Source: a virus
Length of the DNA stretch: 64,000 nt
Virus record (IMG/VR): IMGVR_UViG_3300010885_053065
Span: 1 to 64,000 of that record
Reading direction: 5' to 3' (one strand)
Below are positions 1 through 64,000 of this stretch, piece after piece (positions within the stretch are counted from its first letter, which is position 1; each line of letters begins with the position of its first letter). The notes under the pieces were generated by a model, which saw only the letters and a program-made list of their open reading frames with translations, had not been told where the DNA came from and made no database searches. A program made the position numbers and the translations under genes.

Positions 1-606
1 AATTGGTGCTTTGTCCCAAGCAGAGTCAGTTAGCTTTTGTCGATCACTCCAATTAACTTGGGTAGAGTTATTAGTTCTCATCCAGTCCATAAATCGCAAA
101 CACTTAAAGCCAGTCCATTGCGAGATAAATCTTGGATAAAAAGGATCTGTTAAGTAGTCTGTCTCATTAGCTATAGGTAATACTCTTATATTTCTAATAT
201 AGTTACCTGTATTATTTGGATCAGTAGCTAGTATCGAGACAAGAAAGTTTCCTTTAGGAGCATTAACTACTAGTCTTCCTTGTGAGCTTTGGCTTGGAGT
301 TATTACTATATTATTAGCTTTAATTCTTAGAGTTCCTTCTCCGTCATAAAGAATGACGAACTGGTTATCAACAAAAGTGTTGAAATAAGCAGAGATAAAA
401 GTATAAGTACGTGATTGATTGTTGAGCGGTGTTAAACTTCTAACCCATCCATTTGCATCTTTATTTAGTTTTGTTTGTTCGCCTGTATTCCAAGTATTGT
501 TAGTCTGAGTTAACCACTGTTGCGAAGTTTTAAAGTGATCTTTAAAAGGAACCTCAGAAGAGTAGTAACTAAGTTGATTTAGATTAGTCCCTATTGGTCT
601 TGGCAT
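1..606 (-). CDS. Partial structural/carbohydrate-binding-like protein
   Basis: An open frame of at least 202 codons starts at an ATG (604-606) and runs off the left edge of the window. The product begins MPRPIGTNLNQLSYYSSEVP and is rich in aromatic residues and beta-type sequence. It carries RFMDWMRTNNS and a following W-S-D-R, which I recall from secreted bacterial proteins annotated as cellulose-binding. In a phage this suggests a virion decoration, tail fibre or glycan-binding protein. It is separated from the next gene by a hairpin terminator. The reading frame is solid; the function is a guess and the C-terminus is not in the window. Confidence 0.6.
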   Translation of the reverse strand, partial: MPRPIGTNLNQLSYYSSEVPFKDHFKTSQQWLTQTNNTWNTGEQTKLNKDANGWVRSLTPLNNQSRTYTFISAYFNTFVDNQFVILYDGEGTLRIKANNIVITPSQSSQGRLVVNAPKGNFLVSILATDPNNTGNYIRNIRVLPIANETDYLTDPFYPRFISQWTGFKCLRFMDWMRTNNSTQVNWSDRQKLTDSAWDKAPI

Positions 607-705
607 ACGATTAATTGTATTATTTTCTTTAACTCTAACAGATTCAGAAAACTAACTTTGAGCTACAACAATTAACCAAATTTATCGGAAAATATCTTTA
701 CTCAA

Positions 706-741
706 AACAAAAACACCAGAGGGTTTTCCAGTGTTTTTGTT
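706..741. terminator. Hairpin terminator
   Basis: A perfect 11-bp stem (706-716 pairs with 731-741, arms AACAAAAACAC and GTGTTTTTGTT) with a 14-nt loop. It lies downstream of the gene at 764-1117 on the minus strand and before the partial structural gene. The A- and T-rich arms let it work on either strand. Confidence 0.6.
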
Positions 742-763
742 GTTAATCTGAATTTTGAAAACT

Positions 764-1117
764 TTAATCAGTAATAAATTCCAAGTCTTCTATAAGGTTG
801 TCAATTAAATCATACTCTGTTGCTAGAACAAGAGTATGATTGGTTAATGTATTTACCCACCAGTAGTGAGTAAGGTTGGCACTGTCAGGATTAAATACCC
901 ACTCAGATAGTTCTTCTTTTGACACCTCTATACCAGTGTTAAACCAGCAAGAGTTCATTTCATCAACAAGAGAGCTTTTTATATTCTCTTGTTGAGTGTA
1001 TTCATTATCAGTAGTTGGGTCAAGTTCCCAATACTGTGCTATTTTATTGTTTATTTCTTTTATAAGTTCTTTAGGAACTCTTTTTATCTCTAAAACTTTT
1101 TTTACTTCGTTGTTCAT
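764..1117 (-). CDS. Hypothetical early protein (117 aa)
   Basis: Acidic soluble protein of 117 aa with no motif I recognise, and no signal peptide or membrane segment. It is preceded by its own promoter of the phage early family (TTGACA/TACACT, 17-bp spacer), so it is probably made early as a single-gene transcript. It ends before a hairpin terminator at 706-741. Reading frame likely real; function unknown. Confidence 0.6.
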   Translation of the reverse strand: MNNEVKKVLEIKRVPKELIKEINNKIAQYWELDPTTDNEYTQQENIKSSLVDEMNSCWFNTGIEVSKEELSEWVFNPDSANLTHYWWVNTLTNHTLVLATEYDLIDNLIEDLEFITD

Positions 1118-1143
1118 ATCTAAACACCCATTTAACTATTAGT

Positions 1144-1172
1144 AGTGTAACAGTTAACTGGGCGTTTGTCAA
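1144..1172 (-). promoter_or_regulatory. Early-family promoter P1
   Basis: On the minus strand, AAACAC leads into TTGACA (1172-1167), then 17 bp, then TACACT (1149-1144). The -35 region and its AAACAC upstream flank match the promoters at 34985, 35500, 54918 and 59897. It drives the gene at 764-1117. Confidence 0.65.
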
Positions 1173-1211
1173 GTGTTTATAGATGATAATAACCACCTTA
1201 TATACCAGTTG

Positions 1212-1478
1212 TTATTTGGCTCTTAGACTTGGGTACAATTCGTTAATTTTTTGAGACACGTAACCCAACTGTTCAATCGTTATGTCATTGTTTTCAACTA
1301 TATTGTCTAAGGTTTCTAGATAACTATTTTTAGGTACAACGGTTAAATAAATAACCTTACTCCAATCTTCAATCATGTTAAAAGTATTTTGGTAACTTGA
1401 GCCGTACAAAACAATCGGGACGGCAATCAATGAAGAGTTCATAAGCATACTTAAATGATAATTACAGTTTTCGCTCAT
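1212..1478 (-). CDS. Hypothetical protein (88 aa)
   Basis: 88-aa protein without a recognised domain. Its start codon overlaps the stop of the upstream DHH gene by 4 nt (1475-1478), so the two are probably translationally coupled. No membrane segment. Function unknown. Confidence 0.55.
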   Translation of the reverse strand: MSENCNYHLSMLMNSSLIAVPIVLYGSSYQNTFNMIEDWSKVIYLTVVPKNSYLETLDNIVENNDITIEQLGYVSQKINELYPSLRAK

Positions 1479-2272
1479 GCATCCAAACTCATGCCAGCAG
1501 CGTGCAAATGTCCTCCTCCCGAATATGCCTTAGCTAAAGCACTAGCATCGCCATCGTCCCGACTACGTACTGAAAATATTTTCTTACTTCCTACCTGATA
1601 CCAACAAGCAGCAATATTAGTATTGTACTCAGACATAATCGCCTGACAGGTTTCAGAAGGATAATTCTGAGTATTGCAAGCTTTGATTGTTTCCCCATTG
1701 GGTAGGGTTAGATCGTATGCTCTTTTTACTTGGGTTTTAATAACTTGGTCTTGTTGTTTGAGGAGGTAAGAACCGGCGTTATATAACGCTTCAAGGGATC
1801 TCCACTCGTCTTCGATTAGTTCATACCAAGTTCTAAAGGTTTTTTCCTCTAACCATAAAGCTGCTGTAATTGCCTTGGTTTCAGGATAGTAAAACCTCCA
1901 TAAATCCCTATCTTCAATATGTCTTAACAATTGGGGAATCTTTTTGTCTAGGTTGAAATATTCCCAAGCAATCACACAGCCTGATCTCTCCATATCAAAT
2001 ACCGAGTCTTTATAACTTAGTAAATCTTGCTGAGCAGTCTTATGGTGGTCTAAAACCACTACTCTCTTGTGTATTTTTTGTTGTATTAGTAGTTGTTCTA
2101 AAGGGTAGCTAAAATCTACTATATAAACTTCAGAACCTATTAGCAAGTTTTCTGGTGGTTCTTGACCATATTGAACAGGGATGTATTCAGCATCGTCGCC
2201 AAACTTGCACCATGCGGCATAAGCGGCACCAAACCCATCTAGACAATTGTCATGATATAGTACATAAATCAT
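1475..2272 (-). CDS. DHH/DHHA1-family phosphoesterase
   Basis: 265-aa member of the DHH phosphoesterase superfamily (RecJ/NrnA/PDE type), metal-dependent enzymes that hydrolyse short oligonucleotides, pAp or cyclic dinucleotides. Visible motifs: an N-terminal D-N-C-L-D-G acid cluster (8-13), VDF (52-54), the signature LDHH (74-77) and the C-terminal DHHA1 signature GGGHLHAAG (about 252-260). Its length suits the small NrnA-like subgroup rather than full-length RecJ. It may recycle nano-RNA or degrade cyclic nucleotide defence signals; the sequence does not decide which. It overlaps the following 88-aa gene by 4 nt. Confidence 0.85.
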   Translation of the reverse strand: MIYVLYHDNCLDGFGAAYAAWCKFGDDAEYIPVQYGQEPPENLLIGSEVYIVDFSYPLEQLLIQQKIHKRVVVLDHHKTAQQDLLSYKDSVFDMERSGCVIAWEYFNLDKKIPQLLRHIEDRDLWRFYYPETKAITAALWLEEKTFRTWYELIEDEWRSLEALYNAGSYLLKQQDQVIKTQVKRAYDLTLPNGETIKACNTQNYPSETCQAIMSEYNTNIAACWYQVGSKKIFSVRSRDDGDASALAKAYSGGGHLHAAGMSLDA

Positions 2273-2332
2273 TTTGTCTCCTTTGATTGGATAAATAGCC
2301 AGTTTAACGACTTGGCTTAGGTCACATCAATT

Positions 2333-3274
2333 TTAAAACGGTATTGCGTCAAAATCAGGTTGCACTTCCTGATAAGAAACTGACTGCACAGTTTCTTTCT
2401 TGTGAGTGTAAGTAGGGAAGTCAGCAAAAGACTCAAATAAACTTACTATAGTTTGTCCTACTTCGGTATCCTTACCGATATAAAGTTTATCAAAAGCCTC
2501 TGTAGTGGTCTCCACTTGTCTTTCTCTTACTGTTTTAGTAACAGAGATACCAACCTCACCTAGGGTAGGAACTTTATAACTTTGTGGCACAACAAATGCT
2601 GCTTTCTCTCCATTCTTGTGATAACCAAAACTCACGTCAAACACACACAAAGCATGAACAAGATTACTGAACCTTGTTCCTACAGGTTTCTTAGTTAACT
2701 GTGCAATAACTGCATCTACTTGTCCATAAAAATCTTGAAGAGCAGATCCTATACTCCCCCCTGGTCCTTTTCCCATGGGAAGAGATAAAGGCAAAGCATG
2801 CAGAGGTTGATTATTTTGATCTAGTAAAAGAACTAGGTTCCTTGTCTTCATTCTCCACTTTTTTTTAACACCTTGTTGTTCTTTTTCTTCCTTAGCTGCA
2901 TCGGTCAGTTGATCATTGCGATAAGCAAGGTCTTCAAAAACAAAGCGTCCTTGCTCGTTCTTTTTCTCAATCTCTGGAGCAGAGCGATGAAGAAAAACTA
3001 TTCTTGCAGAAGTAGTAATATATCCTTCTATTTCCTTTTCTTCTACTCCTAAAATGGCTGTATATTCAGCCCATTGAGTAGTAGAAGAAAAACCTATTTG
3101 CTCAGCCTGTTTTTTAGGAAGAAATAAACCATAAGGGATGTTACCTCTTTTAATCTCTTTAAGAGTACCTTTAGGGTTGATAAACTGAGCGTAATTTAAA
3201 GACTGTTTTCCAGTAGCTTCTTGACATTCAAAATCTGCAACGTTGACATTGGTAATGACTGCTAAGTTTGACAT
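2333..3274 (-). CDS. Hypothetical protein, possibly DUF5895-like
   Basis: 313-aa protein beginning MSNLAVITNVNVADF. It has charged helical stretches in the middle and a C-terminal acidic tail ending in FDAIPF, of the kind found on ssDNA-binding proteins that recruit partners. It resembles plasmid- and phage-borne cyanobacterial proteins annotated DUF5895, but I hold that identification loosely. Its place beside a DHH phosphoesterase suggests a nucleic-acid role. The neighbouring 114-aa gene also ends in a short tail with IPF. Confidence 0.55.
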   Translation of the reverse strand: MSNLAVITNVNVADFECQEATGKQSLNYAQFINPKGTLKEIKRGNIPYGLFLPKKQAEQIGFSSTTQWAEYTAILGVEEKEIEGYITTSARIVFLHRSAPEIEKKNEQGRFVFEDLAYRNDQLTDAAKEEKEQQGVKKKWRMKTRNLVLLLDQNNQPLHALPLSLPMGKGPGGSIGSALQDFYGQVDAVIAQLTKKPVGTRFSNLVHALCVFDVSFGYHKNGEKAAFVVPQSYKVPTLGEVGISVTKTVRERQVETTTEAFDKLYIGKDTEVGQTIVSLFESFADFPTYTHKKETVQSVSYQEVQPDFDAIPF

Positions 3275-3373
3275 TTTGTTGACCTCTTTATTGATAAGTT
3301 AGTGATATTTATTTCCCTCTATTTTAACACAACAAATTAACCTATTGAGGGAATAAATAGGTTAATTTACTAA

Positions 3374-3718
3374 CTAAAAAGGGATAGAGAATGTCTCACT
3401 TATTCGGCATTTCCTGGCATACGGTCTACCAGAATTTACCTCTACTCCACGAATAAAAACTACATCTGCTGCTGTACGAAACGTTGATGCGATCTTAATA
3501 GGTACATAGTAGCGTTTCATCCACTTTTCACCATCTCCACATACCCAGTCAGAAATAACTTCTCCTCTTGTTAAATCTGCTGCTGAAATAGAAAAGGTTT
3601 CTTCAGGTGTGTAAGTGTCCCAAGTATTGCTGTATAATTGATGCATGGCTTGTCTCCTTTGTTTTTTGATGTTTATGAGCCATGCCAAGGGATTGTTAGC
3701 GCTTCCCCTTGGCTTCAT
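3374..3718 (-). CDS. Hypothetical protein (114 aa)
   Basis: Basic N-terminus (MKPRGSANNPLAWLINIKKQ) followed by a mixed alpha/beta domain with one WVCGDGEKW loop. No family recognised. It is the first gene of the leftward group 3718-1212 and faces the rightward gene at 3797 across a 78-bp AT-rich gap that probably holds divergent promoters. Confidence 0.55.
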   Translation of the reverse strand: MKPRGSANNPLAWLINIKKQRRQAMHQLYSNTWDTYTPEETFSISAADLTRGEVISDWVCGDGEKWMKRYYVPIKIASTFRTAADVVFIRGVEVNSGRPYARKCRISETFSIPF

Positions 3719-3796
3719 GTTTTATATAATACTCTCGAAACCGATAGATTGTCAATAGGAAAATAAAATATTTTTTATAAAGTTTTGTTAAGGTAA

Positions 3797-4126
3797 ATGG
3801 ATAGTAAGAACATATTAGATCAGGACTTATCAGCTATTATTGGTGTTTGCCAAATAATAGAAAAAGGAATGGCTTTTCCTCCTGAAGGAGTACTTAAGAA
3901 AACTTCTTTGCGTGCTTTACGTATTTATGGACTACTTACGTATGAAGGGAAAAAGGCTTCTGATATTGTTATTGATTACAAAAATCGCTATCAAGAGTCT
4001 ATCGGGCTGGAGAGAGTAATAACTTTACTTTCGTCACTTCAGCAACACGGAGCCCCAATAGCCTGCAACAAAGAACAGGTAGACGGGAAGGGAAGGTTTA
4101 TTAATTTTTGGTTGAAAACTGAATAG
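3797..4126 (+). CDS. Hypothetical protein, possible winged helix (109 aa)
   Basis: The product is mostly helical, with a C-terminal ...GRFINFWLKTE hairpin that could form the wing of a winged-helix fold, so a DNA-binding role is possible. No close family recognised. It is transcribed rightward as a single gene and ends before a strong terminator at 4188-4220. Confidence 0.5.
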   Translation: MDSKNILDQDLSAIIGVCQIIEKGMAFPPEGVLKKTSLRALRIYGLLTYEGKKASDIVIDYKNRYQESIGLERVITLLSSLQQHGAPIACNKEQVDGKGRFINFWLKTE

Positions 4127-4187
4127 ATTTTTTAGACAGAGTAAAACGAGTGTTCGACTAACTAAAACCAATCTAACCCAATCTCTA

Positions 4188-4220
4188 AAAAGCACCCACA
4201 CAAAACTAATGGGTGCTTTT
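4188..4220 (+). terminator. Rho-independent terminator
   Basis: Perfect 11-bp stem AAAAGCACCCA (4188-4198) with TGGGTGCTTTT (4210-4220), followed by ATTA, downstream of the gene at 3797-4126. Confidence 0.8.
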
Positions 4221-4235
4221 ATTAGTACACACCCC

Positions 4236-4745
4236 TTTAAAAACTTAATTAAGAAAAAGACAACTTAACAAGTAAGTAAGTCCTACTGATTCTAATTTCA
4301 CTTTATTTGAGTCTGTAGGGCTTATTTATTTCTTTTTGGTAGAAAGAATAGCTTAGGTATATTTACCCGTCTTGTAACTCAAATTTAAGTGAGTTAGAGA
4401 GTATTTTAATTGGTTATAGGAATTTAATTAATTTTAAAAATCAAAAGCAGCTGCCGCTCCGGATCTTGTTGTTTGTTAATTTTATTATTTGTTAATAGAT
4501 CGTATTTATATATAAGCTGATCCTGTGCGAGCAGTTTCATGTGCGAGCAGAAGACTACGCACGCACAAAACGTGCGAGCAGTGGGATGTGCTCTAGAGTA
4601 AGGTTCTAGCCAAAGCTCAAAACGCTGTAATCAAAACACTCTCAAAAAAGTCTTGAGACATTCAAATAGGTTTCTATTAGGAAGATTGCTTAATATCAGA
4701 AATTTAATTAAATTTTTAGCCGTGTGTGGAGATGGCTAGTTATTA
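4236..4745 (+). repeat. Dispersed ~500-bp element, copy A
   Basis: Non-coding. It is an inverted copy of the elements at 34542-34945 and 54341-54885. Conserved blocks include GTGCGAGCAG iterons at 4525-4534, 4541-4550 and 4572-4581, a CGCAC/GTGCG hairpin between them, and long AT-rich flanks containing TTAATTAA. Iterons beside AT-rich DNA resemble a replication or partition locus, or a regulator-binding hub; the function is not proven. No gene is seen in this stretch. Confidence 0.85.
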
Positions 4746-4773
4746 ATATCTGAAGAAATTTTGCTATTCAAAA

Positions 4774-4801
4774 AAAAGACACGCGATAACGAGTGTCTTT
4801 T
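4774..4801 (-). terminator. Hairpin terminator
   Basis: AAAAGACAC (4774-4782) pairs with GTGTCTTTT (4793-4801), just past the stop of the membrane-protein gene at 4811-5227. Confidence 0.7.
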
Positions 4802-4810
4802 AAATTACTA

Positions 4811-5227
4811 TTATTTTTTGCTGGCAGCGTATAGGATTGTGCCTGAGATGAAAGCAATCCCACCAATTTCTATCAAATTTCTTTGCTCGTTCATTAAACC
4901 AGTGTTATAGACTTCGCTGAAACTGTCTGTTCTTACTGTTGTTGGTTTAAAGACACCAAAAATAATCAATATAAAGCCACCTAGCATCAGCAATATTCCG
5001 CTACTAGAAGAAGACGTGCTTTTATACTTTTCTATAGGATTTTCTGGGAGAAGATAAATATCTTGCGCTATTTTCCCAGAAACCTGAAAATCCACTGCTA
5101 AATCTTTTACAGGAAAACTAGTTTTGTCTTTCCAGTCGTTGTTAGAAAATGAGTATCTTTTACCGTCAGTGCCCAAGATAACATCCTGATTAGACGCAAT
5201 ATCAAAGGTCAAAACTTTTCCTTTCAT
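4811..5227 (-). CDS. Small two-TM membrane protein (138 aa)
   Basis: The N-terminal ~70 residues are soluble and beta-rich (MKGKVLTFDIASNQDVILGT). A first hydrophobic segment, GILLMLGGFILIIFGVF, sits near residues 78-94 and a second, IGGIAFISGTILYAA, near 120-135. Such proteins can act in superinfection exclusion or membrane remodelling, but no family is recognised. It is a single leftward gene beside the lysogeny-type regulator and ends at a terminator. Confidence 0.6.
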   Translation of the reverse strand: MKGKVLTFDIASNQDVILGTDGKRYSFSNNDWKDKTSFPVKDLAVDFQVSGKIAQDIYLLPENPIEKYKSTSSSSSGILLMLGGFILIIFGVFKPTTVRTDSFSEVYNTGLMNEQRNLIEIGGIAFISGTILYAASKK

Positions 5228-5326
5228 GATTTAGGTGATTTACGTCATATTCCAGTGTTTTTACAGTGGTAGTATTGCAGCTAACTACGTACAGTAGTAA
5301 GAAGCATTATTTTAGTCGAAGCTTTA

Positions 5327-5644
5327 TCAATTCTCTACTAATTTGAGTCCATTCGCTTCCAAGACTCGTTTCCGTTGGTATAGTGTAAGTTCTCTTGCTA
5401 AAAGAGATAAGGGTGGCTTACCTTCTAGAAATCCTTTACATTCTTCTAGTGTCCAGCCTAATGCTGCTGCTAATTGTGCCCAAACAAGTGTAGGACCTGG
5501 ACCTTTGTTGTTAGGGTTCAACCACTTACTAATCGTGCTTTGACCAATACCAACAGCCCTAGCCATTCCGCTTTGGCTTTTGTATTTGGTCTCGATCAAA
5601 TCTATAACAAATTCTCTTACTTCGTTTTTATTGGTCGCAAGCAT
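5327..5644 (-). CDS. XRE-family helix-turn-helix repressor
   Basis: 105-aa DNA-binding protein. A helix-turn-helix is clear at residues ~20-40 (SGMARAVGIGQSTISKWLNP), followed by an LAAALGWTLEECKGFLEG helix typical of Cro/CI-type XRE proteins. There is no cleavable protease domain, so it would be a simple repressor rather than a LexA-like one. It is transcribed away from the rightward operon starting at 5869, and the shared 225-bp gap is full of TAGACTA-type inverted repeats, the expected arrangement of a phage lysogeny/early switch. That role is inferred. Confidence 0.8.
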   Translation of the reverse strand: MLATNKNEVREFVIDLIETKYKSQSGMARAVGIGQSTISKWLNPNNKGPGPTLVWAQLAAALGWTLEECKGFLEGKPPLSLLARELTLYQRKRVLEANGLKLVEN

Positions 5645-5659
5645 GTTTCTCCTTAATAT

Positions 5660-5822
5660 ATAGACTGAAAAAAAATGAGTCTTCTATTCAACTATTCAAC
5701 TATTAGACTATTCCATTAGTCTAATAGTCTATTAATCACATTGTATACTTTATTCCTAAATGATAAATCAATTAAAGGAAAATTAGTCTACTCGACTAAT
5801 AGACTAATTGATTATAATGTAA
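5660..5822. promoter_or_regulatory. Divergent operator region with TAGACTA repeats
   Basis: Between the repressor and the early operon lie several dyads built on ATTAGTCTA/TAGACTAAT: TAGACTA-6 nt-TAGTCTA followed by TAGTCTATTAAT near 5702-5737, and TTAGTC-5 nt-GACTAA followed directly by TAGACTAA near 5784-5808. Several copies of one half-site in both orientations suggest cooperative binding by the adjacent repressor. Confidence 0.6.
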
Positions 5823-5868
5823 AAACATTCGGTAGTCAATTAAATCAAACCACATTTTAGAGTCAAAT

Positions 5869-6057
5869 ATGAATATAGAACAGGGTATAGAAAAAGTAAC
5901 GTTCAAGATGCCAGCAGAGTATAAAAAAGCACTCAAGACAATAGCTGTTAGAGACAACACAACTATGGATGAATTGGTACGTTCTTCTATAGTAAAGACT
6001 TATGGTGAAGAAATTGAAAAAATTATTTCAGATATCTACCCCAAAATAAAATCTTAA
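5869..6057 (+). CDS. Small ribbon-helix-helix-like protein (62 aa)
   Basis: 62-aa basic protein with the pattern VTFKMPAEYKKALKTIAVRDNTTMDELVRSSI, a beta strand followed by two helices as in Arc/CopG/ParG ribbon-helix-helix DNA-binding proteins. It is the first gene downstream of the divergent operator region, so it may be a Cro-like early regulator or partition-type DNA-binding protein. Confidence 0.65.
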   Translation: MNIEQGIEKVTFKMPAEYKKALKTIAVRDNTTMDELVRSSIVKTYGEEIEKIISDIYPKIKS

Positions 6058-6121
6058 GCTATAATGAACATATCTATTCTACTTGCATAGATATGTTGAT
6101 TATAGACTATTTAGGGGGAAT

Positions 6122-7348
6122 ATGTCAGTGCAAAGTGTTTACAGGTCAAAAAATCTCTGTAATTTCACACAGATATCTAATCTTTTACTCCAAAGGTGCG
6201 ACCTAGAGATAGAAGAGCTAGGGGTTTTAGCTAAGGTGTTGAGTTTTCCTACTGATTGGCAGTTTAGACTCAACTGGTTTTTAGAGAACTTCAGTATTGG
6301 AAGAACCAAGTTGAAACGCATACTTGATTCACTGAAGTCCAAAGGGTATTTACACGCCTTTCAGGAAAGGTCTGGTAGATTCTTTGGGATGTTTAGGTAT
6401 GTTTTCTTTGAGTCTCCTACACTGAATCCTTATTTCACTAATACATCTAATAGTGTATCGGGATTTAGTGAGCAATCAAACAGTAAGATTACTGAAATCA
6501 GTAATCTTACACCAACCATTGAATGTATTGAATACAAGACAGAGAGTGTAGTCAATAGTTCTGAGAACATTGATAAAGAGAATCAATCGGTTAATAATGA
6601 ATCAATTATTAATACCGATAATTCTACTGAAAACAATGATGAGTTAATAGTTACCGATACGGTATTAATTCCAGAAGTAGAAGAAGAAAAACAGATAGTT
6701 GTAAGTAATCAACCTGATCTTGAGAAAAGTGCTGAATACAGTACTCTGTGGAATTTACAGAGAAGGCTGGGGATTCAGTTAAGAAATGACGCGAGAGAGA
6801 CTTACAGATCTAATGCTCGTAAAGAAAGTGAAGCTACGTATCACTTAGAGTTCTCCCAAGAGGTCAACCGAGATCCAAAGCAGGTAAGAGCAGACTTTCA
6901 AGACTTTCTTTTAAATGCTGTAACTGAACGGAAAGGACCGAATGATCCTGTTAGTTATGCAGCCAAAATACAGCGTTCACTAGTGGATGATCCTGAATCT
7001 GCACAGCTTAATGGGTATTGGGTTGAGTTTAAGGAACTCTACAGAGATGCAATAGATAGTGGGAAGAGGTTTGATTCTATTAAGGCTGCTATTCCCAAGA
7101 CCAAGGAAGAGAAGCTAAAAGAGCTAACTTACGATCAATTATTCTCTTATTGTTCTTCTGCTAAGGGATCTGGCGACATAACAGAATTTTGGGGTAATAA
7201 AGGCGAAGAAGTTAAAAATATTCGGGTTAAATTCCCACATTATGCAGCACCAGTAGATGCATATCATTACGCTGATAAATTAAGGAGCATTTGGAAAAGA
7301 AATGGAGCAGACAAAATATCCTTCGATACCGAAGATGATTTTACCTAG
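6122..7348 (+). CDS. Replisome-organizer-like protein with N-terminal winged helix
   Basis: An ATG at 6122 preceded by AGGGGGA is a better start than the upstream in-frame TTG at 6083; the product is then 408 aa. Residues ~15-80 (LEIEELGVLAKVLSFPTDW, FSIGRTKLKRILDSLKSKGYL) match the winged-helix N-domain of phage DnaD/replication-organizer proteins. A long Asn/Glu-rich linker follows, then a charged C-terminal domain. The gene leads the early operon and overlaps the next by 47 nt. The likely role is origin binding or helicase loading, but no ATPase motif is present. Confidence 0.6.
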   Translation: MSVQSVYRSKNLCNFTQISNLLLQRCDLEIEELGVLAKVLSFPTDWQFRLNWFLENFSIGRTKLKRILDSLKSKGYLHAFQERSGRFFGMFRYVFFESPTLNPYFTNTSNSVSGFSEQSNSKITEISNLTPTIECIEYKTESVVNSSENIDKENQSVNNESIINTDNSTENNDELIVTDTVLIPEVEEEKQIVVSNQPDLEKSAEYSTLWNLQRRLGIQLRNDARETYRSNARKESEATYHLEFSQEVNRDPKQVRADFQDFLLNAVTERKGPNDPVSYAAKIQRSLVDDPESAQLNGYWVEFKELYRDAIDSGKRFDSIKAAIPKTKEEKLKELTYDQLFSYCSSAKGSGDITEFWGNKGEEVKNIRVKFPHYAAPVDAYHYADKLRSIWKRNGADKISFDTEDDFT

Positions 7349-8048
7349 TATTGAAAGTCTGATTCAAGATAGAGAGATAGATACAGCACAGGATTCGATA
7401 CCGAAAAGAACTCTACCTAGAATCGTTATTCCGATTGAAGACAGGGAAATATTTCAACCTAACTGGAATTGTTTCTGCTGTGAGGATAGCGGAATAATTA
7501 AAGAAAGTCTCATGCGCTTGGTAGATCCAAGTTACGATGTCAACTCTCACGGCTACTACCGTTGTGATAATTGTGAGAAGTACAAGGAGACTTACACAAC
7601 TCAAAGAATATCTGAAGGTTCAAAGAAAGGTGGATGTAGTAACCCACCACCAATTGGAACAGATGTCTTGAATGGAAAGAAATTAGACGCGGAGACATGC
7701 CACTCTTTACATAACTTAAATAAAAAGCAGTGGGAAAAGACAGCAAAAGAGCAACAAAAAGAAATTGTTTCCAGAGCCAAGGACGAACAGAAAGAGGTCT
7801 TACCTGACCCAGAAAACAACAAAACGAATTCTCCTATTCTAACAAATCCAGCAGAAACCGAAGACAATATCTGGGCTAACGTTTCAGTACAGAGAAAACT
7901 CTTAATTGAGGAGTATTACTCGATTGTCAACAAACTTGGCAAGACGCCTGCTCCTTTACAACGCTTGATAGATGGTGATTTAAACAAGTTTGCTGACCAT
8001 ATAGACGATTTGAAGAGTAAGTATAGCCAACAGGAGGTACTAGTGTGA
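7302..8048 (+). CDS. Zinc-ribbon protein of the replication operon (248 aa)
   Basis: 248-aa protein that starts inside the preceding gene in another frame (47-nt overlap). It has two CxxC pairs (CFCC near 57-60 and CDNC near 88-91) that would bind one zinc, then a Lys/Glu-rich coiled region (EKTAKEQQKEIVSRAKDEQKE). The overlap and position suggest it works with the putative replication initiator. No family recognised. Confidence 0.55.
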   Translation: MEQTKYPSIPKMILPSIESLIQDREIDTAQDSIPKRTLPRIVIPIEDREIFQPNWNCFCCEDSGIIKESLMRLVDPSYDVNSHGYYRCDNCEKYKETYTTQRISEGSKKGGCSNPPPIGTDVLNGKKLDAETCHSLHNLNKKQWEKTAKEQQKEIVSRAKDEQKEVLPDPENNKTNSPILTNPAETEDNIWANVSVQRKLLIEEYYSIVNKLGKTPAPLQRLIDGDLNKFADHIDDLKSKYSQQEVLV

Positions 8049-8842
8049 AAACGGTATTATGCTGTGGGCTAGGAGTGGATTCAACAGCTTTACTAATTCT
8101 TTGTAAACAAATCAGTCTAGTTCCAGATTTAATTTTGTTTGCTGACACTGGAGGCGAAAAACCAGAAACCTACCATTTTAAAGAGATTTTAGAGAAATGG
8201 TTAGATGATAATGGGTTTCCTAAGTTAGTAACAGTCAAGGCTCAATACAAAGCTAAAGGAAAAGTAGTTACTACTTTGGAAGAGCAGCTTTTAGAGTGGG
8301 CTAGACTACCTGGCATTGCTTACGGTATCAAACAATGTTCTGTTGAGTGGAAAAAGAATCCATGCGACAAATATTGCAAGTCCACTTATCCTGAGGAAGA
8401 GTTTACTTATCTTATCTCCTATAACGCTGATGAACTAAAGCGTATGGAAGGAAAACAAGAAAAGGTAGGTATTTTCACATATAAGTATCCTTTGATTGAA
8501 GCAGGATGGGGACGGTTAAGATGTTTGGAAGAAATAGCTAAAAGCGATCTTCCCTTCCCTACAAAATCAAGTTGCTTCTTCTGTCCTAGTAGCAAGAAAA
8601 AAGACATCAAACTACTTAATGAAAAGTATCCAAAGTTAATGCAAAGGGCATTAACTTTGGAGGAAAAAGCCAATGACGGAGGAACTGTTGTTGGTCTTGG
8701 TCGCAGGTTTAAGTGGTCAGATTTAATAGAGCAAGAAAACAATCAATACAAATTAGATTTAGATTTTGAATCTAATATCAGTGCCTGTGGCTGTATTGAA
8801 GCAGGAGTAAATATCGACAACTATTGGAATCAATTTGAATAA
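8045..8842 (+). CDS. PAPS-reductase-fold (CysH-like) protein 1
   Basis: 265-aa protein of the adenine-nucleotide alpha-hydrolase/PAPS reductase superfamily. The PP-loop is visible as GLGVDSTALL (8-17), with FADTGGEKPET after strand 2 and a SSCFFCPSSKKK motif near 177-188. Phage members are often annotated phosphoadenosine phosphosulfate reductase, but they may activate other substrates, as DndC and tRNA-thiolation enzymes do. A strong RBS (AGGAGGT at about 8032) precedes the GTG start. A second, only distantly related PP-loop protein is encoded at 49151-49882. Confidence 0.8.
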   Translation: MKTVLCCGLGVDSTALLILCKQISLVPDLILFADTGGEKPETYHFKEILEKWLDDNGFPKLVTVKAQYKAKGKVVTTLEEQLLEWARLPGIAYGIKQCSVEWKKNPCDKYCKSTYPEEEFTYLISYNADELKRMEGKQEKVGIFTYKYPLIEAGWGRLRCLEEIAKSDLPFPTKSSCFFCPSSKKKDIKLLNEKYPKLMQRALTLEEKANDGGTVVGLGRRFKWSDLIEQENNQYKLDLDFESNISACGCIEAGVNIDNYWNQFE

Positions 8843-8860
8843 TTAGCAGGAGGTACTACT

Positions 8861-9079
8861 GTGAACTCTTACAGATTTTTATCAAAGTTACAAGAATTAG
8901 TCAAAGAAAAAGGATGGGAGCTAGAAACCCGAAGAGGTGCAACTTCCCATATGGTCTTGAGCTTATATCGAGACAATCGTAGGTTGACGGCACTACTCCC
9001 AATGAAAAAAGGACAAGATTTAAGTTTTGTTCTTGAGAAGAAAATTATCAGAAATCTAGAGCTAAAGGGGATGTTATGA
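8861..9079 (+). CDS. HicA-like dsRBD-fold protein, no HicB partner
   Basis: 72-aa protein. RRGATSHMVLSL followed by a basic strand, LLPMKKGQDLS and a C-terminal helix has the layout of HicA mRNA-interferase toxins, where the His in G-S-H is catalytic (here T-S-H). No HicB antitoxin lies next to it, so it may be a repurposed RNA-binding protein. RBS AGGAGG is present. It overlaps the next gene by 4 nt. Confidence 0.6.
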   Translation: MNSYRFLSKLQELVKEKGWELETRRGATSHMVLSLYRDNRRLTALLPMKKGQDLSFVLEKKIIRNLELKGML

Positions 9080-9471
9080 CAACAGACGACATGATTAAAA
9101 CCCTACTAGTTGAGTTGAACCAAAAGATCACTCAACTAGAGAAAGAGTACTCAACTACAGAGACAGCAGGGAAGAGAGCTTTAAAGAGCAAATCTAAAGA
9201 GCTTGAAGAAAAGATTGGGTTAGTAAAGAATCGGTTCTCAAGAATCAAATCTAGCTTGCTTCAGTACAGTATTTTCCAACCAGGAGATTTAGTTAAAGAG
9301 ATAAAAAAGCCAGAACTTATGTGGAGAGAACCTTTTAAAGGAAAAGTAACTCAGCTTTACGTCTCTCAAAGTTACCTACCTTGTGTTTACGTTCAATGGT
9401 TCAGTGAGTTTAACGAGTCCGGTATTTCCTACCCAGAGTCACCTTTCAACCTAGAGAAAATAGAGTCATGA
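9076..9471 (+). CDS. Coiled-coil hypothetical protein (131 aa)
   Basis: 131-aa protein with an N-terminal coiled coil (residues ~8-60) and a C-terminal beta-rich part with a GDLVKEIKKPELMW-type start that resembles a small SH3-like barrel. It overlaps its neighbours by 4 nt at both ends, so it belongs to a tightly coupled operon. Function unknown. Confidence 0.55.
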   Translation: MTTDDMIKTLLVELNQKITQLEKEYSTTETAGKRALKSKSKELEEKIGLVKNRFSRIKSSLLQYSIFQPGDLVKEIKKPELMWREPFKGKVTQLYVSQSYLPCVYVQWFSEFNESGISYPESPFNLEKIES

Positions 9472-10358
9472 TTGCAGCAACAGAGTTACAGTTAACCCCA
9501 CCCATAGCACAAGAAGAACAACCAATACAGTTTAAGTATTTAGAAACAATGTTTCTAGGTTTAGAAGAGATAGTTTTATTAGACCAACTGCAATCTAGAG
9601 AGAGAACCAGTGTAGACCATATAAACAGGTTAATTGAACATCTTAACGATGACGGAGAGGTAGATCCTATTAAAGTCTTTGTGGACAGTAAAGGTACTTA
9701 TCACTTAGTAGATGGGTTTCATCGATATCAGGCTTTCAAGTCTTTAGATAAAGATGAAATTGAAGCCCATATATATAGTGGAGACTTGAGAGATGCTGTA
9801 CTTTATTCAGTTGGTGCTAATGGTGAGAATAAAATAGTTTTAGCCAGAACCCGTGGTGACAAAACCAAAGCAGTCAAGCGTTTACTAGATGATCCTCAGT
9901 GGTCTATGTGGTCTACCAAACAGATAGCTGAAGTTTGTCGTGTCTCACCTTCTTTGGTTTCCACATTAAGAAACAAAGACACTAAACGAACAGAAGAAGA
10001 ACTACCTACTAATACAGTCATTCAACCTGATATCTTTAGCCAAAAACCTGCTGTAAGCAACAGATATCAGACAACACCAATTGAAGAAGAAGATTATGAC
10101 TCTGAAGAGTTTTACCAAAAAAGCAGAGCAGATGATCTTAACGATATCTTCAGAAGTTTTAAAGCTAACCTACAATTTTTCTCTGAGGAAAATCTCTTGG
10201 AACTCAGAAAAGAACTAGATAAGGTATCTAAAGACCCCAAGGTTACTGAACTTGAAGAAAAGTTAACTCGTTCTGAGAGTAAAGAAGCTCATCTCAGAAA
10301 TCAGATATCCACTTTATTAGCCAATATCAAGGAGTTAAGAGACTCACGTGGAAAGTAA
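9468..10358 (+). CDS. ParB-like nuclease-domain protein
   Basis: 296 aa. Residues ~35-110 form a ParB/Sulfiredoxin-type domain with the signature VDGFHRYQA, preceded by IKVFVDSKGTYHL. An HTH follows (TKQIAEVCRVSPSLVSTLRN, ~145-165), as in true ParB and phage ParB-like proteins, then an acidic linker and a C-terminal coiled coil. No ParA is encoded nearby, so plasmid-type segregation cannot be claimed. Phage homologues can act in DNA modification, transcription or partition. Confidence 0.75.
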   Translation: MIAATELQLTPPIAQEEQPIQFKYLETMFLGLEEIVLLDQLQSRERTSVDHINRLIEHLNDDGEVDPIKVFVDSKGTYHLVDGFHRYQAFKSLDKDEIEAHIYSGDLRDAVLYSVGANGENKIVLARTRGDKTKAVKRLLDDPQWSMWSTKQIAEVCRVSPSLVSTLRNKDTKRTEEELPTNTVIQPDIFSQKPAVSNRYQTTPIEEEDYDSEEFYQKSRADDLNDIFRSFKANLQFFSEENLLELRKELDKVSKDPKVTELEEKLTRSESKEAHLRNQISTLLANIKELRDSRGK

Positions 10359-10608
10359 AACAGAACTGCTTGAGCGTATTAGTAACCTTGAGGTACAGGT
10401 AAGGCTTTTGACTGAGACTGTATTAGACATGAAGGAAAAAGACTGGTTACCGTTATCTCAGTCAATCTCTTTCCTCAAAAAATCAGACAAAACAATCCGT
10501 AACATGATCCATTCTGGTATAGCCGTCAGAGGAATACATTACAAGAACAGCGGTAGAAAATACCTAATAAACGTGAGTGAATTTTCTAGACTACTTGGAG
10601 GTCAATAA
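10348..10608 (+). CDS. HTH (excisionase/MerR-like) DNA-binding protein
   Basis: 86 aa from a GTG that overlaps the end of the ParB-like gene. An N-terminal coiled coil is followed by LPLSQSISFLKKSDKTIRNMI ... GRKYLINVSEFSRLL, the pattern of helix-turn-helix 17 / phage excisionase-like domains. Probably an accessory DNA-binding factor of the early operon. Confidence 0.6.
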   Translation: MESKTELLERISNLEVQVRLLTETVLDMKEKDWLPLSQSISFLKKSDKTIRNMIHSGIAVRGIHYKNSGRKYLINVSEFSRLLGGQ

Positions 10609-10937
10609 TGATTATCAAACTGTACAAAAAAATAGTAACCTCAATAATCACATTCTTTACTGAGGGAGAATACACATTAGCTTATGAAGAAGGAGAAAAT
10701 GAAGAGAGAACAAAATTTCTTTTTATTATCGAACGTCGTATCTTATCTTCTAATGAATTGCTCACTTTCTCTGTAATACAACACAAATTGAATCTAGCTT
10801 CTATGGAAATTTTCAGAGAGAATAATAAGCTTGTAGTTGCTAAAAGATATGAAGGTAAAGCTAATTTCTGTAAAGAAATAAACGAGATTATTACCAAACA
10901 AATAGCTAACTCTACAACAGTTTTAGGAGATAAATAA
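10608..10937 (+). CDS. Hypothetical protein (109 aa)
   Basis: 109-aa protein beginning MIIKLYKKIVTSIITFF, a basic amphipathic or membrane-proximal N-terminus, followed by a soluble alpha/beta domain. Its start overlaps the preceding stop codon. No family recognised. Confidence 0.5.
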   Translation: MIIKLYKKIVTSIITFFTEGEYTLAYEEGENEERTKFLFIIERRILSSNELLTFSVIQHKLNLASMEIFRENNKLVVAKRYEGKANFCKEINEIITKQIANSTTVLGDK

Positions 10938-10938
10938 A

Positions 10939-11247
10939 ATGCAACAAACAATTGCTCTTTCAGAAGAAATGACAACTGTAAAAAGTACTTTTATTTATGC
11001 TGATACTTTTGAGTCAGTAAGAATTGAAAGTAATGGAGATATCTTTGGATTTTGGACTGTTAGTTGGGGAGATGTTGATTACCCACAATGTCAATGTATT
11101 TGTAATCACTACAGTCTTTTGATAGTTCATGATGAAGATATCCTCACAAAAGGAGATAACTTTTACGTCTGTGAAAAAGGTGTATTTGTTAGAATAGAGG
11201 AAATAAACGGTCAAAGACTCGTCCAAATTTGGGCAGAAAAAGACTAA
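10939..11247 (+). CDS. Hypothetical protein (102 aa)
   Basis: 102 aa, mostly beta strands, with several Cys and Trp residues (FGFWTVSWGDVDYPQCQC). No family recognised. It is the last small gene before the ribonucleotide reductase genes. Confidence 0.5.
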   Translation: MQQTIALSEEMTTVKSTFIYADTFESVRIESNGDIFGFWTVSWGDVDYPQCQCICNHYSLLIVHDEDILTKGDNFYVCEKGVFVRIEEINGQRLVQIWAEKD

Positions 11248-11309
11248 TTAAACTCTCCAGAATTATCAGGCACTGCATCTACTTTTAACTCTTCATCAGG
11301 TACAAGATT

Positions 11310-13517
11310 TTGACAACAGTAATAAAACGAGATGGCACTACTGCATTATTAGATATTTCTAAAATAAGAAATGTAATACAGTGGGCGGTAGAAGGGATAA
11401 ATAATGTTTCTTTAATTGAGCTAGAATCTGCATTTAACTTAAGAATAAAAGAAGCAATATCAACTAGAGAAATTCAAGACAACTTAATTAGTAACTGTTT
11501 AGAACTTTGTTCTCCAGAAGAACCTAATTGGCGTTATGTAGCAGGTAGATTACATATCTGGGGTATTTGGAAAGAAGCTAAAGTAAAACGTAGAATATCT
11601 AATGATGATGATATTTATAGCCGTAGTTATGAAGTAATCATGAGGAAAATTAATGACGGTATTTATCCTCATGTACTGGCTCTAGAATATTCCCTAAACG
11701 ATATTAGAGAGGCTTGTAGTTACCTAAATAGTGAGTTAGATAAAGATTACGATTATGCAGGAGCAAAACTTCTCTCTAATCGTTATTTGTTAGAAGATGA
11801 ATTACCTCAAGAAGCATTCTTGGTTTGTGCCTTACTATTAGCCATCCCTAGTTATGCAGATAAAACATTCTTACGTAGTCCATTAGGTTTGGTTAAAAGA
11901 ATTTATGACGCAATTTCACAAAGAAAGATTTCTCTTGCTACTCCAATACTTGCTAATCTTCGCACTCCTAATTCTTCAGTAACAAGTTGTTTTATCGCTT
12001 CAATAGAAGATAACTTAAAATCTATATTCTCAGTACTAGGGAAATGTGCAGACATATCTAAACATGGTGGTGGCTTAGGAGTATATTTTTCTAAAATCCG
12101 TGCTACAGGTTCTTGGGTTAACGGGAGAGCTAATAGTTCAGGAGGTGTACTTCCTTGGATTAAGATTTTTAACGATACTGCAATAGCTGTTAACCAAGGA
12201 GGAAAGCGATCAGGTGCTCTAACTGTTGCGCTTGATATCTGGCACCTAGATATCCCTGAGTTTCTAGAGATGCAGACAGAGCATGGAGACCAACGTAGAA
12301 AAGCTTATGACGTTTTCCCTCAAATAGTTATTCCTGACCTCTTTATGTATCGTGTGCAAAGTGAATCAGATTGGACACTATTTGATCCTTATGAGGTTCG
12401 CACTAAGTACGATACTGAACTAGCTAATCTATATGGAGACGAGTTTAATAATCTTTATCTTCAGTTAGAAGAAGATGTCTCTAAAGGGAAAATCAAACTT
12501 TACAAAACACTCAAAGCCAAAGACCTGTTTAAACAGATAATGCGCTGCCAGATAGAAACTGGTTTACCATATTTGGCGTTTAAAGACACTATTAATCAAG
12601 CTAACCCTAATAAAAAGCTTGGTATTATACCTTGTACTAACCTTTGTATCGAATCGTTTAGTAATGTGTCAGAGAATGAGATACATTGTTGTAACCTAGT
12701 AAGTCTCAATCTAGCCAATATTAATACAGATAGTAAAGAGTTACAACAGTTGTGTGAACTGGCTGTAGAGATACTAGATAACACGATTGATATTGGTATC
12801 CCACCAGCAGAAGAAGCGAGAAATCATAACTACAAGTATCGTACTCTTGGTATTGGGGTAATGGGTTTAGCTGATTGGTTAGCTAAAAACAGACTTAAGT
12901 ATAGCGACCTACCTTATATTAGTAGTCTTTTTGAGGACATATCTTACTTTAGTTATCTGGCATCCTCTCAACTAGCTAAAGAGAGAGGTACATTCCCTAC
13001 CTACAAACAGTCTACTTGGAATGAAGGACTTATTAACTGTAAAGATAGAGAGTGGTATAAAGTCAATGGTCGTAGAGATTGGGAACCATTATTTGATGAA
13101 ATAAAAGAGTCTGGGATGAGAAATAGCCAAATTCTTGCTATAGCACCTAATACCTCTTCCTCTCTAATCCAAGGCTGTACAGCTAGTATTTTACCTACTT
13201 ATAGTCGTTTCTTTTACGACAAAGCTAAGGGTAACGTACCAATAGCACCACCATTTTTAGATTCTTGTTTTTGGTATTATCAAGAGAACAAGAATCTAGA
13301 CCAAAAAGTAATAGTTAATGCTACTGCCACTATTCAGAAGTGGATAGATACAGGTATAAGTATGGAGTTGTTATTTAACCTTAATAACGACATTACTGCC
13401 AAAGATATTTACGAGACATTGATATTAGCTTGGGCTAATAATGTTAAAGCTATTTATTATATTCGGTCCGTCCAGAAAGACAGTTTTACAGAAGAATGCT
13501 CAACCTGCGCTAATTAG
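11310..13517 (+). CDS. nrdA: Ribonucleoside-diphosphate reductase alpha subunit, class I
   Basis: 735-aa catalytic subunit that reduces NDPs to dNDPs. Visible features: the redox cysteine in SSVTSCFIAS, HGGGLGVYFSK of the barrel, the radical-site triad N-L-C-I-E in PCTNLCIES, the second redox cysteine in EIHCCNLVSLNL, the tyrosine pair AIYYIRS for radical transfer and a C-terminal CSTC pair. It starts at TTG 11310, the first codon of the conserved N-terminal ATP-cone-like segment TTVIKRDGTTALLDISKI. A 182-aa gene lies between it and nrdB. It feeds phage DNA synthesis together with the polymerase, thymidylate synthase and kinase in this segment. Confidence 0.95.
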   Translation: MTTVIKRDGTTALLDISKIRNVIQWAVEGINNVSLIELESAFNLRIKEAISTREIQDNLISNCLELCSPEEPNWRYVAGRLHIWGIWKEAKVKRRISNDDDIYSRSYEVIMRKINDGIYPHVLALEYSLNDIREACSYLNSELDKDYDYAGAKLLSNRYLLEDELPQEAFLVCALLLAIPSYADKTFLRSPLGLVKRIYDAISQRKISLATPILANLRTPNSSVTSCFIASIEDNLKSIFSVLGKCADISKHGGGLGVYFSKIRATGSWVNGRANSSGGVLPWIKIFNDTAIAVNQGGKRSGALTVALDIWHLDIPEFLEMQTEHGDQRRKAYDVFPQIVIPDLFMYRVQSESDWTLFDPYEVRTKYDTELANLYGDEFNNLYLQLEEDVSKGKIKLYKTLKAKDLFKQIMRCQIETGLPYLAFKDTINQANPNKKLGIIPCTNLCIESFSNVSENEIHCCNLVSLNLANINTDSKELQQLCELAVEILDNTIDIGIPPAEEARNHNYKYRTLGIGVMGLADWLAKNRLKYSDLPYISSLFEDISYFSYLASSQLAKERGTFPTYKQSTWNEGLINCKDREWYKVNGRRDWEPLFDEIKESGMRNSQILAIAPNTSSSLIQGCTASILPTYSRFFYDKAKGNVPIAPPFLDSCFWYYQENKNLDQKVIVNATATIQKWIDTGISMELLFNLNNDITAKDIYETLILAWANNVKAIYYIRSVQKDSFTEECSTCAN

Positions 13518-13528
13518 GAGGCGTGAAG

Positions 13529-14071
13529 ATGGTAACTAAAGCGGAATACTTAAGACAGAATACCTTTTGTGAGTATGTAGATCTCTCCCTAATTTCTGAA
13601 GATGTACTTGACAATGCAGTAAAAACAGTTAACAGGGTTAAGGATTTATTTAGTAAGTCAAAGTGGGTTTACAAACCACGTATCCTTGAGTGCTATGTTA
13701 TTACAGAAAAGAACCTAATTACCTTTTCTATTAATAGAGTAGATGGCAAAGGTAAAGCTGAATTTAGAATGGATGGTGTTGACTTAGTTTATAAACTTTG
13801 TGTAGATGATCAAGATATTCTACCTAAAGAAATAAATGGATTAGATGATGTTATTTATTGGATACTATCTGATTCAACCAAAAAGAATTCAGGTCCTAAT
13901 ATTCCTTGGATAGACTTTAGTTTGACAACCGAACAAGAATTTGAGATAGCAAAAATGTCTAAAGTTGTCGCTTTACTAACACCTAAAGAAACAGAGCAAA
14001 TGATTAAGTTTTATATGGCTCAATTTTTTGTCTACCAAAATAACTTTAGAAAAGTAGTAGAAGGGAAATGA
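13529..14071 (+). CDS. Hypothetical protein between nrdA and nrdB (180 aa)
   Basis: The ATG at 13529 has an AGGAGG seven bases upstream and is preferred over the GTG at 13523, which would lie one base after the RBS. The product is a soluble ~180-aa protein of unknown family. Its place between the two reductase subunits, with a 4-nt overlap into nrdB, suggests a role in nucleotide metabolism or reductase control; this is inference from context only. Confidence 0.6.
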   Translation: MVTKAEYLRQNTFCEYVDLSLISEDVLDNAVKTVNRVKDLFSKSKWVYKPRILECYVITEKNLITFSINRVDGKGKAEFRMDGVDLVYKLCVDDQDILPKEINGLDDVIYWILSDSTKKNSGPNIPWIDFSLTTEQEFEIAKMSKVVALLTPKETEQMIKFYMAQFFVYQNNFRKVVEGK

Positions 14072-15093
14072 AAATCAACCCTATATTTAACCCTCAAGGA
14101 GATGACAGCAAAGGTGTTAGAAAGATATGGGAAGGTAATCCTACTAACTTATGTCAGTTAAATGATGTTAAGTACACTTGGGCAAGGTTGTTATACAAAC
14201 AGATGAGAAACAACTTTTGGATACCTCAAAAGTTAGATGTTTCCTCTGATAAAAATGACTACCCCAATCTAACAGAATCAGAGAGAAACGCATACAACAT
14301 GATACTAGGGTTTCTTGTTTTTCTTGACTCAATACAGGTTGCTAACATCTCTAATGTTAAAAGCACCGTTACTGCATCAGAGGTTACAGCTTGTCTAGTA
14401 GAACAAGTAAGTCAAGAGCAGATGCATTCAGAGTCTTATCAATACTTAATAGAGACAATACTTCCAGAAGAAGATAGAGCAAAGATATATGAGTTATGGA
14501 GAACTGATAACATACTCAGAGAACGTTGTAACTATATTGCAGGTCAATACCAACAGTATCAAGATGATAGTAATACAGACAACTATCTCTATGCTCTTGT
14601 GAGTGACTATATTCTAGAGGGATTGTACTTCTATAACGGGTTTGTGTTCTTCTACAACTTAGTTAGTCGTCATTTAATGCCAGGTACAGCAGATATTATT
14701 AAGCTTATCCACAGAGATGAGGTTACGCATACCAGACTGTATCAAGAACTAATATTAGAGGCTAAGAGACAGTACCCAGATAGTGAAGTATGGGAAGATG
14801 TACCATGGATGTTTGACAATGCTGTAGAGAATGAAATCAATTGGACAACACACGTTACACAAAATCAGATATTAGGGATTACTCCAATATCTACAGAACA
14901 ATATACTAATTACCTAGCCAGTACTAGACTAAAAGCAATTGGTTATAAGGTTAGTGAAAATGTTGTTAACCCATATAAGCACCTAGATAGATTTAGCGAT
15001 GTTTCCAGTGAGGCTACAACTAAAGCTAATTTCTTCGAGACTGGAGTAACTTCTTACCAAATGAGTTCAGTAGTTAGTAAATGGGATTTTTAG
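14068..15093 (+). CDS. nrdB: Ribonucleoside-diphosphate reductase beta subunit, class I
   Basis: 341-aa radical-generating subunit. All iron ligands of a class Ia-type diiron site are visible: Asp in FLVFLDSIQ, the E-x-x-H pair in EQMHSESY, Glu in YILEGLYFYNGF and the E-x-x-H pair in RDEVTHTRLY. The tyrosine four residues after the first His (HSESY) is the expected radical site, so this looks like a normal tyrosyl-radical enzyme. It overlaps the preceding gene by 4 nt. Confidence 0.95.
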   Translation: MKINPIFNPQGDDSKGVRKIWEGNPTNLCQLNDVKYTWARLLYKQMRNNFWIPQKLDVSSDKNDYPNLTESERNAYNMILGFLVFLDSIQVANISNVKSTVTASEVTACLVEQVSQEQMHSESYQYLIETILPEEDRAKIYELWRTDNILRERCNYIAGQYQQYQDDSNTDNYLYALVSDYILEGLYFYNGFVFFYNLVSRHLMPGTADIIKLIHRDEVTHTRLYQELILEAKRQYPDSEVWEDVPWMFDNAVENEINWTTHVTQNQILGITPISTEQYTNYLASTRLKAIGYKVSENVVNPYKHLDRFSDVSSEATTKANFFETGVTSYQMSSVVSKWDF

Positions 15094-15095
15094 AT

Positions 15096-15167
15096 ATGGA
15101 ACTATTCTTTTGCTATTTCATGATTATGTTTGCCTCTGTAATTTTTCTACTTGTTGTTTGTTTATAA
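15096..15167 (+). CDS. Tiny membrane peptide (23 aa)
   Basis: Two bases after the nrdB stop, an ATG opens a 23-codon frame whose product is almost entirely hydrophobic (MELFFCYFMIMFASVIFLLV). It would be one membrane segment. It is too short to judge by statistics, but it sits in line with the operon. Confidence 0.35.
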   Translation: MELFFCYFMIMFASVIFLLVVCL

Positions 15168-15183
15168 CGAAAAGGAGTAAAAC

Positions 15184-15357
15184 ATGTTTGTTTGTTTAGT
15201 TTTGTGTATCACTTTATCGATTGTGTCTGTATTGTCTGCAATGGTTTATGGTAGCTATAAAAAAAGTTACGGCAACATGCCAAGCTTTAAAGACTATCGA
15301 GTAGACAATTTTGTGGAGAGTACAGACTGTCCTGACTTTGTAGAAGTTGAGGAATAG
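15184..15357 (+). CDS. Small single-TM protein (57 aa)
   Basis: ATG at 15184 with AAAGGAG upstream. The product has an N-terminal membrane segment (MFVCLVLCITLSIVSVLSAM) and a short polar tail. It ends two bases before the thymidylate synthase start. A clear RBS and operon position support it; function unknown. Confidence 0.6.
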   Translation: MFVCLVLCITLSIVSVLSAMVYGSYKKSYGNMPSFKDYRVDNFVESTDCPDFVEVEE

Positions 15358-15359
15358 TT

Positions 15360-16811
15360 ATGAAGTACGTAGCAAAGTACAAACCTAATCAGGTAATTTG
15401 TGGTGAAGGTGACACTGTTGTAGTTACTGGCTGGACACCTAAAGAATCTGTCAAAAAGAGACTAGATAAGCTTGGGCTGAGTTACGGGGCTATAGGCAAC
15501 CTTTATAGCCCGACTAGGGGAATATCTTTTTTAGTCAGAAACCTTCTTTACAACCCTCAGATTAAGAATATTTTGATTATTGAAGCTACTAAGGAGGATA
15601 CTAATTCTAGAGCATGTCTTTGTCTAAAAGATTTTTTCTTGCACGGATTCAAGAGAGGAAAAACATCTACAGGTAGAAAAACTTGGTTAGTTGATTCTTC
15701 AGTAGAAGGATATATAGACTCAGAGATAAGTTATCTAGATTTAGATGAGTTACGTAGTTCAGTTTTTATTAAGCCAATTGATTCTCTAGATAAGATTGAA
15801 GAGAGTTATAAATGGTTTGAGACTAGAACTAAATCAGATAATACTAGAGTGCAAAAAGTCTATGAAGATCCAGAGAGTCTGATGCCAACAGTATTACCTG
15901 GCACCAGATACGGTCATAGAATTGAAGGTAAGACAATAGCTGAAACTTGGGTTAAAATCCTCCACAGAATCAAATCTACTGGAACAATTAGACCGACTGG
16001 TTATGACGGACAGTGGCAAGAGTTGATTGATTTAACTGCTGTAGTTACAGATGAACCAAAAGAGTTTTATTTTCCAGAACCAAATTACTTACCAATAGAT
16101 AGAGATTTCTTGACAAACTATATTCCTCAGATACTAGAGGATGCACCTTATAAAGAAGGTGTTAAGTACACTTACGGACAGAGGTTGAGAAGCTGGTTTA
16201 AAGTTGACCAAATAGAACAGGTAATACAGAAACTAATAAAAGAGATAGATGCAGCTAGTGCGGTCATGTCTTTGTGGGACACTCAAGACCATATTAAAGG
16301 TGGGAGTCCTTGCCTAAACCATATTTGGCTAAGGGTAGTAGATAATGAACTGTCTCTTACAGCTACCTTTAGGAGTAATGACATGTTTGGTGCTTGGGTA
16401 GCTAATGCCATGGGTTTAAGAGCCTTACAGGTCTATATTAGGAATGAAATAGCTACTCGTTCTGATTATGATCTTTCGATTGGTCCACTAATTACTATTA
16501 GCCAGAGTGCACACATCTACTCAGATACTTGGGAGCATGCTGATCAAGTAATCGATAAACACTATAGATTTAGACCAGAGTATTCTGATCCAGTTGGTAA
16601 TTTCTTAGTAGAAAAAAGAGGTAAGGATATAGTTGTTAATCAAACTAATCTTTGTGGAGAGATTATCAAAAGTTACTCAAGTGAGAATGCACTTAAATTA
16701 ATTAGAGAGATAACTCAAGATAATCCATCTATACAGCCTTATCATGTTGGCTACCTTGGAATAGAACTAGAAAAAGCTTTTAGTTCTGGTAGTGAGTATG
16801 TTCAGAAATAA
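15360..16811 (+). CDS. Thymidylate synthase (ThyA-fold, archaeal-type with DUF4346-like N-domain)
   Basis: 483 aa. The C-terminal ~250 residues carry the ThyA core: the nucleophile in GGSPCLNHIW, the substrate-binding RSNDMFGAWVANAMG, and the late SQSAHIY motif. This arrangement fits methylation (or hydroxymethylation) of dUMP. The N-terminal ~150 residues (VICGEGDTVVVTGWTPKESV, NILIIEATKEDTNSRA) resemble the domain annotated DUF4346 that accompanies ThyA in archaea and cyanobacteria. Canonical bacterial ThyA is about 264 aa, so this is a two-domain form. Whether it makes dTMP or a modified base cannot be told from sequence alone. Confidence 0.8.
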   Translation: MKYVAKYKPNQVICGEGDTVVVTGWTPKESVKKRLDKLGLSYGAIGNLYSPTRGISFLVRNLLYNPQIKNILIIEATKEDTNSRACLCLKDFFLHGFKRGKTSTGRKTWLVDSSVEGYIDSEISYLDLDELRSSVFIKPIDSLDKIEESYKWFETRTKSDNTRVQKVYEDPESLMPTVLPGTRYGHRIEGKTIAETWVKILHRIKSTGTIRPTGYDGQWQELIDLTAVVTDEPKEFYFPEPNYLPIDRDFLTNYIPQILEDAPYKEGVKYTYGQRLRSWFKVDQIEQVIQKLIKEIDAASAVMSLWDTQDHIKGGSPCLNHIWLRVVDNELSLTATFRSNDMFGAWVANAMGLRALQVYIRNEIATRSDYDLSIGPLITISQSAHIYSDTWEHADQVIDKHYRFRPEYSDPVGNFLVEKRGKDIVVNQTNLCGEIIKSYSSENALKLIREITQDNPSIQPYHVGYLGIELEKAFSSGSEYVQK

Positions 16812-16871
16812 TTGTTTGTAATCAAATAACCGTCAAATGTATCAGGATATCTCATGATTTAAAGGTTTTGA

Positions 16872-16895
16872 ATTACCTAACACATTATTTGTCAT
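16872..16895 (+). repeat. Degenerate CRISPR-repeat fragment R0
   Basis: 20 of 24 positions match the first 24 positions of the 36-bp repeat of the adjacent array, in the same orientation, after which the match stops. It overlaps the stop codon of the DUF433 gene, so that gene lies between repeat-derived sequences. Confidence 0.65.
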
Positions 16896-17118
16896 CCAAA
16901 GTATGTTCTTTTATAGCATTGTCTATCTCTTGTTTATTTTCTTGATAATACTTCCAAGCGTCGGTTAGATCTTCAGGAGAAATATCAGAACATTCTGTTA
17001 GCATTTCTGAATCGCTCATACCGTCCATATGAAGAGAGACTAAACGCCAAACAGTAAATCTAGTATTTTTAATTACTGCTCGTCCACCGCATACATCCTT
17101 CACTTTTTCTATTCTCAT
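16885..17118 (-). CDS. DUF433-family protein (VapB-like antitoxin fold)
   Basis: 77 aa with the DUF433 pattern: CGGRAVIKNTRFTVWRLVSLHMDGMSDSEML ... DLTDAWKYY. Members act as antitoxins or small DNA-binding regulators. No toxin gene adjoins it here. The first codons and upstream region are duplicated at 19250-19305, so the CRISPR/cas12 module appears inserted beside its 5' end, while its 3' end overlaps a decayed CRISPR repeat. It may be cargo of the module or the original resident gene. Confidence 0.75.
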   Translation of the reverse strand: MRIEKVKDVCGGRAVIKNTRFTVWRLVSLHMDGMSDSEMLTECSDISPEDLTDAWKYYQENKQEIDNAIKEHTLDDK

Positions 17119-17166
17119 TTTTGGTTTTATTGTAGGAAAATTAGGATTAATTGATTAGTTACAATA
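17111..17166. repeat. 56-bp direct repeat, left copy
   Basis: Matches 19250-19305 at 54 of 56 positions. It contains the start codon and upstream region of the DUF433 gene. The two copies bracket the CRISPR array, tracr region and cas12-like gene. Confidence 0.85.
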
Positions 17167-17179
17167 ATAGTAGTATAGA
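17151..17179 (+). promoter_or_regulatory. Candidate promoter of the CRISPR array
   Basis: TTGATT (17151-17156), 17 bp, TATAGA (17174-17179) on the plus strand. A start site about seven bases after the -10 would lie just before the first repeat at 17193. Confidence 0.5.
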
Positions 17180-17192
17180 ACACATAATAGGA

Positions 17193-17512
17193 GTCACCTA
17201 ACACATCACTTGTCATAGCTTTGGTAACATTATTATTAAGGCTTACTTGGTTGACGGTCTTAAACCGTCACCTAACACATCACTTGTCATAGCTTTGGTA
17301 ACACTTTCGCGTAAGACTTACCAGATCTTGTCACCTAACACATCACTTGTCATAGCTTTGGTAACTGCTTTGAGAGGATGCCTTGCTGGTTGAGGTGGTC
17401 AGCTAGTCACCTAACACATCACTTGCCATAGCTTTGGTAACTAACTTAGCCTTATCTACTAACTCGAAAAATCTAGGTCACCTAACACATCACTTGTCAT
17501 AGCTTTGGTAAC
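17193..17512 (+). CRISPR. CRISPR array: five 36-bp repeats, four spacers
   Basis: Repeats at 17193-17228, 17267-17302, 17330-17365, 17406-17441 and 17477-17512 begin GTCACCTAACACATC and end GCTTTGGTAAC. They are identical except for one T-to-C change in repeat 4. Spacers are unique and 38, 27, 40 and 35 nt long, a wider range than in most arrays. The repeat ends form a weak dyad (GTCACC/GGTAAC). The plus strand is the likely transcribed strand because a promoter-like site precedes repeat 1, the downstream hairpins need G-U pairs formed only by the plus-strand RNA, and the anti-repeat then lies 3' of its scaffold as in type V dual guides. No cas1/cas2 is in the window. Confidence 0.92.
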
Positions 17513-17780
17513 CCCTCCTATCCGAAGCCTTGCTATGAGCTGATTACAACACCAGTTTGCGAGGGATAGAGTTTCATTTATTAACATCCAGCAATAAAGT
17601 ATAAACAAAATGGGCGAAAACCTTGCTAGGTAATGTCGCGAGGGATTATAAAGAAACAAGAGTTAGTTACAAAAGGTATGACAAGTTTTGTGTCTTCTCG
17701 CTTTGGAATAATCCTCTACGAATAAAGGCGGTAGGAGCGACCACCTATCAAGTTAATTGACTCGATATATCTATTATAGT
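17513..17780 (+). ncRNA. Candidate tracrRNA with anti-repeat
   Basis: This 268-nt gap between the array and the cas12-like gene contains, at 17666-17693, a segment complementary to the last 28 nt of the CRISPR repeat at 24 positions. Two hairpins precede it: CCTTGC (17528) with GCGAGG (17559), and CCTTGC (17621) with GCGAGG (17638). Both stems need a U-G pair that only plus-strand RNA can form. Scaffold hairpins followed by a 3' anti-repeat is the order in tracrRNAs of type V-B and V-K systems. The ends are unknown. Confidence 0.7.
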
Positions 17781-19184
17781 TTATTCAAAAATATCAGATT
17801 TATTGATATTTTTGAAAACTTCTATTGCTGCTGTAGCTGAAGATTCAGTAGAGGATTTAGTTATCCTAACAACCTCTTTCTTTTTGCTGACAACAGGGAA
17901 TATTTCTAAACCAACTCTTTTTATATTGATTCCGGCATTAATATCTCTATCGATAAAAAGTTCTAATTCTTTATCAAAATACTCTCTAATTGAGCAATCA
18001 GTAAATACAAGCTCATCTCGATAGGAAAGTAATTGAGAAGTATATGCAGGATTAACTTTAACTACTTTAGCGTCATATTTTTGAGCAACCCATGTCAATA
18101 TCTCAACAAATTGTCCAAAAGCTGCATCTTGCCATGATTTATTTAAACCAGATTTAGATGATTGACCGTTAGGTAAATACGTTCCATCTTTATCTTGTTT
18201 GGCTTTATTTCTTTTTGTTAATCCTTTTAGATTTAAGTCTTCAACAAAGAATACTTTTTTGCCAGTTCTACACAAAGCATGAGCAATTTTATATTGAAAA
18301 TCTTTTCTTTGTCTAGCTATATGTTTATGAAGTTTAGCTTCTTTTATAGCTGCTTTTTTTCTTCGATTAGACCCTTTTTGTTTTTTAGCTTTTTCCTTAG
18401 AAATCTCAGCTAATTTATCTTGAGACTTCCTAAAAGCTTTCAATGAGTTGAGTTTTTCGCCTTCTGATGTTGCTAAATAAACATCATCTTTTAATACAGC
18501 ATCCAAGCCTATGGAATTATCCCAAGTTGGTAAAATTTCATCATCAATCTTGGTAGTAGTATGATCATCAATAATAAGCAATATATACCAACCATCTAGT
18601 TCTTTAGTGATACCAATCTGCTTAAGAATAAAACTTTCTGGTAATGGTCTATGAAGGTTAATTTTTACGTTCCCTATTTTTGGGATTCTAATTAACTTTT
18701 GTTTATTACTAATGTCCTCTTTTAACCAATTATCTTTAACGTTCTCAAAAAATAACGTTGTGTAGTCCTTACTTCCTTTGAACTTAGGTCTACCACTACG
18801 ATTGCCACTAGAATCTCCTTTAAGAAATCTTGTAAAAGCTAAATCAACTCTTTTACAAACGTTTTGCATTACAGAAGAATGTGGTTTAGCAAAATCTAGT
18901 ATTTCTCCTGAATGTTGAACAGCTACAGGAGATTTGTTTAATACAGCTATTTGTCTTTTTTGACTGTAATAATTCGGGCTATCTATCTTTGCTGATATTG
19001 AACAAGTAAGCGGACATCTATCAATTAAACAACTGTTATGACGTATGTTATTCTCTTCATACCAAGCAAAACGTTCACCAATCATTTTGTTATACCAATA
19101 TCGGCATATTCTCAACCAAATATTAAGTTCTTCTTCTTGTTCTTTTGTTTCAAATTCAATGAGGTATTTACGAGTGAGAATCAT
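17781..19184 (-). CDS. Cas12-like RuvC nuclease (TnpB-derived, compact type V effector)
   Basis: 467 aa. The RuvC active site is complete: Asp228 in SIGLDAVL, Glu315 in FFVEDLNLKG and Asp414 in DRDINAGINI. A basic helical segment separates RuvC-I and II (KKQKGSNRRKKAAIKEAKLH), as in TnpB and Cas12. Unlike canonical TnpB (the intact one here is at 26556), the CxxC...CxxC zinc ribbon is gone: only Cys397 remains and the region reads NPAYTSQLLSYRDELVFTDC. Loss of the ribbon and adjacency to a CRISPR array with an anti-repeat support a guide-dependent effector over a transposon TnpB. Its size fits the smallest Cas12 classes (V-U type; V-U2 and V-U5/K are known from cyanobacteria). It is transcribed opposite to the inferred array strand. 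PAM and activity are unknown. Confidence 0.8.
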   Translation of the reverse strand: MILTRKYLIEFETKEQEEELNIWLRICRYWYNKMIGERFAWYEENNIRHNSCLIDRCPLTCSISAKIDSPNYYSQKRQIAVLNKSPVAVQHSGEILDFAKPHSSVMQNVCKRVDLAFTRFLKGDSSGNRSGRPKFKGSKDYTTLFFENVKDNWLKEDISNKQKLIRIPKIGNVKINLHRPLPESFILKQIGITKELDGWYILLIIDDHTTTKIDDEILPTWDNSIGLDAVLKDDVYLATSEGEKLNSLKAFRKSQDKLAEISKEKAKKQKGSNRRKKAAIKEAKLHKHIARQRKDFQYKIAHALCRTGKKVFFVEDLNLKGLTKRNKAKQDKDGTYLPNGQSSKSGLNKSWQDAAFGQFVEILTWVAQKYDAKVVKVNPAYTSQLLSYRDELVFTDCSIREYFDKELELFIDRDINAGINIKRVGLEIFPVVSKKKEVVRITKSSTESSATAAIEVFKNINKSDIFE

Positions 19185-19249
19185 TGATGTTTCTGATATC
19201 TATTAAATTAAATCCTTGTCAATGCTGACACTGACTTTAATTTTACTTC

Positions 19250-19305
19250 ATTCTCATTTTTGGTTTTATTGTGGGAAAATTAGAATTAATTGATTAGTTA
19301 CAATA
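19250..19305. repeat. 56-bp direct repeat, right copy
   Basis: Second copy of 17111-17166 (54 of 56 identical), upstream of the cas12-like gene. The DUF433 start codon is preserved here but followed by a stop after four codons, so it is a decayed gene start. Confidence 0.85.
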
Positions 19306-19332
19306 GATATGAAAACTTACTAATTAGTATTT

Positions 19333-19515
19333 ATGATACCTAATTTATCAGACATTATAAAAGCAGTAACTCCTTTATTAATAGCTAGTTGTGCCACTGC
19401 CATATCTCTAGTCGCTATGGCAAACAATATTAAAGATCCTCAAGTTTGGGCTATAGCTAGTACTGGTTTTACTGTTGCAGGAGCATTATCTTCTCCTTCT
19501 GTACCAAAAAGTTAG
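19333..19515 (+). CDS. Small two-TM protein (60 aa)
   Basis: 60-aa hydrophobic protein with segments VTPLLIASCATAISLVAMAN and WAIASTGFTVAGALSSP, resembling short phage membrane proteins (holin-like size) but without a charged tail typical of holins. It lies 32 bp before the thymidylate kinase. Function unknown. Confidence 0.55.
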   Translation: MIPNLSDIIKAVTPLLIASCATAISLVAMANNIKDPQVWAIASTGFTVAGALSSPSVPKS

Positions 19516-19547
19516 AAATTAAAGTTAACCAATTAATAGATTATCAA

Positions 19548-20120
19548 ATGTCAATAATAGTTATTGAAGGAATAGATGGTGTAGGAAAAAGTACCCTAGC
19601 CCAAGGATTAGCTGAGAAAATAAAAGCAGAAGTAAGACATTTACCTACTCCTTGGTTCTATGAAAACGCTAAAAGAGCAGATAGCAACCTAGGGAAAAGA
19701 GCCTTATATGTTTTAGATTTTCAAAGAGCTAGACATAAGCAGAGAAATGTTTATATTTATGACCGTCATATCCCTTCACAATTGGCTTATGACCTCTTAA
19801 ACCCTACTCTGTCTATGGAAGATTGGTATTCATGTTACGGAGAAGAGATCAGAATACCTCTAGTTACTTTTTACTTAGACTGTCCAATTAATACTAGTTG
19901 GAAGAGGATTAATGAACGTCAAAAAAATATAGACGATGAGTATGAGCAATTAGAAAAACAAGAAAAACTGAAAAAGAATTATGAAGATCATGTAATACCA
20001 TTCTTGTTAAATAAAGGCTGGAATATTCAATCTATTAAAGCGGAAGAAGATACAGATACTGTTTTATATAATGTTTTTTCATTACTTTGTTCTGATGCAT
20101 TGTTTAAGAAACAAGTTTAA
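19548..20120 (+). CDS. tmk: Thymidylate kinase (dTMP kinase)
   Basis: 190-aa P-loop kinase phosphorylating dTMP to dTDP. Walker A is GIDGVGKST (8-16), and the family DRH motif appears as YIYDRHIPSQLAYD; the lid region is KRINERQKNIDDEYE. Length fits the family (about 200 aa). It complements NrdAB and thymidylate synthase in supplying dTTP. Its last 17 nt overlap the convergent gene 20104-20445. Confidence 0.88.
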   Translation: MSIIVIEGIDGVGKSTLAQGLAEKIKAEVRHLPTPWFYENAKRADSNLGKRALYVLDFQRARHKQRNVYIYDRHIPSQLAYDLLNPTLSMEDWYSCYGEEIRIPLVTFYLDCPINTSWKRINERQKNIDDEYEQLEKQEKLKKNYEDHVIPFLLNKGWNIQSIKAEEDTDTVLYNVFSLLCSDALFKKQV

Positions 20121-20445
20121 CTTCTTCTAGAGCTTCCAACAAATTTAACCTTAATTCTTGAGTATCTTTAGTTAAATCTTCTGGTTTAGCTAAAGCGTAT
20201 TCTAGCCACATCATGACAATTTGCTCGTTAATGTCAACTATTAATTCTTCTCTTGTGTAAGCAAAAACAAATAGATCGATGACAGGGTTTTCAGCTATCA
20301 GAACCCTGTCATATTTACACCTTATACATGATCCTCCATACGGTTTATCTGTATAAGGTGTAACTTTAATCGGTTCTTTAAACTGTAAATTTATTGCTCC
20401 CCAAGAGATTTTGTCTAGCAGAATGGGTGATATGTTGTTGTCCAC
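20104..20445 (-). CDS. Hypothetical protein (113 aa)
   Basis: 113 aa with a CIRCKYDR Cys pair and a helical C-terminus. It is convergent with tmk and divergent from the DNA polymerase gene. No family recognised. Confidence 0.5.
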   Translation of the reverse strand: MDNNISPILLDKISWGAINLQFKEPIKVTPYTDKPYGGSCIRCKYDRVLIAENPVIDLFVFAYTREELIVDINEQIVMMWLEYALAKPEDLTKDTQELRLNLLEALEEVKLVS

Positions 20446-20503
20446 AAAATTAAGTCCTTGGTATAGTGATACTTAAATTATAAAAAATAAAAGAAAACAA
20501 ATA

Positions 20504-22330
20504 ATGACTAACGCTTCAATCCCTATTAACCCAAGAGACTGTGTCAAAAGTTCTACAACAAAGATAGAAGTTGATCTTGACAAATTAGACCTTAGCTATC
20601 AACCAGAACAAGAGATTCAGTCGTGGGAGCCTACCAAAAAGTTAACAGCATACTCAACCAAAAGTAAGGTTTATTTAGATATTGAGACTACTGGATTAGA
20701 CTCTAGAACCAATAGAGTAATCATGGTAGGACTCAAAACTCACCAAGGAGAAGTAACTATCTTTGATGATGAGAAAGAGCATATACTACTAGAGAAGATA
20801 ATTGAATATATAACTGACAAGAAACCGTACTTATTGATTGGTCATAATCTTTTTAACTTTGACTTACCTTTCCTGATGACTCGTTGTGAGAAGTATGGGA
20901 TTACTCATAACTTCAAGTTTGGAGACATGGACAGGAACATAACTTCCTCTAGTTTTAACGGTCAACCAATCAGATTTAGACCAGTTAACTTACCCAAAAC
21001 AAATATAGTAGACACATTCCATCAGATAGCTATTTGGGATAAATCAGCCAACAAACTAACCTCCTATAACCTTAAGTCATCTGTCATAGCCCTAGGATTG
21101 AGGGATGAGAAGCGACTAGAGCTATCTAACAATCAGATTCAAGCTTGCTATCAGAATAAGGATTTTGAAACGATTAAGACCTATTTAGAGTATGACCTTG
21201 ACGATACTGAACTACTGGCTAACTACTTAATCCCTGTAGTCTACTTCCAGTTAAAGATAGTACCTAATATTACTCTTCAAGAATTAGCTATAGGTTCTCC
21301 TGCTTTAAAGGCTCAAAAGATACATCAGTCCTTGATTAAAGAGGAACATACAGCAGATAATAAAGTTTCTTATGAAGGTGGTAAGGTTACTCTACACAAA
21401 GCAGGTCTACACAGGGATGTAGCAAAGATTGACGTTAGTTCTCTTTACCCTTCAATAATGCTTAGGTATCAATTATGTAGTAGAAAAGATACTGATAAGC
21501 TTTTCCTAGGTGTTCTTAAGTACATGAAGGATGAGAGGATTAGGCTTAAGCAGTTAGCTAAAGAAGGTAATAAACAAGCTGATATAGAACAGAATGCTTT
21601 AAAGATTCTGATTAACGGTTCCTATGGATATTTTGGGACTGGTGGTTATGGCTTTAATGATTATGAAGTTGCTGCATTAATAACCGCTATAGGAAGAAAG
21701 ATTTTAAAAGTTATGGAAGACTTTATTGTTAAGAATAATGGAGTCTTGATTGAGTCAGACACTGATGGGGTAATCTTCTCACACAATGATCCAGTTACTC
21801 TAGTTAATAATTTGTCTCCTGAATTACCATCTGGAATAGAAGTTGATTTGGAGTATAAGAATTGTGTTGCTTGTGTTCCTAAAGCCAAGAATTACATAAT
21901 ACTAAAACCAGACGGTAAAGTTATTTCTAAAGGTGTTAAACGGGCTGATATACCTCTAATTAAAGAGTTTAGAGTTGAATATATTAAGGCTTGGAAAAAC
22001 AACCCTGATGACGCTAAAACCTATCAGAGAACAGTTAATAGTAGTCTAGCTTCTGGCAACTATCCAATTGATAAGTTAACTATTACTAGAAAGATTGCTA
22101 AGAGCGAGAAAAATTTAGTTGATTTAGGGATAGGACAGATAGGTGAAACTGTTACCTACTATTACGGTTTGGGTAATCTAGCAACTAAAACAAAAGTTAA
22201 TAAAGTTCCACAAGAAGTAACTAGTGGACCATACTTTGCACAGCTTTATATTGACAAGATTAATGAATTGGTGGATGAGATGAATCCTCCACCAATAACA
22301 AGTATTCAGACTAGTCTTTTTGACGTTTAG
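20504..22330 (+). CDS. Family B DNA polymerase (compact)
   Basis: 608 aa. Exonuclease motif I is LDIETTGLD (about 58-66) with HNLFNFDLPF as motif II. Polymerase motif A is DVSSLYPSIM (~309-318), motif B KILINGSYGYFG (~367) and motif C ESDTDGVIF (~417-425). All catalytic acids are present, so both proofreading and synthesis are likely intact. It is short for a replicative B-family enzyme (usually more than 750 aa), lacking much of the N-terminal and thumb sequence. With the beta clamp at 33250 it probably forms the phage replicase; no clamp loader or primase is recognised in the window. Confidence 0.9.
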   Translation: MTNASIPINPRDCVKSSTTKIEVDLDKLDLSYQPEQEIQSWEPTKKLTAYSTKSKVYLDIETTGLDSRTNRVIMVGLKTHQGEVTIFDDEKEHILLEKIIEYITDKKPYLLIGHNLFNFDLPFLMTRCEKYGITHNFKFGDMDRNITSSSFNGQPIRFRPVNLPKTNIVDTFHQIAIWDKSANKLTSYNLKSSVIALGLRDEKRLELSNNQIQACYQNKDFETIKTYLEYDLDDTELLANYLIPVVYFQLKIVPNITLQELAIGSPALKAQKIHQSLIKEEHTADNKVSYEGGKVTLHKAGLHRDVAKIDVSSLYPSIMLRYQLCSRKDTDKLFLGVLKYMKDERIRLKQLAKEGNKQADIEQNALKILINGSYGYFGTGGYGFNDYEVAALITAIGRKILKVMEDFIVKNNGVLIESDTDGVIFSHNDPVTLVNNLSPELPSGIEVDLEYKNCVACVPKAKNYIILKPDGKVISKGVKRADIPLIKEFRVEYIKAWKNNPDDAKTYQRTVNSSLASGNYPIDKLTITRKIAKSEKNLVDLGIGQIGETVTYYYGLGNLATKTKVNKVPQEVTSGPYFAQLYIDKINELVDEMNPPPITSIQTSLFDV

Positions 22331-22389
22331 TAGAATATTTCTTATTGTTAAAATACAAAATACATGTAAATTATAAAGGTTAAATTAAT

Positions 22390-22899
22390 ATGAAAGAAGT
22401 AGCAGAGCAACTAATACTTAGTTCAGCAAACGAGATAAAAACAAAAAGAGAACGGACAGAAAGAGAAATAAGAGAAAAAAGAAAAAAAGAAAGAGAAAAA
22501 TACGGTGATATAGATTTCGGTGATCACCTTATTGGTGAATATAAAATTAGTAAATATCTACAAGACAAATTAGGTGGACAAACAGAGGTAAATACACCAA
22601 CAGGAAAAATAGATTTATTAACTGATTCTTTGTTGATAGAAATAAAGGAATTTGCTAACTGGAAAACAGGTATTGGACAATTATTTGCTTATGGATATTT
22701 TTACCCATCACACAAAAAAGTTTTATATTTTTACGGCAGACTTGGTGATTACTTTAAAATAGATTTAGTCGTAGAAATCTTATCATCTCTTGGTATCGAG
22801 CCTATGTTTGTTTACAAAAGCGAATTCGATAAATACTTAGAGCTTACGCCTTTTCCGAATGAGATGATTGTTTGTAATGTTTGTTGTGTAGAACTTTAG
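22390..22899 (+). CDS. PD-(D/E)XK nuclease-like protein (169 aa)
   Basis: A charged helix (KRERTEREIREKRKKER) is followed by GKIDLLTDSLLIEIKEFANW, giving the nuclease triad Asp75...Glu84-x-Lys86, then GIGQLFAYGYF, a helix common in restriction-endonuclease-fold proteins. Probable DNA end-processing or Holliday-junction-type nuclease; exact role unknown. Confidence 0.65.
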   Translation: MKEVAEQLILSSANEIKTKRERTEREIREKRKKEREKYGDIDFGDHLIGEYKISKYLQDKLGGQTEVNTPTGKIDLLTDSLLIEIKEFANWKTGIGQLFAYGYFYPSHKKVLYFYGRLGDYFKIDLVVEILSSLGIEPMFVYKSEFDKYLELTPFPNEMIVCNVCCVEL

Positions 22900-22912
22900 G
22901 TATTTACTATAG

Positions 22913-22971
22913 TATAATAAAAGAAATACCCTCTCGCGGGTGAGTGCGACCAACACTTGAACCCCAGAGGG
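22913..22971 (+). promoter_or_regulatory. TATAAT promoter and structured leader L1
   Basis: TATAAT at 22913-22918, then a leader with nested stems: CCCTCT (22929-22934) pairs with AGAGGG (22966-22971), GGG with CCC and AGTG with CACT inside. The same architecture with a different loop occurs at 39539-39596. Confidence 0.7.
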
Positions 22972-23000
22972 AGTAAACCTTAAAACGGAAGGCTCACACT

Positions 23001-23684
23001 ATGAATAATAGCAATAAAGCTATTGTAGCGAAAGTAGATTTCGGATTCACTCAAGTAGATGGTCTCATGCTTCCTGATGGAACATATGCTATCGCGATGG
23101 CTCAAGCAAATAAATTATTAGTATTTTCATCCTCTACTCAAAACGCATTAAAATCGCTAAAACTCTTACTAGGTAAAGACTCTGAACTTATACGAGCAAA
23201 AACAGAATTAGCAAATAACCCTGCATATATTCTGACAATTCCGCAATTCAGAACTCTAATCAGAGAATTGGACAAACGCGGTAATGCTACAGCTACAGCA
23301 TTTATCGATGCAGTCCTAGAAGAAGCTATAGAAAGACGCTTTGATACCGCATTTTGTAAGACGGTAGAAGAAGCTGAAAGAAACGCTTTATTAGCTCAAA
23401 GGATGAACAGACTTCTTGCGAGAAAGCAATGGACTGACTGCATCAGAGACCGTCACCTTGAGTTATACGGAACAAAGCCAACACCTAACCAATATAAGCA
23501 GTGGACAATTCAGGTTAACTTAGTCCTTTTTGACAAGAAACACTTTAACTGCAATCGTGACAATATGGCATTTGAGGAACAAAGAGTTATTGAGAACTTT
23601 GAGTTTACGTGTGTCAGAAAATCTAAACAGTTCCCTTTGGCTAACCCTGAAGAAATTTTAGAAAGAACTCTAGCTAACTTCTAA
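23001..23684 (+). CDS. Antirepressor-like cyanobacterial phage protein (227 aa)
   Basis: 227 aa. Begins with a GTYAIAMAQANKLL segment, then TIPQFRTLIRELDKRGN and ATAFIDAVLEEAIERRFD, a pattern I associate with cyanobacterial proteins annotated as phage antirepressors, although the domain name is uncertain. The C-terminal part (WTDCIRDRHLELYG ... NRDNMAFEEQRVIENFEF) is typical of the same group. It has its own TATAAT promoter and a structured leader. Probably a regulator that counters a repressor or defence switch. Confidence 0.6.
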   Translation: MNNSNKAIVAKVDFGFTQVDGLMLPDGTYAIAMAQANKLLVFSSSTQNALKSLKLLLGKDSELIRAKTELANNPAYILTIPQFRTLIRELDKRGNATATAFIDAVLEEAIERRFDTAFCKTVEEAERNALLAQRMNRLLARKQWTDCIRDRHLELYGTKPTPNQYKQWTIQVNLVLFDKKHFNCNRDNMAFEEQRVIENFEFTCVRKSKQFPLANPEEILERTLANF

Positions 23685-23717
23685 TCATTTCCTCTTGATG
23701 TGAGGCTAACCAAAACC

Positions 23718-25223
23718 TCACATCCCTCCCCACATACCCAGATTCTCAGGATAGAAAGAGTAAGCCAAGGCATCAGCAAAGTCTGGAGACTCTAGTCCAC
23801 GCTTACGCATATCGTCTTTACTCTCTACTAGAATCTTTCCTGTAGTAGCCCACTTCCTAATAGGTTGTGAGATTTGCTGTATTAAAGTAGGATGGTTTGG
23901 AATTGAGATCATCTCTTCTGGTTCATGTATTTTAATACCGTGAGTATGGTCATAAGTATTCTTAAACCTCCAAGCTAAGACTCCCCACCATTCAGCACGA
24001 GCGTTAGAAAACTTATCTTTACTAGTCTTCTCTTCTCCTTCCCACCAATGCGACGATCCAGAAGCTGCACCATGCAAAGCGTTAACGATAAAAGGTAAAT
24101 AACCAGCGTTAGCAAGAGTACCAGCTACACCAGCCCCAACTCCATCAGCATCAAAATTGAGTACTGAAACACCATACTGATTACATAGTTCTATTACTTT
24201 GAACCCTGTTTGAGTAGTATCAAGTCCTGACCATTGCTCAATATGTATTATTTTAGAACCACGTCTTAACATAAAGACATTTAAGCATTTCCCACTAGTG
24301 GCAACATCCAAAGAAGCAATAGTTCTACTATCCTCTGGTAGAAAAAAGTTTATGGCAGAGAGAACGTGTTCGTTAGGGATAAAGATACCCTCTACAGAGG
24401 CTCCATAATCTATATCAATCTCACTAGCTATTGTTACTGAGTCAAATTGAGCACATTTCTTCTGATACCACTCGTCATCTTTCCTTGGATCATCTCTCCA
24501 ATGAAATCTAAAAATTTGTTCAGGAGCTAAAGTACTTCTCTTCTTGTAAAAGAAGTTATGTCCGTTTACAGTACTTGTATAAAAGATTACATCTGAGTTT
24601 CCAGATAAAGCTGCTTCTGCTTTGATTGGTTGATCAGCAAAGGCTACCTCATCCCAATCGTATACAGAAGACCGACCACCCCTACCTATGTTGTCCCCAA
24701 TCTCTCCAGTAATAGTAGAACTATTTTGTGGGTTGATCAACTTCATAGAATTGTCATGCTTATTCCAATCAAAGCCTTCAGGAAGTAACCAGAACGGTAA
24801 CAGCCTTAACATAATCCTTAGCTTCTCAAAGATGCTAGAAGGGTTACCACGTTGGTCTACAAGCTCCTGTTTCCTTGAAGCAAAAGCTCCTGCATAACCA
24901 TGTTCAAAGAGCCAGTAATGTAGTTGATCTGCACAATTCATCCAACTAGCCCCACTATCCCTACTCTTCTCAAAGAGACCATGCTGTTTAAGTAAACGTC
25001 TTTCACGTCTCCATAGAATATAATCTCTCTGTTTAGGGAATAACAAGAAAGGGATATATTTATACTCTAGTCTTGGGTCATAAGTCCATACCCAATTCTC
25101 TATAAAGTACAGTACGTCTAGTGCACACATCTTTTTGATAACTGACTGCAAGTTAGTATCTTTCTTGGCTTTAGCAGTTATCTCTACTCTTTTAGCGATG
25201 GCTTGAACTAAATCAGCAGGCAT
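23718..25223 (-). CDS. terL: Terminase large subunit
   Basis: 501 aa packaging motor ATPase/nuclease. The ATPase has a variant P-loop EKSRDSGAS (85-93) and Walker B YDWDEVAF (188-195); a coupling YTSTVNG follows at ~215. The C-terminal RNase H-like nuclease shows Asp306 (SLDVATSG) and Asp358/360 (NFDADGVG). It overlaps the small-subunit gene by 11 nt and is transcribed leftward. Confidence 0.92.
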   Translation of the reverse strand: MPADLVQAIAKRVEITAKAKKDTNLQSVIKKMCALDVLYFIENWVWTYDPRLEYKYIPFLLFPKQRDYILWRRERRLLKQHGLFEKSRDSGASWMNCADQLHYWLFEHGYAGAFASRKQELVDQRGNPSSIFEKLRIMLRLLPFWLLPEGFDWNKHDNSMKLINPQNSSTITGEIGDNIGRGGRSSVYDWDEVAFADQPIKAEAALSGNSDVIFYTSTVNGHNFFYKKRSTLAPEQIFRFHWRDDPRKDDEWYQKKCAQFDSVTIASEIDIDYGASVEGIFIPNEHVLSAINFFLPEDSRTIASLDVATSGKCLNVFMLRRGSKIIHIEQWSGLDTTQTGFKVIELCNQYGVSVLNFDADGVGAGVAGTLANAGYLPFIVNALHGAASGSSHWWEGEEKTSKDKFSNARAEWWGVLAWRFKNTYDHTHGIKIHEPEEMISIPNHPTLIQQISQPIRKWATTGKILVESKDDMRKRGLESPDFADALAYSFYPENLGMWGGM

Positions 25224-25698
25224 CGTCTTGTATTAAGGTTTTGTAATAAGTTAGTAGTTCATCAGGAGACATATTCTCAACTACTTTGTCAGAAGTAGTG
25301 CTAGAAGACTCTTCTTGTTCCTCTAGAATGTGCTTAGCTGTATCGCGTCTAAGTTTAATTAAATCGATATACCCCTTAGCTGCTGCTACTTGTGCAGATG
25401 GGGGACACTCAGGATTAGATATTATGCGGTCAAAAAGACGTTCAGCCTTAATAAATAAGGTCTCTTGTCTTTTACCACTAATTAAGATTAAGTTGCTTCT
25501 AATATCTGTCTGATCGGGAGGCTTGTATTCAAGATCCTTATCAAACATATGTCTTTCTTTTAGGTATTTGTCATGCCAGTTTCTTATCGTTTTAGGAGGG
25601 ACATCGCTGAACTCTTTATAGATATCAACCGGTTTCTTCCCTTCTTTGAATCTTAATAGTATAATGTCTTTATAGCAGTCTCCCTTACTAATACGCAT
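25213..25698 (-). CDS. terS: Terminase small subunit-like DNA-binding protein
   Basis: 161 aa directly upstream of and overlapping terL. The N-terminal HTH (KGDCYKDIILLRFKEG ... VPPKTIRNWHDKYLKE, residues 5-50) would recognise phage DNA, and the C-terminal helices fit oligomerisation. The same HTH type opens the 187-aa protein in the type IV CRISPR operon at 50581-51144, with shared VPPKT-RNW and KYL motifs. Confidence 0.75.
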   Translation of the reverse strand: MRISKGDCYKDIILLRFKEGKKPVDIYKEFSDVPPKTIRNWHDKYLKERHMFDKDLEYKPPDQTDIRSNLILISGKRQETLFIKAERLFDRIISNPECPPSAQVAAAKGYIDLIKLRRDTAKHILEEQEESSSTTSDKVVENMSPDELLTYYKTLIQDDAC

Positions 25699-25758
25699 AT
25701 TTTGTACCCCAATAATAGCTATATGGTACCATCTTTAATATAGTATATTTCTTTACAT

Positions 25759-25938
25759 ATGGACATAATTAATAATTTTCTTTTTCCAGTTCTCCTATTT
25801 TTCTTCTATTTTTGTCTTGGCTACAATCTATTTGTTCCAAATAAAACTAATAAGGTAGAACCTCAATTAATTGCCATACCAGTTAGTATTCAATCTGATT
25901 TCTATACACAAACAAAAGAACTATTTAATTCTTTCTAG
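25759..25938 (+). CDS. Small membrane protein (59 aa)
   Basis: ATG at 25759 opens 59 codons: an N-terminal hydrophobic segment (FLFPVLLFFFYFCLGYNLFV) and a polar tail. No convincing RBS. It is the only candidate gene in the otherwise gene-free stretch 25699-26197. Confidence 0.35.
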   Translation: MDIINNFLFPVLLFFFYFCLGYNLFVPNKTNKVEPQLIAIPVSIQSDFYTQTKELFNSF

Positions 25939-26543
25939 CTTTCAGTAGCCCACTTTAAAACCTCTTTACAGGTTGAGTGCTCACTATCTGACAATCCACT
26001 AGAGCAAAAACCATCTTTTATATCAAAAAAGAATTTAGTTTGAGAGTATTTTCTAGCTTGATTTTTTGATAGTCCTAATAGACTGGATACTGATAAGTAA
26101 ACTCTTTTTTTTGTGTTTAAAGCAAGTAAGTTGAACTAATACACTTTATAATCCTTACTCAGTAAAGGTTTTAAAATATTAGTGTCCGAGATATTTGTTA
26201 TTGAAATATTTGAGATAAGACTATTTCTGAGTAACAACCAACCTCACCATATCTTGGATCGGACATCTTCTCAACGGTTAGGTCTAGTTGTTTTGATAAT
26301 CTGGTTGCCATTCTTCCTAATTTAGCGGCTTCTTTAACAGCTAGAGTTTTTAATCCTTTTAGCTTGGCGTAACCACGAATTGTGTAATAATCTCCGTCTG
26401 GCTTAAATATACGATCAAGTTCTGCATCGTGAGCTTGAACTATTTCTGTTAATTCTGTAGTTCTTTGAGCTTCTAGTGCTAATTGCTGCTTGAGTAGTTC
26501 CTGTTCTTTTTCTACCTTGACTAGCTGCTCTGCATACAGTGAA

Positions 26544-27875
26544 CTACCCGTCGCTCTAGGAGCGCGGGCTTCCAATTTCAATAGGAATAACGTCTAACAA
26601 AACCGAAGTTTTACCAGCCCGACTTACATTCCCTCCATTGGCAGTGTCGCTAGTTCCTAACGACAATAATCGCAAGCCTTCTTCTCTTATGTTTATCGCT
26701 GCATTTATATCTCTATCGTGTTGAGTATGGCAGCTAGGGCACTCCCAATGTCTTACATCTAAGGGCATTTCCGACACTTTGTACAAGCAATTACTACAAG
26801 TCTTAGAGCTAGGAAACCATCTATCTATCTCTAGATAAACCTTTCCTTCTTTCTCTGCTTTGTACTTGAGCATTGTCCCAAACTTACCCCAACTAACATC
26901 ACTAATAGCTTTAGCTAATTTATGGTTGCGTACCATCCCTTTGACATTTAGATTTTCTACGACAATCACTTGGTTATCGTTGACTATCTTGCGAGATAGC
27001 TTGTGTAAAAAATCTTCCCTACAGCGACTTATTTTTGAATGTACTTTAGCTACTAATTTTCTAGCTTTATTTCTTGAGTTACTTCCTTTTTTCTTCCTAT
27101 TAAGTTTCTGTTGCTTCCTCTTAAGGTTCTTCTGATGTTTCTTGAAGTGTTTAGGATTATCGTATTTACTGCCATCACTGGTAATAGCAAAATGATTTAA
27201 TCCTACGTCTATTCCTATAGCTTTCCCTTCGATTATTGTAGTAGTAGAAGATTCTAATCCATTGTCTGTCAGAATAGAAGCAAAGTATTTACCATCTGGA
27301 TTCAGTGAGATAGTTACAGTTTTAATACTGCCCTCTATTGGTCTATGAATCTTACAGTAAATCTCTCCTATCTTAGGAAACTTAATCGCCTCATCTAATA
27401 TAGTTACTCGCTGAGGATAGCTAATAGATTGTTTACCATGCTTGGATTTGAAACTAGGTAAACCCGCACGTTTCTCAAAGAAGTTTTTGTAAGCAGTAGA
27501 TAAATTGAGTGCTACTACTTGGAGACATTGAGAGTAAGCATCAGACAGCCATTCATATTCTTTCTTTAGATTAGGTAATAAACCCTGAATAACTCCTCTT
27601 GATAGACCTTTACCTGTAGTCTTATAGGTTTCCTGACAAAGATTCAAGCTATAGTTCCAATACCACCTTACACATCCAAACGCCTTTGCTAGTTGCGTTT
27701 GCTGTTCATTAGTAGGATAGATTCTGAACTTATAGGCTTTATACATTTATCAGTTTTCTGTATTACTGCTACAAGTCTAGCGCAACAAAAGGAAGATTGC
27801 CAAAGATTCTAGACAATGGTTTGCTGTCAAAATTCATCCCGACGCTTATTAAGCGCGGGACTTCTTTTGGATTGA
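26544..27875 (-). mobile_element. IS200/IS605-family (IS1341-type) element carrying tnpB only
   Basis: About 1.33 kb. Both ends hold similar hairpins: CCCG-CGCTT/AAGCG-CGGG at 27838-27859 and CCCG-CGCTC/GAGCG-CGGG at 26547-26568. The left flank target reads TTAAC. There are no terminal inverted repeats or target duplication and no tnpA, so it would need a transposase in trans. It interrupts a Bro antirepressor gene. Confidence 0.75.
26556..27746 (-). CDS. tnpB: TnpB RNA-guided nuclease, canonical
   Basis: 396 aa with an intact RuvC site (Asp180 in GIDVGLN, Glu264 in VVENLNVKG, Asp346 in DRDINAAINI) and an intact zinc ribbon (Cys317, Cys320, Cys336, Cys339). TnpB proteins use an omega RNA from the 3' end of the element. 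The right-end hairpin at 26547-26568 overlaps the last codons, where that RNA is normally encoded. It serves here as the contrast for the ribbon-less Cas12-like protein at 17781. Confidence 0.92.
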   Translation of the reverse strand: MYKAYKFRIYPTNEQQTQLAKAFGCVRWYWNYSLNLCQETYKTTGKGLSRGVIQGLLPNLKKEYEWLSDAYSQCLQVVALNLSTAYKNFFEKRAGLPSFKSKHGKQSISYPQRVTILDEAIKFPKIGEIYCKIHRPIEGSIKTVTISLNPDGKYFASILTDNGLESSTTTIIEGKAIGIDVGLNHFAITSDGSKYDNPKHFKKHQKNLKRKQQKLNRKKKGSNSRNKARKLVAKVHSKISRCREDFLHKLSRKIVNDNQVIVVENLNVKGMVRNHKLAKAISDVSWGKFGTMLKYKAEKEGKVYLEIDRWFPSSKTCSNCLYKVSEMPLDVRHWECPSCHTQHDRDINAAINIREEGLRLLSLGTSDTANGGNVSRAGKTSVLLDVIPIEIGSPRS

Positions 27876-28268
27876 GTTAACAGCATCTCAGCAGGTGACT
27901 TAGCTTGAATTGAGTAGCTACCAATTTTTCTGATTGAAGGAATGACCTCAGATGTTAGCCATTTTTTAAAAACTTTGGCTTCTGGCTTGCGAGAAGTTAG
28001 GACTAGTGAATATAATCCAGATTCTGAAATCGTTAATATATCTCGGTTTTGACCTGCTACGAATAATGTTCGGATCAGCTTTTCATCTTCATCGAGCCTT
28101 TCGGAAGTTTTGCTAACATCTGTTAACTCAAGAACTTCACAAACATCTTTAGCCACAAACCAAGGCTCATTATTTACAACTACTACTCGTACTTGATTGT
28201 CGTTAAAATTAAAAACTGTTAAATTGTTCATTGGGGTCAACCTACTCCATTAGGTTAATTCAAGTCGT

Positions 28269-28316
28269 CTTCTAAAGTATTTCGAGTGCTTTAGGAGGCG
28301 CATTTCTTATATTATA
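28269..28316 (-). promoter_or_regulatory. TATAAT promoter and hairpin leader L3
   Basis: On the minus strand TATAAT (28316-28311) is followed by a hairpin, TCCTAAAG pairing with CTTTAGAA (28298-28269), in the leader of the Bro gene. Promoter and leader layout match the other antirepressor genes. Confidence 0.55.
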
Positions 28317-28380
28317 CTACATTCTCTTAGACAAGTACTAAGTTAAAGATATTGGCTACTATAGATTCACACATTAAGTA

Positions 28381-28737
28381 GTGAATTTTAATATGAGTAC
28401 ATCAAGATTAGAGTATAAATTCTTGAATCTATTGCAAGCTTATTATCCTCAGATTGAATTTTCCCAAGAATACAAGAATATAATTCCTAATCGTAGATTT
28501 ATCTTTGACTTTTGCTTTCCTCAATCAAAAGTTGCTATAGAAATTAGTGGTCAGATTTGGAGAAAAGGCGGTCATACTTCTGGCAAAGGTGTACAAAGAG
28601 ATTATGAAAAGATTAACCTTGCTTTGCTAGAAGGTTGGATAGTTTTTCAGTTGTCAGAGGAAATGATTACAAAAGAATGGCTAGATAAAATAATTAGTTC
28701 TGTTAAGTTAAGAGAAACTAAATCGGTTATCTGTTAA
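28381..28737 (+). CDS. DUF559/VSR-like PD-(D/E)XK endonuclease (118 aa)
   Basis: FDFCFPQSKVAIEISGQIW gives the catalytic Asp43 and Glu54, and GKGVQRDYEKINLALLEGWIVFQL follows, the usual layout of very-short-patch-repair/DUF559 nucleases. The GTG at 28381 or the ATG at 28393 could be the start. It is a single rightward gene ending in a strong terminator, possibly a cargo or homing-type gene. Confidence 0.75.
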   Translation: MNFNMSTSRLEYKFLNLLQAYYPQIEFSQEYKNIIPNRRFIFDFCFPQSKVAIEISGQIWRKGGHTSGKGVQRDYEKINLALLEGWIVFQLSEEMITKEWLDKIISSVKLRETKSVIC

Positions 28738-28760
28738 AATAAGATTGAAGCATAAAGCTC

Positions 28761-28798
28761 ACACTCTAACTTCCTCATTGGTTAGAGTGTTTTTTATT
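28761..28798 (+). terminator. Rho-independent terminator
   Basis: Ten-bp stem ACACTCTAAC (28761-28770) with GTTAGAGTGT (28781-28790), followed by TTTTTATT. Confidence 0.9.
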
Positions 28799-28857
28799 TA
28801 AAATACTTAATTGACACTTGTTAGAATGGTAATCAATATATAAATTAAATAACCTTA

Positions 28858-31800
28858 ATGCAATTAGAATTAAGCTTTTCTGGGACACTTACTGAAGGAA
28901 ATAAAACAATTCAAGTAGCCAAAATATTGCTTGAACTATTAAAGAAATCTATAAAAATAACAACAAAAGATTTACAAGAGTTAATGACTACTGCTTACGG
29001 TGGTAGCGATGCAGAAGGCTTATGGATATGGAAAGACGCTTATGAGGCTCTAGAATGTGCCTGTGTTTTATATATTAAGTATTTATATGAAATTAGGGCT
29101 CAAGCTATCTATGGAGATGCTAGAGATAATTTAAAGTTCTTTACAGAGTTAGAAAGTCTATTACCTACACACACTAGACGCTCTGCTGATCAACTAAATT
29201 ATCAGCAATTCTCTACTCCTTTACCTCTATCTGTATTGGTTATGGTAGCAGCAGAAATTAAAAAAGAAGATATTGTTTTAGAGCCTAGCGCTGGCAATGG
29301 ATTGTTAGGTGTTTGGGGTGATTTATGGGGAAAACAATTAATACTAAATGAGATTGACGATAACAGAAGAAATAACTTAACTAAACTTTTTCCTGATGCA
29401 AAAATATTTAATCATAATGCTGAACAGATAAACGATTATTTAGATTTGTCAATTACTCCTTCTGTCTGTTTAATTAACCCTCCTTTTTCTAGTGCTTTAA
29501 AGATAGAAAGACGTAGCCCTATTACTACGTGGAAACATATTACCTCTGCTTTAAATAGATTGCAGGATGGTGGCAGGCTTGTAGCGATTACTGCTGATTG
29601 GTGGTCAGAAGATAATCCTAAGTGGAAAGAACACTTTGAAGCACTAAAAGATACAAGTACAACTGTCTTTAGTATTCCTATTGCTGGTAAGTATTACTAC
29701 AAACATGGTACTAATATGGACACTAGATTAACTGTGATTGATAAAGTGCCAGACAATGGCAAGAGAAAAAGGTTTATCTATAGTTCAGATAGCGAATTTA
29801 AGTCTTTAAACGATATTCTTTCTAAGATACTTAAGCATTTACCTTTAAGGTGCGAGCTAGGCTCAATTGATCCTGTAGTAACAAAACAAGCTACTAAAAA
29901 GACTAAAGCTAAAGCAGTTGAACTAGTTAAATCAATTAAAGAGATTATTGATTGGAACAATATCGTTGAAGTTGAGTACACAGCTATAGAGAAATTAGCA
30001 CAATCAGAAGACTTACCAGAGGCTATCTACAGCACTTATAGACCACAGAGAATAGCAATCAAAGGAGCTAAAGAACATCCTTCTCCCTTGGTAGAATCTG
30101 CAGCCATGAACTCAGTTCTGCCTCCTTTACCGAGTTATCGACCCAAACTCCCTAAGCAAGTAATAGAACAAGGCATACTATCTGAACCACAATTAGAGAC
30201 AGTAATCTATGCAGGCGAGTCACACCAAAAGTTTTTAAGTTACTACTATCTAGTAGATAATACATTAGATAGTTTATTAATAACCTCAGAAACTACTACC
30301 GATGCAGTTAGATTTAGAAGAGGATATAGCTTAGGAGATGGTACAGGGGTAGGGAAGGGGAGACAAGTTAGTGGGATTATTTTAGATAATTGGCTACACG
30401 GTAGAAAAAAAGCTTTGTGGATATCTAAAAACGATACCTTACTAGAGGATGCTAGGAGAGATTTTAGTGCTTTAGGAGGGAATAAAGAACAGATAGTCCC
30501 TTTATCTAAATTTAAGCTAGGAGAGCCAATAAACCTAGAAGAGGGTGTGTTATTCCTAACTTACTCAACTCTCAGACAAGTAGAAAAGGGTGAGAAGATA
30601 TCTAGACTACAGCAGGTACTCAATTATCTGGGTAAAGACTTTGATGGCGTGATAATCTTTGATGAGTCTCATGCTATGGCTAACGCTACTTCAGAAAAAG
30701 CAGCTAGAGGTATTAAAGCACCATCTCAACAGGGTTTAGTAGGTTTAAGGATACAAAGAGCCTTACCTAACGCTAGAGTTGTCTACGTCTCTGCAACAGG
30801 TGCTAGTAAGCTTGAGAATTTAAGTTATATGGAAAGATTGGGGTTATGGGGTTCAGATAATGTTCCTTTTATTGATAGAGACGATTTTATTAATCACGTC
30901 TCTACAGGGGGTGTCGCTGCTGTAGAGGTAGTCGCTAGGGATCTTAAAGCTTTAGGTCTTTATACAGCAAGGTCTCTATCTTTTGAGGGAGTAGAGTATC
31001 AAGTATTAGAGCATGAACTAACTAGCCACCAAATAGAAGTTTATAACCAGTATGCAGATGCTTACAAAATAATACATACTAACATTAGAGATGCCTTAAA
31101 ACATATTAATGTTAACGACCAATTTGGTAAGGTTCGTAATGGTAGAGCTAGTTCTGCTGTCTATGCTGCCTTTGAAAATGCTAAACAAAGATTCTTTAGC
31201 CATGTACTTAGTAGCCTAAAGTCTAGTACTTTAATTAAAGCTATCGAGAAAGACTTAGAAAACGGATATTCAGCAATAATACAGGTTATTTCTACTGATG
31301 AAGCTTTACTGGATAGGAGACTCGCAGAGATACCGCCTAGTGAATGGAATGATATCAACGTAGATGTTACCCCTAGGGAGTACTTATTTGATTATCTTTA
31401 TAATGCTTTCCCTGTGCATCTTCATGAGGTCTACTCGGATGAAAATGGTAGGCAATATACTAGACAAGCTTTAGATGAAAACGGTAATCTGGTATTATCT
31501 CAATCAGCTTTAAAAGCAAGGGACGCTCTAATCAAAGAACTAGCCTACCTACCTCCTATCCATTCTCTATTAGATCAGGTAATTCATTATTTTGGGGCTA
31601 AACAGGTAGCAGAGATTACAGGTAGAACTAAGAGGATATTAAGAGAAGAGGATAGACTCTTTATTGATAAAAGACCTTCTAACGCTAATATAGCTGAGAC
31701 TCAAGCCTTCCAAGATGATCACAAAAAGATTCTTATTTTCTCTAACGCTGGCAGTACTGGCAGGTCTTACCATGCTGAGATGAGTGCTAAAAACCAAAGA

Positions 31801-33150
31801 TTAAGAAAACACTATATCTGTGAGTTTGGATGGGAAGCACATGTCACAGTACAGGGTTTAGGTAGAACAAATAGAAGTAATCAGAAACAACCTCCTATTT
31901 ATATCCTTGTTACCACAGATGTTAAGGGAGAAAAAAGATTTACTAGTAGTATTGCTAAAAGATTGGATACCTTAGGAGCTATAACCAAGGGAGAGAGAAA
32001 GACAGGTGGTCAAGGGTTGTTTAGAGAATCAGATAATTTAGAGTCTTTGTATGCTAAAACTGCACTAACTAATCTCTATAGAACGCTTAATTGGGGAGGT
32101 TTGAATTGTATCAAGTTGAAAGAGTTTCAAGACCTAACGGGACTGAGACTACAAACCGAAGACGGCATCGTTCTAGAGGAACAGCCACCAATGAAAACTT
32201 TTCTTAATCGTATTCTGGCTACTCCTATCGAGTTTCAGAACGATATTATGTCAGAATTACAAGCGAGAATCGATACCAATATAGAGCAAGCGATAGAGTC
32301 TGGTAGCTACGACATTGGTGTAGAGGTCATACGTGCTCATAAGATGTCTGTATTAGACAAGATAGAGATTTATAAAGATAAAAATAGTAATGCAGCCACA
32401 TATGCACTCAAGATAGAGCGTACAAATAAAGTTAATTTCAACACCTTTGAGTACGCTAAAGACTTAGTAGAAGGGAATCAAGGCGGTTATATTCACAACG
32501 ATACTACTAAGAAGGTTGCTGTATTACTTCCTACAAATAGTATTGTTGATAAAAATGGTGACAATATTGAAAGGTTTAAACTTGTTACTCCTACTTGGGA
32601 AAGAAAAATTAGTCAAAGCGAGTATAGAAAGACTAGTTGGGGTGGCATTGGCTCAATTAATCTCTTTAAGGATTTGTGGGAAAAAGAGCTATCAGAAAAA
32701 CAAGAGTACAAAGTAGATACTTTCTTTGTTATTACTGGTTTACTGTTGCCTATTTGGAAGAAACTAGATCAATCAAATCTTAAGGTTTATAGACTTAATA
32801 TCGGTAATAGTGAGCAGTTTCTAGGGAGATTAATTGAGCCTAGAGTGTGGGAAATTATCTCAGAGACCTTTGGAGTGAACTACAAGCTTACAGGTGCTGA
32901 AATCTATAGAATATGGCAGCATCCAGGTAGTTTTACGCCAATCAGCCTAACTTACGCAATTAAGCTAAAACAATCAGTTGTCTCTGGCTTAAAGAGAATG
33001 GAGTTGATCGGGAACTTTACTCCAAAGGATTACGAAAAACTAGAGGCTATAGGATGTTTCTTAGAGATAGTTCAGTATAGACCTAGAATATTTATTCCTA
33101 CTACAGAAGCTTGTATTCCAATAATCGACAAGATTAGAAACAATGCTTAA
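28858..33150 (+). CDS. Methyltransferase / strawberry-notch-type helicase (DarB-like)
   Basis: 1430 aa in two parts. An N-terminal DNA methyltransferase-like fold has LEPSAGNGLLG (~141-151) and the catalytic-type NPPF (~207). From about 490, a strawberry-notch superfamily 2 helicase shows Walker A GTGVGKGR, DESH (~602), VSATGAS, and motif VI region GLGRTNRSNQ (~1000). Similar phage and plasmid giants include P1 DarB, which protects incoming DNA from type I restriction and can be packaged in the head. An anti-restriction role is therefore likely, but packaging is not shown here. Single rightward gene followed by a terminator. Confidence 0.85.
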   Translation: MQLELSFSGTLTEGNKTIQVAKILLELLKKSIKITTKDLQELMTTAYGGSDAEGLWIWKDAYEALECACVLYIKYLYEIRAQAIYGDARDNLKFFTELESLLPTHTRRSADQLNYQQFSTPLPLSVLVMVAAEIKKEDIVLEPSAGNGLLGVWGDLWGKQLILNEIDDNRRNNLTKLFPDAKIFNHNAEQINDYLDLSITPSVCLINPPFSSALKIERRSPITTWKHITSALNRLQDGGRLVAITADWWSEDNPKWKEHFEALKDTSTTVFSIPIAGKYYYKHGTNMDTRLTVIDKVPDNGKRKRFIYSSDSEFKSLNDILSKILKHLPLRCELGSIDPVVTKQATKKTKAKAVELVKSIKEIIDWNNIVEVEYTAIEKLAQSEDLPEAIYSTYRPQRIAIKGAKEHPSPLVESAAMNSVLPPLPSYRPKLPKQVIEQGILSEPQLETVIYAGESHQKFLSYYYLVDNTLDSLLITSETTTDAVRFRRGYSLGDGTGVGKGRQVSGIILDNWLHGRKKALWISKNDTLLEDARRDFSALGGNKEQIVPLSKFKLGEPINLEEGVLFLTYSTLRQVEKGEKISRLQQVLNYLGKDFDGVIIFDESHAMANATSEKAARGIKAPSQQGLVGLRIQRALPNARVVYVSATGASKLENLSYMERLGLWGSDNVPFIDRDDFINHVSTGGVAAVEVVARDLKALGLYTARSLSFEGVEYQVLEHELTSHQIEVYNQYADAYKIIHTNIRDALKHINVNDQFGKVRNGRASSAVYAAFENAKQRFFSHVLSSLKSSTLIKAIEKDLENGYSAIIQVISTDEALLDRRLAEIPPSEWNDINVDVTPREYLFDYLYNAFPVHLHEVYSDENGRQYTRQALDENGNLVLSQSALKARDALIKELAYLPPIHSLLDQVIHYFGAKQVAEITGRTKRILREEDRLFIDKRPSNANIAETQAFQDDHKKILIFSNAGSTGRSYHAEMSAKNQRLRKHYICEFGWEAHVTVQGLGRTNRSNQKQPPIYILVTTDVKGEKRFTSSIAKRLDTLGAITKGERKTGGQGLFRESDNLESLYAKTALTNLYRTLNWGGLNCIKLKEFQDLTGLRLQTEDGIVLEEQPPMKTFLNRILATPIEFQNDIMSELQARIDTNIEQAIESGSYDIGVEVIRAHKMSVLDKIEIYKDKNSNAATYALKIERTNKVNFNTFEYAKDLVEGNQGGYIHNDTTKKVAVLLPTNSIVDKNGDNIERFKLVTPTWERKISQSEYRKTSWGGIGSINLFKDLWEKELSEKQEYKVDTFFVITGLLLPIWKKLDQSNLKVYRLNIGNSEQFLGRLIEPRVWEIISETFGVNYKLTGAEIYRIWQHPGSFTPISLTYAIKLKQSVVSGLKRMELIGNFTPKDYEKLEAIGCFLEIVQYRPRIFIPTTEACIPIIDKIRNNA

Positions 33151-33155
33151 ACAAA

Positions 33156-33177
33156 AAGGAGGTGTCACTACCTCCTT
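33156..33177 (+). terminator. Hairpin terminator
   Basis: AAGGAGGT (33156-33163) pairs with ACCTCCTT (33170-33177), followed by AAAAATTCC. It ends the large helicase transcript and its stem could also act for the leftward clamp gene. Confidence 0.7.
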
Positions 33178-33249
33178 AAAAATTCCTTTACCTGTGTCTT
33201 AGTACTAATATTGATTTAGTTCTATTTTCCAGATTACTAATATTTTAAC

Positions 33250-34356
33250 TTATTTGATAATACTTACTGGCATAACCAAGAATATCGTTTTACTACTATC
33301 AAGAGGTTCAATGATCACGGGACTAACTGGTGTATTCAGACTAAACCTTACTGAGTCAGAAAGCATTGTCTTTAGTCCGTCTATTAAGTACTTACAGTTG
33401 AACCCTACCTTGATATCATTCCCACTAAGTTCTATTGCTAGACTATCCTCTCCTTTACCTATATCCTGTCCCTCAGCAGAGATAGTTAGTTTTTCTTCCA
33501 CAAAACTAAAGACGGTTAAGTGATTACCTTGATTAACAATAGTAGAGACTAACTCTAGCTTTCTGATTAACTCCTTTCTAGGAATTGTGGCAGTAGTAGT
33601 AAAAGATTTAGGGATTAACTGTTGATAAGCAGGGTATTTGCCTTGTAACACACGTCCAATAACTGTATAGTCACCACAAGTAAAAAAGGTTGTAGACTCG
33701 TTAATTTTAAGATAGATATTCTCTTCTCCCTTACACTCACTTAAGACTTTTTCTAGTGTCTTAATTGTGTGTAGAGAAATAGTAACGGGTTTAGCTGTAT
33801 CTCCTAAATCATGCTCTATTCTTGTAACACTCAACCTGTGTGAGTCAGTTGCAGCAAACTCTACACTATCTAATTCAGGTTTGATATGTATCCCTGTTAA
33901 AATCATTTTTGTCTCTTCAGTACTAGCAGCAAAAGAAACAGCTTTTAGAGACTCTGTAAACTCAACTAACGGGATAAAAATTGACTCACTTTCAGGAACA
34001 TCTGGAAACTCAGGATAATCTGTAGCTGGCATTGTGCCGATATCAAAGTGACCTGATTCAGTGGTAATAGTCGCTCTATTATCTTTTATTTCAATCGTTA
34101 TTTCTTCAGATTGAAGTTTACTAATAATGTTATTTAATATAGTTGCAGGAATAGTAATTAAACCCGATTCTTGTGTAATTGATTGGATTGAAGTTTTAAT
34201 TCCAATCACAGTATCAAAACCAATTATTGTTAATTTGTCTTCTGTCGCCTCTATAAAAAAATTATTCAGTATAGGATGAGTAGCACGGCTAGGGACAGCC
34301 GTGCCAACTATAGATAAAGCCTTTTTAAAACTAGTTTGGTTAACGGTAAACTTCAC
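33250..34356 (-). CDS. dnaN: DNA polymerase III beta sliding clamp
   Basis: 368 aa, full length for bacterial DnaN. Three-domain clamp features: start KFTVNQTSFKKALSIVGTAVPSR with HPILNNFFIEA, central ATDSHRLSVTRIE, and C-terminal FLVMPVSI ending (bacterial clamps end MPMRL). It ring-loads on DNA to give the phage polymerase processivity; a host clamp loader would be required. It sits alone on the minus strand, convergent with the helicase gene. Confidence 0.93.
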   Translation of the reverse strand: MKFTVNQTSFKKALSIVGTAVPSRATHPILNNFFIEATEDKLTIIGFDTVIGIKTSIQSITQESGLITIPATILNNIISKLQSEEITIEIKDNRATITTESGHFDIGTMPATDYPEFPDVPESESIFIPLVEFTESLKAVSFAASTEETKMILTGIHIKPELDSVEFAATDSHRLSVTRIEHDLGDTAKPVTISLHTIKTLEKVLSECKGEENIYLKINESTTFFTCGDYTVIGRVLQGKYPAYQQLIPKSFTTTATIPRKELIRKLELVSTIVNQGNHLTVFSFVEEKLTISAEGQDIGKGEDSLAIELSGNDIKVGFNCKYLIDGLKTMLSDSVRFSLNTPVSPVIIEPLDSSKTIFLVMPVSIIK

Positions 34357-34541
34357 TCTGAATACTCCTTAATTTCCTTACAATTTTAACAAAAACTATA
34401 TTTGCTTCTAATAGATAAGGCTCAATTACTCCTACCAAAATTAACTTATTTTTGCCAACAAAACTTTTTCTCTAACAGGAAATGGAGATTAAGTAGCTTA
34501 TTGATTTTTAGACATAAAAATAGACTAGTACTAAAACCGAA

Positions 34542-34945
34542 GGCTAGACCCCTCTTGTAGAGCACATCCCACTGCTCGCACGTTCTGTGCGTGCGCAGTC
34601 TTCTGCTAGCACAAATTATCGCTCGCACAGGATCAGCAGACATATAAATACGATATATATACAAATAAGAAAAATAACAAACAACAAGATCCGGAGCAGC
34701 AGTTGCTTTTGATTTTTAAAATTAATTAAATTCCTATAACCAATTAAAATACTCTCTAACTCACTTAAATTTGAGCTACAAGACGGGTAAATACACCTAA
34801 CTTACTCTTTCTACCAAAAAGAAATAAATAAGCCCCATAGACCAAATTTAAGTGAAATTAGAATCAGTAGGACTTATTTACTTGTTAAGTTGTCTTTTTC
34901 TTAATTAAGTTTTTAATGGTCGGCTGGTGCTTTTGTTTTATAGTA
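34542..34945 (-). repeat. Dispersed ~500-bp element, copy B
   Basis: Shorter copy of the elements at 4236 and 54341, in the orientation of the latter. Iterons: CTGCTCGCAC 34572-34581, CTGCTAGCAC 34603-34612, GCTCGCAC 34621-34628. It is non-coding and directly precedes early promoter P2. The frame that crosses it has no coding signature. The remainder of 34357-34541 shows nothing recognisable. Confidence 0.85.
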
Positions 34946-34984
34946 AATGTGCTCAATAAACATTTTTATTTATAGTCTAAACAC

Positions 34985-35047
34985 TTGACACTCACCCAAT
35001 AAAATGTTATACTGTATGTATACAAAAGGTTAAGAAATGACTTAACC
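34985..35047 (+). promoter_or_regulatory. Early-family promoter P2 with leader hairpin
   Basis: TTGACA (34985-34990), 17 bp, TATACT (35008-35013), then a perfect GGTTAAG/CTTAACC hairpin at about 35028-35047 and AGCACCTAGA. P3 and P5 share the promoter, hairpin core and GCACCTAGA. Confidence 0.75.
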
Positions 35048-35091
35048 AAGCACCTAGAAAACTTAACCATAAAAACAAAGGAGACAAAATC

Positions 35092-35394
35092 ATGCTTCAG
35101 TTTCTAATGATCGATGTAGTTAACATTAGTTCCAAAGTTTCAAGAGAAATCTTTCCTGAGACTGAGTTAGAAAAAATGGCTAACATTATTCTTCAGACAG
35201 GCGGTCTTCTAAGACCTCTAATTTTAAAGAAAGTAGGGTTTGAAAAGTACGAAGTTGTAGACGGACATTTTGAATACTACGCTTCCCTCAAAGCATTTGA
35301 AAAAGACATCGTTAAGGGAGAGATGGTTAACTCCTTTATCCTAGAAGAAAAACAAATAGAGCCAGCCAAAGAGCAAATAGCTCAATGGTTCTAA
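35092..35394 (+). CDS. Short ParB-like (ParB N-domain) protein
   Basis: 100 aa. LEKMANIILQTGGLLRPLILKKVGFEKYEVVDGHFEYYASLKA matches the ParB/Srx fold with VDGHFEYYA in place of the usual DGxHR. No HTH follows, so it cannot be a complete partition protein. Strong RBS AAAGGAGA and early promoter P2. It may modulate host DNA-related proteins early in infection. Confidence 0.65.
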   Translation: MLQFLMIDVVNISSKVSREIFPETELEKMANIILQTGGLLRPLILKKVGFEKYEVVDGHFEYYASLKAFEKDIVKGEMVNSFILEEKQIEPAKEQIAQWF

Positions 35395-35499
35395 TACTAA
35401 AAGAGAGGCTTTTCAACCTCTCTTTTTTACTGCCCGTAAAAATACTAATTTACTTTAGTAAATGTGCTCAATAAACATTTTTATTTATAGTCTAAACAC

Positions 35500-35545
35500 T
35501 TGACATTTACCCAAATAATTGTTATATTAAGTATATAAGGTTAAG
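35500..35545 (+). promoter_or_regulatory. Early-family promoter P3 with leader hairpin
   Basis: TTGACA (35500-35505), 17 bp, TATATT (35523-35528), then GGTTAA-gaaa-TTAACC and AGCACCTAGA in the leader. The upstream flank is nearly identical to that of P2 (GTGCTCAATAAACATTTTTA). Confidence 0.75.
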
Positions 35546-35593
35546 AAATTAACCAGCACCTAGAAAAACAAATAAAACAAAGGAGACAAACCG

Positions 35594-36022
35594 ATGGAAG
35601 CGCTAGAAATGTTAACCCAAGCTGTTCTATTTTTGATTAACTCTTGTGATGGATGCCGTTCTCAGGATGGTAAAGGTTTTGACCGAACAGACCTTTACAA
35701 GTCAAGAGGAATAAAAGCAGAGATAGAAGAAAATGGGTACATTACCGAAAACAGTTTAATCTGGGCTAAGAAGGTGGTAGTCAAATACCACAGACAGCTA
35801 ACAAACTTCGATCTCAAGCTGATGCTACAAGCTGAGAAAAAGCCCAGAAAGATTCAAACTCTTGAGTACGATTCCAGAAGGAAACACCTCTGTGTAATCT
35901 ACCCATGTGGTGATTACCGGATGTATAAGACACCTGAGCTACCAGAGTCTCTAATAGAAGAAGCCAGAGAAATCTGGCGAAGAGCAAAAAGAGAGGAAAT
36001 TCCAATCTTAATCTTTGACTAA
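35594..36022 (+). CDS. Hypothetical protein with KTSC-like C-terminus (142 aa)
   Basis: 142 aa. The C-terminal KIQTLEYDSRRKHLCVIYPCGDYRMYKTPELPESL resembles the short KTSC beta domain, while the N-terminal half is helical with an SCDGC Cys pair. RBS AAAGGAGA follows promoter P3, so it is probably an early single-gene unit. Role unknown. Confidence 0.6.
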   Translation: MEALEMLTQAVLFLINSCDGCRSQDGKGFDRTDLYKSRGIKAEIEENGYITENSLIWAKKVVVKYHRQLTNFDLKLMLQAEKKPRKIQTLEYDSRRKHLCVIYPCGDYRMYKTPELPESLIEEAREIWRRAKREEIPILIFD

Positions 36023-36026
36023 AAAC

Positions 36027-36052
36027 AAAAGCACTCAGAAACGGGTGCTTTT
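36027..36052 (+). terminator. Rho-independent terminator
   Basis: AAAAGCAC (36027-36034) pairs with GTGCTTTT (36045-36052), followed by TTC, downstream of the KTSC-like gene. Confidence 0.75.
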
Positions 36053-36100
36053 TTCATGCCCACAATTATGTTATTATTCGATCAAAAAGGAGATAGAGCC

Positions 36101-36502
36101 ATGACGGTAGACAGAAAGCCATGTCCTCACTGTGGTAGTGAAAATGTTCGTAAGAACGGGGTTAACGACTCTGGTAACCCTAGATTATTTTGTAAGGATT
36201 GTAGAAAGAGTTTCTCTTTGATTGACGGAAAAACGATGATCACAGAGATTTTATGGAAACCCAAGAAAGATCTATACGACGAGGGCAAGAAACCATGTCC
36301 TCATTGTGGTAGTGGCAATATTAGTAAAAAAGGTAAGGATGAGTCAGGTAACCCTAGACTAGTTTGTAACGACTGTAAAAGGCAGTTCTCTTTAGAGGTA
36401 AACCCAAAGGGAGCTAAGACTATACTTCCAGATAGACCTCTAACTGGTTACGAAAGAGTAAAGAGATGTTTAGAAAAGAAAAAAAGTTTGAAAAATCTTT
36501 AA
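36101..36502 (+). CDS. Tandem zinc-ribbon protein (InsA-like ribbons)
   Basis: The ATG at 36101 is preferred over 36056 because AAAGGAGATAG lies just upstream. The 133-aa product has two nearly identical ribbons: CPHCGSENVRKNG...CKDCRKSF and CPHCGSGNISKKG...CNDCKRQF. This is the ribbon of IS1 InsA and related transposase N-termini, used for DNA binding. There is no catalytic domain. An internal duplication or a domesticated transposase regulator is likely. Confidence 0.7.
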   Translation: MTVDRKPCPHCGSENVRKNGVNDSGNPRLFCKDCRKSFSLIDGKTMITEILWKPKKDLYDEGKKPCPHCGSGNISKKGKDESGNPRLVCNDCKRQFSLEVNPKGAKTILPDRPLTGYERVKRCLEKKKSLKNL

Positions 36503-36504
36503 AA

Positions 36505-36598
36505 GTTCAGTGTTTATACGGATACACAAATAAAAATATCGGGTTATTATAAGAGTATAGAAAAACAAAAAAGCCGAGAGGCTAAAGGAGACAAGCAA
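36505..36598 (+). promoter_or_regulatory. Repeated promoter-leader block, copy 1
   Basis: About 90 bp (GTTCAGTGTTTATACGG ... TTATTATAAGAG ... GCCGAGAGGC ... AAAGGAGACAAG) recurs almost unchanged at 36966-37060. It holds a TATAAT-like box, a GCC/GGC mini-hairpin and a strong RBS. Confidence 0.6.
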
Positions 36599-36871
36599 AT
36601 GACTACTAAATTTTATGGCAATTCTACCGAAACTTATTGTGTAGTTGAAGGAAAAATCTACTTAATTCAATCAGTAGATCAACCAATCTTTACTCCAATT
36701 GACTACACTAACTGGGGTATGCCTCACAATGTGGAAGAAGTAGTTGACTTAAAAAATGATTCAGATTTTGTTGAAATCGTTAAAATGTGCGAAGATCCAT
36801 CTTATGAACGTGAAGATTTATATCAATTCCATGTCGGAACAACCTTTCAGACTATTCCACTAACTAAATAA
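36599..36871 (+). CDS. Hypothetical early protein (90 aa)
   Basis: 90-aa acidic protein with many aromatic residues and no recognised domain. It is framed by promoter-leader block 1 and a terminator, a one-gene cassette. The next gene has the same flanks but an unrelated body. Confidence 0.6.
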   Translation: MTTKFYGNSTETYCVVEGKIYLIQSVDQPIFTPIDYTNWGMPHNVEEVVDLKNDSDFVEIVKMCEDPSYEREDLYQFHVGTTFQTIPLTK

Positions 36872-36887
36872 TTTTCCTTCATTCGTT

Positions 36888-36911
36888 CCCCTAGAGCTTT
36901 AACTCTAGGGG
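36888..36911 (+). terminator. Rho-independent terminator (cassette 1)
   Basis: CCCCTAGAG (36888-36896) with CTCTAGGGG (36903-36911), followed by ATTTTGTT. The same stem recurs at 37432-37453. Confidence 0.85.
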
Positions 36912-36921
36912 ATTTTGTTAT

Positions 36922-36969
36922 ATGTATTATCCTGTAAAGTTCAGAAAGAAAAAACTACAAAATCTATAA
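36922..36969 (+). pseudogene. Duplicated 5' fragment of the HTH gene at 37463
   Basis: MYYPVKFRKKKLQNL then stop. The first 11 codons and the upstream ~15 bp match the start of the gene at 37463 (MYYPVEFRKKIL). Confidence 0.75.
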
Positions 36970-37060
36970 AAGTTCAGTATTTATACGGATACACAAATAA
37001 AAATATCGGGTTATTATAAGAGTATAGAAAAACAAAAGCCGAGAGGCTAAAGGAGACAAG
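36966..37060 (+). promoter_or_regulatory. Repeated promoter-leader block, copy 2
   Basis: Near-identical to 36505-36598 including the TTATTATAAGAG box, the GCCGAGAGGC hairpin and AAAGGAGACAAG. Confidence 0.6.
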
Positions 37061-37414
37061 TTGACTAACGCAACTACAGCTATTCAATATTTCACAGTTG
37101 AATTTTACGGAACAGAACTAACAGCCGCTATTGATTACGAAGAAAAAGTGATCGGTTTAACAGACCCCGATCAAGTAGCAAATACAATTGATGGTATACT
37201 CGAAGAAAAAGGAATAAAAGAAACAATTGAGATAATCGACGACGAAACACAACAATCTTTTATTATTGAAAACCAAGAGTATGAGCACGCTCTAGACATT
37301 CTAAGACAAGAGTTATTTGAAAGCTTCGAGGCTTACGTCCTCAACCGATTTGGTTTTACTTTAGAACCAGATAATTGCATTCTTGAATCAGGAATACCTG
37401 ACTACCATTTCTAA
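37061..37414 (+). CDS. Hypothetical early protein (117 aa)
   Basis: TTG start with AAAGGAGA nine bases upstream; no ATG lies close by. The 117-aa product is very acidic (many Glu/Asp), a common trait of phage early proteins that mimic DNA or bind host enzymes. No family recognised. It shares promoter and terminator sequence with the preceding cassette. Confidence 0.6.
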   Translation: MTNATTAIQYFTVEFYGTELTAAIDYEEKVIGLTDPDQVANTIDGILEEKGIKETIEIIDDETQQSFIIENQEYEHALDILRQELFESFEAYVLNRFGFTLEPDNCILESGIPDYHF

Positions 37415-37431
37415 AAATAGTTAATTAACCT

Positions 37432-37453
37432 CCCCTAGAGTTGACTCTAGGGG
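37432..37453 (+). terminator. Rho-independent terminator (cassette 2)
   Basis: CCCCTAGAG (37432-37440) with CTCTAGGGG (37445-37453), followed by TTTTGTT. Confidence 0.85.
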
Positions 37454-37462
37454 TTTTGTTAT

Positions 37463-38044
37463 ATGTATTATCCTGTAGAGTTCAGAAAGAAAATACTAGA
37501 ATACTGGTTAGCCACTAACAAAAGCTGTAGACAGATTGGTAGAGAGTTTGGTGTGTCTGGCTCCTTTGTTGCTGATCTTGTTAATAGATATCAAGAGGCA
37601 GGCAATATTGATATAAAACCTTTTAAACCAAATAAAAAGAGTGCCTTAACTGAGGAACAAATTGATATTTTAATAGGCTTGATGATTGATTATTATGACA
37701 AACCTATCCCTTGGATTAAAGAAAAGTTTTTACAAGACACGGGAGTAGATTTTGCTAATGCAAGCATTCAGTATTATAGAGACAAGCTAAAGGGAAAGTA
37801 TGGAGCAATTGAATCTAAGAGGGTTCTACCCGAATCAGATCTCCCTACAAACCTTGACTCAACCAATCAGTTACAGCAGGGAAAGTGGAAATTAACATCA
37901 AAAGAGAAAGATATTTTAAAAGAAATAATAACTAGTAATCCAGATTCCAAGCTAAGAGAAATAGTTAGTTTTTTTAAACTGAAGACTGGTAAGGAGATTA
38001 CTACAGGTGCGGTTTGCTACTACAGGAAGAGGATTAACTCCTAA
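37463..38044 (+). CDS. Tandem-HTH protein (transposase-like HTH)
   Basis: 193 aa. The N-terminal FRKKILEYWLATNKSCRQIGREFGVSGSFVADLVNRYQEAG is a helix-turn-helix like those of IS3/IS630 transposases. A second HTH-like block occurs at ~60-110 and a third helical repeat near the C-terminus. No DDE or RuvC catalytic domain is present, so a regulator is more likely than a transposase. Its 5' end is duplicated upstream at 36922. Confidence 0.6.
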   Translation: MYYPVEFRKKILEYWLATNKSCRQIGREFGVSGSFVADLVNRYQEAGNIDIKPFKPNKKSALTEEQIDILIGLMIDYYDKPIPWIKEKFLQDTGVDFANASIQYYRDKLKGKYGAIESKRVLPESDLPTNLDSTNQLQQGKWKLTSKEKDILKEIITSNPDSKLREIVSFFKLKTGKEITTGAVCYYRKRINS

Positions 38045-38909
38045 CTTACAGTTAGTTAAAATATTAAAGTACACTAGCTTAATATTTATGGTTTTCCTGC
38101 CTTGGTGCAGAGCAGCACTTATCACAAGAACTGATGGGGTTACGGTATCTGTAACTGACTTTGACGATCAGTTTACTTACAACGGAAATGATTACAGTCC
38201 AATAAATAGTATAGCTGCAACTGCTGTAAATCAATCTCAAGAGCTTACACCTAGCAATATAGAGGTTGTGACAATAATCTCTGATATTTTCACAGAACAA
38301 GATTTATTACTAGATAGATACTACAACGCTACGATTGAGATATTTATCTACGACTGGATGGCTGGAACAAAGGTTAAAACGCTTTTCCTAGGCTATTTAG
38401 GAGAGGTAGGAATTGACTATGACCGCAATGGTGCACACAAGTTTACTATTAAAGCTCAGTCCTTAGCAATGCGACTAGAACAGAAAAACACACTAGTCAC
38501 AACACGTAATTGTAGACACGTCTTTGCTGAGAACAAACCAGGTTCTTGTAGGTTAAATATTAGCTCTAGTCAAGCTAGTTATACTGTTGCCAGTGTTCCA
38601 GATAGTGCTAGTATACAAGTTAATTCAATTGGACAAATTGATAGTTACTATAGGCTTGGTAAATTAACTTTTACTTCGGGAGTCTTGAACGGAATTTCAA
38701 ACAGTATTAGCTCTCACGATAATCAAACCTTTACCCTATCTTTACCTTATCTATATCTCCCTTCTGTAGGAGACACTTTTGTAGTCAATATAGGTTGCAA
38801 CAAAACCCTAGCTAGGTGTGTAGAATTAGGTAACGTATTAAATTATGGTGGATTCCCTTATCTACCTGGTTGGAATTTAGTTATTCAAGGAAGTACTACA
38901 CAGCTATGA
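38007..38909 (+). CDS. DUF2163-type tail protein (GTA gp13-like)
   Basis: 300 aa if started at the GTG 38007; an ATG at 38088 is an alternative and neither has a good RBS. ALITRTDGVTVSVTDFDDQFTYNGNDYSP matches the start of the DUF2163 domain, and the C-terminal half with NCRHVFAENKPGSCRLN ... NIGCNKTLARCVELGN has the conserved Cys pattern. These proteins sit at the tail tip baseplate, next to an NlpC/P60 protein and the tip protein, the order seen here once the inserted genes are ignored. Confidence 0.8.
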   Translation: MRFATTGRGLTPNLQLVKILKYTSLIFMVFLPWCRAALITRTDGVTVSVTDFDDQFTYNGNDYSPINSIAATAVNQSQELTPSNIEVVTIISDIFTEQDLLLDRYYNATIEIFIYDWMAGTKVKTLFLGYLGEVGIDYDRNGAHKFTIKAQSLAMRLEQKNTLVTTRNCRHVFAENKPGSCRLNISSSQASYTVASVPDSASIQVNSIGQIDSYYRLGKLTFTSGVLNGISNSISSHDNQTFTLSLPYLYLPSVGDTFVVNIGCNKTLARCVELGNVLNYGGFPYLPGWNLVIQGSTTQL

Positions 38910-39265
38910 CACAAGAAATAATGCAAAGAGTCTTTAACAGGAAGAAATACACTTGTTGGGAAGAGTTTTATTCTGACGATTCTCTAGAACTACTCAAGCA
39001 CTACATATCTGTCAAGAAGCACAATCCCGAAGACTTAGTATTGATGTTCAATGAGCAGATTGAGAAAATAAGCAAGATATTGTCAGCCCATTTTAATAAT
39101 TATCTGAATCCAGACGCTACCAAAGAGTTAAAGAGGATGATTAGTAACGACTCTAAACATCTTATTAAGCAACGAAAAGTTTACAGAGAGATGGTTACGT
39201 ATCTTGAAGAGAAGGTGATACCTCAGGTAAAAAAGTCCCTAGTTCTAGAGAGTATGTCAGCCTAA
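38906..39265 (+). CDS. Tail-module protein, zero-frame product
   Basis: The ATG at 38906 overlaps the DUF2163 stop (ATGA) and is preferred over the in-frame TTG at 38870. The product is 119 aa and helical. At 39229-39235 the codons GTA-AAA-AAG create the canonical slippery heptamer A-AAA-AAG, and the -1 frame stays open for 92 more codons. The short and long products would be a chaperone-type pair, but the family is not recognised. Confidence 0.7.
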   Translation: MTQEIMQRVFNRKKYTCWEEFYSDDSLELLKHYISVKKHNPEDLVLMFNEQIEKISKILSAHFNNYLNPDATKELKRMISNDSKHLIKQRKVYREMVTYLEEKVIPQVKKSLVLESMSA

Positions 39266-39513
39266 CTCCTAGACAAGTTTGTTACTCAGAAATTGTTGTT
39301 AAATTAGCTAAAGATTATTATGCAATTACTGACAATACTGATGTTATTTTTGATGTTTTAATTAAACAGATTGCCAAGATTGAAAACATAATAATTCAAC
39401 TGTGGGATGCTCGTGAAAACGAGGCTGTGGCTAATCAGATAACCTATATGGAGCAATCTAAAGCTGTTTATTATTCTGTTATGAATTACGTTTTAGAGCA
39501 CTACGTTAAGTGA
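38906..39513 (+). CDS. Probable -1 frameshift fusion product (202 aa)
   Basis: 110 zero-frame codons to 39235, then the -1 frame from 39235 to the TGA at 39511-39513. The extension (VPSSREYVSLTPRQV ... NYVLEHYVK) has amino-acid composition like a real protein and no start codon of its own, which favours frameshifting over an independent gene. Confidence 0.6.
39229..39235 (+). other. Programmed -1 frameshift site AAAAAAG
   Basis: A-AAA-AAG in the zero frame of the gene at 38906 (codons GTA-AAA-AAG). The -1 frame continues for 92 codons after the site. Downstream stimulatory structure was not evaluated. Confidence 0.65.
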
Positions 39514-39538
39514 CAAATTGAAGTTATTTGTTATGTAG

Positions 39539-39596
39539 TATAATGGAAGAAATACCCTCTCGCGGGCAAGTGTTGTAGCACTTAAACCCCAGAGGG
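39539..39596 (+). promoter_or_regulatory. TATAAT promoter and structured leader L2
   Basis: TATAAT 39539-39544; outer stem CCCTCT (39555-39560)/AGAGGG (39591-39596); inner GGG/CCC and AGTG/CACT stems. The sequence is closely related to L1 at 22913, with loop changes and stems kept. Confidence 0.7.
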
Positions 39597-39629
39597 AGTA
39601 ACTAACCTTAATCCAAGTAAGGAGTCACA

Positions 39630-40340
39630 ATGACAAATTTAACACGATTCGACAAAGACGGAATCGAGATATTAATTGACACTCAGACAGGCGAAAGTTT
39701 TGCTAGTATTTCTGGTTATGCACGGATGGCTAACATCTCAAAACAAGCTATATCTAAAAGATGTACCGTCAACCAATCAGTCCTTAAAACGGCTGAAATA
39801 GATACTACAAGCGGAATTAGAACCGTCAACCTAATTACAGAAGATACTATATGTGAATGGATAATTAAAGACAATCCATTTATGGCAAGTCAACTGCTTA
39901 AACTTGGAGTAAGAATGTTTCTTCATCAATTAGCAGGAATTGAAAAAGAATCTATTACACACACACCTCAATTAACAACAAAAGCAACAGCTATAGAATG
40001 GGGTAAGCATTGCCTATCATTGGGGATACACAACGATGGTTATATTCACGAATTGCTTAAGCAGTTAACCATACAAGAATTATCTTTAGTTCAAAATACA
40101 AAGCAATTAACTTCTACTGTAGAACCAATTAAAGATGTTACTATTTGTACTGTGAGAGCTAATGAGCTTGGTTATACACCTCAACAGTATGGTAATGGAG
40201 CTGCTTTAGGAGCATTTGTTAAAAAAAGAATAACACCAGTTTTCAAAAAGCGTATAGGTCAATTTGCAACATGGCACTATGAAGTTAATAACGAACTAGA
40301 TCATGCAATTCATCAATACTTTAAACAGAAATCATGCTAA
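39630..40340 (+). CDS. Antirepressor-like protein (236 aa)
   Basis: 236 aa inserted within the tail module. FASISGYARMANISKQAISKRC near the N-terminus reads as an HTH-like element. The C-terminal part (WGKHCLSLG ... ELGYTPQQYGNGAALGAFVKKRI ... WHYEVNNELDHAIHQYF) resembles the C-terminal DNA-binding part of cyanobacterial phage antirepressors. It has its own TATAAT promoter and structured leader. Overlaps the next gene by 7 nt. Confidence 0.6.
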   Translation: MTNLTRFDKDGIEILIDTQTGESFASISGYARMANISKQAISKRCTVNQSVLKTAEIDTTSGIRTVNLITEDTICEWIIKDNPFMASQLLKLGVRMFLHQLAGIEKESITHTPQLTTKATAIEWGKHCLSLGIHNDGYIHELLKQLTIQELSLVQNTKQLTSTVEPIKDVTICTVRANELGYTPQQYGNGAALGAFVKKRITPVFKKRIGQFATWHYEVNNELDHAIHQYFKQKSC

Positions 40341-40759
40341 CTAAAAGAGAAGAAGTAGTAATTGAGGCTAGAAAGTGGCTTGGTACTCAGTGGAACCATG
40401 CTCAAAGCACTCAAGGTGTTCAGGTAGATTGCGTTAACTTTGTTTATGGAGTCGCTAAAGCTTGTGATATTGATTGTGGTAATTTACCTGAAGAATACCC
40501 AAGGTTAAGTGACGGCAAAGAGTTAATAAAGTATTTAGATACCTACTTTAAAGAGACTACTCTTGAAAACGCTAAAATAGGAGATATTCTAGTGTTTAAG
40601 TTCTTTGGTGTTCCTCACCACCTAGGGATTCTAACTAACCTCTTAGGGTATCCAAGTGTCATACATTCCTCAGCAGAATTTATGAAAGTTGTAGAGCATA
40701 TTTTAGATAGTAAGTATGTTAGAGTCTTATCAGGAGTATATAGTTTAGGTTATGAATAA
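40334..40759 (+). CDS. NlpC/P60 cysteine peptidase of the tail tip
   Basis: 141 aa. The catalytic Cys is in VDCVNFV (Cys33), with His in PHHLGI and a further polar residue in VIHSS. Family members cleave peptidoglycan stem peptides. In GTA-like tails this gene follows DUF2163 and precedes the tip protein, so it likely opens the wall during DNA entry. Confidence 0.85.
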   Translation: MLTKREEVVIEARKWLGTQWNHAQSTQGVQVDCVNFVYGVAKACDIDCGNLPEEYPRLSDGKELIKYLDTYFKETTLENAKIGDILVFKFFGVPHHLGILTNLLGYPSVIHSSAEFMKVVEHILDSKYVRVLSGVYSLGYE

Positions 40760-41105
40760 AATGTCTGATCAAGTTATACATATAAAAGTTCAAAGAGCTA
40801 ATAAAGAAGACAAGATTTTGGTTGTATCAACAAAAGCAGATAATGATTTAGAGATAGAAAAAATTCCTTTTTCAGGTCGTCTTATTTCCGATGATCCTGA
40901 TTATTGGTTAGATCATTTTTATTTTATTAAAGGACAAAACGTAGGCAATAATCTTGCACAAATAATTGAAAATAACAGAAATTGGATCAAGGAAATACAA
41001 CAGTTAGAAGATTTAGATAATAACTTGCATGGTGAGTCTTCTGAGTCATCATTTTGGTCGGAAATGGAAAATGGGGAAGAGAAGATTAAAAGGGTTAGTT
41101 TATGA
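40752..41105 (+). CDS. Hypothetical protein (117 aa)
   Basis: 117 aa, acidic C-terminus. Starts MNKMSDQ. The start region (TTATGAATAAAATG) is duplicated at the next gene, as if this gene was inserted there. Overlaps its neighbours at both ends. No family recognised. Confidence 0.55.
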   Translation: MNKMSDQVIHIKVQRANKEDKILVVSTKADNDLEIEKIPFSGRLISDDPDYWLDHFYFIKGQNVGNNLAQIIENNRNWIKEIQQLEDLDNNLHGESSESSFWSEMENGEEKIKRVSL

Positions 41106-41434
41106 ATAAAATGTTTTTAAGTAAGTTATTTAGTGTCAAAAAACTAGCAAATCTTGTTAAAAAAAGGCTGAAAAAAAGTAGAGAGATTATAGAAGAATCT
41201 AACGGAAGTGAAGGATATTGTGACACAGTGGTTATGTCAGATCCTGTACTCACTTCAATAACTGGATTATCAGAAGATAACAGATGTATTGGTTGTAGTT
41301 ACTACTCAACTAACGGACTCTTACGCTGTGCGGTCAACCCTACACTAGCTGAAAATATTGGTGCGTACTCAATTAATAATTGTGTTGATTTCAAAAGAAG
41401 AGAATTTAAACCCTTTTTCACTACGGTTAAATAA
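41102..41434 (+). CDS. Cys-containing hypothetical tail-module protein (110 aa)
   Basis: 110 aa with a basic N-terminus (MNKMFLSKLFSVKKLANLVKKRLKK) and a C-terminal Cys cluster (NRCIGCSYYSTNGLLRCAVNP ... NNCVDF) that could bind a metal or form disulfides. Similar Cys-rich small proteins precede tip genes in some cyanophage tails, but I do not recognise the family. Confidence 0.55.
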   Translation: MNKMFLSKLFSVKKLANLVKKRLKKSREIIEESNGSEGYCDTVVMSDPVLTSITGLSEDNRCIGCSYYSTNGLLRCAVNPTLAENIGAYSINNCVDFKRREFKPFFTTVK

Positions 41435-44163
41435 TGGCTGAGTCTTTAGTAATCTCGCTTGCTATAAGTACTGCTGTTGGCTTTATTGGTTCGTTACTTA
41501 CTCCAAAGAAAAAGCCAACACTACCAGATATACCAGGTAGTCAATACGGAAAGACTTTAATTAGGGGTTTTGGTACCTTTGCTGTTGAGGGAAATATGAT
41601 CTTTCCTGAAACTGCTAACCAAGCTTTTAGGATTAGTAGAAGCCGTTCTAAAGGAGGTAAAGGGATACCTCAAAGTCAGTCAGAGAGAGTGTACGGTAAG
41701 TTCATGGCTGTGTTCTGTCAAGGTCAAACTACCTTTGATACTCTCTGGATAAATGGAGTTACTCATGGTGGTAACGGTAGTTACGACGGGTACATGACTC
41801 AGCAAGGGTTTGATTTTTTTGATGGCAGACCTTTGACTATTAACGGAGGTGCTCAACTGCCATGGTCAGATGCTCAAGCCATTAACGGAGCTAATAATAC
41901 ACCTGCTTATACTGGTTTAACTTGTGCGGCTTTCTCTAATCTTGATTTAACCAAGTTAGGGAACACTTTCCCTACTCAGTTCAAGATGAAATTGGTAGAT
42001 GTTGAACTTGGTGCAGAACCATCTTTAGGTGCTGTTGTCAAGGCTATTTGTAAGTTATCAGGATTATCAGATAGTCAGGTTGACACTAGTGATCTTGCTG
42101 GATTTCAGATAGTTGGGTTCGTTATGGATCAATCTGGAGGTTCTTATAAGGATTCAATTAGTCAATTAGCGTCAGCATGGTTGTTTTATCACACTGAGTT
42201 ACAGGATGGTACATTAGCCTTTAGATTCTTTGATAGGAGTTTTACGGGAGATAGCCCATTAATTATTCCTGCTGACGAATTAGGAGCTTATGACGGGGTT
42301 GAGAGCAATTTTCCTTTTAATATTCGTAGAGATTTTATAGATCCACTAGAACTTCCCTCTAAGATATGGTTGACCTTTACTAACCCCAATATTGGTTTCT
42401 ATAGAGATACGGTAGTAGGTGAAGCTCAGTGGGCTAAGCATAAAAATGAACTAAATATAGACTGTTCTAATTGCATCATGACAGCAGGACAGGCTATAAC
42501 CCAAGTCAGCAGAATGATGCAACAGTTCTGGGTGCAAAGAAACAAGTTTAAGTTTACACTGCCTCCTGTCAGTCCTAGTAGTGGGTTTAAGTATATTAAT
42601 CTATCAGTTGGTAACTTACTAGAATTACCTACAGGTGAGGTGGTTCAGATTGAGAAGATTGATATAGGTCTCAATTATATAGTTGAGATAGTTGCACACG
42701 GATATGGTAAATCATCTTCTATTACTGCTGGATCAGGTTCTAGTTCAAGTGTCAGCCCTCCTAGAAGCAATTCAGAGTATACAGACAATATTCCTGTTGG
42801 ATCAACTTCAAATAAGCTAACAATACTCGACATTAATACAATATCTGATAGCGACTCAGAAAGAGGTGTTTATGTTACTGCCTCTGGCTCTAATGTCAAT
42901 GTTCTAGTTTCTATCGATAATGGTACTTCTTACTCAAAAGCTACAACCTTAACTACTCCTGGAATTGTTGTCAATAACGTAACAGGAACGCTAATTAGTT
43001 GGAGTGATACAACAGCAACTGACACGACTAGTACTTTAACAATCCCTCAATCAGTAGGAACTATCTCAAGTATCACTAGTGGTCAAGCAGCTACTCTCAC
43101 AGAGAATGTCGCTTTTGTTGGTTCTACTACAACCGTTAACGGCACTTCAGTCTATAGAGGGGAGATAGTTGTTTTTACTACTGTTACCGTCTCTGGCTCA
43201 AATTATGTTTTGAGTAACTTTACTAGAGGGGTTAGAGGAACAGAGTCTTATATGTCTACTCACGGCACCAATACAGACACTTTTGTCTTATTGAATGGTG
43301 TTGGTGCTAACGTTTCTAGAATCTCGATAGACGATCAATATATTGGAACTAATCTATATTTTCAGACAACTAATAATGACTGGCAAACCTCCTATTCAGA
43401 TCCTTCTGCTACTCAATTTAGTTATCAGGCTATTGGCTTAAAGCCTTACCAACAGAAGAATATAGCGTTTAACTACGATTCTGCACAAAACATTGTTATC
43501 AGTTGGACTAAAGTCCCTAGAGGGATGGCATTAACAACAGGAGAGTTAATTGATTCTTATTCTCTAGATATCCTAAACAATAGTAATGCTGTTGTAAGAA
43601 CCTTAACTAGTGCTTCTCCTGTAGCTATCTACTCCAAGGCTCAGCAGATAACCGACTTTGGTTCAGTCCAAACTAGCTTAAAAGTTAATTTATATAAAGT
43701 TTCTAGTATTGTTGGCAGAGGTTATGTAAGAAGTTTATCAACTACTGTAGCGAGTGCAGGTAGCAGTACTTCTATAGTAGGTGACACAAGTACAGATAGT
43801 TTTAAGGCTACTAAAACCATTACAGCAAACTATACTGTTTTGACTACTGATAATGGTTATTGGATAGTTGTCAATAACGCAAGTCTTACAGGGAGTGTAT
43901 CAATTACAATAACAGTTAGTAATGCGCTCCCATTAGGTTTTAGATGCTATTTTGTTAATCCTTTACCAGTATCTGGCAACAATGTTATTCTTACTTTTGT
44001 GTCTTCTACAAGTGAGCCATTTTATACAACAAATACCCTAAAACCTGATTCAGTTGGCTTATTGTATTTTCATGGTTCAAGTTGGACTTTGAACTCAGGA
44101 AAAGCAGAGTCTGTAGGTGGTTCAGGATTCACTGATATAGAACAATTGAGATTTTTATTATGA
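41434..44163 (+). CDS. Large tail-tip / host-specificity protein (909 aa)
   Basis: Begins with a hydrophobic segment (LVISLAISTAVGFIGSLL) then KPTLPDIPGSQYGKTLIRGFGTFAVEGNMIFP, as in GTA gp15 and phage tip attachment proteins. The middle (SQLASAWLFYHTELQDGTLAFRF) fits the TIM-barrel-like and hub domains. From ~430 the sequence turns into Ser/Thr-rich beta repeats. It would form the distal tail hub and carry receptor-binding parts. Confidence 0.8.
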   Translation: MAESLVISLAISTAVGFIGSLLTPKKKPTLPDIPGSQYGKTLIRGFGTFAVEGNMIFPETANQAFRISRSRSKGGKGIPQSQSERVYGKFMAVFCQGQTTFDTLWINGVTHGGNGSYDGYMTQQGFDFFDGRPLTINGGAQLPWSDAQAINGANNTPAYTGLTCAAFSNLDLTKLGNTFPTQFKMKLVDVELGAEPSLGAVVKAICKLSGLSDSQVDTSDLAGFQIVGFVMDQSGGSYKDSISQLASAWLFYHTELQDGTLAFRFFDRSFTGDSPLIIPADELGAYDGVESNFPFNIRRDFIDPLELPSKIWLTFTNPNIGFYRDTVVGEAQWAKHKNELNIDCSNCIMTAGQAITQVSRMMQQFWVQRNKFKFTLPPVSPSSGFKYINLSVGNLLELPTGEVVQIEKIDIGLNYIVEIVAHGYGKSSSITAGSGSSSSVSPPRSNSEYTDNIPVGSTSNKLTILDINTISDSDSERGVYVTASGSNVNVLVSIDNGTSYSKATTLTTPGIVVNNVTGTLISWSDTTATDTTSTLTIPQSVGTISSITSGQAATLTENVAFVGSTTTVNGTSVYRGEIVVFTTVTVSGSNYVLSNFTRGVRGTESYMSTHGTNTDTFVLLNGVGANVSRISIDDQYIGTNLYFQTTNNDWQTSYSDPSATQFSYQAIGLKPYQQKNIAFNYDSAQNIVISWTKVPRGMALTTGELIDSYSLDILNNSNAVVRTLTSASPVAIYSKAQQITDFGSVQTSLKVNLYKVSSIVGRGYVRSLSTTVASAGSSTSIVGDTSTDSFKATKTITANYTVLTTDNGYWIVVNNASLTGSVSITITVSNALPLGFRCYFVNPLPVSGNNVILTFVSSTSEPFYTTNTLKPDSVGLLYFHGSSWTLNSGKAESVGGSGFTDIEQLRFLL

Positions 44164-44489
44164 CGATCACATATACTCCAAAGACTAAAGCAGCAGTAGC
44201 AACTAGTTCTCTTACTACTATCTATACTGTACCAAGTGACACTACAACTAGAGTAGAGAAAATTACTATTACAAATGGTGCAACAGCAGGTACAGTCACG
44301 CTTAAATTTTACGATGCAAGTGCTACCACATCTTATTTTTTAGCTTGTAACGCTTATCCAATAGCTGCTAACGCACTAAGGGAAATAGCGGGTGAGATAC
44401 TAGAAACGGGCGATTATCTTCAAATTAGTGCAGCTACTACAACCGATCTGACTGTTAAACTGAACTACGTAGAGGCGGTTGTAAGCTAA
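44160..44489 (+). CDS. Beta-rich tail accessory protein (109 aa)
   Basis: 109 aa rich in Thr, Ser and Ala, with alternating hydrophobic strands (LTTIYTVPSDTTTRVEKITITNGATAGTVTLKFYD). Typical of small tail appendage proteins. Overlaps the tip gene by 4 nt and the next gene by one base. Confidence 0.65.
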   Translation: MTITYTPKTKAAVATSSLTTIYTVPSDTTTRVEKITITNGATAGTVTLKFYDASATTSYFLACNAYPIAANALREIAGEILETGDYLQISAATTTDLTVKLNYVEAVVS

Positions 44490-45265
44490 TGTTTTTAAGA
44501 TCTCCTAGACCTGATTTACTAGAGACTAGAGATAACTTTGGGATTGTGGCAAGTAGTTTAGGTGACAATAATTTAAAAAGCAATTTGCTAAGTTATTGGG
44601 ATCTAACACCTGCCTCTAGTTATAATGATCTAACAAATAATGGTAGTAACTTAACGTTAATTAATTCTCCTAGTGGAGATAATACAAATGGTGTATTATT
44701 AAATGGTACTAATCAATATTTATCGGTTGCTAGTAATTCGTATCTTCAATTTACTAGTAGCGATTTTACTATAGCTGGTTGGATCAATCCAACTTCTTTA
44801 GCTGCCAACGGAAGTTACAATTTTATTGTTTGCCAAGACAATATTGGGGTTGGTAGAAATTGGGGGGTTATTTATGATCCGACTACTGCAGATACTAAAT
44901 TAAATTTTCAAATTTTTAACTCATCTGGATCAGCTTTCTCTGTTAAATCAAACTTTCAACCAACAATAAATAATTGGTATTTTTTAGTTGCAACACACTC
45001 TACCTCTGCAAAAAAAATTACATTTATTGTTTTTGAAGGGTCTACCACTACACCTGTTTACGCAGGTGTAGTGACTTACACAGGAACTTTGGCAACAAAT
45101 TCTTTACTAACTACTTTTGGTTGCGTTTTAATTTCTGGTAGTCCAAATTTTTATTTTAATGGTAGGTTAAAGCAATGGGGTATTTGGTCTAGAACATTAA
45201 CAGGATCAGATATTCTGCAACTGCATAATAGCGGTAATGGGTTATTTTTTTCTTCGCTAGATTAG
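44489..45265 (+). CDS. LamG/concanavalin-like tail fibre protein
   Basis: 258 aa. LLNGTNQYLSVASNSYLQFTSSDFTIAGWINPTS and the C-terminal FNGRLKQWGIWSRTLTGSDILQLHNSGNG are typical of LamG-like jelly-roll domains that bind glycans. Probably a receptor-binding appendage. It ends 9 bp from the convergent csf1 stop. Confidence 0.85.
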   Translation: MFLRSPRPDLLETRDNFGIVASSLGDNNLKSNLLSYWDLTPASSYNDLTNNGSNLTLINSPSGDNTNGVLLNGTNQYLSVASNSYLQFTSSDFTIAGWINPTSLAANGSYNFIVCQDNIGVGRNWGVIYDPTTADTKLNFQIFNSSGSAFSVKSNFQPTINNWYFLVATHSTSAKKITFIVFEGSTTTPVYAGVVTYTGTLATNSLLTTFGCVLISGSPNFYFNGRLKQWGIWSRTLTGSDILQLHNSGNGLFFSSLD

Positions 45266-45273
45266 AGTTAATA

Positions 45274-45960
45274 TTAATCAACATCTGATTGGTTGGATTG
45301 AGCAATATAAGAGATTAACTCAAGAAATCTACCACCACGCTTAGTAGATATCAATTGCTCTGTTGAGTGAAAATCTAATACTGAGTAGAGTTTAAATAGA
45401 TTCTGAGATTTGTAGACACCTGATAGTATCTCTGTCTTAGTGCATCCAAGAGACATTAACAGTTCAAAATAACCTAAAAACTCTATTAGCTCTTGTCTAT
45501 TTATAGTAAGTAGATTTATCTCAAAAAGTACAGGAAATATTTCTCTACTATTAGCTTCTTTAGCTAAGAATAAAATATGCTTTTGTCCAGATTCAGCTAT
45601 AGCAATAGTAAAAGGCGGTTCAGGAGGGTTAACAAGCCATTCTCTAATCTGTGGTCTTGTGGGTAAGTCGGTTACTCTATCACCTTCAATCTTAGGGTAA
45701 GACTCTTTCTCTGAAATTAACCAAGACCAACAACGACCAAATAATAGTACTTCTTTTTGACTATGTGGATTATAGTATTTAAGTCTTAGAGGGATAACGT
45801 AATGACAACGATCACATAACTTATCAGAGGTTGGAGACTTAGCTGAACTGTGAGCCGTGAAACTGTCTTTTAGTATTCCTTCTTTAGGTTTGGTGGCAGG
45901 AATTGAACCACAGAGATAGCATGAGTCTTTTATTTTAGTGTCACTAGTCACGTCACTCAC
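45274..45960 (-). CDS. csf1: Csf1-like large subunit of type IV CRISPR-Cas
   Basis: 228 aa. Two CxxC pairs, CYLC (Cys14, Cys17) and CDRC (Cys49, Cys52), frame the segment IPATKPKEGILKDSFTAHSSAK, the pattern of Csf1 (CxLCG ... F.D...A ... CxxC). The rest is alpha/beta without a nuclease motif. Csf1 is the Cas8-like subunit of type IV complexes. The start codon (GTG) lies within a CRISPR-repeat-like sequence, and a truncated copy of its 5' end is found at 47220-47297, so the N-terminus was rebuilt by recombination. It overlaps the upstream gene by 4 nt. Confidence 0.8.
   Translation of the reverse strand: MSDVTSDTKIKDSCYLCGSIPATKPKEGILKDSFTAHSSAKSPTSDKLCDRCHYVIPLRLKYYNPHSQKEVLLFGRCWSWLISEKESYPKIEGDRVTDLPTRPQIREWLVNPPEPPFTIAIAESGQKHILFLAKEANSREIFPVLFEINLLTINRQELIEFLGYFELLMSLGCTKTEILSGVYKSQNLFKLYSVLDFHSTEQLISTKRGGRFLELISYIAQSNQSDVD
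45868..45929. repeat. csf1 5'-end duplication, intact copy
   Basis: 62 bp matching 47233-47294 at 58 positions. It covers the CYLCG zinc-finger codons of csf1. Confidence 0.85.
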
Positions 45961-46046
45961 CTTGGCTTTGGTAATAGTTCTCTTGGAGAGTTGGGAGATT
46001 TGTGTGCTATGTCACTAAACACGACACTTGCCTTGGCTTTGGTAAT
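45940..46046 (+). CRISPR. Degenerate CRISPR unit: repeats D1 and D2 with a 35-nt spacer
   Basis: D1 (45940-45975) and D2 (46011-46046) match each other at 31 of 36 positions and match the array repeat at 17193 at 25 and 28 of 36, in the same plus-strand orientation. The 35-nt gap is a normal spacer length. Both repeats also lie inside coding frames: D1 carries the csf1 start and the end of the 120-aa gene, D2 its C-terminal codons. Confidence 0.7.
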
Positions 46047-46319
46047 ACTAAAATTGTGAACTGCATAAAGAGAAGTGACATCCTCAAAAATGATTTTCTC
46101 TTTAATTTTGAGATCTTCTAGGCTATCGTAATCTACAGGCTCTCCATCTTCGGTGAGCAAGAATATATCCTGAGCGCCTATTCTGAGTGCATAAACTACA
46201 TCAGGACGACTAGGCAGTGAGACGCTGTAAAGGGTATATTGTCCCATACTAATAAGGCTTAAAACAGCATCTGGGAGTTTACTGAGACGACTTTTTGGGA
46301 TGGACGAAGTGGTGATCAT
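45957..46319 (-). CDS. Hypothetical protein ending in CRISPR-repeat sequence (120 aa)
   Basis: 120 aa. The first ~90 residues form an alpha/beta domain of unknown family (YTLYSVSLPSRPDVVYALRIG). The last ~30 residues (ITKAKASVVFSDIAHKSPNSP...) are translated from the degenerate repeats D2 and D1 and their spacer. The native C-terminus was probably replaced when repeat DNA moved in. Overlaps csf1 by 4 nt. Confidence 0.5.
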   Translation of the reverse strand: MITTSSIPKSRLSKLPDAVLSLISMGQYTLYSVSLPSRPDVVYALRIGAQDIFLLTEDGEPVDYDSLEDLKIKEKIIFEDVTSLYAVHNFSITKAKASVVFSDIAHKSPNSPRELLPKPR

Positions 46320-46496
46320 GGCTCTATCCTCTCTTTATTAGCTAATCTCAAAGTTGTAACAGATTACCAACTTGTTACCAAAAGATGATGGTGGCTAAAG
46401 TGAAGTAAATGGGTATTAATGGTTAACTAAGCATTATGCTCAATTTATGGATTACATTCTACCTACAATCTAGCTCACTAAAAATATTTATTTCTG

Positions 46497-46532
46497 GTCA
46501 CTAAACGCGTCACTTACCTTGGCTTTAGCAGT
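46497..46532 (+). repeat. Degenerate CRISPR repeat D3
   Basis: 36 bp, 23 of 36 identical to the array repeat and closer to D2 (shares GTCACTAAAC and CCTTGGCTTT). Lies between two small genes. The flanking stretch 46320-46496 shows no gene. Confidence 0.6.
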
Positions 46533-46546
46533 AGCCTGTCTTTAGT

Positions 46547-46807
46547 TCAAGAGTAGATCAATTCAGCTATTCGTTTTTCCTCAGCCAGAAATTTTAATAA
46601 GTTATCGGGAAGCGGAACAGCTTGTAACTCAATCCAGTACAAACAATGTCTTGGCGCAAATTCTATATCACGATCTGTAGAAGATCCTACGGGAAAGCCA
46701 TTCATGTCTAAATATCTCAACACATCAAACAACTCCTCTTTGTCTTTTGTCCTAAATATCAACTTTGAAGAATTGCGAGGTGACTGCAAATATATTTCAT
46801 ACATCAT
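46547..46807 (-). CDS. Hypothetical protein (86 aa)
   Basis: 86 aa with a compact alpha/beta pattern (MMYEIYLQSPRNSSKLIFRTKDKEELFDVLRYLDMNG). No recognised family. It sits between a degenerate CRISPR repeat and a tnpB remnant, so it may be cargo of the decayed module. Confidence 0.5.
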   Translation of the reverse strand: MMYEIYLQSPRNSSKLIFRTKDKEELFDVLRYLDMNGFPVGSSTDRDIEFAPRHCLYWIELQAVPLPDNLLKFLAEEKRIAELIYS

Positions 46808-46809
46808 TT

Positions 46810-47150
46810 TTACCTTAATAGATGATAAACTTTATTGTTACACAACAAAAAACTTTTACCTATTTTCTCCAAACCTTTATTTAATATGTTGATTGCTGCA
46901 TTTTGATCCCTATCTAAAACACATTGACAGTGTGGGCATTGATGCAGTCTTACACTTAAAAGTTTTGGCACTTTTTCACCGCAACTTGAGCAATTCTGAG
47001 AAGTGTTGTGGGGGTTAACTTCTATTACTTGAACTCCAAACTTAGAAGCTATTTCCTTTAGTCTTAAAACAAAATAACCCCATGCTGCATTAGAAATAGC
47101 TTTAGAAGGATTTTCACAGTAAATTTTTGCATAACAGGATCGGTAGAGCC
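46810..47150 (-). pseudogene. C-terminal remnant of a tnpB gene
   Basis: About 113 codons: YCENPSKAISNAAWGYFVLR ... NPHNTSQNCSSCGEK ... CPHCQCVLDRDQNAAINIL, then a stop. The zinc ribbon and last RuvC motif are kept; the RuvC-I and II parts and the start are missing. The ribbon marks it as ordinary TnpB rather than the Cas12-like type at 17781. It lies in the interval between csf1 and the csf1 5' fragment. Confidence 0.8.
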
Positions 47151-47219
47151 AAAACTTTTTTCATATGACACTCCGATAGTTTTTATTAGCGAGAAATCAA
47201 AAAGCCTAGAGTAATCTAG

Positions 47220-47297
47220 GCTGATAGTGTGGTTTAGTATTCCTTCTTTAGATTTGGTGGCAGGAATCGAACCACAAAGATAGCAAGAGTCTTTCAC
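47220..47297 (-). pseudogene. Truncated csf1 5' end
   Basis: GTG KDSCYLCGSIPATKSKEGIL matches residues 11-30 of Csf1 and then diverges. This is probably the original csf1 start, left behind when the intervening 1.3 kb entered. Confidence 0.75.
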
Positions 47298-47311
47298 GCA
47301 ATCTACAAATA

Positions 47312-47671
47312 TTATTTAAGTTTTTTCTCTATTGTAGTGGTGATGGTCTGATTGATAATCATAAGCTCTTTCTTGTTTTCGGTAATAGTTATAGTATGTT
47401 TGGTATCTTCTCTTACAGAATTTACTTCTGTATCATCTCTATTGGTATTAATAACTTTTTTAGAATAATCTACATCATACTCAATTCTTTTTATGTTGCA
47501 TGTTTTAGGTTGTAAATTACAACTGGGTTGAATACTGGTAGAGCATCTATTTAAATTTGATATTTTGCAAGCTGGCGTGTTTTTAAGAGTCTCAAGATCT
47601 TCTGCTAGCACACTATTTGTATTTACTTCTAATGCAATAAAAAGTAATAAAATAAACAATGAAATACGCAT
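47312..47671 (-). CDS. Secreted Cys-containing protein (119 aa)
   Basis: A clear signal peptide (MRISLFILLLFIALEVNTNSVLA, cleavage near residue 23) is followed by a ~95-aa extracytoplasmic domain with four Cys (ACKIS, RCST, SCNL, TCNI) and Thr/Asn-rich strands. An exported protein within a CRISPR-Cas operon is unexpected. It may be an unrelated lysogenic-conversion gene. Confidence 0.6.
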   Translation of the reverse strand: MRISLFILLLFIALEVNTNSVLAEDLETLKNTPACKISNLNRCSTSIQPSCNLQPKTCNIKRIEYDVDYSKKVINTNRDDTEVNSVREDTKHTITITENKKELMIINQTITTTIEKKLK

Positions 47672-47789
47672 AAGTTAAACCCCTGTTTCTTTATGATTTA
47701 TTAATATTTTAACAACAAAATATAGTTTTCTGTATACACTTTTCATTGTTTTAAGATATTCTCGTTTTATATTTAATAGTTCCGATAAT

Positions 47790-48374
47790 TTAAACAAACA
47801 CTCCACAACCTAACTTGTGTTTACCGCCAATACCTGACACTTGAAGCTTAATAGAATCTTCTTTACTTAAGTTAAATGCTTTAGCTTTAAACCCTACTAC
47901 AGTATAATTCCTCTCACTTCTTGGGATGCGTATTGTCAGTCTTTCTAATACTTCAATATCTGCTTTAATCTCTAACTTATCTAGTTGTTTATCTGCTGCT
48001 ATTTTAAATAGCTCTGGAGTGACAGCATTCTTGATTACAACCAATCTAGCTATTAACTCTGTTTTACCTTCTAGCATCCTATATAAAGGGTTTCCTAGCC
48101 TTATTTGGTAGCGCATTATCTTAAGGTTAGAGTCTTTAAGTTTAGTAAATAACTTGGCGTTATCTATAGTTGTTCTGATTAACAAAGTAGATTTATCTGT
48201 TAATTTAATCTCTCCATTGTTGTTAGGGAGTCCAGTTATTGTGTTAATAAAAACTTCCTCTAGACTATGGAGTTCTTGTATTTTTGAACACAAAGCAGAG
48301 TATAGATAATAATTATGGTCAGCATAGAGAGACTGACCATAAACAGGGAATAGAATATCAACAAATTGAGACAA
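47790..48374 (-). CDS. cas6: Cas6 family endoribonuclease, Cmx6-like
   Basis: 194 aa. The N-terminal VDILFPVYGQSLYADHNYYLYSAL and C-terminal SGIGGKHKLGCGVFV (181-194) are the characteristic ends of Cmx6/Cas6: an RRM-type start and the glycine-rich loop. Cas6 cleaves CRISPR repeat RNA to make crRNAs. Type IV-B loci normally lack cas6, so its presence suggests this complex can be loaded with processed guides, perhaps from repeats of the D/R family. A catalytic His cannot be assigned with confidence. Confidence 0.8.
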   Translation of the reverse strand: MSQFVDILFPVYGQSLYADHNYYLYSALCSKIQELHSLEEVFINTITGLPNNNGEIKLTDKSTLLIRTTIDNAKLFTKLKDSNLKIMRYQIRLGNPLYRMLEGKTELIARLVVIKNAVTPELFKIAADKQLDKLEIKADIEVLERLTIRIPRSERNYTVVGFKAKAFNLSKEDSIKLQVSGIGGKHKLGCGVFV

Positions 48375-48393
48375 GTTAAATTAATTTCTCCAG

Positions 48394-49161
48394 TTACTGT
48401 AGAGACAAACTAACCAAGTTAAGTTTGTCTCTAGTCTCGTTCAAATCTTTTTCTATGTAATCTGAGACTGGAAAATCACTAAAAATATCAACAGAGTTTA
48501 CTCCTATATTCCAAGCTTTAACAATGCGCTCAGTTTTAAAATAATCAACTCCTTGTGCTTCTAAAAATATCTGTAGTTGCTCCAACAATAGAATAGGAGG
48601 ATTGCAGCGATTTATCATTCCTTCTTCAAAAGCAATTATTTCTAGTTCTCCTTGTACTGTAGTAGGAACATCTAGTAATATATGGTGAAAATCATGAACC
48701 AAGATATAGCTAGACGGAAACATTGATGGTTTATCTACTGTTGCTACGTTTCCATTATTTTGATAATACTGGTGTAGAGCATATCCTACTGTTCCCTTCT
48801 TACAAAAAGGAAGTTTTTTAAAAAGTTTTATATTTTCTGGGTTAGGAGTTAATGATTCTAAGAAATAGCTTTTGAGTCCAATTAATTTATCTTTTAAAGA
48901 CATAAAAGGCAATATTTTTGGCATTGTTTGTGTCCTTAAAGTACAAGTTGGTCTTACGTATTCAAACCTTATTCGGCTAAAGATCTGCCATAAATTAGCA
49001 GAAGTAACACCTAGTAAATTAACTGGTGTCAGTAAACTTACTACATCGATTTCTGGTTTAACTAATTTAATAATTTCTTCTCTATTTTCTGCTTGAATAA
49101 TTCGATTAAATAGATTATTATCGGTCAAAACTTGTTCAAGAAAATTAAGTTCAACAGTCAT
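48394..49161 (-). CDS. Coq4-family protein in CRISPR operon
   Basis: 255 aa with the Coq4 metal-site signature HDxxHx11E seen exactly: His156, Asp157, His160, Glu172 in LVHDFHHILLDVPTTVQGE. Coq4 acts in ubiquinone synthesis in eukaryotes and some bacteria, but cyanobacteria use plastoquinone, so another role is likely. It overlaps cysH by 11 nt, which ties it to the CRISPR operon. Confidence 0.75.
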   Translation of the reverse strand: MTVELNFLEQVLTDNNLFNRIIQAENREEIIKLVKPEIDVVSLLTPVNLLGVTSANLWQIFSRIRFEYVRPTCTLRTQTMPKILPFMSLKDKLIGLKSYFLESLTPNPENIKLFKKLPFCKKGTVGYALHQYYQNNGNVATVDKPSMFPSSYILVHDFHHILLDVPTTVQGELEIIAFEEGMINRCNPPILLLEQLQIFLEAQGVDYFKTERIVKAWNIGVNSVDIFSDFPVSDYIEKDLNETRDKLNLVSLSLQ

Positions 49162-49882
49162 AAAATGCCTCAGTTACATTCTGTTTTAAATATGAGTATA
49201 ACATAGGATTAAATCGCTTCATGTTCTCTAAAGAGGTTTTCTGTAAGGATTTGTTTTTGTTAGCAGAATACCAATAATTAGCATGAGCATTGGTTCTACT
49301 TGTTTTACGGTCTAATTTGTCATACAAGTCCAAGTAAGGAATATCATAATAAAAAAGATAAGCCCAAACATCCTGCCATGACCACCATGCAAGAGGACAT
49401 ACTCTATAGTATCCTTTATGTTTTCCTGTTTGGTATTGATGAATTAACCCGTATTTTTTTAGAGATCTTCTTCTATTAATACTTTCTTCTGCTCTTAGCC
49501 CAACAAAAGCCACACTGTAATCAACTACTGCATTTATCCTGTCTTGGACTGTATCAGAAGTAGCAGCATTCTCTTTTTGAGCTTTAATATCTAAATACTT
49601 AGTTGGAAATTTCTCACAATACCTAGAGATTGTTTCCGAGTAATTAGAAACATAATCTTGCTCTATTGAGCTATAACAAACTGCAGCAATATCAGGTTTA
49701 ATTTGTTGGCAAAGGTGCAACATTACGGTTGAATCTTTGCCCCAACTAATAGCTACATAAGAGTCACCAATCTCTAGAGCTTCAGAAATTATTTGCTTGG
49801 ATTTCTCTACTCTTTTTTTAAAGCTATCTAGTAGCGCATAACCTCTATAGGCTTGATATTCTGGATCATCTTTTAAAAGCAA
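49151..49882 (-). CDS. cysH: CysH-like protein of type IV-B CRISPR-Cas
   Basis: 243 aa PP-loop ATPase/PAPS-reductase-fold protein: ISWGKDSTVML (45-55) is the nucleotide loop and VGLRAEESINRRRSL the substrate-site motif shared with PAPS reductase and DndC. cysH-like genes are the established accessory partner of type IV-B loci; their function is unresolved. It lies 3 bp from the csf3-like gene. Confidence 0.85.
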   Translation of the reverse strand: MLLKDDPEYQAYRGYALLDSFKKRVEKSKQIISEALEIGDSYVAISWGKDSTVMLHLCQQIKPDIAAVCYSSIEQDYVSNYSETISRYCEKFPTKYLDIKAQKENAATSDTVQDRINAVVDYSVAFVGLRAEESINRRRSLKKYGLIHQYQTGKHKGYYRVCPLAWWSWQDVWAYLFYYDIPYLDLYDKLDRKTSRTNAHANYWYSANKNKSLQKTSLENMKRFNPMLYSYLKQNVTEAFYDC

Positions 49883-49885
49883 CTG

Positions 49886-50584
49886 TCAATTAGCATTGGT
49901 TTTTAACCTAGGCTTCTCCTTAATCTGTCTTACATTGTCTTTTGGTATATAACACAGTACTTGATTCTGATGCATCCATGATGGTGTTTTCCAAGCCACA
50001 ACCATCATGTCATGCACCTCTAAATCTAGTTGCTGTGCCATCTCTAAAGGAATTGGTCTTGTGACACGTCTTTCTTTCTCAAACGACCAGTCATAGTCAA
50101 TTTCTTTAACTGACCACTCAGAGACATAAGCAAAGCCGTAGGATCTCTTTTTCCCTAAGTGAGTAACTGTAGATAGAGCTAACTTTATCTGCTCTTTATC
50201 TCCTACTACAAACCAGTCAATCCTTTCAGTAAGCTTCAAGAATAGAGGTAGATCATAAGACTTGAATTGACCATCTGAGCCAGAAAACTTAGCCTTCTTC
50301 TTACCCCAATCAAGATGCTCACTTTGATAATCCCACCGTTTTCTATATCTATCAGTACTCTCTATAGAGTATAAGTAGTGAGGACTAGAAGCTTGATAGA
50401 AACCTAGTTCATGCTTTTTAATTGGTAACTCAATCTCAGTTAAAGTCTCAAAGGTTACGTTAGTGTCAAGTCTACCAGTTGATTCTCTAACTGAGTACTC
50501 TATTATCCCTGTGATATCAGGAGAAAGATTGTCTGTTACAGCAATAGGTCTAGCTAGATTAGCTGTTATTTGTAAAGGAATCAT
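49886..50584 (-). CDS. csf3: Csf3 (Cas5-like) subunit
   Basis: 232 aa. An N-terminal RAMP-type strand (MIPLQITANLARPIAVTDN) and a glycine-containing GKKRSYGFAYVSEW loop near the middle fit Csf3, the Cas5-like subunit that caps the crRNA 5' handle. Gene order next to cysH and csf2 supports it. Overlaps the upstream gene by 4 nt. Confidence 0.75.
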   Translation of the reverse strand: MIPLQITANLARPIAVTDNLSPDITGIIEYSVRESTGRLDTNVTFETLTEIELPIKKHELGFYQASSPHYLYSIESTDRYRKRWDYQSEHLDWGKKKAKFSGSDGQFKSYDLPLFLKLTERIDWFVVGDKEQIKLALSTVTHLGKKRSYGFAYVSEWSVKEIDYDWSFEKERRVTRPIPLEMAQQLDLEVHDMMVVAWKTPSWMHQNQVLCYIPKDNVRQIKEKPRLKTNAN

Positions 50585-51144
50585 GGCTTACTTAAATCCA
50601 ATTGATTACAAAGTTTATCTATTACCAAGTGATAAACAGTACCACTAGAGCCAGACTCATGTGTGTTAATTAATAGTTCAACTAAAGCAAAAAAACTTAA
50701 AGGTCCTTGAAGCGTTACGTCCAACTGCAAAGAAGAAATAACATTTTTTATCTTCTCAGCAAGAACGTTTAGTAGACACTTTTTAATCGAGATTCTTGAT
50801 GGCTCAAAAAGATGTACTGATAGATAAATATAGGCAGCAACTAGGTCAATTAGTGAGTGTTCTTCTGACTCAATATCAGTTGCTTCTGTTGTGGATAATA
50901 CTGATTCAATTGTTGTCATTTCTACCTGATTAATTATTTCTATTTGTTGTGATTCTTCTATTTTATCAATTGTCTCTTCTTGCTCAGTAATCCCAATACC
51001 GTGCTCATTTAGATATTTCAAATACCAATTACGCATCGTTTTAGGAGGAACCAAAGGGAAATCTTTATAAAGTCTTCTAGGTTGACTTCCATTTCTAAAC
51101 CTATTTAATATCTCTGACTTGTACTTGTCTCCTCTACTAGCCAT
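50581..51144 (-). CDS. TerS-like HTH fused to a helical (Cas11-like) domain
   Basis: 187 aa. Residues 1-50 (RGDKYKSEILNRFRNG ... LVPPKTMRNWYLKYLNE) are a close relative of the HTH in the phage terminase small subunit at 25213. After an acidic linker (~50-95), residues ~95-187 are all helical (LVAAYIYLSVHLFEP ... CLLNVLAEKIKNVI), the size and character of a Cas11 small subunit of type IV-B. The Cas11 assignment rests on position and fold type only. Confidence 0.6.
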   Translation of the reverse strand: MASRGDKYKSEILNRFRNGSQPRRLYKDFPLVPPKTMRNWYLKYLNEHGIGITEQEETIDKIEESQQIEIINQVEMTTIESVLSTTEATDIESEEHSLIDLVAAYIYLSVHLFEPSRISIKKCLLNVLAEKIKNVISSLQLDVTLQGPLSFFALVELLINTHESGSSGTVYHLVIDKLCNQLDLSKP

Positions 51145-52307
51145 TATCCAAATACTCCCTTGATTTCACTGTTATTACTTTTAATAAACTCTCGATAATC
51201 AGCCAGATAAGATTTATATCTCTCTTGCTGTAGACTAGCTCTACTTTCTAATACTTGATGTCCATCTTTAATTGATATCCAACTACCTGCTTCTTCTCCA
51301 CTAGAGTAATAAATCTCTACAGCAACTCTACCGAAACCTGTATTACTCATCCCTCCTAAATAAGGATTCTCTGCCCAATTGCTAATAGCATCAGCTATAA
51401 ACCCTTCCTCAATATCAGTAACGTTAGCATCCCACCGAGAGTAGAGTTTTGCTCCTTGCTGTATTAACCATGCACCCATAATCATTTGATTAGACTTTTG
51501 TTTCTCTTCTTTTTTCTCTGTACTATCTCCAAATAAAGATTGTTGTCCTTCTTTAGATGCAGCAGGCAATAAGTACTTAACAAGAGAAGGATCATGGTGT
51601 GAGTCCATTCTTACCTTTTGGTTATAGGTTAACCAGTGTGGGTAAGGTCTGAGAATCTCTTGTAGGTAGGGTAGCCAATACTTTAGAGTTTCTTTGTAGC
51701 TAGTATCGTCTAGCGTCTGTTCTCTCTTAAAGAGGAAATTAGAGACTCTTGTTTCCTCTAAATCTTTTTTAGCTTGAGAGATAGCTTTTAACCCCTCTAA
51801 AGCAGCTGCAGGTAAAGCAGGTTGAAATATTTGAAACTGATTTAAGGCTGACTCGTAACAAATAAGCATTGCATCGCCAACATTAATCCGACCTGGAATC
51901 ATTTGAGCATCTTTACCACCAAAGACTCCTTTAGGTTTAGCTGTTCCTAGTACTGATATAGGAGGTAAAAACTGTCTTATCTTTTTATCAAGCTCTAGAT
52001 CATTAGCTGTACCACCATCAATTGCACCACCACAGAACAAAGTATGATGCAAGATTGGAGATACCTGTATCCCTAGTTCACTTAAGAAAGAATCGACTCC
52101 TACACGTCTTAATATTCTGTTCCTTAGTGCGTTACCTGAGAGACAAAATACTTGGCTAGGATTGCCTTCTATATCGGTTATAGCTAGAGTTTTGAGGTTA
52201 GCTTGATTGCCTACTGATTCTCCAATATGGGATAGAGGTGACAAAGTTTCTATTACTAAGTGAAAAGTAATTCTGTGGCGTTGGTTCGGGTTGTAATTAT
52301 TTGGCAT
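51144..52307 (-). CDS. csf2: Csf2 (Cas7-like backbone) subunit
   Basis: 387 aa. An RRM-like start HRITFHLVIETLSPLSHIGESVGNQ and VFCLSGNALRNRILRRVG are typical of Csf2/Cas7 of type IV; the C-terminal GGMSNTGFGRVAVEIYY supplies the final glycine-rich element. Csf2 polymerises along the guide RNA to form the complex backbone. Overlaps the TerS-HTH gene by one base. Confidence 0.85.
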   Translation of the reverse strand: MPNNYNPNQRHRITFHLVIETLSPLSHIGESVGNQANLKTLAITDIEGNPSQVFCLSGNALRNRILRRVGVDSFLSELGIQVSPILHHTLFCGGAIDGGTANDLELDKKIRQFLPPISVLGTAKPKGVFGGKDAQMIPGRINVGDAMLICYESALNQFQIFQPALPAAALEGLKAISQAKKDLEETRVSNFLFKREQTLDDTSYKETLKYWLPYLQEILRPYPHWLTYNQKVRMDSHHDPSLVKYLLPAASKEGQQSLFGDSTEKKEEKQKSNQMIMGAWLIQQGAKLYSRWDANVTDIEEGFIADAISNWAENPYLGGMSNTGFGRVAVEIYYSSGEEAGSWISIKDGHQVLESRASLQQERYKSYLADYREFIKSNNSEIKGVFG

Positions 52308-52616
52308 TTAACTATTAATTATCTCCTCTTCATCTGGATAAACCTTTGTGGTCTTTTCACTTACGTAATAAATTTCAAGATTTGGACAAAGAGACAATAT
52401 TTTGTCTGACTCTTCTTGTCGTCTTTGTTTTTCATACTCAATCATTTTATCTATTAACAATTCTTCATCTTTTTCTTGATGAGCGTCTACAAGGAACTTA
52501 GCTACTTTATCTAAATTTCTACTTATTTCATTGGGATTATTACAATCAATAGACTCTACAAACAATCGTCCTGCATCATCTGGAGTCAACTTCTCTATCG
52601 CCTTTTTAGACATCAA
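52308..52616 (-). CDS. Hypothetical helical protein (102 aa)
   Basis: 102 aa, charged and helical with a C-terminal acidic strand (VSEKTTKVYPDEEEIINS). Tightly packed between csf2 and the 170-aa gene (11-nt overlap). Unknown; possibly a regulator or subunit of the CRISPR complex. Confidence 0.55.
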   Translation of the reverse strand: MMSKKAIEKLTPDDAGRLFVESIDCNNPNEISRNLDKVAKFLVDAHQEKDEELLIDKMIEYEKQRRQEESDKILSLCPNLEIYYVSEKTTKVYPDEEEIINS

Positions 52617-53118
52617 TTACATCCTCATCTTCTTGTTTATTGAGCCATAAAGCTTTATCTTCTTCATGTTTTAAGCGAACATATAAAGCGACAATTTGTG
52701 ACTTTTCTAGACACTGTCTTAATACGGCTCTATCGGTTATTCCAAACTGAATAGACCACCGTTTTATTATATCTTCCCAAGATTCCCACACTAAAGACTG
52801 ATCTGAGTCAATCTGTTGTATTTCTCCTACATTTCCATCCTCAGCTTTAGCTGCTCTTAAAATTACTTGTTGAGGTTGAACTAATCTAGTCCACTCTTTA
52901 GGTTTAAGTGTTGGAACAACCAATCTTTTAGAGAGATAGTGAATATAGTCGTTTAAGTTTCTAGAGGGAATAGCAGCATTTTCTATTGATGTTTGAACAT
53001 ACTCCCAAGTCTTAATTCCGTTAGCAGGAGAACGTTGTTTGTCACGGCATCTAAATACCCAATAAGTTAAGGCGCTAGCTAAAGCTATTGGTTTGTCTTC
53101 TGTATTAATTCCTAACAA
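52606..53118 (-). CDS. Hypothetical helical protein of CRISPR operon (170 aa)
   Basis: 170 aa, mostly helical with conserved-looking aromatic and charged blocks (ALTYWVFRCRDKQRSPANGIKTWEY; DRAVLRQCLEKSQIVALYVRL). It could be an alternative Cas11-type small subunit. It overlaps both neighbours. Confidence 0.5.
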   Translation of the reverse strand: MLGINTEDKPIALASALTYWVFRCRDKQRSPANGIKTWEYVQTSIENAAIPSRNLNDYIHYLSKRLVVPTLKPKEWTRLVQPQQVILRAAKAEDGNVGEIQQIDSDQSLVWESWEDIIKRWSIQFGITDRAVLRQCLEKSQIVALYVRLKHEEDKALWLNKQEDEDVIDV

Positions 53119-53393
53119 ATTCTTGTCCCTATTTCTATTAATAATTTTCCGTCAGAATCTAATTGATATTCTATAAATTCTAACTTACGGTAAACAATTT
53201 GATTACCTGTGTGATAACACTTGTTTATCTTTATACACATATATTCAATTGACGGAGATTTGTATTTTTTTAAATGATTCTGTAAACGCTTTTTACAATC
53301 TTCTAGATTATAAAAATTTCTTCGTTCAATACAATACTCTGTTTTTTTAGAGATTAAATCTACTTTAATATACTCAAAATAATAAAAAAACAT
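53112..53393 (-). CDS. Hypothetical protein (93 aa), first gene of the CRISPR operon
   Basis: 93 aa, basic with many aromatic residues (MFFYYFEYIKVDLISKKTEYCIERRNFYNLEDCKKRL). No family. Directly downstream of an AT-rich region that probably holds the operon promoter. Confidence 0.5.
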   Translation of the reverse strand: MFFYYFEYIKVDLISKKTEYCIERRNFYNLEDCKKRLQNHLKKYKSPSIEYMCIKINKCYHTGNQIVYRKLEFIEYQLDSDGKLLIEIGTRIC

Positions 53394-53514
53394 ATTTTTT
53401 TTTATTTCCTGTATTAATTCCTAATATTAGTTTTTTGATTCATTGGCTTTAAAAACACACAACATACTAGGGATCGGGGTAAATAAACAAAATACCCCAA
53501 TAGAACGATAATAC

Positions 53515-54234
53515 TTAAGCAAAGAAACGAGTGATTGCTAACTCTAATTCTTCGCTATCTTCGTACACATTAATATCTCTTAATTGACCATTACAAAGGC
53601 GACTTTCTTTAGAAGAAATCAACCCTTGTGCTGAGACAAATTTACCTAACCTGACTCGATTCTTGCTTGTGACCTTGTAACCCATCTCTTCAGCCTTTTG
53701 AGCAGCACCCACTAATCGAGCAGAAGGCAACACGGTTGTTGTAGTCTGTCCACTTAATTCACACAACTGATCGCCTAACTGATCTCTCAGTAGTTGAATC
53801 ATTGCAGCAGGTAGCCGACCCTCTAAAAAGACTAAATCTTTGGAAGCATTGATTAGGTCAACTGCATCTCTTTTAGGTGGCAGCTTTTGAACAGGAATTG
53901 CTGTTGAATAAGATCCAACTTTGCGAATGCTAGGGATGACTTCAGAGGTTAACCACTTTTTAAAAGCTTTGGCTTCTGGCTTACGAGAAGTAAGAACTAG
54001 TGAATATAGTCCAGACTCTGAAATAACCGACATACTTTGAATACGATTCATGGCGTCGCTAATACCGACATCATCTTTTTCGTCATCATCTAATCGTGTT
54101 AAAGCATCTCGACTATTAGATATCTCCAAAACTTTGCACACATCTAATGCAACAAACCAAGGCTCACCATTAATTACTATTACTCGTACTTGATTCTCGT
54201 TGAAGCTAAAAATTGATAGACTGTGATCAGTCAC
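53515..54234 (-). CDS. Bro-family antirepressor (239 aa)
   Basis: GTG start at 54234, RBS AGGAGGG upstream. Bro-N domain at residues 5-105 (FSFNENQVRVIVI ... GEPWFVALDVCKVLEIS ... ESGLYSLVLTSRKPEAKAFKKWL), nearly identical in parts to the split gene at 27827. The C-terminal domain (LVGAAQKAEEMGYKVTSKNRVRLGKFVSAQG ... DINVYEDSEELELAITRFF) is like that of the 39630 gene. Acts as a regulator in temperate phages. Structured leader L4 precedes it. Confidence 0.85.
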   Translation of the reverse strand: MTDHSLSIFSFNENQVRVIVINGEPWFVALDVCKVLEISNSRDALTRLDDDEKDDVGISDAMNRIQSMSVISESGLYSLVLTSRKPEAKAFKKWLTSEVIPSIRKVGSYSTAIPVQKLPPKRDAVDLINASKDLVFLEGRLPAAMIQLLRDQLGDQLCELSGQTTTTVLPSARLVGAAQKAEEMGYKVTSKNRVRLGKFVSAQGLISSKESRLCNGQLRDINVYEDSEELELAITRFFA

Positions 54235-54267
54235 TTTCTTTCCCTCCTAAGGAGTAAGTTGATTAGT

Positions 54268-54320
54268 CCTAGCACCTAAAGTTTTGACGGCTTTTAGTTG
54301 CTAGGCATTTTTTTATTATA
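54268..54320 (-). promoter_or_regulatory. TATAAT promoter and hairpin leader L4
   Basis: On the minus strand, TATAAT (54320-54315) then a long hairpin: CCTAGCA-CTAAAAG pairs with CTTTAG-TGCTAGG (54305-54268). Leader of the Bro gene. Confidence 0.7.
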
Positions 54321-54340
54321 CCAAATTTACTTTAAATCCT

Positions 54341-54885
54341 AATAACTAGCTATCTCCACACACGGCTAGAAATTTAATTAAATTTCTGATATTGAGCAGT
54401 CTTTCTAATAGAAACCTATTTGAATATCTCAAGACTTTTTTGAGCGTGTTTTGATCACAGCGTTTTGAGCTTTGGCTAGAACCCTACTCTAGAGCACATC
54501 CCACTGCTCGCACGTTTTGTGCGTGCGCAGTCTTCTGCTAGCACATAAAACTGCTCGCACAGGATCAGCTTATATATAAATACGATCTATTAACAAATAA
54601 TAAAATTAACAAACAACAACTACCGGATCGGCTGTTGCTTTTGATTTTTTAAAATTAATTAAATTCCTATAGCCAATTAAAATACTCTCTAACTCACTTA
54701 AATTTGAGCTATAAGACGGGTAAATATACCTAAGCTACTCTTTCTACCAAAAAGAAATAAATAAACCCTACAGACTCAAATAAAGTGAAATTAGAATCAG
54801 TAGGACTTATTTACTTGTTAAGTTATCCTTTTCTTAATTAAGTTTTTAATGGTCGGCTGGTTCTTTTGTTCTTTAGTAATCCTGC
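54341..54885 (-). repeat. Dispersed ~500-bp element, copy C
   Basis: Full-length counterpart of copy A (inverted relative to it) and of copy B (same orientation). Iterons CTGCTCGCAC 54504-54513, CTGCTAGCAC 54535-54544, CTGCTCGCAC 54551-54560. Non-coding, directly upstream of early promoter P4. Confidence 0.85.
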
Positions 54886-54917
54886 TCAAAATAAATTGAG
54901 TTTCTTTATATAAACAC

Positions 54918-54946
54918 TTGACAATTACCCAATAAATTGTTATATT
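54918..54946 (+). promoter_or_regulatory. Early-family promoter P4
   Basis: TTGACA (54918-54923), 17 bp, TATATT (54941-54946), preceded by TAAACAC as in the other members. The GGTTAA hairpin leader is absent here. Confidence 0.75.
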
Positions 54947-54986
54947 AAGGATATAGAAAACAAAAACAAAGGAGACAAAACAAACA

Positions 54987-55235
54987 ATGATTACTTTTTA
55001 CTTAGATTCAAAAAACACAAAACTTTATGCTATTCCAAATGGAAGTAATGAAGTTTATGAGGTTGATTATACTTATGAAAAAAACTTTGAAGTTATAAAT
55101 CCTGATGCAATTTTGCCGTCTAGTGCGAATATTTTTCATGATTTGCACAACAGTAAACTTATAGGTGACGCAATAGCAGATGTTCTTTTGTATTATCTTC
55201 AAAAGAAGCAAAAAGAAAGAATCTTTAGTAAATAG
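54987..55235 (+). CDS. Hypothetical early protein (82 aa)
   Basis: 82 aa, ATG with AAAGGAGA upstream, promoter P4 and a terminator right behind it: a one-gene early unit. Mixed alpha/beta, acidic first half and Lys-rich end. No family recognised. Confidence 0.6.
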   Translation: MITFYLDSKNTKLYAIPNGSNEVYEVDYTYEKNFEVINPDAILPSSANIFHDLHNSKLIGDAIADVLLYYLQKKQKERIFSK

Positions 55236-55244
55236 CTAAAGTAG

Positions 55245-55274
55245 AACCCTCTGATTAAGTTCAGAGGGTTTTTG
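55245..55274 (+). terminator. Rho-independent terminator
   Basis: AACCCTCTG (55245-55253) with CAGAGGGTT (55262-55270), followed by TTTG. It may also serve the convergent integrase gene. Confidence 0.85.
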
Positions 55275-55278
55275 TTGT

Positions 55279-56370
55279 CTAAGAATCTGTTGCTCTACTC
55301 CAAGCATCAATTAGGCTTTGTTCGCCTATATGCCGTTTATAACTGTTATGGTGCACTTGTAAAGAGTGACCCATCATGCGAGCGGTTATACCTGATTCAA
55401 TACCTAATACAGAGCATCTAATGGCATAAGCATCTCTTAGATGGTAGGCTGTCCAAGGGAGTTGAACTCTTATTTTTAATCCGTGGGTTACTCTGTGCCC
55501 TAAATCCTTATTACCTACGTTCTTGTCTTGAAAGTTAGGAAAACGATAATCTGTCAGTTCCCACCTATCAACCCACTCTCTTAGTACTGGGAGTACTGTC
55601 CTACAACCTGTTTTAGTCGCGTCTTCTATTTGCAGAACGGGAACCTTTTCACTAAGTCTAGAGGTATCTAGGTAAAAGATTTCATGTGGACGTAAACCAA
55701 AAGTAGCTAATATAGCCACAACATACTGCCAACGCTTATTTTCTATATTGTCTACTACCTGCTCAATTTCAGTATCACTAGGTATAGTTCGTAAAGGTGG
55801 TTTGTAGTTTCCTTTATATCTAGATATCTGATTGGGAACTTTGGCAAACGACAAGAGAGCAGATAGAGCGTGAATATAATTACAACGCTTAGCAGTATCA
55901 GGTTCAGTATTAGTTAACAAAAACTCTTGAATTGTATCAAGAGTTAATGGTTCAGACATTGGTAACTTATCAAAAACATAATTGTACCGACATTTGTAAG
56001 TTGTTAGCCTCCTATCACTTTTAGAGTTCTTATGCCAGTACTCTTGCTCAAACTTCTTTAGCCAGTTTTCAATACTTTCCTCTGTTCCGACTAACTCTTG
56101 CTCTCTTTTTAACTCAGTTGGTCTAGTCCAATCTTGCCAGTTAAAGCGATCTAACATTAGATCTGACTCTAGCTTCTTGGCTTTACCTTCAGCTATCTGT
56201 AAGCCTTGGAGTGTGGCAACTGCTCCTGTTCTTAAATCTTGAGCCTTCTTTCCAGCTCCTTCTTTATTGGGGACAGTAGCTCTTATATAGAGCCTGTTAC
56301 CTTTTTGCTTGATTGAGCAAAGGTGTAAACGACTATTAGTTTTCCTGATAACGTCCTCAAAACTTTTCAT
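55279..56370 (-). CDS. int: Tyrosine recombinase / phage integrase
   Basis: 363 aa. Core catalytic residues: Arg227 (FGLRPHEIFYLD), Lys253, Arg312 in AYHLRDAYAIR (a Tyr takes the first position of the usual H-x-x-R box), His335 (MMGHSLQ) and the nucleophile Tyr344 (HNSYKRH). The N-terminal ~150 residues hold arm/core-binding domains. It supports a temperate lifestyle. Direct and inverted ATATCTGGTA copies behind its start may be its binding sites. Confidence 0.9.
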   Translation of the reverse strand: MKSFEDVIRKTNSRLHLCSIKQKGNRLYIRATVPNKEGAGKKAQDLRTGAVATLQGLQIAEGKAKKLESDLMLDRFNWQDWTRPTELKREQELVGTEESIENWLKKFEQEYWHKNSKSDRRLTTYKCRYNYVFDKLPMSEPLTLDTIQEFLLTNTEPDTAKRCNYIHALSALLSFAKVPNQISRYKGNYKPPLRTIPSDTEIEQVVDNIENKRWQYVVAILATFGLRPHEIFYLDTSRLSEKVPVLQIEDATKTGCRTVLPVLREWVDRWELTDYRFPNFQDKNVGNKDLGHRVTHGLKIRVQLPWTAYHLRDAYAIRCSVLGIESGITARMMGHSLQVHHNSYKRHIGEQSLIDAWSRATDS

Positions 56371-56439
56371 ACTAACCTCCTGAATAACTAGGGATATTTT
56401 AACTTTTTCCCTTATTCTTCCCTAAAACAATTACCAGAT

Positions 56440-56482
56440 ACTACCAAGTAATAAGGAAATATCTGGTAATATCTGGTAAAGA
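56440..56482. promoter_or_regulatory. Candidate integrase arm sites / attP region
   Basis: TACCAGATA and, 18 bp later, two tandem ATATCTGGTA copies lie 70-110 bp upstream of the integrase start. Repeats in both orientations near int are typical of recombinase arm sites; the core crossover site cannot be located from this window. Confidence 0.45.
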
Positions 56483-56557
56483 CAAGGCTTTGAAAGGTTA
56501 ATCTACCGTTATACAGTCTTTTGTACCCCTCTCATCAAGGATGGGGTGCAAATAACG

Positions 56558-56580
56558 AAACCCTTACTAGTTAAGGGTTT
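56558..56580 (-). terminator. Hairpin terminator
   Basis: AAACCCTTA (56558-56566) pairs with TAAGGGTTT (56572-56580); on the minus strand it is followed by TTTCGTTATTT, downstream of the portal gene. Confidence 0.75.
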
Positions 56581-56604
56581 CTGTGTATGGTTTCTAAGCT
56601 TTCC

Positions 56605-58173
56605 CTAATTTTGAATCTGTTGTAAAAATATCTCTAACTCTTCTAGCGTCAAAGAATCAACTCTTTCACTAGGGATTCCAGATAATCTAGCTACTTGGTT
56701 GTAAAGTCCTCTTAATTTATTCTCAGTAAAAGTACTAACAAGAGAATCACTATTTTCTTTTTCTTCTGCTACTGGTTTTCCCTCTTCTACCTCAAGAGGA
56801 TTATCTGTTTTAGTATCTACAGCTTTATCTAGAGCAGTCTGTGGTTTCAAGTCCTCAGCATTAGTATTTTTGTCTAGAGTGATATTCATATCAAAAATAG
56901 ATTGAGCGTAGTGACTATCTCTAGCTTCTTGACTGCTGTAAATACCGTTTCTGATATTCGCCTCATCAGCCCTTGAACTAGCTTCTCTAATGCCTGCTTC
57001 CTCTGTTGGGGTAAGGCTATATATGCTTTTCCACTCCCAAGAATAGTCGGTAGGTAGCTTCCCTTTTGTTACAGAATCTTGTGATAAGAAATATAGTTCA
57101 ATATCCTCTAAGATATTTTCTCCCCATTTTTGTTCACAGAGAGCCAGAATTGAGTTAGCTTCTGCTAGTCTTTCACTTTCTCCTGTAGCTGCTAGTCCTG
57201 CAGGGTGCTCTTGATAAAATTGTGGTTTAGTTAGTCCACTTGCACCGATCATTTCATCTTTGAGTCTATCTAGAATATCTGACACTCCTCTAAATTGTCG
57301 ACCAATTATATTAACCTCTTCAGTTTTTCTGTCTAGTGCAAAAAATCTTAAAGCTGATAGAGTTTTTTGATTTAACAGCATTCTCCTTTTAATCTCGTTC
57401 TCGCCTTGTAAGGTTCTAGTTCTATCGAACAGATTATCTATAGAGTGAGCAATTATCTCAAAGGTTTTTAGAGCTTCTCCTGAGTACCCTAGACCTGTTA
57501 GGTGACGCATTAAAGGATCTAGGAATCCGACTAACACAGAGTCTTCCCAACCACTATTTAATTTTTGGTGGTAAGGAGGTAAATAAGAACCTCTGAACCT
57601 AAGTATTCTTGATTTGTGGATTCTATATTGATTGGCTAGTAATTTATTTTGGTAGTCGTTACTATACCCACTACTAGAATAAAAAAGATAGTAATCTGGA
57701 TTAACAGAATCAATTGATATACTATAAGAATCTGGTAGTATATACCATCTATCGTAAAGCTGAGAGTATCTAACGGTTTTGATGTTTTCTCTATCGATAG
57801 GTTGATCTGGTTTCTGACCGTCATCAACTAATCGAATAGCAGTAGCCCCACCATATAGATTAGCTAATACTTGACCTTTCTCATAAATCTTTTTAAGTTT
57901 GTGTATTGCTTTGTTAGCTTGTTCTATTACTTCTGGAGAACCAGAACCTAGGGTAACTTTCCCCCAAGATCTGTGCATCATAAAGGGTAAGTACTCACAA
58001 ACTTTTCTAGCTTGCCAAAGAGACTTAAAAGCTGAGTCTAGGTAGCCTCTATTTCTATAAAACCCGTAAGCTGGATTAATAAAGTTACTTGTAATAGAAT
58101 CAGTTCCTTGTACACCTAAGCCAGTCAACTGATTTGCTACGTTAATATAACTGTCAAAATTAGATATGTCCAT
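56605..58173 (-). CDS. Portal protein (DUF1073-like)
   Basis: 522 aa. NPAYGFYRNRGYLDSAFKSLWQARKVCEYLPFMMHRSW at the N-terminus and PAGLAATGESERLAEANSILALCEQKWGENILEDIELYFLS in the middle match the DUF1073 type of phage portal. It would form the dodecameric DNA-entry ring at the head vertex. The C-terminal ~90 residues are an acidic extension and a helix. It is on the minus strand like the terminase. Confidence 0.85.
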   Translation of the reverse strand: MDISNFDSYINVANQLTGLGVQGTDSITSNFINPAYGFYRNRGYLDSAFKSLWQARKVCEYLPFMMHRSWGKVTLGSGSPEVIEQANKAIHKLKKIYEKGQVLANLYGGATAIRLVDDGQKPDQPIDRENIKTVRYSQLYDRWYILPDSYSISIDSVNPDYYLFYSSSGYSNDYQNKLLANQYRIHKSRILRFRGSYLPPYHQKLNSGWEDSVLVGFLDPLMRHLTGLGYSGEALKTFEIIAHSIDNLFDRTRTLQGENEIKRRMLLNQKTLSALRFFALDRKTEEVNIIGRQFRGVSDILDRLKDEMIGASGLTKPQFYQEHPAGLAATGESERLAEANSILALCEQKWGENILEDIELYFLSQDSVTKGKLPTDYSWEWKSIYSLTPTEEAGIREASSRADEANIRNGIYSSQEARDSHYAQSIFDMNITLDKNTNAEDLKPQTALDKAVDTKTDNPLEVEEGKPVAEEKENSDSLVSTFTENKLRGLYNQVARLSGIPSERVDSLTLEELEIFLQQIQN

Positions 58174-58204
58174 AAATACTAAATAATAATTATCTCTATT
58201 CTAA

Positions 58205-58888
58205 CTAATAATACATTTTTTTTCTAGACCTTGTTAGATTTTCGTGTGAAGTAATTAACCTTAGTTTAGCGTGTTTATCATGATATTTTTGCCAATCTTC
58301 TTTTATTTTTTTGTCTACAATTGTTCGTTTAGATTCCCCAATATGTTTAATTTCAACATCTTCTAATTTTAGATTATACTCTTGGCAAAAATTATGTAAA
58401 ATTTCAACAAAAGGAATTATATGATCTACATGCATACCAGCTATTGAATTAATTAAACTATCACTTAATTGCTGAGTCCTGAAACTAATTATTTGGTCTA
58501 ATATGGAGTATCTAAAAGCTTCTTTAATATCTTCTTTGTGTTGGAATGACTGGTCTAATCGCAAAGCTTTATTGAATGAAAAATCTTCCCAGTTTTTGTC
58601 AACCATTTTAACGTAAAAACAATTATATTTAGATCTTCCATCATTATCAATTTTTAATTCAATTTGTTCTGGAATTAATTCTTGTTTTCTTCGCAAAGCT
58701 AATGCTGCTATAAGTTTTATGTTATAAAGAGAAGATAAACTTTTATTTTTTAGAGAATTTTGACAAATTTCTTTTATTTTAGACTTGGTAATTTTTTCAC
58801 CATTAAAAAAAGTTCCATTGGTAGACACATTTAATTGTGGAACTTCTGATTTATTAATAATATAGATTTGTTGATTCTTCTTAATCAT
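58205..58888 (-). CDS. HNH endonuclease (homing-type insertion)
   Basis: ATG at 58888 is preferred: a longer frame to 58987 would overlap the divergent head gene. The product is ~227 aa. HVDHIIPFVEIL and ...HAKLRLITSHENLTRSRKK are the HNH core (H-x-D-H, later N), with a preceding basic domain. Its A+T richness exceeds that of its neighbours. An HNH gene wedged between portal and head-morphogenesis genes is typical of free-standing homing endonucleases. Confidence 0.75.
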   Translation of the reverse strand: MIKKNQQIYIINKSEVPQLNVSTNGTFFNGEKITKSKIKEICQNSLKNKSLSSLYNIKLIAALALRRKQELIPEQIELKIDNDGRSKYNCFYVKMVDKNWEDFSFNKALRLDQSFQHKEDIKEAFRYSILDQIISFRTQQLSDSLINSIAGMHVDHIIPFVEILHNFCQEYNLKLEDVEIKHIGESKRTIVDKKIKEDWQKYHDKHAKLRLITSHENLTRSRKKMYY

Positions 58889-58922
58889 TGTATTTACAAA
58901 TATTATTTCTATTCTAACTATT

Positions 58923-59612
58923 ATGATACAATTATCAATCCTGCATTTAGACGCAAAAACAAGAGAAGACCTAACATGGAACGACAATATTAAGCGTTAT
59001 GTGTACACAGGTTCTAATAAAACTGTCTCTAGCAGAGAGATGTACAAACTTATCAAAAGAGAGCAGGTTGGGATTAAGTCTGATCTAGACTCTTTAGTAA
59101 CTGCTTTACTTAGTAATCAAATAAGCCTAGAACAGTGGCAAAAAGATTCAGCTTTGATAATTAAAGACTCTCATGTAAACGCTGCTAGGCTTGGTAGAGG
59201 CGGTAAAGAGAACACATATGGCATTCACTATCTAGAGGTAGCTAACGAGCTTAGAAAGAATCAATATCCGGCTTTTAGAAAATTAGCAGAACAAATGACC
59301 AAAGGAGAACTTAGTGAAGCTCAAATAAGAGCTAGAGTAGCTTCTTATGCTGACTCTAGTAAAATATCTTACGAGAAAGCATCTCTTACTCAAGCAAGAG
59401 ACAAAGGAGAAGTTTGGGCACGTAGGCGACTAGGTACTTGTGCTCCCCATTGTGATCAGTGTATTGAATACGCTTCTAGAGGTTGGGTAAGGTTGCAAGA
59501 AGTTGTCCCCCCTGGTGTTGATTGTGCCTGTAGGGGTAACTGCTGCTGTAGTGTAGAGACTAGTAGGTTTAGAAAAAGAGAAAGTACTAGCCTCTACGAA
59601 AAAAGCAACTAG
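58923..59612 (+). CDS. MuF/SPP1 gp7-like minor head protein
   Basis: 229 aa. Helical core (DSHVNAARLGRGGKENTYGIHYLEVANELR) and C-terminal Cys cluster LGTCAPHCDQCIEYASRGW ... GVDCACRGNCCCSVE, the signature of phage head-morphogenesis (MuF-type) proteins packaged or attached at the portal. It is on the plus strand although portal and terminase are on the minus strand, an unusual break in the head gene cluster. Confidence 0.75.
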   Translation: MIQLSILHLDAKTREDLTWNDNIKRYVYTGSNKTVSSREMYKLIKREQVGIKSDLDSLVTALLSNQISLEQWQKDSALIIKDSHVNAARLGRGGKENTYGIHYLEVANELRKNQYPAFRKLAEQMTKGELSEAQIRARVASYADSSKISYEKASLTQARDKGEVWARRRLGTCAPHCDQCIEYASRGWVRLQEVVPPGVDCACRGNCCCSVETSRFRKRESTSLYEKSN

Positions 59613-59794
59613 ACCACCTTCTCTCGTTCCTCAACCTCGTTCTCTTTAGCTTGCCTGAGACCTTTAACAAAGGCTCTTAGTACTGCAGTAGGGTATATCC
59701 CTAAACTATCTGAGTAGTTTTTAAGCCACGTCATATCAGACTGTTCAAGCTCTAAATGCAAGCTAACTCTATTTTCTATTCTTTTCTTAGGCAT
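59609..59794 (-). CDS. Ribbon-helix-helix protein (61 aa)
   Basis: MPKKRIENRVSLHLELEQSDMTWLKNYSDSLGIYPTAVLRAFVKGL has the strand-helix-helix layout of RHH/CopG regulators. Overlaps the head gene's stop codon by 4 nt on the opposite strand. Possibly a repressor acting at the promoter region to its right (P5). Confidence 0.6.
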   Translation of the reverse strand: MPKKRIENRVSLHLELEQSDMTWLKNYSDSLGIYPTAVLRAFVKGLRQAKENEVEEREKVV

Positions 59795-59896
59795 TTCTTT
59801 TGATTAAAATAAGTTCCTATTCTATTTTAATCTATGTATCCGTATCCTCTGTAGTAAGTTTGCTCAAAACACTTTTTATTTTCTTGTTATAAACAC

Positions 59897-59957
59897 TTGA
59901 CACACACCCAAATAATTGTTATATTATATATATGGTTAAGAAGTTAACCAAGCACCT
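59897..59957 (+). promoter_or_regulatory. Early-family promoter P5 with leader hairpin
   Basis: TTGACA (59897-59902), 17 bp, TATATT (59920-59925), then GGTTAA-gaag-TTAACC and AAGCACCTAGA. Same promoter, spacer and leader as P2 and P3. Confidence 0.75.
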
Positions 59958-59979
59958 AGACAAGTAAATAAGGAGGGAA

Positions 59980-60324
59980 ATGCAAGGAAGTCAAGGTTTC
60001 TTTTGTTATTCCAATAAGAAGAAAAAAGTCTTCAAAGGAATAATGAAACAAAAAAGACCGATTGAGTGGATACGAGTTCTAGATTGTCGACCAGAATGCG
60101 GTCTAACACTGGTAACGACACCTTGGGATTTAGGGATCTACTTTCTAGACACACAGTTGTTTAGTTATCCCAGAACCCACTATCAAAAAGAAGTCCTCAA
60201 AAACTTCTGGAGTTTAGAAGGCTCTCAAGTTTCTGAGGAGGATAGACTCTTCCTGCTCTCTTTATATGAAGAACGCCTACCAGCGATTCTAAAATATCGA
60301 GAGTTCTTTAAAATTCCCTTCTAA
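59980..60324 (+). CDS. Hypothetical early protein (114 aa)
   Basis: ATG with AAGGAGGG upstream and promoter P5. 114 aa, with CRPECGLTLVTTPWDLGIYFLDTQLF in the middle. Strong terminator follows: a one-gene early unit. No family recognised. Confidence 0.6.
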   Translation: MQGSQGFFCYSNKKKKVFKGIMKQKRPIEWIRVLDCRPECGLTLVTTPWDLGIYFLDTQLFSYPRTHYQKEVLKNFWSLEGSQVSEEDRLFLLSLYEERLPAILKYREFFKIPF

Positions 60325-60334
60325 CGCTTAATTA

Positions 60335-60366
60335 AGAGAGTCTAGTTATCTAGACTCTCTTTTTGT
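60335..60366 (+). terminator. Rho-independent terminator
   Basis: AGAGAGTCTAG (60335-60345) with CTAGACTCTCT (60350-60360), 4-nt loop, TTTTTG follows. Confidence 0.92.
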
Positions 60367-60397
60367 TACAATATCCCAAATAGCTAGAGGTGTTTAC

Positions 60398-60727
60398 ATG
60401 AAATATAACGAATTAGCTCCGTCAAGATTAAGAACCTATCCCTTTGTCTTTATCTCAAATTGGACTAACGTTGCTACTAGAGAGGTAGCTGAAATCCTTT
60501 GGACAGAGGAAAGGTTAAAGCCTTTTTTAAACTCAATATTTGAGCTATCTTCTCAACTAGATTTTGAGGAGCATCAAGACTGGAAGTTGTCAGTCAAAAG
60601 AATAGAAGCTTACTTACAAACTAACCTACCTGACTATATTGATCTAAAAGGAGAGATAGGTTACAGAGAACTAGCAATATGTTTTACCAAGGATAACCTT
60701 AAATGTTTCCTTGGTATTGGTGCATAG
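60398..60727 (+). CDS. Hypothetical protein (109 aa)
   Basis: 109 aa, helical, acidic; MKYNELAPSRLRTYPFVFISNWT start. RBS-like TAGAGGTG. No family recognised. Confidence 0.5.
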   Translation: MKYNELAPSRLRTYPFVFISNWTNVATREVAEILWTEERLKPFLNSIFELSSQLDFEEHQDWKLSVKRIEAYLQTNLPDYIDLKGEIGYRELAICFTKDNLKCFLGIGA

Positions 60728-60745
60728 ACTATAGCTAGTCTTTAC

Positions 60746-60937
60746 CTACTTTCTGCACCGACTTTGCAGGTATAGGGCTATAATCAGAGTTACTACTAAT
60801 ACGTTACTAGGTTCGGGAACAGCTACCGATACTATATGCGATTGCTGTTTAATCAATTCATTATCCTTAGCATTTTGAGAAAAGTTTAAACCGAACGCTA
60901 AGCTTAATCCAATCAAAGTTAATAGTATAGCTGACAT
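60746..60937 (-). CDS. Tiny PEP-CTERM-like membrane protein (63 aa)
   Basis: 63 aa: an N-terminal hydrophobic segment (ILLTLIGLSLAFGLNF), a short loop, then VPEPS (40-44), a second hydrophobic stretch (NVLVVTLIIALYLQ) and RCRK at the end, the exact order of a PEP-CTERM sorting tail. The start codon overlaps the endolysin stop. Position suggests a holin-like or spanin-like lysis role; the tail suggests an exosortase target. Confidence 0.6.
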   Translation of the reverse strand: MSAILLTLIGLSLAFGLNFSQNAKDNELIKQQSHIVSVAVPEPSNVLVVTLIIALYLQSRCRK

Positions 60938-61665
60938 TATTTTTTAAGAGGTTGCAACCAAGCGTTGACATAAGACTGAGCACCTAAAACTCCATCAATA
61001 TCAAGACAAAACTCCTTCTGAAAGTCGGTAAGAACGTTAGCATCTATTTGGGTAAAAATAGACGTTCCTTCTGGATCTAGTCTTGACCATCCTCTTTCAA
61101 TCATTTGGTTTCTCCACTTGATAACTAGACTAGATTTCTTATTCTTTTCTACTGGTGTACCTATCCAAGGATAAATTTCACCATAGTAATCAACAGCAGG
61201 ATTAAATTTAGGTCTACCATATCCAGCTACTAAATGTTTGGCTCTTTTCTTTCTAGCAACTGTCCCACCATTAGACCAATTGCTATCAGAAGTGTTCCCT
61301 TCAATAGTTAATACAAAGTCATCTAGTACTTGTGTGACTATACCAACATGATCTGATACTCCGTCTCTTTGCCAATCAAAGAAAACAATATCTCCTATCT
61401 TTGGTGTACTTCTATAAAAAGCTCCTTGATTTTTATACCAATTAATCCCACTAGGACAATAAGCAAAGCCAATTTTACCTTTGTCTTGCATCTCGTCTGT
61501 AAAGCCACAGGCATAGAGACAATAAGAAACAAATTGAGCACACCAAGGAACCCCGTTAAAGCCGTACCATTTACCGAAAGGGTTCCTCTTACCTGCTTTT
61601 TCTCGATAGCCAACAAAGATATTAGCAAAATCAACGAAATTATTACTTAAGACCATATTGTGCAC
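60937..61665 (-). CDS. CHAP-type endolysin with peptidoglycan-binding C-terminus
   Basis: 242 aa. N-terminal CHAP/TIGR02594-like amidase: nucleophile in VPWCAQFVSYC, His in GVSDHVGIVT, then IEGNTSDSN. The C-terminal ~60 residues (FTQIDANVLTDFQKEFCLDIDGVLGAQSYVNAW) form a peptidoglycan-binding repeat. Wall cleavage for lysis or entry. Overlaps the next gene by 23 nt. Confidence 0.85.
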   Translation of the reverse strand: MHNMVLSNNFVDFANIFVGYREKAGKRNPFGKWYGFNGVPWCAQFVSYCLYACGFTDEMQDKGKIGFAYCPSGINWYKNQGAFYRSTPKIGDIVFFDWQRDGVSDHVGIVTQVLDDFVLTIEGNTSDSNWSNGGTVARKKRAKHLVAGYGRPKFNPAVDYYGEIYPWIGTPVEKNKKSSLVIKWRNQMIERGWSRLDPEGTSIFTQIDANVLTDFQKEFCLDIDGVLGAQSYVNAWLQPLKK

Positions 61666-62476
61666 CTATTAAACTTAATTGTTCTAATCTCTTAATTAAT
61701 ACAACACAGCCCAACTGAGCATCTATAGCATCAGGATTATAGTGACCGTCTGAAGTGTACTTACCTCCATTATACAGTGACGTACCAGCCCAAAGATAAG
61801 GAGATAGTAAGCCTTTCATCTTATAGCCAAGTCCGTTGTACCCTTCTAGTCGTTTCAAAGCTGAGGGAATAGACCAATCAGTTACTTTATCTAATCCGTC
61901 ATACTGAATAGCGTCTATAGCTGATTCTGTCCAACTATAAGGCGGTTCTCCCTTAACTGGTCTACCTTTTGGCTCATTTTTAGTGCGTTTAGCTAAAGAA
62001 TCACCATTATGAAGGTGTGTCTTAAAGTCACAAGTGGCTTCTCTATAGTGGATACAGAATATTATATGTGATGGTACTTTGGTGGTATTACTAACAAGAT
62101 TATACTTAGAAATATTGTTAACGTATAAGTTTATTGCTGTATTGATTTGGTTTGTTTTATCTGTATCGACAATAGCTTTCTTGTATAGGTCTTGATATTT
62201 AGCTAATTCACTATCTAATCCCACAGGAAGTGCTTTAACTAATCTTTCTAGTACTTCTAGAGATCCTGCTCCGACTATATTCCAATTGGCTTGCATGTAA
62301 TCTTTCTTAAAGCTTCCCCATGCAGCAGCAGTTTTTATACCATATATGCCATCTACTGGTACGGTATAATACCCTAATAGTTTTAATTTAGTTTGTATTT
62401 CTTTTAACAATTCTTTATCTGCTTCAGCAAGAATTATTACAGAATTGTGTTCAATAACTTCCCTGATTGTGGTCAT
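61643..62476 (-). CDS. Lysozyme-like endolysin with N-terminal peptidoglycan-binding domain
   Basis: 277 aa. Residues ~20-75 (LKEIQTKLKLLGYYTVPVDGIYGIKTAAAWGSFKKDY) are a PG_binding_1 domain. The rest, IIFCIHYREATCDFKTHLHNGDSL ... WTESAIDAIQ ... GLLSPYLWAGTSLYNGGKY, is a lysozyme-like fold in many cyanobacterial phages; Glu in HYREAT is the probable catalytic acid. Together with the CHAP enzyme it provides two wall activities. Confidence 0.8.
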   Translation of the reverse strand: MTTIREVIEHNSVIILAEADKELLKEIQTKLKLLGYYTVPVDGIYGIKTAAAWGSFKKDYMQANWNIVGAGSLEVLERLVKALPVGLDSELAKYQDLYKKAIVDTDKTNQINTAINLYVNNISKYNLVSNTTKVPSHIIFCIHYREATCDFKTHLHNGDSLAKRTKNEPKGRPVKGEPPYSWTESAIDAIQYDGLDKVTDWSIPSALKRLEGYNGLGYKMKGLLSPYLWAGTSLYNGGKYTSDGHYNPDAIDAQLGCVVLIKRLEQLSLIGAQYGLK

Positions 62477-62647
62477 ATTTTTAAATAGATAATAATGTTC
62501 TCTGTCTAAATTATATCTAATTGATTTTAAATATTAAAAAAAGACGACTAAAGAGCCGTCTTCAAATAAAAGCTGAAAGGATTTACATACTATAAACAAA
62601 ATAAAGCAATTTGGACAGTAGTAGAGTCTCCGCTAAGGTTAATCCAT

Positions 62648-63690
62648 CTATTTTAACCTATCCACTAAATCACTTTTTAAGAAACTCTTCTCTACAAAGG
62701 CAGGAATTTTACCGGATTTCTTGAGCCTAGTAAATATCTCAATTGCTTTTCTAGAGACTGGAGGTAAACTCTCTTTTTTATCCTCTTCTGGGAAAGGAAG
62801 ATATCTACTTAAATCAAGTTTGACTTTATCGCTAGAACCTCCAAAGCTAGAGAAGCCTAGTTCTAGAAGAATTGACTGCTTAGCAATAGCAATAGATTGG
62901 AAGTTCAATTCAGTCTGTTTCCTTTTAATCTGACCATTCCAAAGTTCTAGAATAAAGTGACAGGACTGAGAAAGAAACCAATCTAATTGTTGTGGAGTGC
63001 ATATTTTCCAGAAGACAAAATCTTGAAAGATTTCTCCCCAATTGATTTCAGACGTTAAGGACTTGGCACGGTTCCTGTAGATATCAATCCAATCTTTCCC
63101 TCACTTTCGGGATTAATAGTAATAAAGTCTTCTTCTTCTTGAGTTTTCCACCCAGTTGACTCACCTTCAAAATAAGCTAGAAACTGCTCAGATAGTGAAG
63201 CAGGAATCTCTAGAGTCCATTCAAGTTTCCAATCTTTTATTAATCTTTGTTGGATAACTGTTGTTACTTGCCTAGCAGCCAAAGAGGTTTCAGTTGATTC
63301 AGCTAAAGCTGCTGTAAAGAAGCTATTTAGTTTCTCTTGTAATTCATCAGGAAGTTTAACCCACTCAGCTTGATTTACAAAGGTCTTTTCGGCATTGGCT
63401 AGACTGCATTGTTTAGCTTCTCCAATAGCAGCAATAAGTTCTTTTCTTCGAGCATCGTTAAAGCGATCATTTCTAAAGCCTAGATTCTCTTTAACAGAAA
63501 GGTCGCCCATTTTAACGAGTTTAATAACTTTTTTACCTTCAAAATCTTCTAAAACATTATTTATTTTCTCAGCAATATTACCTCTCCCTTGACGAATTAG
63601 AAAGAGGAGACTTTGCGCTGTGACTTCTATATAATAAAATTCTTGCTTAGCTGCTTTCTCAATTAGAGAAGTAAAATCAAATCCAGACAT
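62648..63690 (-). CDS. Tail assembly chaperone long form (GT-like), -1 frameshift product
   Basis: 199 zero-frame codons, then a -1 shift at the heptamer G-GGA-AAG (63100-63094) followed by 148 codons (DWIDIYRNRAKSLTSEINW ... KSFLKSDLVDRLK), 347 aa in all. The -1 region from 63093 to 62909 is open, Trp-rich and protein-like but has no start codon. The TTG at 62908 would give an 86-aa stand-alone product but is unlikely to be the real start. GGGAAAG is the same slippery sequence used by lambda for gpG/gpGT. Confidence 0.8.
63055..63690 (-). CDS. Tail assembly chaperone short form (gpG-like)
   Basis: 211 aa zero-frame product (MSGFDFTSLIEKAAKQEFYY). An alpha-helical acidic protein, consistent with tail chaperones that coat the tape measure. 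It shares its first 199 residues with the frameshift product and then ends after the TVPSP tail. No tape-measure gene is present in the window, so it must be elsewhere in the genome. Confidence 0.75.
   Translation of the reverse strand: MSGFDFTSLIEKAAKQEFYYIEVTAQSLLFLIRQGRGNIAEKINNVLEDFEGKKVIKLVKMGDLSVKENLGFRNDRFNDARRKELIAAIGEAKQCSLANAEKTFVNQAEWVKLPDELQEKLNSFFTAALAESTETSLAARQVTTVIQQRLIKDWKLEWTLEIPASLSEQFLAYFEGESTGWKTQEEEDFITINPESEGKIGLISTGTVPSP
63094..63100 (-). other. Programmed -1 frameshift site GGGAAAG
   Basis: Canonical X-XXY-YYZ heptamer in the zero frame (GAG-GGA-AAG). A stop (TGA) in the -1 frame lies just upstream and the zero-frame stop (63057-63055) just downstream, so the shift must occur in this short overlap. 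Confidence 0.8.
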
Positions 63691-63765
63691 ATTGTTAAAT
63701 ACTACAGGTTTACCTATCTATTTTAGCCTAAGCGTATTTGTGGTTTACCAAAAAACCTACTGTAG

Positions 63766-63813
63766 TATAATAGAAAAAGGAAGGTAGCCAAGATTTACAG
63801 TCTACTACCCTCC
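63766..63813 (+). promoter_or_regulatory. TATAAT promoter and hairpin leader L5
   Basis: GTAGTATAATAG box (TATAAT 63766-63771) as in L1 and L2, then GGAAGGTAG pairing with CTACCCTCC (63779-63813, one internal mismatch). Leader of the Rha-type gene. Confidence 0.55.
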
Positions 63814-63840
63814 CCACTCATCCTATCTAGAAAATAAAGA

Positions 63841-64000
63841 TGAATAAATTAAACGTTAACACAGTAAACGAGACTCTTGTTGTAGATTCGAGATTAATTG
63901 CTTCTGAACTTGGAATAGGTCATGAGCCATTTATCAGAACAATTAGAAAATATTCAGACGAAGTAGAACAGTTTGGAATACTCCGTTTTGAAAACGGGAC
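63841..64000 (+). CDS. Rha-type phage regulatory protein (partial)
   Basis: ATG at 63841; the frame is open to the window edge (53 codons). VVDSRLIASELGIGHEPFIRTIRKYSDEVEQFGILRFENG matches the N-terminal domain of the Rha/pRha regulatory family, found with antirepressor domains in temperate phages. Confidence 0.8.

What the first reader, a model, noticed from the sequence alone, without database searches (positions are those of the whole stretch)
17513..17780. Anti-repeat and twin hairpins define the guide RNA strand
17666-17693 can pair with the last 28 nt of the repeat. Two upstream hairpins share the CCTTGC/GCGAGG stem, each needing a U-G pair only in plus-strand RNA. That gives the order scaffold hairpins, then anti-repeat, which matches tracrRNAs of V-B and V-K. 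The cas gene is read on the other strand, unlike the co-directional order of V-K loci.
Basis: partly seen in the sequence, partly recalled or inferred. Interest (0 to 1): 0.8.

Follow-up and report, generated by a model that had tools for sequence, protein, structure and literature searches.

The report
Phage CRISPR guide RNA, strand corrected
A cyanobacterial virus carries a miniature CRISPR system built on a transposon-type nuclease (TnpB), and next to it a sequence that can pair with the CRISPR repeat, as a two-part guide RNA needs; the guide RNA most likely runs on the same strand as the nuclease gene, not on the opposite strand as first read.

Summary
The sequence features are real. 17666-17693 matches the repeat's reverse complement at 24 of 28 positions (best of 100 shuffles: 18). 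The twin CCTTGC/GCGAGG hairpins occur twice in the window, 0 expected, and are intact only in plus-strand RNA. The strand conclusion is probably wrong. Two other hairpins, between the anti-repeat and the effector gene, are intact only in minus-strand RNA, so that argument is symmetric. Minus is favoured by the only promoter-like site in the gap, the degenerate repeat at the far end of the array, and the sense-strand omegaRNA of the effector's closest relatives. A second, distant phage lineage (Aphanizomenon phage CL131 and 12 IMG/VR contigs) has the same layout. There anti-repeats follow the changed repeats, a scaffold with 10 doubly compensated pairs abuts the anti-repeat on the cas side, and arrays show cas-side polarity. 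The published CL131 report found no tracrRNA. Best reading: cas, then tracrRNA, then array, all on the minus strand, serving a RuvC-intact TnpB captured independently of V-U2. No expression, cleavage or target evidence exists. The window's own scaffold could not be tested for covariation, because no close relative was found.

The parts
17781..19184 (-). 467-aa TnpB/Cas12-like effector with the RuvC triad D228, E315, D414 and no zinc-finger cysteines
   Evidence: Pfam OrfB_IS605 and Cas12f1-like_TNB; D228, E315 and D414 invariant in 28 sequences; Foldseek best E-values are TnpB-RNA complexes, LaTranC among the hits
17694..17780 (-). proposed tracrRNA scaffold (inferred), with hairpins 17747-17766 and 17727-17745
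   Evidence: cas-side position as in the CL131-family scaffold; 17666-17800 folds z -1.86 on minus against +0.69 on plus, hairpins need minus-only G-U pairs
17666..17693 (-). anti-repeat, proposed 3' end of the tracrRNA; on the alternative reading it would be on the plus strand
   Evidence: 24/28 complementary to the repeat, shuffles at most 18; duplex z about -4.5
17645..17672 (-). promoter-like site TTGTAA-16-TATAAT reading into the array; the -35 overlaps the anti-repeat end
   Evidence: only promoter-like hit between array and effector, 10/12; number of hits in the region is not above chance
17193..17512 (-). CRISPR array, 5 repeats of 36 nt and 4 spacers of 27-40 nt; minus-strand repeat GTTACCAAAGCTATGACAAGTGATGTGTTAGGTGAC
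16870..16895 (-). degenerate repeat copy at the end of the array away from the effector, read as trailer relic
   Evidence: 0 mismatches to ACCTAACACATNNNTTGTCAT, expected 0.07 hits at up to 3 mismatches
17528..17565 (+). first twin hairpin; real, role unknown
17621..17644 (+). second twin hairpin; real, role unknown
17098..17166 (.). left copy of a ~70-bp direct repeat flanking the module
   Evidence: 90% identical to about 19235-19305
19235..19305 (.). right copy of the flanking direct repeat, upstream of the effector start

Best explanation
A cyanophage has turned an IS605-type TnpB into a single-effector CRISPR nuclease. The cas-sense (minus) transcript supplies a tracrRNA: a scaffold just downstream of the effector gene followed by the anti-repeat 17693->17666. 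A leader promoter at 17672->17645 drives the array 17512->17193 in the same direction. The crRNA repeat pairs with the anti-repeat, leaving a 7-8 nt handle (AGGUGAC or UAGGUGAC) before the spacer, and the duplex replaces the last, guide-adjacent stem of the ancestral omegaRNA. The RuvC-intact effector, loaded with this dual RNA, would cut DNA matching the spacers, probably competing phages or mobile elements. Shown: array, anti-repeat, RuvC residues, TnpB ancestry, absence of a detectable omegaRNA, and a structured, covarying cas-side scaffold in the parallel CL131 family. Inferred: the strand in this phage, the exact tracrRNA ends, derivation from the omegaRNA stem, DNA cleavage and targets.
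For: Window: anti-repeat far above chance; the cas side of the gap folds better than shuffles only as minus RNA; only promoter-like site points into the array on minus; degenerate repeat at the far end; RuvC triad conserved. Ancestry: nearest proteins are up to 55% identical cyanobacterial TnpBs; a scan of the loci found no convincing CRISPR array beside these genes. They carry a sense-strand omegaRNA at the gene's 3' end whose final stem has 7 of 7 pairs with compensatory changes, then an 8-12 nt linker before the guide. That model finds the omegaRNA of another phage TnpB (L120, E 2e-4) but none beside the window effector. Parallel case, CL131 family, same layout: anti-repeats significant in CL131, L008 and L012 although their repeats differ. 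Cas-side scaffold flush with the anti-repeat: 10 pairs changed on both sides, 98.9% of cells paired, 0/500 shuffles, slid controls at most 55%. Cas ORF runs through the scaffold and anti-repeat in most members. L008 and L011 share the three spacers farthest from cas, and imperfect repeats sit at the far end in several loci. L118 and L119, cyanobacterial effectors grouping with CL131 (96/97, long-branch warning), have arrays downstream of cas whose repeats end TTGAAAC or CTGAAAG in the cas sense.
Against: No transcript data. No close relative of the window module, so its own scaffold is untested for covariation. Duplex energies do not settle the strand: CL131 and L012 favour plus, L008 minus, and L119, whose orientation follows from its repeat, scores better on the opposite strand. 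Two scaffold stems of the CL131 family have G-U evidence pointing opposite ways. The minus hairpin 17726-17746 followed by TTTATT is terminator-like and could end the cas mRNA before the anti-repeat. In the L013-L019 clade the full duplex is not significant; only a short complementary block is visible. Derivation from the omegaRNA stem rests on short motif resemblances noticed after the fact. Polarity in the window itself rests on one relic.
Confidence: 0.7

Rival explanations
1. One reading: a plus-strand tracrRNA with the twin hairpins as scaffold and the anti-repeat at its 3' end, array read on plus, effector gene convergent.
For: Both hairpins need a U-G pair available only in plus RNA; on plus the anti-repeat pairs right up to the spacer-side end of the repeat.
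Against: No promoter-like site on plus in the gap; degenerate repeat would sit at the leader end; twin hairpins not found in any relative examined; the covarying scaffold of the CL131 family lies on the other side of the anti-repeat; minus-only hairpins exist too; TnpB omegaRNAs are sense-strand.
Confidence: 0.15
2. Decayed locus: the anti-repeat is genuine but the module no longer works, as with the relic array at 45939-46532.
For: The same phage carries a degenerate array of the same repeat family beside a truncated TnpB; no spacer target found.
Against: Repeats at 17193-17512 are identical but for one base; intact ORF with invariant RuvC residues; anti-repeat preserved.
Confidence: 0.1
3. 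The array works with host CRISPR proteins and the TnpB gene is an unrelated neighbour.
For: Nearest TnpBs have no arrays beside them; phage mini-arrays that exploit host systems are known (PMC11656645).
Against: A cis anti-repeat beside a TnpB has no evident use with class 1 host systems; the same cas/anti-repeat/array layout recurs in the distant CL131 lineage.
Confidence: 0.05

Closest known systems
Type V-U2 CRISPR-Cas of Aphanizomenon phage vB_AphaS-CL131 (PMC6293099)
   Same: Cyanophage; TnpB-like effector of about 466 aa; 36-nt repeats; cas-array topology; and, found here, an anti-repeat between them
   Different: Effectors only 27-29% identical and on separate branches; CL131 scores 526 bits to Cas12u2, the window 147, like plain TnpBs; repeats differ; the paper reported no tracrRNA
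Cyanobacterial IS605-type TnpB with omegaRNA
   Same: Same protein clade (100/100), up to 55% identity; zinc-finger cysteines likewise missing in those aligned
   Different: They have a single omegaRNA and no array; the window has an array and anti-repeat and no detectable omegaRNA
TranC (TnpB-to-Cas12 intermediates with split guide RNA; recalled from memory, the primary paper is not held; PDB 9jfq names LaTranC)
   Same: TnpB-derived effector using tracrRNA plus crRNA; fold similarity
   Different: Sequence membership not tested; this is a phage-borne cyanobacterial TnpB lineage
Types V-K and V-F (Cas12k, Cas12f), general knowledge
   Same: tracrRNA with scaffold 5' and anti-repeat 3', co-directional locus
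   Different: No Tn7 genes seen beside it; RuvC intact, unlike Cas12k; low identity to Cas12f structures

Membership tests
tracrRNA-dependent class 2 CRISPR system | regular repeat-spacer array | tested here: met
   five 36-nt repeats, 4 spacers
tracrRNA-dependent class 2 CRISPR system | anti-repeat beyond chance near the effector | tested here: met
   24/28, shuffles at most 18
tracrRNA-dependent class 2 CRISPR system | expressed, processed tracrRNA bound by the effector | not testable with these tools
   no transcript or biochemical data
tracrRNA-dependent class 2 CRISPR system | structured scaffold conserved among relatives | tested here: inconclusive
   strong in the CL131 family; no close relatives for the window's own scaffold
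Type V (Cas12/TnpB) | RuvC D-E-D triad and TnpB/Cas12 fold | tested here: met
Type V-U2 | effector belongs to the Cas12u2 family above background TnpB | tested here: not met
   147 bits against 526-547 for CL131-type and 125-138 for plain TnpBs of its own clade; separate clade
Type V-K | inactivated RuvC | tested here: not met
   triad intact
Ordinary TnpB with omegaRNA | clade omegaRNA at the gene's 3' end | tested here: not met
   covariance model finds none there, while it finds the L120 one
TranC | sequence placement within described TranC clades | not tested
   no reference set available

The most novel reading that the evidence does not exclude
The plus-strand guide RNA is real: a type V-like system whose tracrRNA and array run convergent to the effector gene, with a duplicated-hairpin scaffold unrelated to the ancestral TnpB omegaRNA.
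Probability: 0.13. Interest if true: 0.65.

Novelty: new variant of a known kind. Interest (0 to 1): 0.5.

Why it matters
TnpB is thought to have become a CRISPR effector many times (about 50 inferred events, PMC12669027). This phage adds a lineage in which close transposon relatives with intact omegaRNAs can be set beside a CRISPR-linked member with an anti-repeat, so the change from one guide RNA to two can be tested directly. It also shows candidate tracrRNAs in the CL131 family, where the published analysis reported none, together with a conserved scaffold to test. For users of the locus the strand matters: a single guide designed on the plus strand would probably fail.

Tried and rejected
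Close relatives of the window module: protein scan of viral contigs with the window effector (none), repeat search in viral contigs (none), related phages through the thymidylate synthase gene (no related array, gap not conserved). Duplex energy and G-U counts as a strand test: rejected because they conflict and because L119 scores better on the strand opposite to its repeat orientation. Conserved leader sequence of the CL131 family as polarity evidence: rejected, since it encodes the effector C-terminus. OmegaRNA covariance model on the window: no hit on either strand at the locus. The shared TTGCTAG/CGAGGG string in CL131 was dropped because L008 lacks it. Spacer targets: native array searched in phage records, one short chance-level hit; one spacer core in viral contigs, none; own window, none; arrays of CL131 and L019 in phage records, none but self. 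Rfam: no match.

Full report
Setting. The window is part of an 89.7-kb virus record. Its PolB is 35% identical to that of Nostoc/Anabaena phages and its nearest TnpBs are cyanobacterial, so it is probably a cyanophage. Between 17193 and 19184 lie a five-repeat CRISPR array, a 268-bp gap and a 467-aa TnpB/Cas12-like gene on the minus strand.

Observation. The anti-repeat 17666-17693 matches the reverse complement of the repeat at 24 of 28 positions; the best of 100 dinucleotide shuffles is 18. The twin CCTTGC/GCGAGG elements are real and unique in the window, and each stem is intact only in plus-strand RNA. Two further hairpins on the other side of the anti-repeat, at 17727-17745 and 17747-17766, are intact only in minus-strand RNA, and that side folds better than shuffles on minus (z -1.86) and not on plus (z +0.69). 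Each strand therefore offers hairpins upstream of the anti-repeat, and hairpins alone cannot name the strand.

What decides the strand. The anti-repeat is inverted relative to the array, so the two RNAs can pair only if both come from the same strand. In the window the one promoter-like site of the gap reads minus into the array (such hits are not above chance in number), and a degenerate repeat copy lies beyond the array's far end, as expected of a trailer.

Parallel system. Phage CL131 has a published V-U2 locus for which no tracrRNA was found and array direction was left open (PMC6293099). Twelve IMG/VR contigs carry relatives at 77-95% identity, nearly all with arrays at the same place. 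In CL131, L008 and L012 the repeats differ and the anti-repeats differ with them. In L013-L019 only a short complementary block is visible and the full duplex is not significant. On the cas side, flush with the anti-repeat, is a four-helix structure with 10 of 20 pairs changed on both sides and 98.9% of cells paired, reached by none of 500 shuffles. The effector reading frame runs through it in most members; CL131 itself has an earlier stop. L008 and L011 share the three spacers farthest from cas and mostly differ near cas, and imperfect repeats sit at the far end in several loci. The apparent leader conservation is protein coding and was not used. In two cyanobacterial loci that group with CL131, repeats end TTGAAAC or CTGAAAG in the cas sense. 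These lines give a cas-sense array and tracrRNA for that family, and by analogy for the window.

Ancestry. The window effector groups with cyanobacterial IS605-type TnpBs (100/100) and not with CL131. The 80 genome loci of that group fetched here show no convincing array beside the gene. Their sense-strand omegaRNA has a fully covarying final stem; a covariance model finds none at the window locus and finds the one of a TnpB in a related phage. I infer that the last stem was replaced by the repeat:anti-repeat duplex. Two resemblances, GAGAAG just before the anti-repeat on minus and an 8-nt linker TAGGTGAC against TAGTTCAC before the guide, fit this but were noticed after the fact; the plus-strand end scores nearly as well (5 of 8 against 6 of 8), so they are leads only.

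Function. The RuvC triad is invariant and the closest folds are TnpB, Cas12 and LaTranC complexes (model mean pLDDT 75). RNA-guided DNA cleavage is the likely activity. No spacer target was found, so the targets are unknown.

Verdict. The effector fails the V-U2 test and is an independent TnpB recruitment, a kind of event already described many times.

Noticed in passing
window 45939-46532 and 46810-47190: Relic CRISPR array of the same repeat family (copies at 45939, 46010, 46496) beside a truncated TnpB with a zinc finger on the minus strand; no anti-repeat found.
   Followed up: partly
window 17098-17166 and 19235-19305: About 70-bp direct repeats (90% identical) flank the whole CRISPR module; the left copy overlaps the start of a DUF433 gene. 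A weaker third copy lies at 58157-58209.
   Followed up: partly
window 19297-19317, minus strand: A sequence upstream of the effector resembles the anti-repeat plus TTGTAACTAA; it may be a shared promoter element.
   Followed up: no
L007:33070 and L008-L019: CL131's effector stops early; most relatives continue through the anti-repeat region to a C-terminal QLTLW/QLTIW, resembling a sliding-clamp-binding motif.
   Followed up: partly
L120:10053-11259: A phage with a 61% identical thymidylate synthase carries an ordinary TnpB with intact omegaRNA downstream of that gene, the neighbourhood of the window's module.
   Followed up: partly
L121:1-950: A related phage contig carries a 14-repeat CRISPR array with a different repeat (CTATTAGGGATTGAAA).
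   Followed up: no
L019 and L016 arrays: Several spacers share TTAGTGCCGGTG, suggesting repeated sampling of one target.
   Followed up: no

Follow-up and report, generated by a model that had tools for sequence, protein, structure and literature searches.

A covarying RNA family ahead of antirepressor-type genes in a phage and in cyanobacteria, and its probable reading from the opposite strand

The DNA considered here, called the window below, comprises the opening 64 kb of a virus record of 89,719 bases (IMG/VR record IMGVR_UViG_3300010885_053065). It contains five antirepressor-type genes, with starts at 23001, 39630 and 63840 on the plus strand and at 28231 and 54234 on the minus strand, each preceded by a box and by some 70-90 nt of leader. 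A preliminary description had proposed this arrangement of five genes, boxes and leaders, and it is borne out, although 27827 and 53515, by which two of the genes had been listed, are the 3' ends of minus-strand genes, and the gene listed at 63841 starts at 63840. The genes, with the labels of their leaders, are as follows.

23001..23684, plus strand: antirepressor-type gene behind leader L1 (227 aa; weak PHROG transcription-regulator match)
27827..28231, minus strand: Bro-N antirepressor-type gene behind L3 (ATG at 28231, probably the true start, preferred over TTG at 28240)
39630..40340, plus strand: antirepressor-type gene behind L2 (236 aa; no Pfam family)
53515..54234, minus strand: Bro-N antirepressor-type gene behind L4 (239 aa)
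63840..64000 of the window, plus strand: pRha-family gene behind L5 (267 aa; runs on to 64643 of the record)

The 23001 protein has no match in Pfam, and relatives of its gene lie on cyanobacterial plasmids; the 39630 protein is related to ORF14 of Anabaena phage A-4L and, distantly, to a gene on the Synechocystis plasmid pSYSA. Such relatives of the leader-bearing genes, on plasmids of cyanobacteria and in phage A-4L, point to a cyanobacterial host. Searches of IMG/VR with the portal, 23001 and 39630 proteins returned no relative. Two other features of the window may be recorded in passing: a small ORF (window 22390-22899) that directly precedes the 23001 gene, has no PHROG match and by eye resembles an Oscillatoria plasmid ORF (L056:2812-3168) adjoining a 23001-like gene, and a transposase-like gene (PHROG 506; window 17781-19184) that sits between thymidylate synthase-like and DNA polymerase-like genes.

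At all five antirepressor-type genes, an extended -10 box, TAGTATAAT or TGGTATAAT, is followed by a hairpin region.

22910..22918, plus strand: L1 sense extended -10 box TAGTATAAT (23001 gene)
39536..39544, plus strand: L2 sense -10 box TAGTATAAT
28311..28319, minus strand: L3 sense -10 box TAGTATAAT
54315..54323, minus strand: L4 sense -10 box TGGTATAAT
63763..63771, plus strand: L5 sense -10 box TAGTATAAT

GTATAAT-like boxes had been put forward as the common mark of these genes, and for the long pattern TAGTATAATNNAA this is so for four of the five: it matches exactly at four places in the 89.7-kb record, each of them at one of these genes, the fifth gene (L4) having TGGTATAAT instead. The bare GTATAAT is not enriched (14 found, 15.2 expected), and the remaining one-mismatch matches, none of them upstream of antirepressor-type genes, look like chance. 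The fold that had been attributed to every leader is likewise only partly upheld on the sense strand, where L1, L2 and L4 fold better than their shuffles (z -3.5, -3.0 and -2.7), L5 is marginal (z -1.9) and L3 gives no signal (z -1.0).

How much, then, do these leaders have in common? In L1 and L2 the nested stems are alike while the loops differ, just as had been noticed at the outset. L3, L4 and L5 have the L1/L2 architecture, with recognizable homology confined to L1 and L2; by eye, L3 and L4 have a short inner stem in common. The first link to a wider family came through protein, from the 39630 gene to its distant relative on pSYSA, whose leader repeats the L1/L2 design with an outer stem that is changed in sequence yet paired. 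A genome pattern scan added a member in Xenococcus PCC 7305, which a second copy adjoins. With covariance models built from five sequences and then from eight, an unsupervised search of 388 genomes of one cyanobacterial order gave about 20 strong matches, nearly all of them preceding antirepressor-type genes; the same search begun from another center in that order returned the identical set, and the weak matches (L135-L139, E > 1e-4) were counted as noise.

The RNA family as it stands has 22 members, all cyanobacterial in setting: cellular contigs, plasmid pSYSA and the phage of this record. Across 22 sequences and 14 pairs, 98.3% of the alignment cells pair, with changes on both sides at 9 of the 14 pairs and 42 compensated cells, against 0/500 for shuffles, while slid controls reached no more than 6 cells; one of our alignments (A7) was fitted to the covariance model and is biased toward the structure of that model, and two (A4 and A5) carry one N inserted by hand in L1 and in L2, which aligns the P3 register. 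An alignment without hand-placed letters gives nearly identical structure. Judged by this covariation, L1 and L2 belong to a real RNA family, and the conserved RNA element that had been suspected recurs far beyond this genome. None of the 4227 Rfam models matches in the window at gathering score, nor does any match at the leaders at a relaxed threshold. Exact L1/L2 stem patterns found no true relative in IMG/VR, the five matches being GC-rich and looking like chance; of ten genome matches to the stem pattern, nine are noncyanobacterial, and those viewed lie in GC-rich sequence and also look like chance. The family leader was not found in Anabaena phage A-4L, the home of ORF14.

In 20 cases an ORF begins 14-26 nt past the family motif. 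By Pfam, three of these genes encode KilA-N (one fused to ParB_N), three Bro-N, and one each pRha, AntA and DUF3987; the rest are unclassified, being similar to the 23001, 39630 or pSYSA genes or to a further type that is itself without a class. Three matches come without an intact gene, namely a decayed copy (L120) and the near-duplicates L133 and L134 (1501-1544), short variants whose antisense tail has eight Ts and which no ORF follows; these two are possibly free-standing small RNAs or remnants. As for context, one contig carries terminase and DnaB and another a ParB gene, and family leaders lie in CRISPR loci in Xenococcus and on pSYSA. The KilA-N fusion with a ParB N-terminal domain (L122:1575-2606) lies next to a separate ParB gene on its contig, and in the Xenococcus CRISPR locus a Cas6 (L151:12346-13455) has a C-terminal sigma70-r4-like HTH, of the same kind as in the neighboring leader-bearing genes.

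From which strand, then, is the RNA read? The opposite strand is favored by the U-tract and the antisense -10 box, and by the way in which L3, L5 and the hairpin over the SD fold. The predicted elements are given below; the ends of the RNAs are inferred.

22929..22971, minus strand: L1 P1-P3, predicted antisense terminator hairpin (covariation; hairpin plus U-tract -20.1 kcal/mol)
22973..22997, minus strand: L1 P4 hairpin over the SD (9 bp antisense, 4 bp sense)
22921..22998, minus strand: L1 predicted antisense RNA (~78 nt)
23005..23010, minus strand: L1 antisense -10 box TATTAT after TGC (extended -10 type), inside codons 2-4
39555..39596, minus strand: L2 P1-P3 hairpin, predicted antisense terminator (covariation; -19.3 kcal/mol)
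39598..39628, minus strand: L2 P4 hairpin over the SD (11 bp antisense)
39544..39631, minus strand: L2 predicted antisense RNA (~88 nt; weak antisense -10 TGTTAAATT)
28262..28305, plus strand: L3 predicted antisense terminator hairpin (near-perfect antisense, poor sense)
28234..28261, plus strand: L3 P4 hairpin over the SD
28230..28306, plus strand: L3 predicted antisense RNA (~77 nt)
54268..54305, plus strand: L4 predicted antisense terminator hairpin CCTAGCA..TGCTAGG, then CATTTTTTTATT
54233..54310, plus strand: L4 predicted antisense RNA (~78 nt; antisense -10 box not clear)
63779..63813, minus strand: L5 predicted antisense terminator hairpin, then TTTTTCTATT (-16.9 kcal/mol)
63772..63841, minus strand: L5 predicted antisense RNA (~70 nt)

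The 10 nt that follow P1 contain on average 6.6 U on the antisense strand and 2.8 on the sense strand. With energy cut-offs chosen post hoc, an antisense hairpin plus U-tract is present at all five phage leaders (-14.5 to -20.1 kcal/mol) and at 2 of 76 other phage ORFs at <= -14 (Fisher 8e-7), and at <= -12 it is present at 16 of 20 family genes and 14 of 103 control ORFs, comparisons in which family members are related and family and control ORFs are not independent. These family terminators end about 65-85 nt ahead of the start codon, four genes (L141, L146, L130 and L131) failing to reach the terminator cut-off. A sense-strand terminator was seen at none of the five phage leaders and none of the 20 family genes. 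A scan restricted to loops of 3-8 did not call the L1, L4 and L5 hairpins, and it did call the Xenococcus hairpin, on the antisense strand. The antisense U-tract corresponds to an A-rich stretch that also adjoins the sense -10 box and could owe its composition to that proximity.

The P4 hairpin over the SD, with several sets of compensated pairs, occurs in 20 of 20 family genes; on the antisense strand it has 7-11 pairs and is stabler than its sense counterpart every time (mean -8.0 against -3.2 kcal/mol), mostly because an A.C mismatch in the sense strand (flanking GTAAC..GTCAC) becomes a G.U pair in the antisense. All five phage leaders fold at least equally well antisense, L3 and L5 far better; the L1 P1-P3 hairpin folds as an mRNA leader too. 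In 17 of 20 family genes, and in 6 of 103 control ORFs, the first codons contain an antisense -10 box with a match of 5/6 or better (p 3e-13), and it recurs although the encoded proteins belong to different families. Within the phage, L1 and L5 alone have a box of that quality, L2 and L3 have weaker TGTTAAATT boxes, and none was seen at L4; no antisense -35 was identified.

The preliminary description spoke of all antirepressor genes, which is apt for the five in this phage but not for cyanobacterial Bro-N genes generally: among 30 sampled across the phylum, 5 have an antisense terminator (<= -9), 3 an antisense -10 box and none both, and the Bro-N genes of 37 viral contigs lack a TAGTATAAT leader. 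The only sampled nonfamily Bro-N gene with a strong antisense terminator is G377:C4:18827-19084, where the hairpin (L163; -18.1 kcal/mol) lies about 78 nt before the start codon. Upstream of an antirepressor-type gene near 2379-3044 of G001:C110, a leader of unrelated sequence (L110, reverse strand) looks like the family, with an antisense hairpin, then a U-tract, and an SD hairpin. The leader of a Bro-N gene on a viral contig (L017:2855-2990) has TGTTATAAT, a hairpin and a sense terminator-like hairpin with a U-run, and is possibly an attenuator or a small RNA of another type.

The sequences themselves show hairpins that covary, a bias toward one strand, the U-tract, the positions of the boxes and the tie to the antirepressor gene class. 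What these probably mean, we believe, is that the leaders encode countertranscribed antisense RNAs of about 70-90 nt that pair with the leader and block translation of the antirepressor. That is, promoters would stand face to face: a sense -10 would start the antirepressor mRNA just ahead of the large hairpin, and a promoter facing it from within the first codons—evident in most of the family, weak or not seen at L2, L3 and L4—would start the short RNA, which would cross the start codon and SD (P4) and terminate at the GC-rich P1-P3 and the U-tract. The predicted RNA has two hairpins, reaches from the start codon almost to the 5' end of the sense RNA and would therefore be fully complementary to the 5' leader. 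As is established for RNAs of this type, the duplex would start at exposed loops, extend over the SD and halt translation, with its decay as the probable outcome. Transcription of both RNAs, formation of the duplex, repression by it and its relief are our inference; on this view the antirepressor-type proteins would stay off until transcription or replication outpaces the antisense RNA.

Could the same stems act on the sense mRNA? The preliminary description had in mind an attenuator, a protein-binding site or a target of the encoded regulator, and none of these is the best fit. The most serious version is a cis-acting translational regulator, a riboswitch or autoregulated leader in which P1-P3 is the protein or ligand site and P4 masks the SD. 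It would account for P1-P3 lying close behind the sense -10 box, for P4 over the SD in 20 of 20 genes and for the strong conservation of the unpaired UCGCG/CCA, but the sense P4, with its recurrent A.C mismatch, is the weaker one in all 20, the sense folds of L3 and L5 are poor, and the U-tract and antisense -10 go unexplained; neither the better sense fold nor the sense terminator expected of a riboswitch or attenuator was found. We regard this regulator as unlikely. Much less probable are hairpins that protect the 5' end of the mRNA from RNase E: their site near the predicted 5' end would suit, but such protection does not predict conserved internal-loop bases, P4, antisense -10 boxes or a link to a single gene class. 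Nor do we think it at all probable that the element works as DNA, whether as inverted-repeat operators for the encoded proteins or as single-strand hairpin sites. The gene products are of DNA-binding type, and G.U pairs are rare in P1-P3 on both strands (2 sense and 3 antisense against 295 Watson-Crick), as a DNA element would have it; the arms, though, vary in sequence with compensation, which is unexpected of a sequence-specific operator, and P4 retains a pair that is G.U on one strand. Ordinary promoters with chance hairpins, a reading that draws on the unenriched GTATAAT and the unremarkable sense fold of L3, can hardly be credited when 9 of 14 pairs covary and the structure turns up at one kind of gene throughout cyanobacteria, and for L1 and L2 it is contradicted.

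A countertranscribed RNA of this family may already have been seen. The pSYSA family gene (66,936-67,976) has cas2 on one side and the CRISPR2 array on the other and is carried by the opposite strand (L057:2998-4364; pSYSA 66,936-67,976 and 66,610-66,864), and a mapped CRISPR2 TSS at 68,374 (PMC3575380), with its leader length, agrees with the repeat position on the pSYSA record. From gene order and its place beside CRISPR2, which sll7075 adjoins (PMC3575380), this gene is probably sll7075. The antisense RNA sll7075-as1 is given among the most abundant RNAs of Synechocystis PCC 6803 in the part of PMC3516471 that concerns us, where it appears as an abundance value, with no position inside the gene and no structure, family or function. 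If sll7075 is indeed the gene at 66,936-67,976, that abundance, as given there, fits the antisense model, and sll7075-as1 is probably a member of the antisense RNA family. The gene has also been listed as a potential cas6 (cas6-2b; PMC3575380). Its closest scanned relatives have no Cas6 domain, so the naming needs checking, and the product has the look of an antirepressor-type protein that ends in an HTH rather than of a Cas6.

A few enterobacterial phages are known to control antirepressors through antisense RNA, and RNA-OUT (IS10), CopA (R1) and RNAI (ColE1) are countertranscribed hairpin RNAs with promoters facing their targets. Those three act on other genes, and for them sequence was compared by the Rfam scan only. 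Nearest to what we propose is the sar RNA of phage P22, a 68/69 nt antisense RNA (PMC12197685) that pairs with ant mRNA and blocks its translation; size, type of target and predicted mechanism are similar. The likeness lies in these features and not in any recognized sequence relation. Unlike sar, the leaders here put one architecture before antirepressor domains of many unrelated kinds, at cyanobacterial loci that are phage-like, plasmid-borne or CRISPR-linked, and place the antisense -10 in the first codons. The c4 RNA of phages P1 and P7 is made from the same strand as ant, upstream of it. Structured and small (RF01695; 77 nt; PMC12197685), it represses antirepressor translation as we propose here, whereas our RNA is predicted to be countertranscribed, from the opposite strand. 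RF01695 has no match in the window at gathering score or at L1, and a search as far as E 5 gave none at the remaining leaders or pSYSA; a same-strand, c4-like RNA upstream of ant is disfavored by the strand evidence (terminators, -10 boxes and P4). Closest to home is sll7075-as1, which, as far as its abundance entry goes (PMC3516471), is an abundant antisense RNA like those proposed here.

One further thought is decidedly speculative, and we doubt that it will hold: antisense copies on plasmids, in prophage-like regions and in CRISPR islands might serve as an exchangeable immunity, acting in trans on the antirepressor mRNAs of incoming phages with matching leaders. If so, RNA immunity and CRISPR immunity would be carried side by side. 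The antisense reading itself, if true, would provide a role for an antisense RNA that ranks among the most abundant in a model cyanobacterium, and it would mean that an RNA control module has been kept while the protein domains behind it (KilA-N, Bro-N, pRha and AntA) are swapped across cyanobacterial mobile elements.

Follow-up and report, generated by a model that had tools for sequence, protein, structure and literature searches.

Degenerate repeats beside a Cas6-bearing type IV-B-like operon on a phage contig: a probable remnant of a second TnpB-type array

Three degenerate repeats (D1, D2 and D3) are located between cas6 and csf1 of a type IV CRISPR operon on a viral contig, which also carries an array of related repeats (R) next to a TnpB-like effector. 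The D repeats are probably the remnant of a second array of the TnpB/V-U type, sister to the R array. They most likely make no working guide at present, since neither a matched tracrRNA nor an effector of their own accompanies them. Were D functional, a single repeat family would be shared by a class 1 and a class 2 system, which is rarely seen; even as a relic, it indicates that arrays of the TnpB type are mobile and subject to decay in such phages. Of greater use is the finding that IV-B-like operons with a cas6 are encountered repeatedly on these elements while lacking their own array, which makes the RNA substrate of Cas6 a direct question.

The window, i.e. the whole stretch of DNA that was analysed, covers positions 1-64,000 of a viral contig of 89,719 bases, which may be an incomplete genome. 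Phage genes are present on it, namely a Bro-N antirepressor, an integrase-like gene, a putative terminase and tail genes, and the nearest published parallel of the phage is a cyanophage. Two CRISPR loci are found in the window: the R array with its TnpB-like effector, and the type IV operon (45274-53118, - strand). Their features are listed in Table 1.

Table 1. Positions in the window of the two CRISPR loci, the D repeats and the neighbouring genes.
Feature	Positions	Strand	Remarks
R array	17193..17512	-	Five 36-nt repeats; spacers of 38, 27, 40 and 35 nt
R antirepeat, putative tracrRNA	17666..17693	-	24/28; between R array and effector
TnpB-like/type V-U-like effector, 467 aa	17781..19184	-	
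csf1, type IV Cas8-like large subunit	45274..45960	-	Predicted start codon inside D1
D1 repeat	45940..45975	-	ATTACCAAAGCCAAGGTGAGTGACGTGACTAGTGAC on the - strand; overlaps csf1 5' end and ORF120 3' end
ORF120	45957..46319	-	C-terminus is translated D2-spacer-D1
D1-D2 spacer, 35 nt	45976..46010	-	
D2 repeat	46011..46046	-	Closest to R; encodes ORF120 from residue 92 on
D3 repeat	46497..46532	-	Just downstream of the 86-aa ORF stop codon
86-aa ORF	46547..46807	-	Between D3 and TnpB fragment
TnpB C-terminal fragment	46813..47106	-	Ordinary zinc-finger type
csf1 5' duplicate, 73 bp	47222..47294	-	89% to 45858-45930; truncated after ~24 codons
cas6, Cmx6 type	47790..48374	-	E 7e-51; looks intact
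Coq4-like protein	48394..49161	-	Conserved in several operon relatives
CysH-like gene	49151..49882	-	Marker of subtype IV-B
csf3, type IV Cas5	49886..50584	-	
csf2, type IV Cas7	51144..52307	-	
cas11, type IV small subunit	52606..53118	-	

The matches of D1, D2 and D3 to the type V repeat R amount to 25, 28 and 24 of 36 positions, and all three share the + strand sense with R, as reported in the initial annotation apart from D3, for which 23 had been given. Among themselves the copies match at 31/36 (D1-D2), 29/36 (D1-D3) and 30/36 (D2-D3) positions, colinearly across the 36 positions. The range expected by chance was obtained from 60 first-order shuffles of the 64 kb, searched on both strands, in which the best match to R was 21-24/36. 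D2 is far beyond this range and the D-D matches also exceed chance; D1 and D3, borderline on their own, gain significance from their likeness to D2 (blastn E values of 2e-6 and 1e-4). The exact D1-D2 period of 71 (36+35) agrees with the single regular repeat-spacer unit described at the outset, and the D1-D2 pattern occurred in none of 100 shuffles. An array is defined by two or more similar repeats with unlike spacers of regular length between them; D1-D2 conforms to this definition as one true unit, with D3 standing 486 nt away, outside it; the near-identity of repeats in a CRISPR array is absent, the copies differing mutually at 5-7 of 36 positions. A degenerate tandem-repeat scan of the window and of positions 64001-89719 returned no CRISPR-like tandem other than the R array and D1-D2.

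At positions 6, 7, 13, 21, 23, 25 and 36 the three D copies agree mutually and differ from R, and each copy carries only 2-4 private changes relative to the D consensus, GTCACTAAACACGTCACTTACCTTGGCTTTGGTAAT. Judged by their sequences, D and R form one repeat superfamily, and the single family proposed earlier holds in that sense. Since the seven differences from R are fixed in all three copies, D appears to be a sister family of its own and not a decayed copy of R; the ancestral array would already have had its own repeat, which has since become worn. A stray R half-repeat (19/21 positions; 16875-16895, - strand) lies some 300 bp away from the R array, indicating that fragments of this repeat family scatter.

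On the - strand, the order of the elements surrounding D is cas6, ORF119, the csf1 5' duplicate, the TnpB fragment, the 86-aa ORF, D3, ORF120, D2, the spacer, D1 and csf1. Residues 7-89 of ORF120 weakly match (E 0.003) phrog_30138, a phage family of 101 aa, and the repeat unit is read through immediately afterwards. In relatives csf1 starts 2-8 codons before the CYLCG motif; in this phage only an extended start is available, further upstream, within the repeat. The D1-D2 unit is therefore placed inside ORF120 and the csf1 start instead of in non-coding DNA. From these overlaps and neighbours it follows that the D repeats occupy junctions, D3 being separated from D2 by an ORF cassette. The TnpB fragment matches at 44% the TnpB at 26556-27746 and at 40% the type V-like effector. 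The sister array probably reached the cas6-csf1 site together with mobile-element debris (the broken TnpB, the csf1 5' duplicate and small ORF cassettes), and phage genes would then have been joined onto it, with the ORF cassette inserted between D3 and D2 and csf1 starting inside D1. As csf1 is distant from the remaining type IV operon in several relatives (G007, G008; L060 9989-10654, L034 6303-6959), its flank can be regarded as a rearranged part of the locus.

The suggestion that one system supplied a usable array to the other is not supported in such a setting, D being inside two coding sequences, amid mobile-element debris, and D-like repeats being absent from 22 viral relatives in the stretches read. 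Some observations count against a relic. A zinc finger, lost in the R effector, is retained in the TnpB fragment, which may thus be doubtful as the former partner of D; some pairing between D2 and the R antirepeat persists (-19.3 kcal/mol) and the spacing of D1 and D2 is exactly 36+35. Moreover, the searches yielded no D array in intact form, so that the sister array is one that we infer.

At the R locus, the match of the antirepeat to the repeat was above all 300 shuffles, and the predicted R-antirepeat duplex is strong (-30.3 kcal/mol, z -7.1). Effector, antirepeat and R array would all be read on the - strand, as expected if a TnpB guide RNA had been divided into a tracr part and an array. 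The effector apparently retains three RuvC motifs and has lost the zinc-finger cysteines. It scores 131 bits against the NCBIfam C2c8 model, below the cutoff of 350 for type V-U2, and 187 against the general TnpB model, above the cutoff of 100; a search of viral contigs with this protein returned no close relative. That type V variants arose repeatedly from TnpB is established (PMC12669027).

A comparable locus is that of the Aphanizomenon phage vB_AphaS-CL131 (CL131, MG209611), assigned to type V-U2 (C2c8) (PMC6293099). Both loci have 36-nt repeats, unevenly long spacers and no reported cas1 or cas2, and in both the array adjoins a TnpB-like effector on a cyanophage, with an antirepeat in between. 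The CL131 locus was published as lacking a tracrRNA (PMC6293099); its antirepeat (18/21, L030 4962-4982), located between array and effector, was above all 1000 shuffles. CL131, of which 8 kb were compared, differs by its unrelated repeat sequence and by an effector that is only 29% identical.

The pairing of D with the R antirepeat is at the level of chance for D1 (z -0.3) and weak for D2 (z -2.8) and D3 (z -1.7). No antirepeat was found near D; a candidate near 46375-46403 was rejected as not above chance. D does not have the pairing with an antirepeat in its own locus that a substrate of the effector would display, and on account of its poor pairing with the R antirepeat it would serve the R effector badly as a guide scaffold. 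The sharing of crRNAs between the type IV and type V systems, put forward initially, is therefore not supported: D belongs to a sister family, pairs poorly with the antirepeat and has none of its own.

Degenerate regulatory repeats are known from other CRISPR types. D2-spacer-D1, with its two diverged repeats around one spacer, resembles them and might accordingly act as a regulatory mini-array, a guard of the CreR/CreA type whose guides would be used by the effector to repress ORF120, csf1 or another gene. The partial pairing of D2 with the R antirepeat would fit this role. We consider it unlikely, as the pairing of D1 is not above chance, the spacer has no above-chance match in the phage itself (best 21/35) and nothing comparable is observed in relatives. 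The spacer is also without a match in viral contigs (20-nt core), phages or plasmids, and no protospacer was found in them.

The assignment of the adjoining operon to type IV with a cas6 was confirmed. All five genes of type IV-B (csf1, csf2, csf3, cas11 and the CysH-like gene) are present; IV-B is said to lack cas6 (PMC8175902), whereas this operon has a cas6 of the Cmx6 type and the D repeats beside csf1, and no working array of its own was found. Relatives of Csf2, 49-71% identical, were retrieved from 22 viral loci (5 in a first search), 12 of which carry cas6; the CysH-like gene is present in most and the Coq4-like gene in several. The retention of cas6 in the operon across relatives implies that Cas6 should have an RNA substrate.

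D could itself be the crRNA source of the type IV system, cut by the Cas6 of the operon and loaded onto Csf2. It is located within the operon, on the same strand, adjoining csf1, and the Cmx6-family cas6 looks intact; no other array accompanies type IV-B, for which the scavenging of crRNAs has long been hypothesised (PMC8175902). The cas6-bearing relatives are devoid of D or R repeats in the stretches read, cutting within D1 would sever the csf1 start, and D provides a single spacer without a known target. Furthermore, the folds of the D RNAs are weak and inconsistent (roughly -3 to -6 kcal/mol); they have no hairpin in common, and a GAAAC-type handle is absent. Unstructured repeats do serve as substrate for some Cas6 proteins. 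On balance, such a role for D is improbable.

Guide-scavenging and guide-sponging have been proposed for type IV-B (PMC8175902). In line with these ideas, the type IV complex and Cas6 of this phage probably take their guide RNAs in trans, and host pre-crRNA or other arrays would be the simplest source, because an array is missing from most relatives. A broader proposal holds that IV-B complexes with a Cas6, on the mobile elements of cyanobacteria, obtain crRNAs from other arrays in trans and that in this phage the D mini-unit, of TnpB-type CRISPR origin, acts as a guide of this sort, so that a class 1 complex would be connected with a class 2 repeat family; taken as a whole, it is very improbable.

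A comparably low probability is assigned to the view that the R array itself was copied to the D site by recombination within the phage and then decayed. The common superfamily and strand sense and the 28/36 of D2 would fit such an origin, which is disfavoured by the seven shared fixed differences against two to four private ones, pointing to a distinct ancestor or to a long-separate history. Chance likeness, or an element of another kind such as a regulatory motif or a transposon end, would accommodate D1 and D3 when taken alone, at the edge of the 21-24 range, but is hardly credible given the score of D2, the 29-31 matches between copies, their colinearity over 36 positions, the same strand and the regular spacing.

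The remnant of a sister array thus remains our preferred reading, and the D family was sought in public collections by means of exact degenerate patterns and distant blastn. The 32-nt D/R pattern had no match in viral contigs; a 21-nt core gave two matches in genomes and one in viral contigs, all of them single, outside arrays and at about chance level. Distant blastn of both regions against phages returned chance matches only, a search for a close sister phage via ORF120 and the terminase found none, and a Csf2 search of genome contigs gave no match. The contigs of twelve relatives were read whole or nearly whole, for a total of ~1 Mb with overlaps included. No D/R-like repeat reached 24/36 in these stretches, although the records nearest to the window may lie outside the collections. 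The array of CL131, used as a positive control, was detected by the same repeat scan. Relatives with an intact D array, which had been named as a check, were not encountered among the 22 viral relatives in the stretches read.

The company of IV-B and type V systems is not unheard of, since an Actinomyces plasmid carries IV-B, a mini-array and a V-B3 system that is inactivated (PMC12669027, Extended Data Fig. 7). The plasmid is similar to the phage in that a single mobile element combines IV-B, type V and a mini-array. On the plasmid, it is the type V variant to which the mini-array belongs; in this phage, the RuvC motifs of the effector look intact and D is degenerate. The Gloeobacter morelensis plasmid pGMOR1 (NZ_CP063846) bears a type IV operon (L071 12001-16458) which resembles that of the phage by its CysH-like gene and its Cmx6-type cas6, and differs in that the 25 kb examined contain neither D or R repeats nor any array.

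Among the contigs of the relatives, an array was found on G001 alone, a contig with a type IV operon and cas6. It comprises two clusters of 36-nt repeats, GTTGCAAATAGGTTAAGAAGGCAACAGGTTGGAAAC, unrelated to D or R. The clusters flank an IscB gene (RRXRR and HNH domains) on both sides (L047 11019-14450), and the attribution of this array to the type IV system was dropped for that reason; its transcripts may nevertheless be processed by Cas6. The G001 repeats are CRISPR-like, with a GTTGC/GCAAC stem. Finally, several type IV operons besides that of the phage (L010, L013, L015 and L024) have a Coq4-like gene with cas6 on one side and the CysH-like gene on the other.

What the first reader, a model, noticed from the sequence alone, without database searches (positions are those of the whole stretch)
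45274..53393. Type IV-B-like CRISPR operon on a phage, with a Cmx6-type Cas6
csf1, csf3/cas5, csf2/cas7, cysH and a helical small-subunit candidate make a type IV-B set. IV-B loci are known mainly from plasmids and normally lack cas6 and arrays; here a Cmx6-like cas6 and repeats are adjacent. There is no nuclease or DinG, so the complex may silence or tether rather than cut, possibly against the host or rival elements.
Basis: partly seen in the sequence, partly recalled or inferred. Interest (0 to 1): 0.9.

Follow-up and report, generated by a model that had tools for sequence, protein, structure and literature searches.

The report
Phage CRISPR complex with borrowed Cas6
A bacterial virus, probably of cyanobacteria, carries the genes of a type IV-B CRISPR protein complex plus an RNA-cutting protein of the kind its hosts use, and in related viruses two parts of this set are repeatedly swapped, which suggests that the virus uses the complex to seize or misuse the host's own guide RNAs.

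Summary
The operon is real. Csf1, Csf2, Csf3, Cas11, a CysH-like protein and a Cmx6-type Cas6 all match profiles, on an 89.7-kb phage record with a 123-bp terminal repeat. The "adjacent repeats" are decayed copies of a repeat whose intact array (17193-17512) lies 28 kb away, beside a Cas12/TnpB-like gene with a tracrRNA-like anti-repeat. They belong to a type V-like locus, not to the type IV operon.

Fifty-five other viral contigs carry this Csf2 family; the nearest non-viral carrier found is a Gloeobacter plasmid. Two patterns emerged that I did not find in the literature searched:

1. Cas6 does not share the history of Csf2. It is nearest to cyanobacterial type I-MYXAN Cas6, and a single phage origin is rejected (p-AU 0.0004).

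2. CysH is exchanged as a cassette. Operons 97-100% identical elsewhere carry CysH alleles 30-55% identical. One of two deep CysH clades usually comes with a Coq4-like or cupin partner, the other never does.

Best reading: a new, Cas6-equipped variant of type IV-B that matures and captures host crRNAs (counter-defence), with CysH and its partner as an interchangeable effector. Composition, the type V-like array and the swapping are shown. crRNA capture and CysH activity are inferred. I found no spacer target or host match.

The parts
52606..53118 (-). cas11 (type IV small subunit)
   Evidence: PADLOC typeIV_Cas11 4.6e-13; homologues in 58 ORFs of the related loci
52308..52616 (-). 102-aa ORF between cas11 and csf2, no homologue found
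51144..52307 (-). csf2 (cas7)
   Evidence: PADLOC typeIV_Cas7 5e-43; best solved relative 7jhy Csf2 of type IV-B
50581..51144 (-). 187-aa ORF between csf2 and csf3, no family or homologue found
49886..50584 (-). csf3 (cas5)
   Evidence: PADLOC typeIV_Cas5 1.2e-38
49151..49882 (-). CysH-like PP-loop protein, clade CysH-1 (SWGKDS loop, no ECG motif); the swapped gene
   Evidence: PF01507 4.5e-16; CysH tree; loop and Cys check
48394..49161 (-). Coq4-like partner with invariant HDxxHx11E
   Evidence: PF05019 24.1 bits against cut-off 22.9; invariant motif in the aligned homologues; AlphaFold model whose top Foldseek hits are Coq4-family structures, weak E-values
47790..48374 (-). cas6, Cmx6 / I-MYXAN type
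   Evidence: PF09559 7e-51; TIGR02807 above cut-off; profile of the family hits solved type I-B Cas6 8fcj 4.6e-53
45274..45960 (-). csf1 (cas8-like large subunit)
   Evidence: PADLOC typeIV_Cas8 2.3e-25; all four zinc-finger Cys invariant in 43 rows
47222..47297 (-). duplicated 5' fragment of csf1, 89% identical over 73 nt
   Evidence: repeat family D1
46816..47100 (-). relic of a TnpB/Cas12f-type C-terminal domain
   Evidence: PF07282 1.7e-21;
46497..46532 (-). degenerate CRISPR-like repeat
   Evidence: 24/36 to the array repeat; 79% to the 45939 copy
46011..46046 (-). degenerate CRISPR-like repeat
   Evidence: 28/36 to the array repeat; best of five shuffled genomes 22
45940..45975 (-). degenerate CRISPR-like repeat containing the csf1 start codon
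   Evidence: 25/36 to the array repeat
17193..17512 (-). intact array: five 36-nt repeats, four spacers of 38, 27, 40 and 35 nt; type V-like, not type IV. Strand inferred from the neighbouring gene
17666..17701 (-). anti-repeat of a tracrRNA-like RNA
   Evidence: 26/36; 0 of 2000 shuffles reach it, best 23; folds onto the first repeat, z -2.85
17781..19184 (-). 467-aa Cas12/TnpB-like protein beside the array
   Evidence: PADLOC Cas12f 1.6e-44, Cas12u2 2e-43; OrfB_IS605 and Cas12f1-like_TNB

Best explanation
This is a phage-borne, Cas6-equipped variant of a type IV-B complex that works on guide RNAs it does not encode. Csf2, Cas11, Csf3 and Csf1 form an RNA-binding filament. The Cas6, of the kind used by cyanobacterial type I-MYXAN systems, cuts and holds the repeat of the host's own crRNAs, so that the phage complex captures them and takes them away from the host's immunity (counter-defence). 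Because hosts differ, Cas6 is replaced by a fitting one as the module moves. CysH, with a Coq4-like or cupin partner in one of its two clades, is the exchangeable effector: a PP-loop ATPase that probably adenylates the RNA or a target brought in by the complex. Shown: composition, absence of an array belonging to the operon, incongruent Cas6 history, cassette exchange of CysH. Inferred: host crRNA capture, counter-defence, CysH chemistry.
For: Type IV-B composition by profiles. No array was found in three cas6-carrying phage contigs of about 80 kb (G002, G008, G031), and the arrays in four others sit beside a Cas12-like gene (G000, G012), an IscB-like gene (G001) or a type I-E locus with its own Cas6e (G018). 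Window Cas6 is 44% identical to Nostoc I-MYXAN Cas6 but 34-38% to that of phage L004, although their Csf2 are 67% identical. Csf2 places window, L020, L004, L005 and L006 in one clade (100/100); Cas6 rejects that clade (p-AU 0.0005) and rejects one phage Cas6 clade (p-AU 0.0004). Cas6 is under purifying selection in close pairs, dN/dS 0.12-0.39. CysH swap: in 124 pairs with Csf2 at least 85% identical, CysH has median 56% and minimum 28%, while no other core gene falls below 76.7%; the DNA breaks and returns are sharp. Precedent for Cas6-mediated use of host crRNAs exists in CRISPR transposons (PMC11656645).
Against: The one studied type IV-B complex did not enrich crRNAs when a type I-E Cas6 and array were co-expressed (PMC7937560). 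Cas6 is absent from most related loci (21 of 60 have it, plus one more found in the whole contig of L067), so the core works without it. The His that is my guess for the Cas6 active site (H20) is replaced in two groups. No host was identified and no spacer matched anything held. The phage array repeat shows at most borderline likeness to I-MYXAN repeats (p 0.02-0.46).
Confidence: 0.42

Rival explanations
1. The complex uses crRNAs from arrays on the phage itself. Here Cas6 would process the array at 17193-17512 and lend its crRNAs to the type IV complex for silencing rival phages or host genes; the repeats near csf1 would be the remains of its former array.
For: Repeat copies sit directly upstream of csf1 and one contains its start codon. 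Several csf phages carry arrays somewhere. A type IV-B locus with a mini-array is known in Fuxivirus (PMC10848311).
Against: The intact array adjoins a Cas12-like gene and has a tracrRNA-like anti-repeat. Csf phages without Cas6 carry similar type V-like arrays. Cas6-carrying phages G002, G008 and G031 show no array. The csf1-side repeats lie next to a TnpB-type relic.
Confidence: 0.2
2. The complex coats RNA without any guide: it assembles on abundant RNAs as a sponge or filament, and CysH modifies nucleotides or RNA to shield the phage or disturb the host. Cas6 only trims RNA ends.
For: The studied type IV-B complex binds non-specific RNA (PMC7937560). Most loci lack Cas6.
Against: Repeated acquisition of a repeat-specific type of nuclease from host CRISPR systems is hard to explain if guides do not matter.
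Confidence: 0.25
3. Cas6 is a separate anti-CRISPR gene that happens to sit in the operon and acts alone on host pre-crRNA.
For: In L005-L007 it lies about 1 kb away from the core; its position varies. Its tree differs from that of Csf2.
Against: In most cas6 loci it is inside or directly next to the csf genes, including in a Gloeobacter plasmid.
Confidence: 0.13

Closest known systems
Type IV-B CRISPR-Cas (Mycobacterium sp. JS623 Csf complex, PDB 7jhy)
   Same: Csf1, Csf2, Csf3, Cas11 with a CysH-like gene; no DinG, no Cas1
   Different: Here on a phage, with a Cas6 and a Coq4-like gene; JS623 lacks Cas6 and an array (PMC7937560)
Type IV-B system of the Bathyarchaeia virus Fuxivirus (PMC10848311)
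   Same: Type IV-B set with CysH on a virus
   Different: Fuxivirus has a mini-array in the locus and no Cas6 is mentioned; here there is a Cas6 and only relic repeats beside csf1
Cyanobacterial type I-MYXAN systems (NCBI naming; Cas7 annotated type I-B)
   Same: Cas6/Cmx6 about 44% identical
   Different: No Cas3, Cmx8, Cas7 or Cas5 of that type beside it, no Cas1 and no I-MYXAN-like array found on the phage
Type V-U / V-F systems (Cas12u, Cas12f)
   Same: The phage has a Cas12-like gene, anti-repeat and array at 17193-19184
   Different: A separate locus 28 kb away; only decayed repeats and a TnpB-type relic lie at csf1

Membership tests
Type IV-B CRISPR-Cas | csf1, csf2, csf3 core | tested here: met
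   PADLOC type IV profiles, E 2e-25 to 5e-43; NCBIfam hits exist but below curated cut-offs
Type IV-B CRISPR-Cas | cas11 small subunit | tested here: met
   typeIV_Cas11 4.6e-13
Type IV-B CRISPR-Cas | cysH-like gene with PP-loop and without the catalytic Cys | tested here: met
   PF01507; SWGKDS present, no ECG motif
Type IV-B CRISPR-Cas | no DinG and no adaptation genes | tested here: met
   No Helicase_C_2 and no Cas1 match in the 89.7-kb record
Type IV-B CRISPR-Cas | no CRISPR array in the locus | tested here: met
   Only degenerate repeats; the intact array is 28 kb away at a type V-like locus
Type IV-B CRISPR-Cas | no crRNA-processing enzyme (described as typical, PMC8175902) | tested here: not met
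   Cas6/Cmx6 present. This is why it is filed as a variant and not as an ordinary member
Type IV-B CRISPR-Cas | Csf2 closer to IV-B than to IV-A or IV-C references | tested here: inconclusive
   Best solved relative is IV-B 7jhy (5e-5), ahead of IV-A 8rc2 (4e-4); no full reference tree with IV-A, C, D and E could be built
Cas6/Cmx6 (type I-MYXAN) | Profile match above curated cut-off and C-terminal glycine-rich loop | tested here: met
   TIGR02807 154.6 bits against 98.85; GxGGxxxxGCG loop
Cas6/Cmx6 (type I-MYXAN) | Cleaves I-MYXAN repeats | not testable with these tools
   Needs an RNA cleavage assay
Type V-U/V-F for the array at 17193-17512 | Cas12-like RuvC effector next to the array | tested here: met
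Type V-U/V-F for the array at 17193-17512 | tracrRNA with anti-repeat | tested here: met
   26/36 anti-repeat, 0 of 2000 shuffles; folds onto the repeat; expression not tested

The most novel reading that the evidence does not exclude
Type IV-B in these phages is a guide-RNA hijacking machine with an interchangeable chemical head: Cas6 chosen to fit the host's CRISPR repeats, and a CysH cassette (CysH alone, CysH with Coq4-like, CysH with cupin) that modifies the captured RNA or its target. This would give type IV-B a function and make CysH the variable effector under diversifying exchange.
Probability: 0.25. Interest if true: 0.93.

Novelty: new variant of a known kind. Interest (0 to 1): 0.8.

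Why it matters
Type IV-B is one of the CRISPR kinds with no known function, and its source of RNA and the role of CysH are named open questions (PMC8175902, PMC7937560). A phage group in which the complex comes with a host-type Cas6 points to where the RNA may come from and gives a direct test. The cassette swapping of CysH against a constant complex says that CysH is the part under changing selection and should be treated as the effector, together with partner genes for which I found no earlier link to type IV-B.

Tried and rejected
Array at the operon: rejected, only three degenerate repeats. Array at 17193 as the type IV array: judged unlikely because of the Cas12-like neighbour and anti-repeat. 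The spacers share a loose AAGxCTTxCT motif and vary in length (27-40 nt); noted, not explained. Targets of 100 phage spacers among all loci held: no match longer than chance, apart from the arrays themselves and near-copies of spacers. Spacers of three host I-MYXAN arrays against the phages: longest exact match to the window phage 16 nt. I-MYXAN-like solitary repeats in the phages: best 24/36, no convincing case. Exact array repeat in IMG/VR: none outside the own record. Cas6 or Csf2 in named phages: none. Cas6 presence as a predictor of an array: no association seen in the long contigs. Fast evolution as the cause of CysH divergence: rejected, because synonymous divergence also jumps (dS 0.8-1.6 against 0.02-0.37 in neighbours) and breaks are sharp. 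Key type IV surveys (PMC7038947, PMC8658065, Cell 2022.10.020) are not held, so novelty against them is unchecked.
Full report
What is there. The window lies in an 89,719-bp virus record whose first and last 123 bp are identical, so it is probably a complete tailed phage. On the minus strand, in order of transcription, lie cas11 (53118-52606), a 102-aa ORF, csf2, a 187-aa ORF, csf3, a cysH-like gene, a Coq4-like gene and cas6 (48374-47790); csf1 (45960-45274) follows after a scrambled stretch. PADLOC type IV profiles match Csf1, Csf2, Csf3 and Cas11, Pfam matches Cas6 at 7e-51 and CysH at 4.5e-16, and NCBIfam places the Cas6 in Cmx6 above its cut-off. The three Csf proteins stay below the NCBIfam cut-offs, so this is a divergent branch. 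No DinG-type helicase domain and no Cas1 was found in the whole record.

The repeats. Three degenerate repeats lie by csf1, one containing its start codon. An intact copy of this repeat forms a five-repeat array at 17193-17512. It lies 268 nt downstream of a 467-aa Cas12/TnpB-like gene, and the gap holds an anti-repeat (26/36, none of 2000 shuffles) that folds onto the first repeat (z -2.85). This is a type V-like locus with a tracrRNA-like RNA. The csf1-side copies are 28, 25 and 24 of 36 identical to it, against at most 22 in shuffled genomes, and sit next to a TnpB/Cas12f-type zinc-finger relic and a duplicated csf1 fragment. I read them as the remains of a second such element inserted at csf1.

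Relatives. Fifty-five viral contigs encode this Csf2 family. Named phages have none; among plasmids the best match is Gloeobacter morelensis, 44% identical, which also has Cas6. The conserved core is cas11-csf2-csf3-cysH, with csf1 nearby or elsewhere in the genome. Cas6 occurs in 21 of 60 loci. A Gloeobacter plasmid carrier and cyanobacterial Cas6 relatives suggest cyanobacterial hosts; this is inference.

Cas6 has its own history. The nearest Cas6 proteins outside the phages are those of type I-MYXAN systems on cyanobacterial plasmids, complete with cas3, cas5, cas7 and mostly cas1/cas2. The nearest solved relative is a type I-B Cas6, 8fcj. Csf2 unites window, L020, L004, L005 and L006 with full support; Cas6 rejects that group (p-AU 0.0005) and rejects a single phage clade (p-AU 0.0004). 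Branches are long and the host sample is only seven sequences, so the number of transfers is uncertain, but more than one origin or replacement is indicated. Cas6 is under purifying selection.

CysH is swapped. Among 124 pairs of loci with Csf2 at least 85% identical, CysH has a median identity of 56% and a minimum of 28%, whereas Cas11, Csf3, Csf1 and Cas6 never fall below 76.7%. L028 and L030 have identical Csf2 and 97-100% identical DNA up to about 150 nt into cysH, then 41-59% through the rest of cysH and its partner gene, then 97-99% again in cas6. L005/L006 and L048/L049 show the same. Synonymous divergence jumps too, so this is replacement. The CysH tree has two deep clades (100/100). 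In one, 13 of 16 rows have a Coq4-like or cupin gene next to CysH; in the other none of 21 has. By loop motif, 13 of 17 linked SWGKDS proteins have such a partner and none of 32 SGGKDS proteins. Near-identical loci make these counts non-independent. Csf2 clades are rejected on CysH data. The window has the SWGKDS type with the Coq4-like partner, whose HDxxHx11E motif is invariant; the fold comparison supports Coq4 only weakly (E 0.025, probability 1.00, TM-score about 0.4).

How it probably works. In the one solved type IV-B complex Csf2 and Cas11 form a filament on RNA (PMC7937560). I propose that Cas6 supplies the missing specificity by cutting and holding host I-MYXAN crRNA repeats, so that the complex takes guides from the host, and that CysH with its partner is the exchangeable effector acting on that RNA or its target. 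The first half is supported by repeated recruitment of host-type Cas6 and the lack of an own array; CRISPR transposons set a precedent (PMC11656645). The second half rests on the PP-loop, the missing ECG motif and the swapping pattern only. No spacer or host match was found.

Against the known. Type IV in phages and a viral type IV-B with a mini-array are known (PMC10848311, PMC11656645); type IV-B is described as lacking a crRNA-processing enzyme (PMC8175902). The Cas6-bearing phage branch, its multiple Cas6 origins, the CysH cassette exchange and the Coq4-like/cupin partners were not found in the library searched; three key surveys are not held.

Noticed in passing
window 17193-19184: A type V-like mini CRISPR locus on the phage: 467-aa Cas12/TnpB-like gene, tracrRNA-like anti-repeat, five repeats. 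The four spacers vary from 27 to 40 nt and share a loose AAGxCTTxCT motif.
   Followed up: partly
L048 18489-19270, L051 16340-19150, L059 19899-21125, L130 17268-18300, L104 6815-7100: Other csf-carrying phages have arrays next to Cas12-like genes of about 580-630 aa, up to 28 repeats in one array (L051); two different array/effector pairs stand side by side in L051.
   Followed up: partly
L088 2234-5700: Two arrays with GTTGCAAATAGGTTAAGAAGGCAACAGGTTAGAAAC-like repeats flank an IscB-like RRXRR/HNH gene in the phage of L004: a candidate CRISPR-associated IscB on a phage.
   Followed up: no
L098 677-6500: A csf-carrying phage (contig of L044) also has type I-E genes (Cas7e, Cas5e, Cas6e by Pfam) followed by a hairpin-repeat array.
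   Followed up: partly
L040 1393-8662: Tandem duplicated type IV block with csf3, cysH and csf1 repeated; the two CysH belong to the two different deep clades.
   Followed up: no
window 26559-27746: Another intact TnpB-like gene (Cas12f1-like_TNB 4.7e-27).
   Followed up: no
L008 14094-14714 and window 15360-16811: L008 has a second, diverged Csf3-like protein directly next to a 467-aa protein that by eye resembles the 483-aa window protein upstream of the type V-like array; not compared with a tool.
   Followed up: no
L031 13666-14774: Two unknown proteins (about 212 and 156 aa, no Pfam match) between cysH and csf1, possibly further CysH partners; a similar pair by eye in L050.
   Followed up: no
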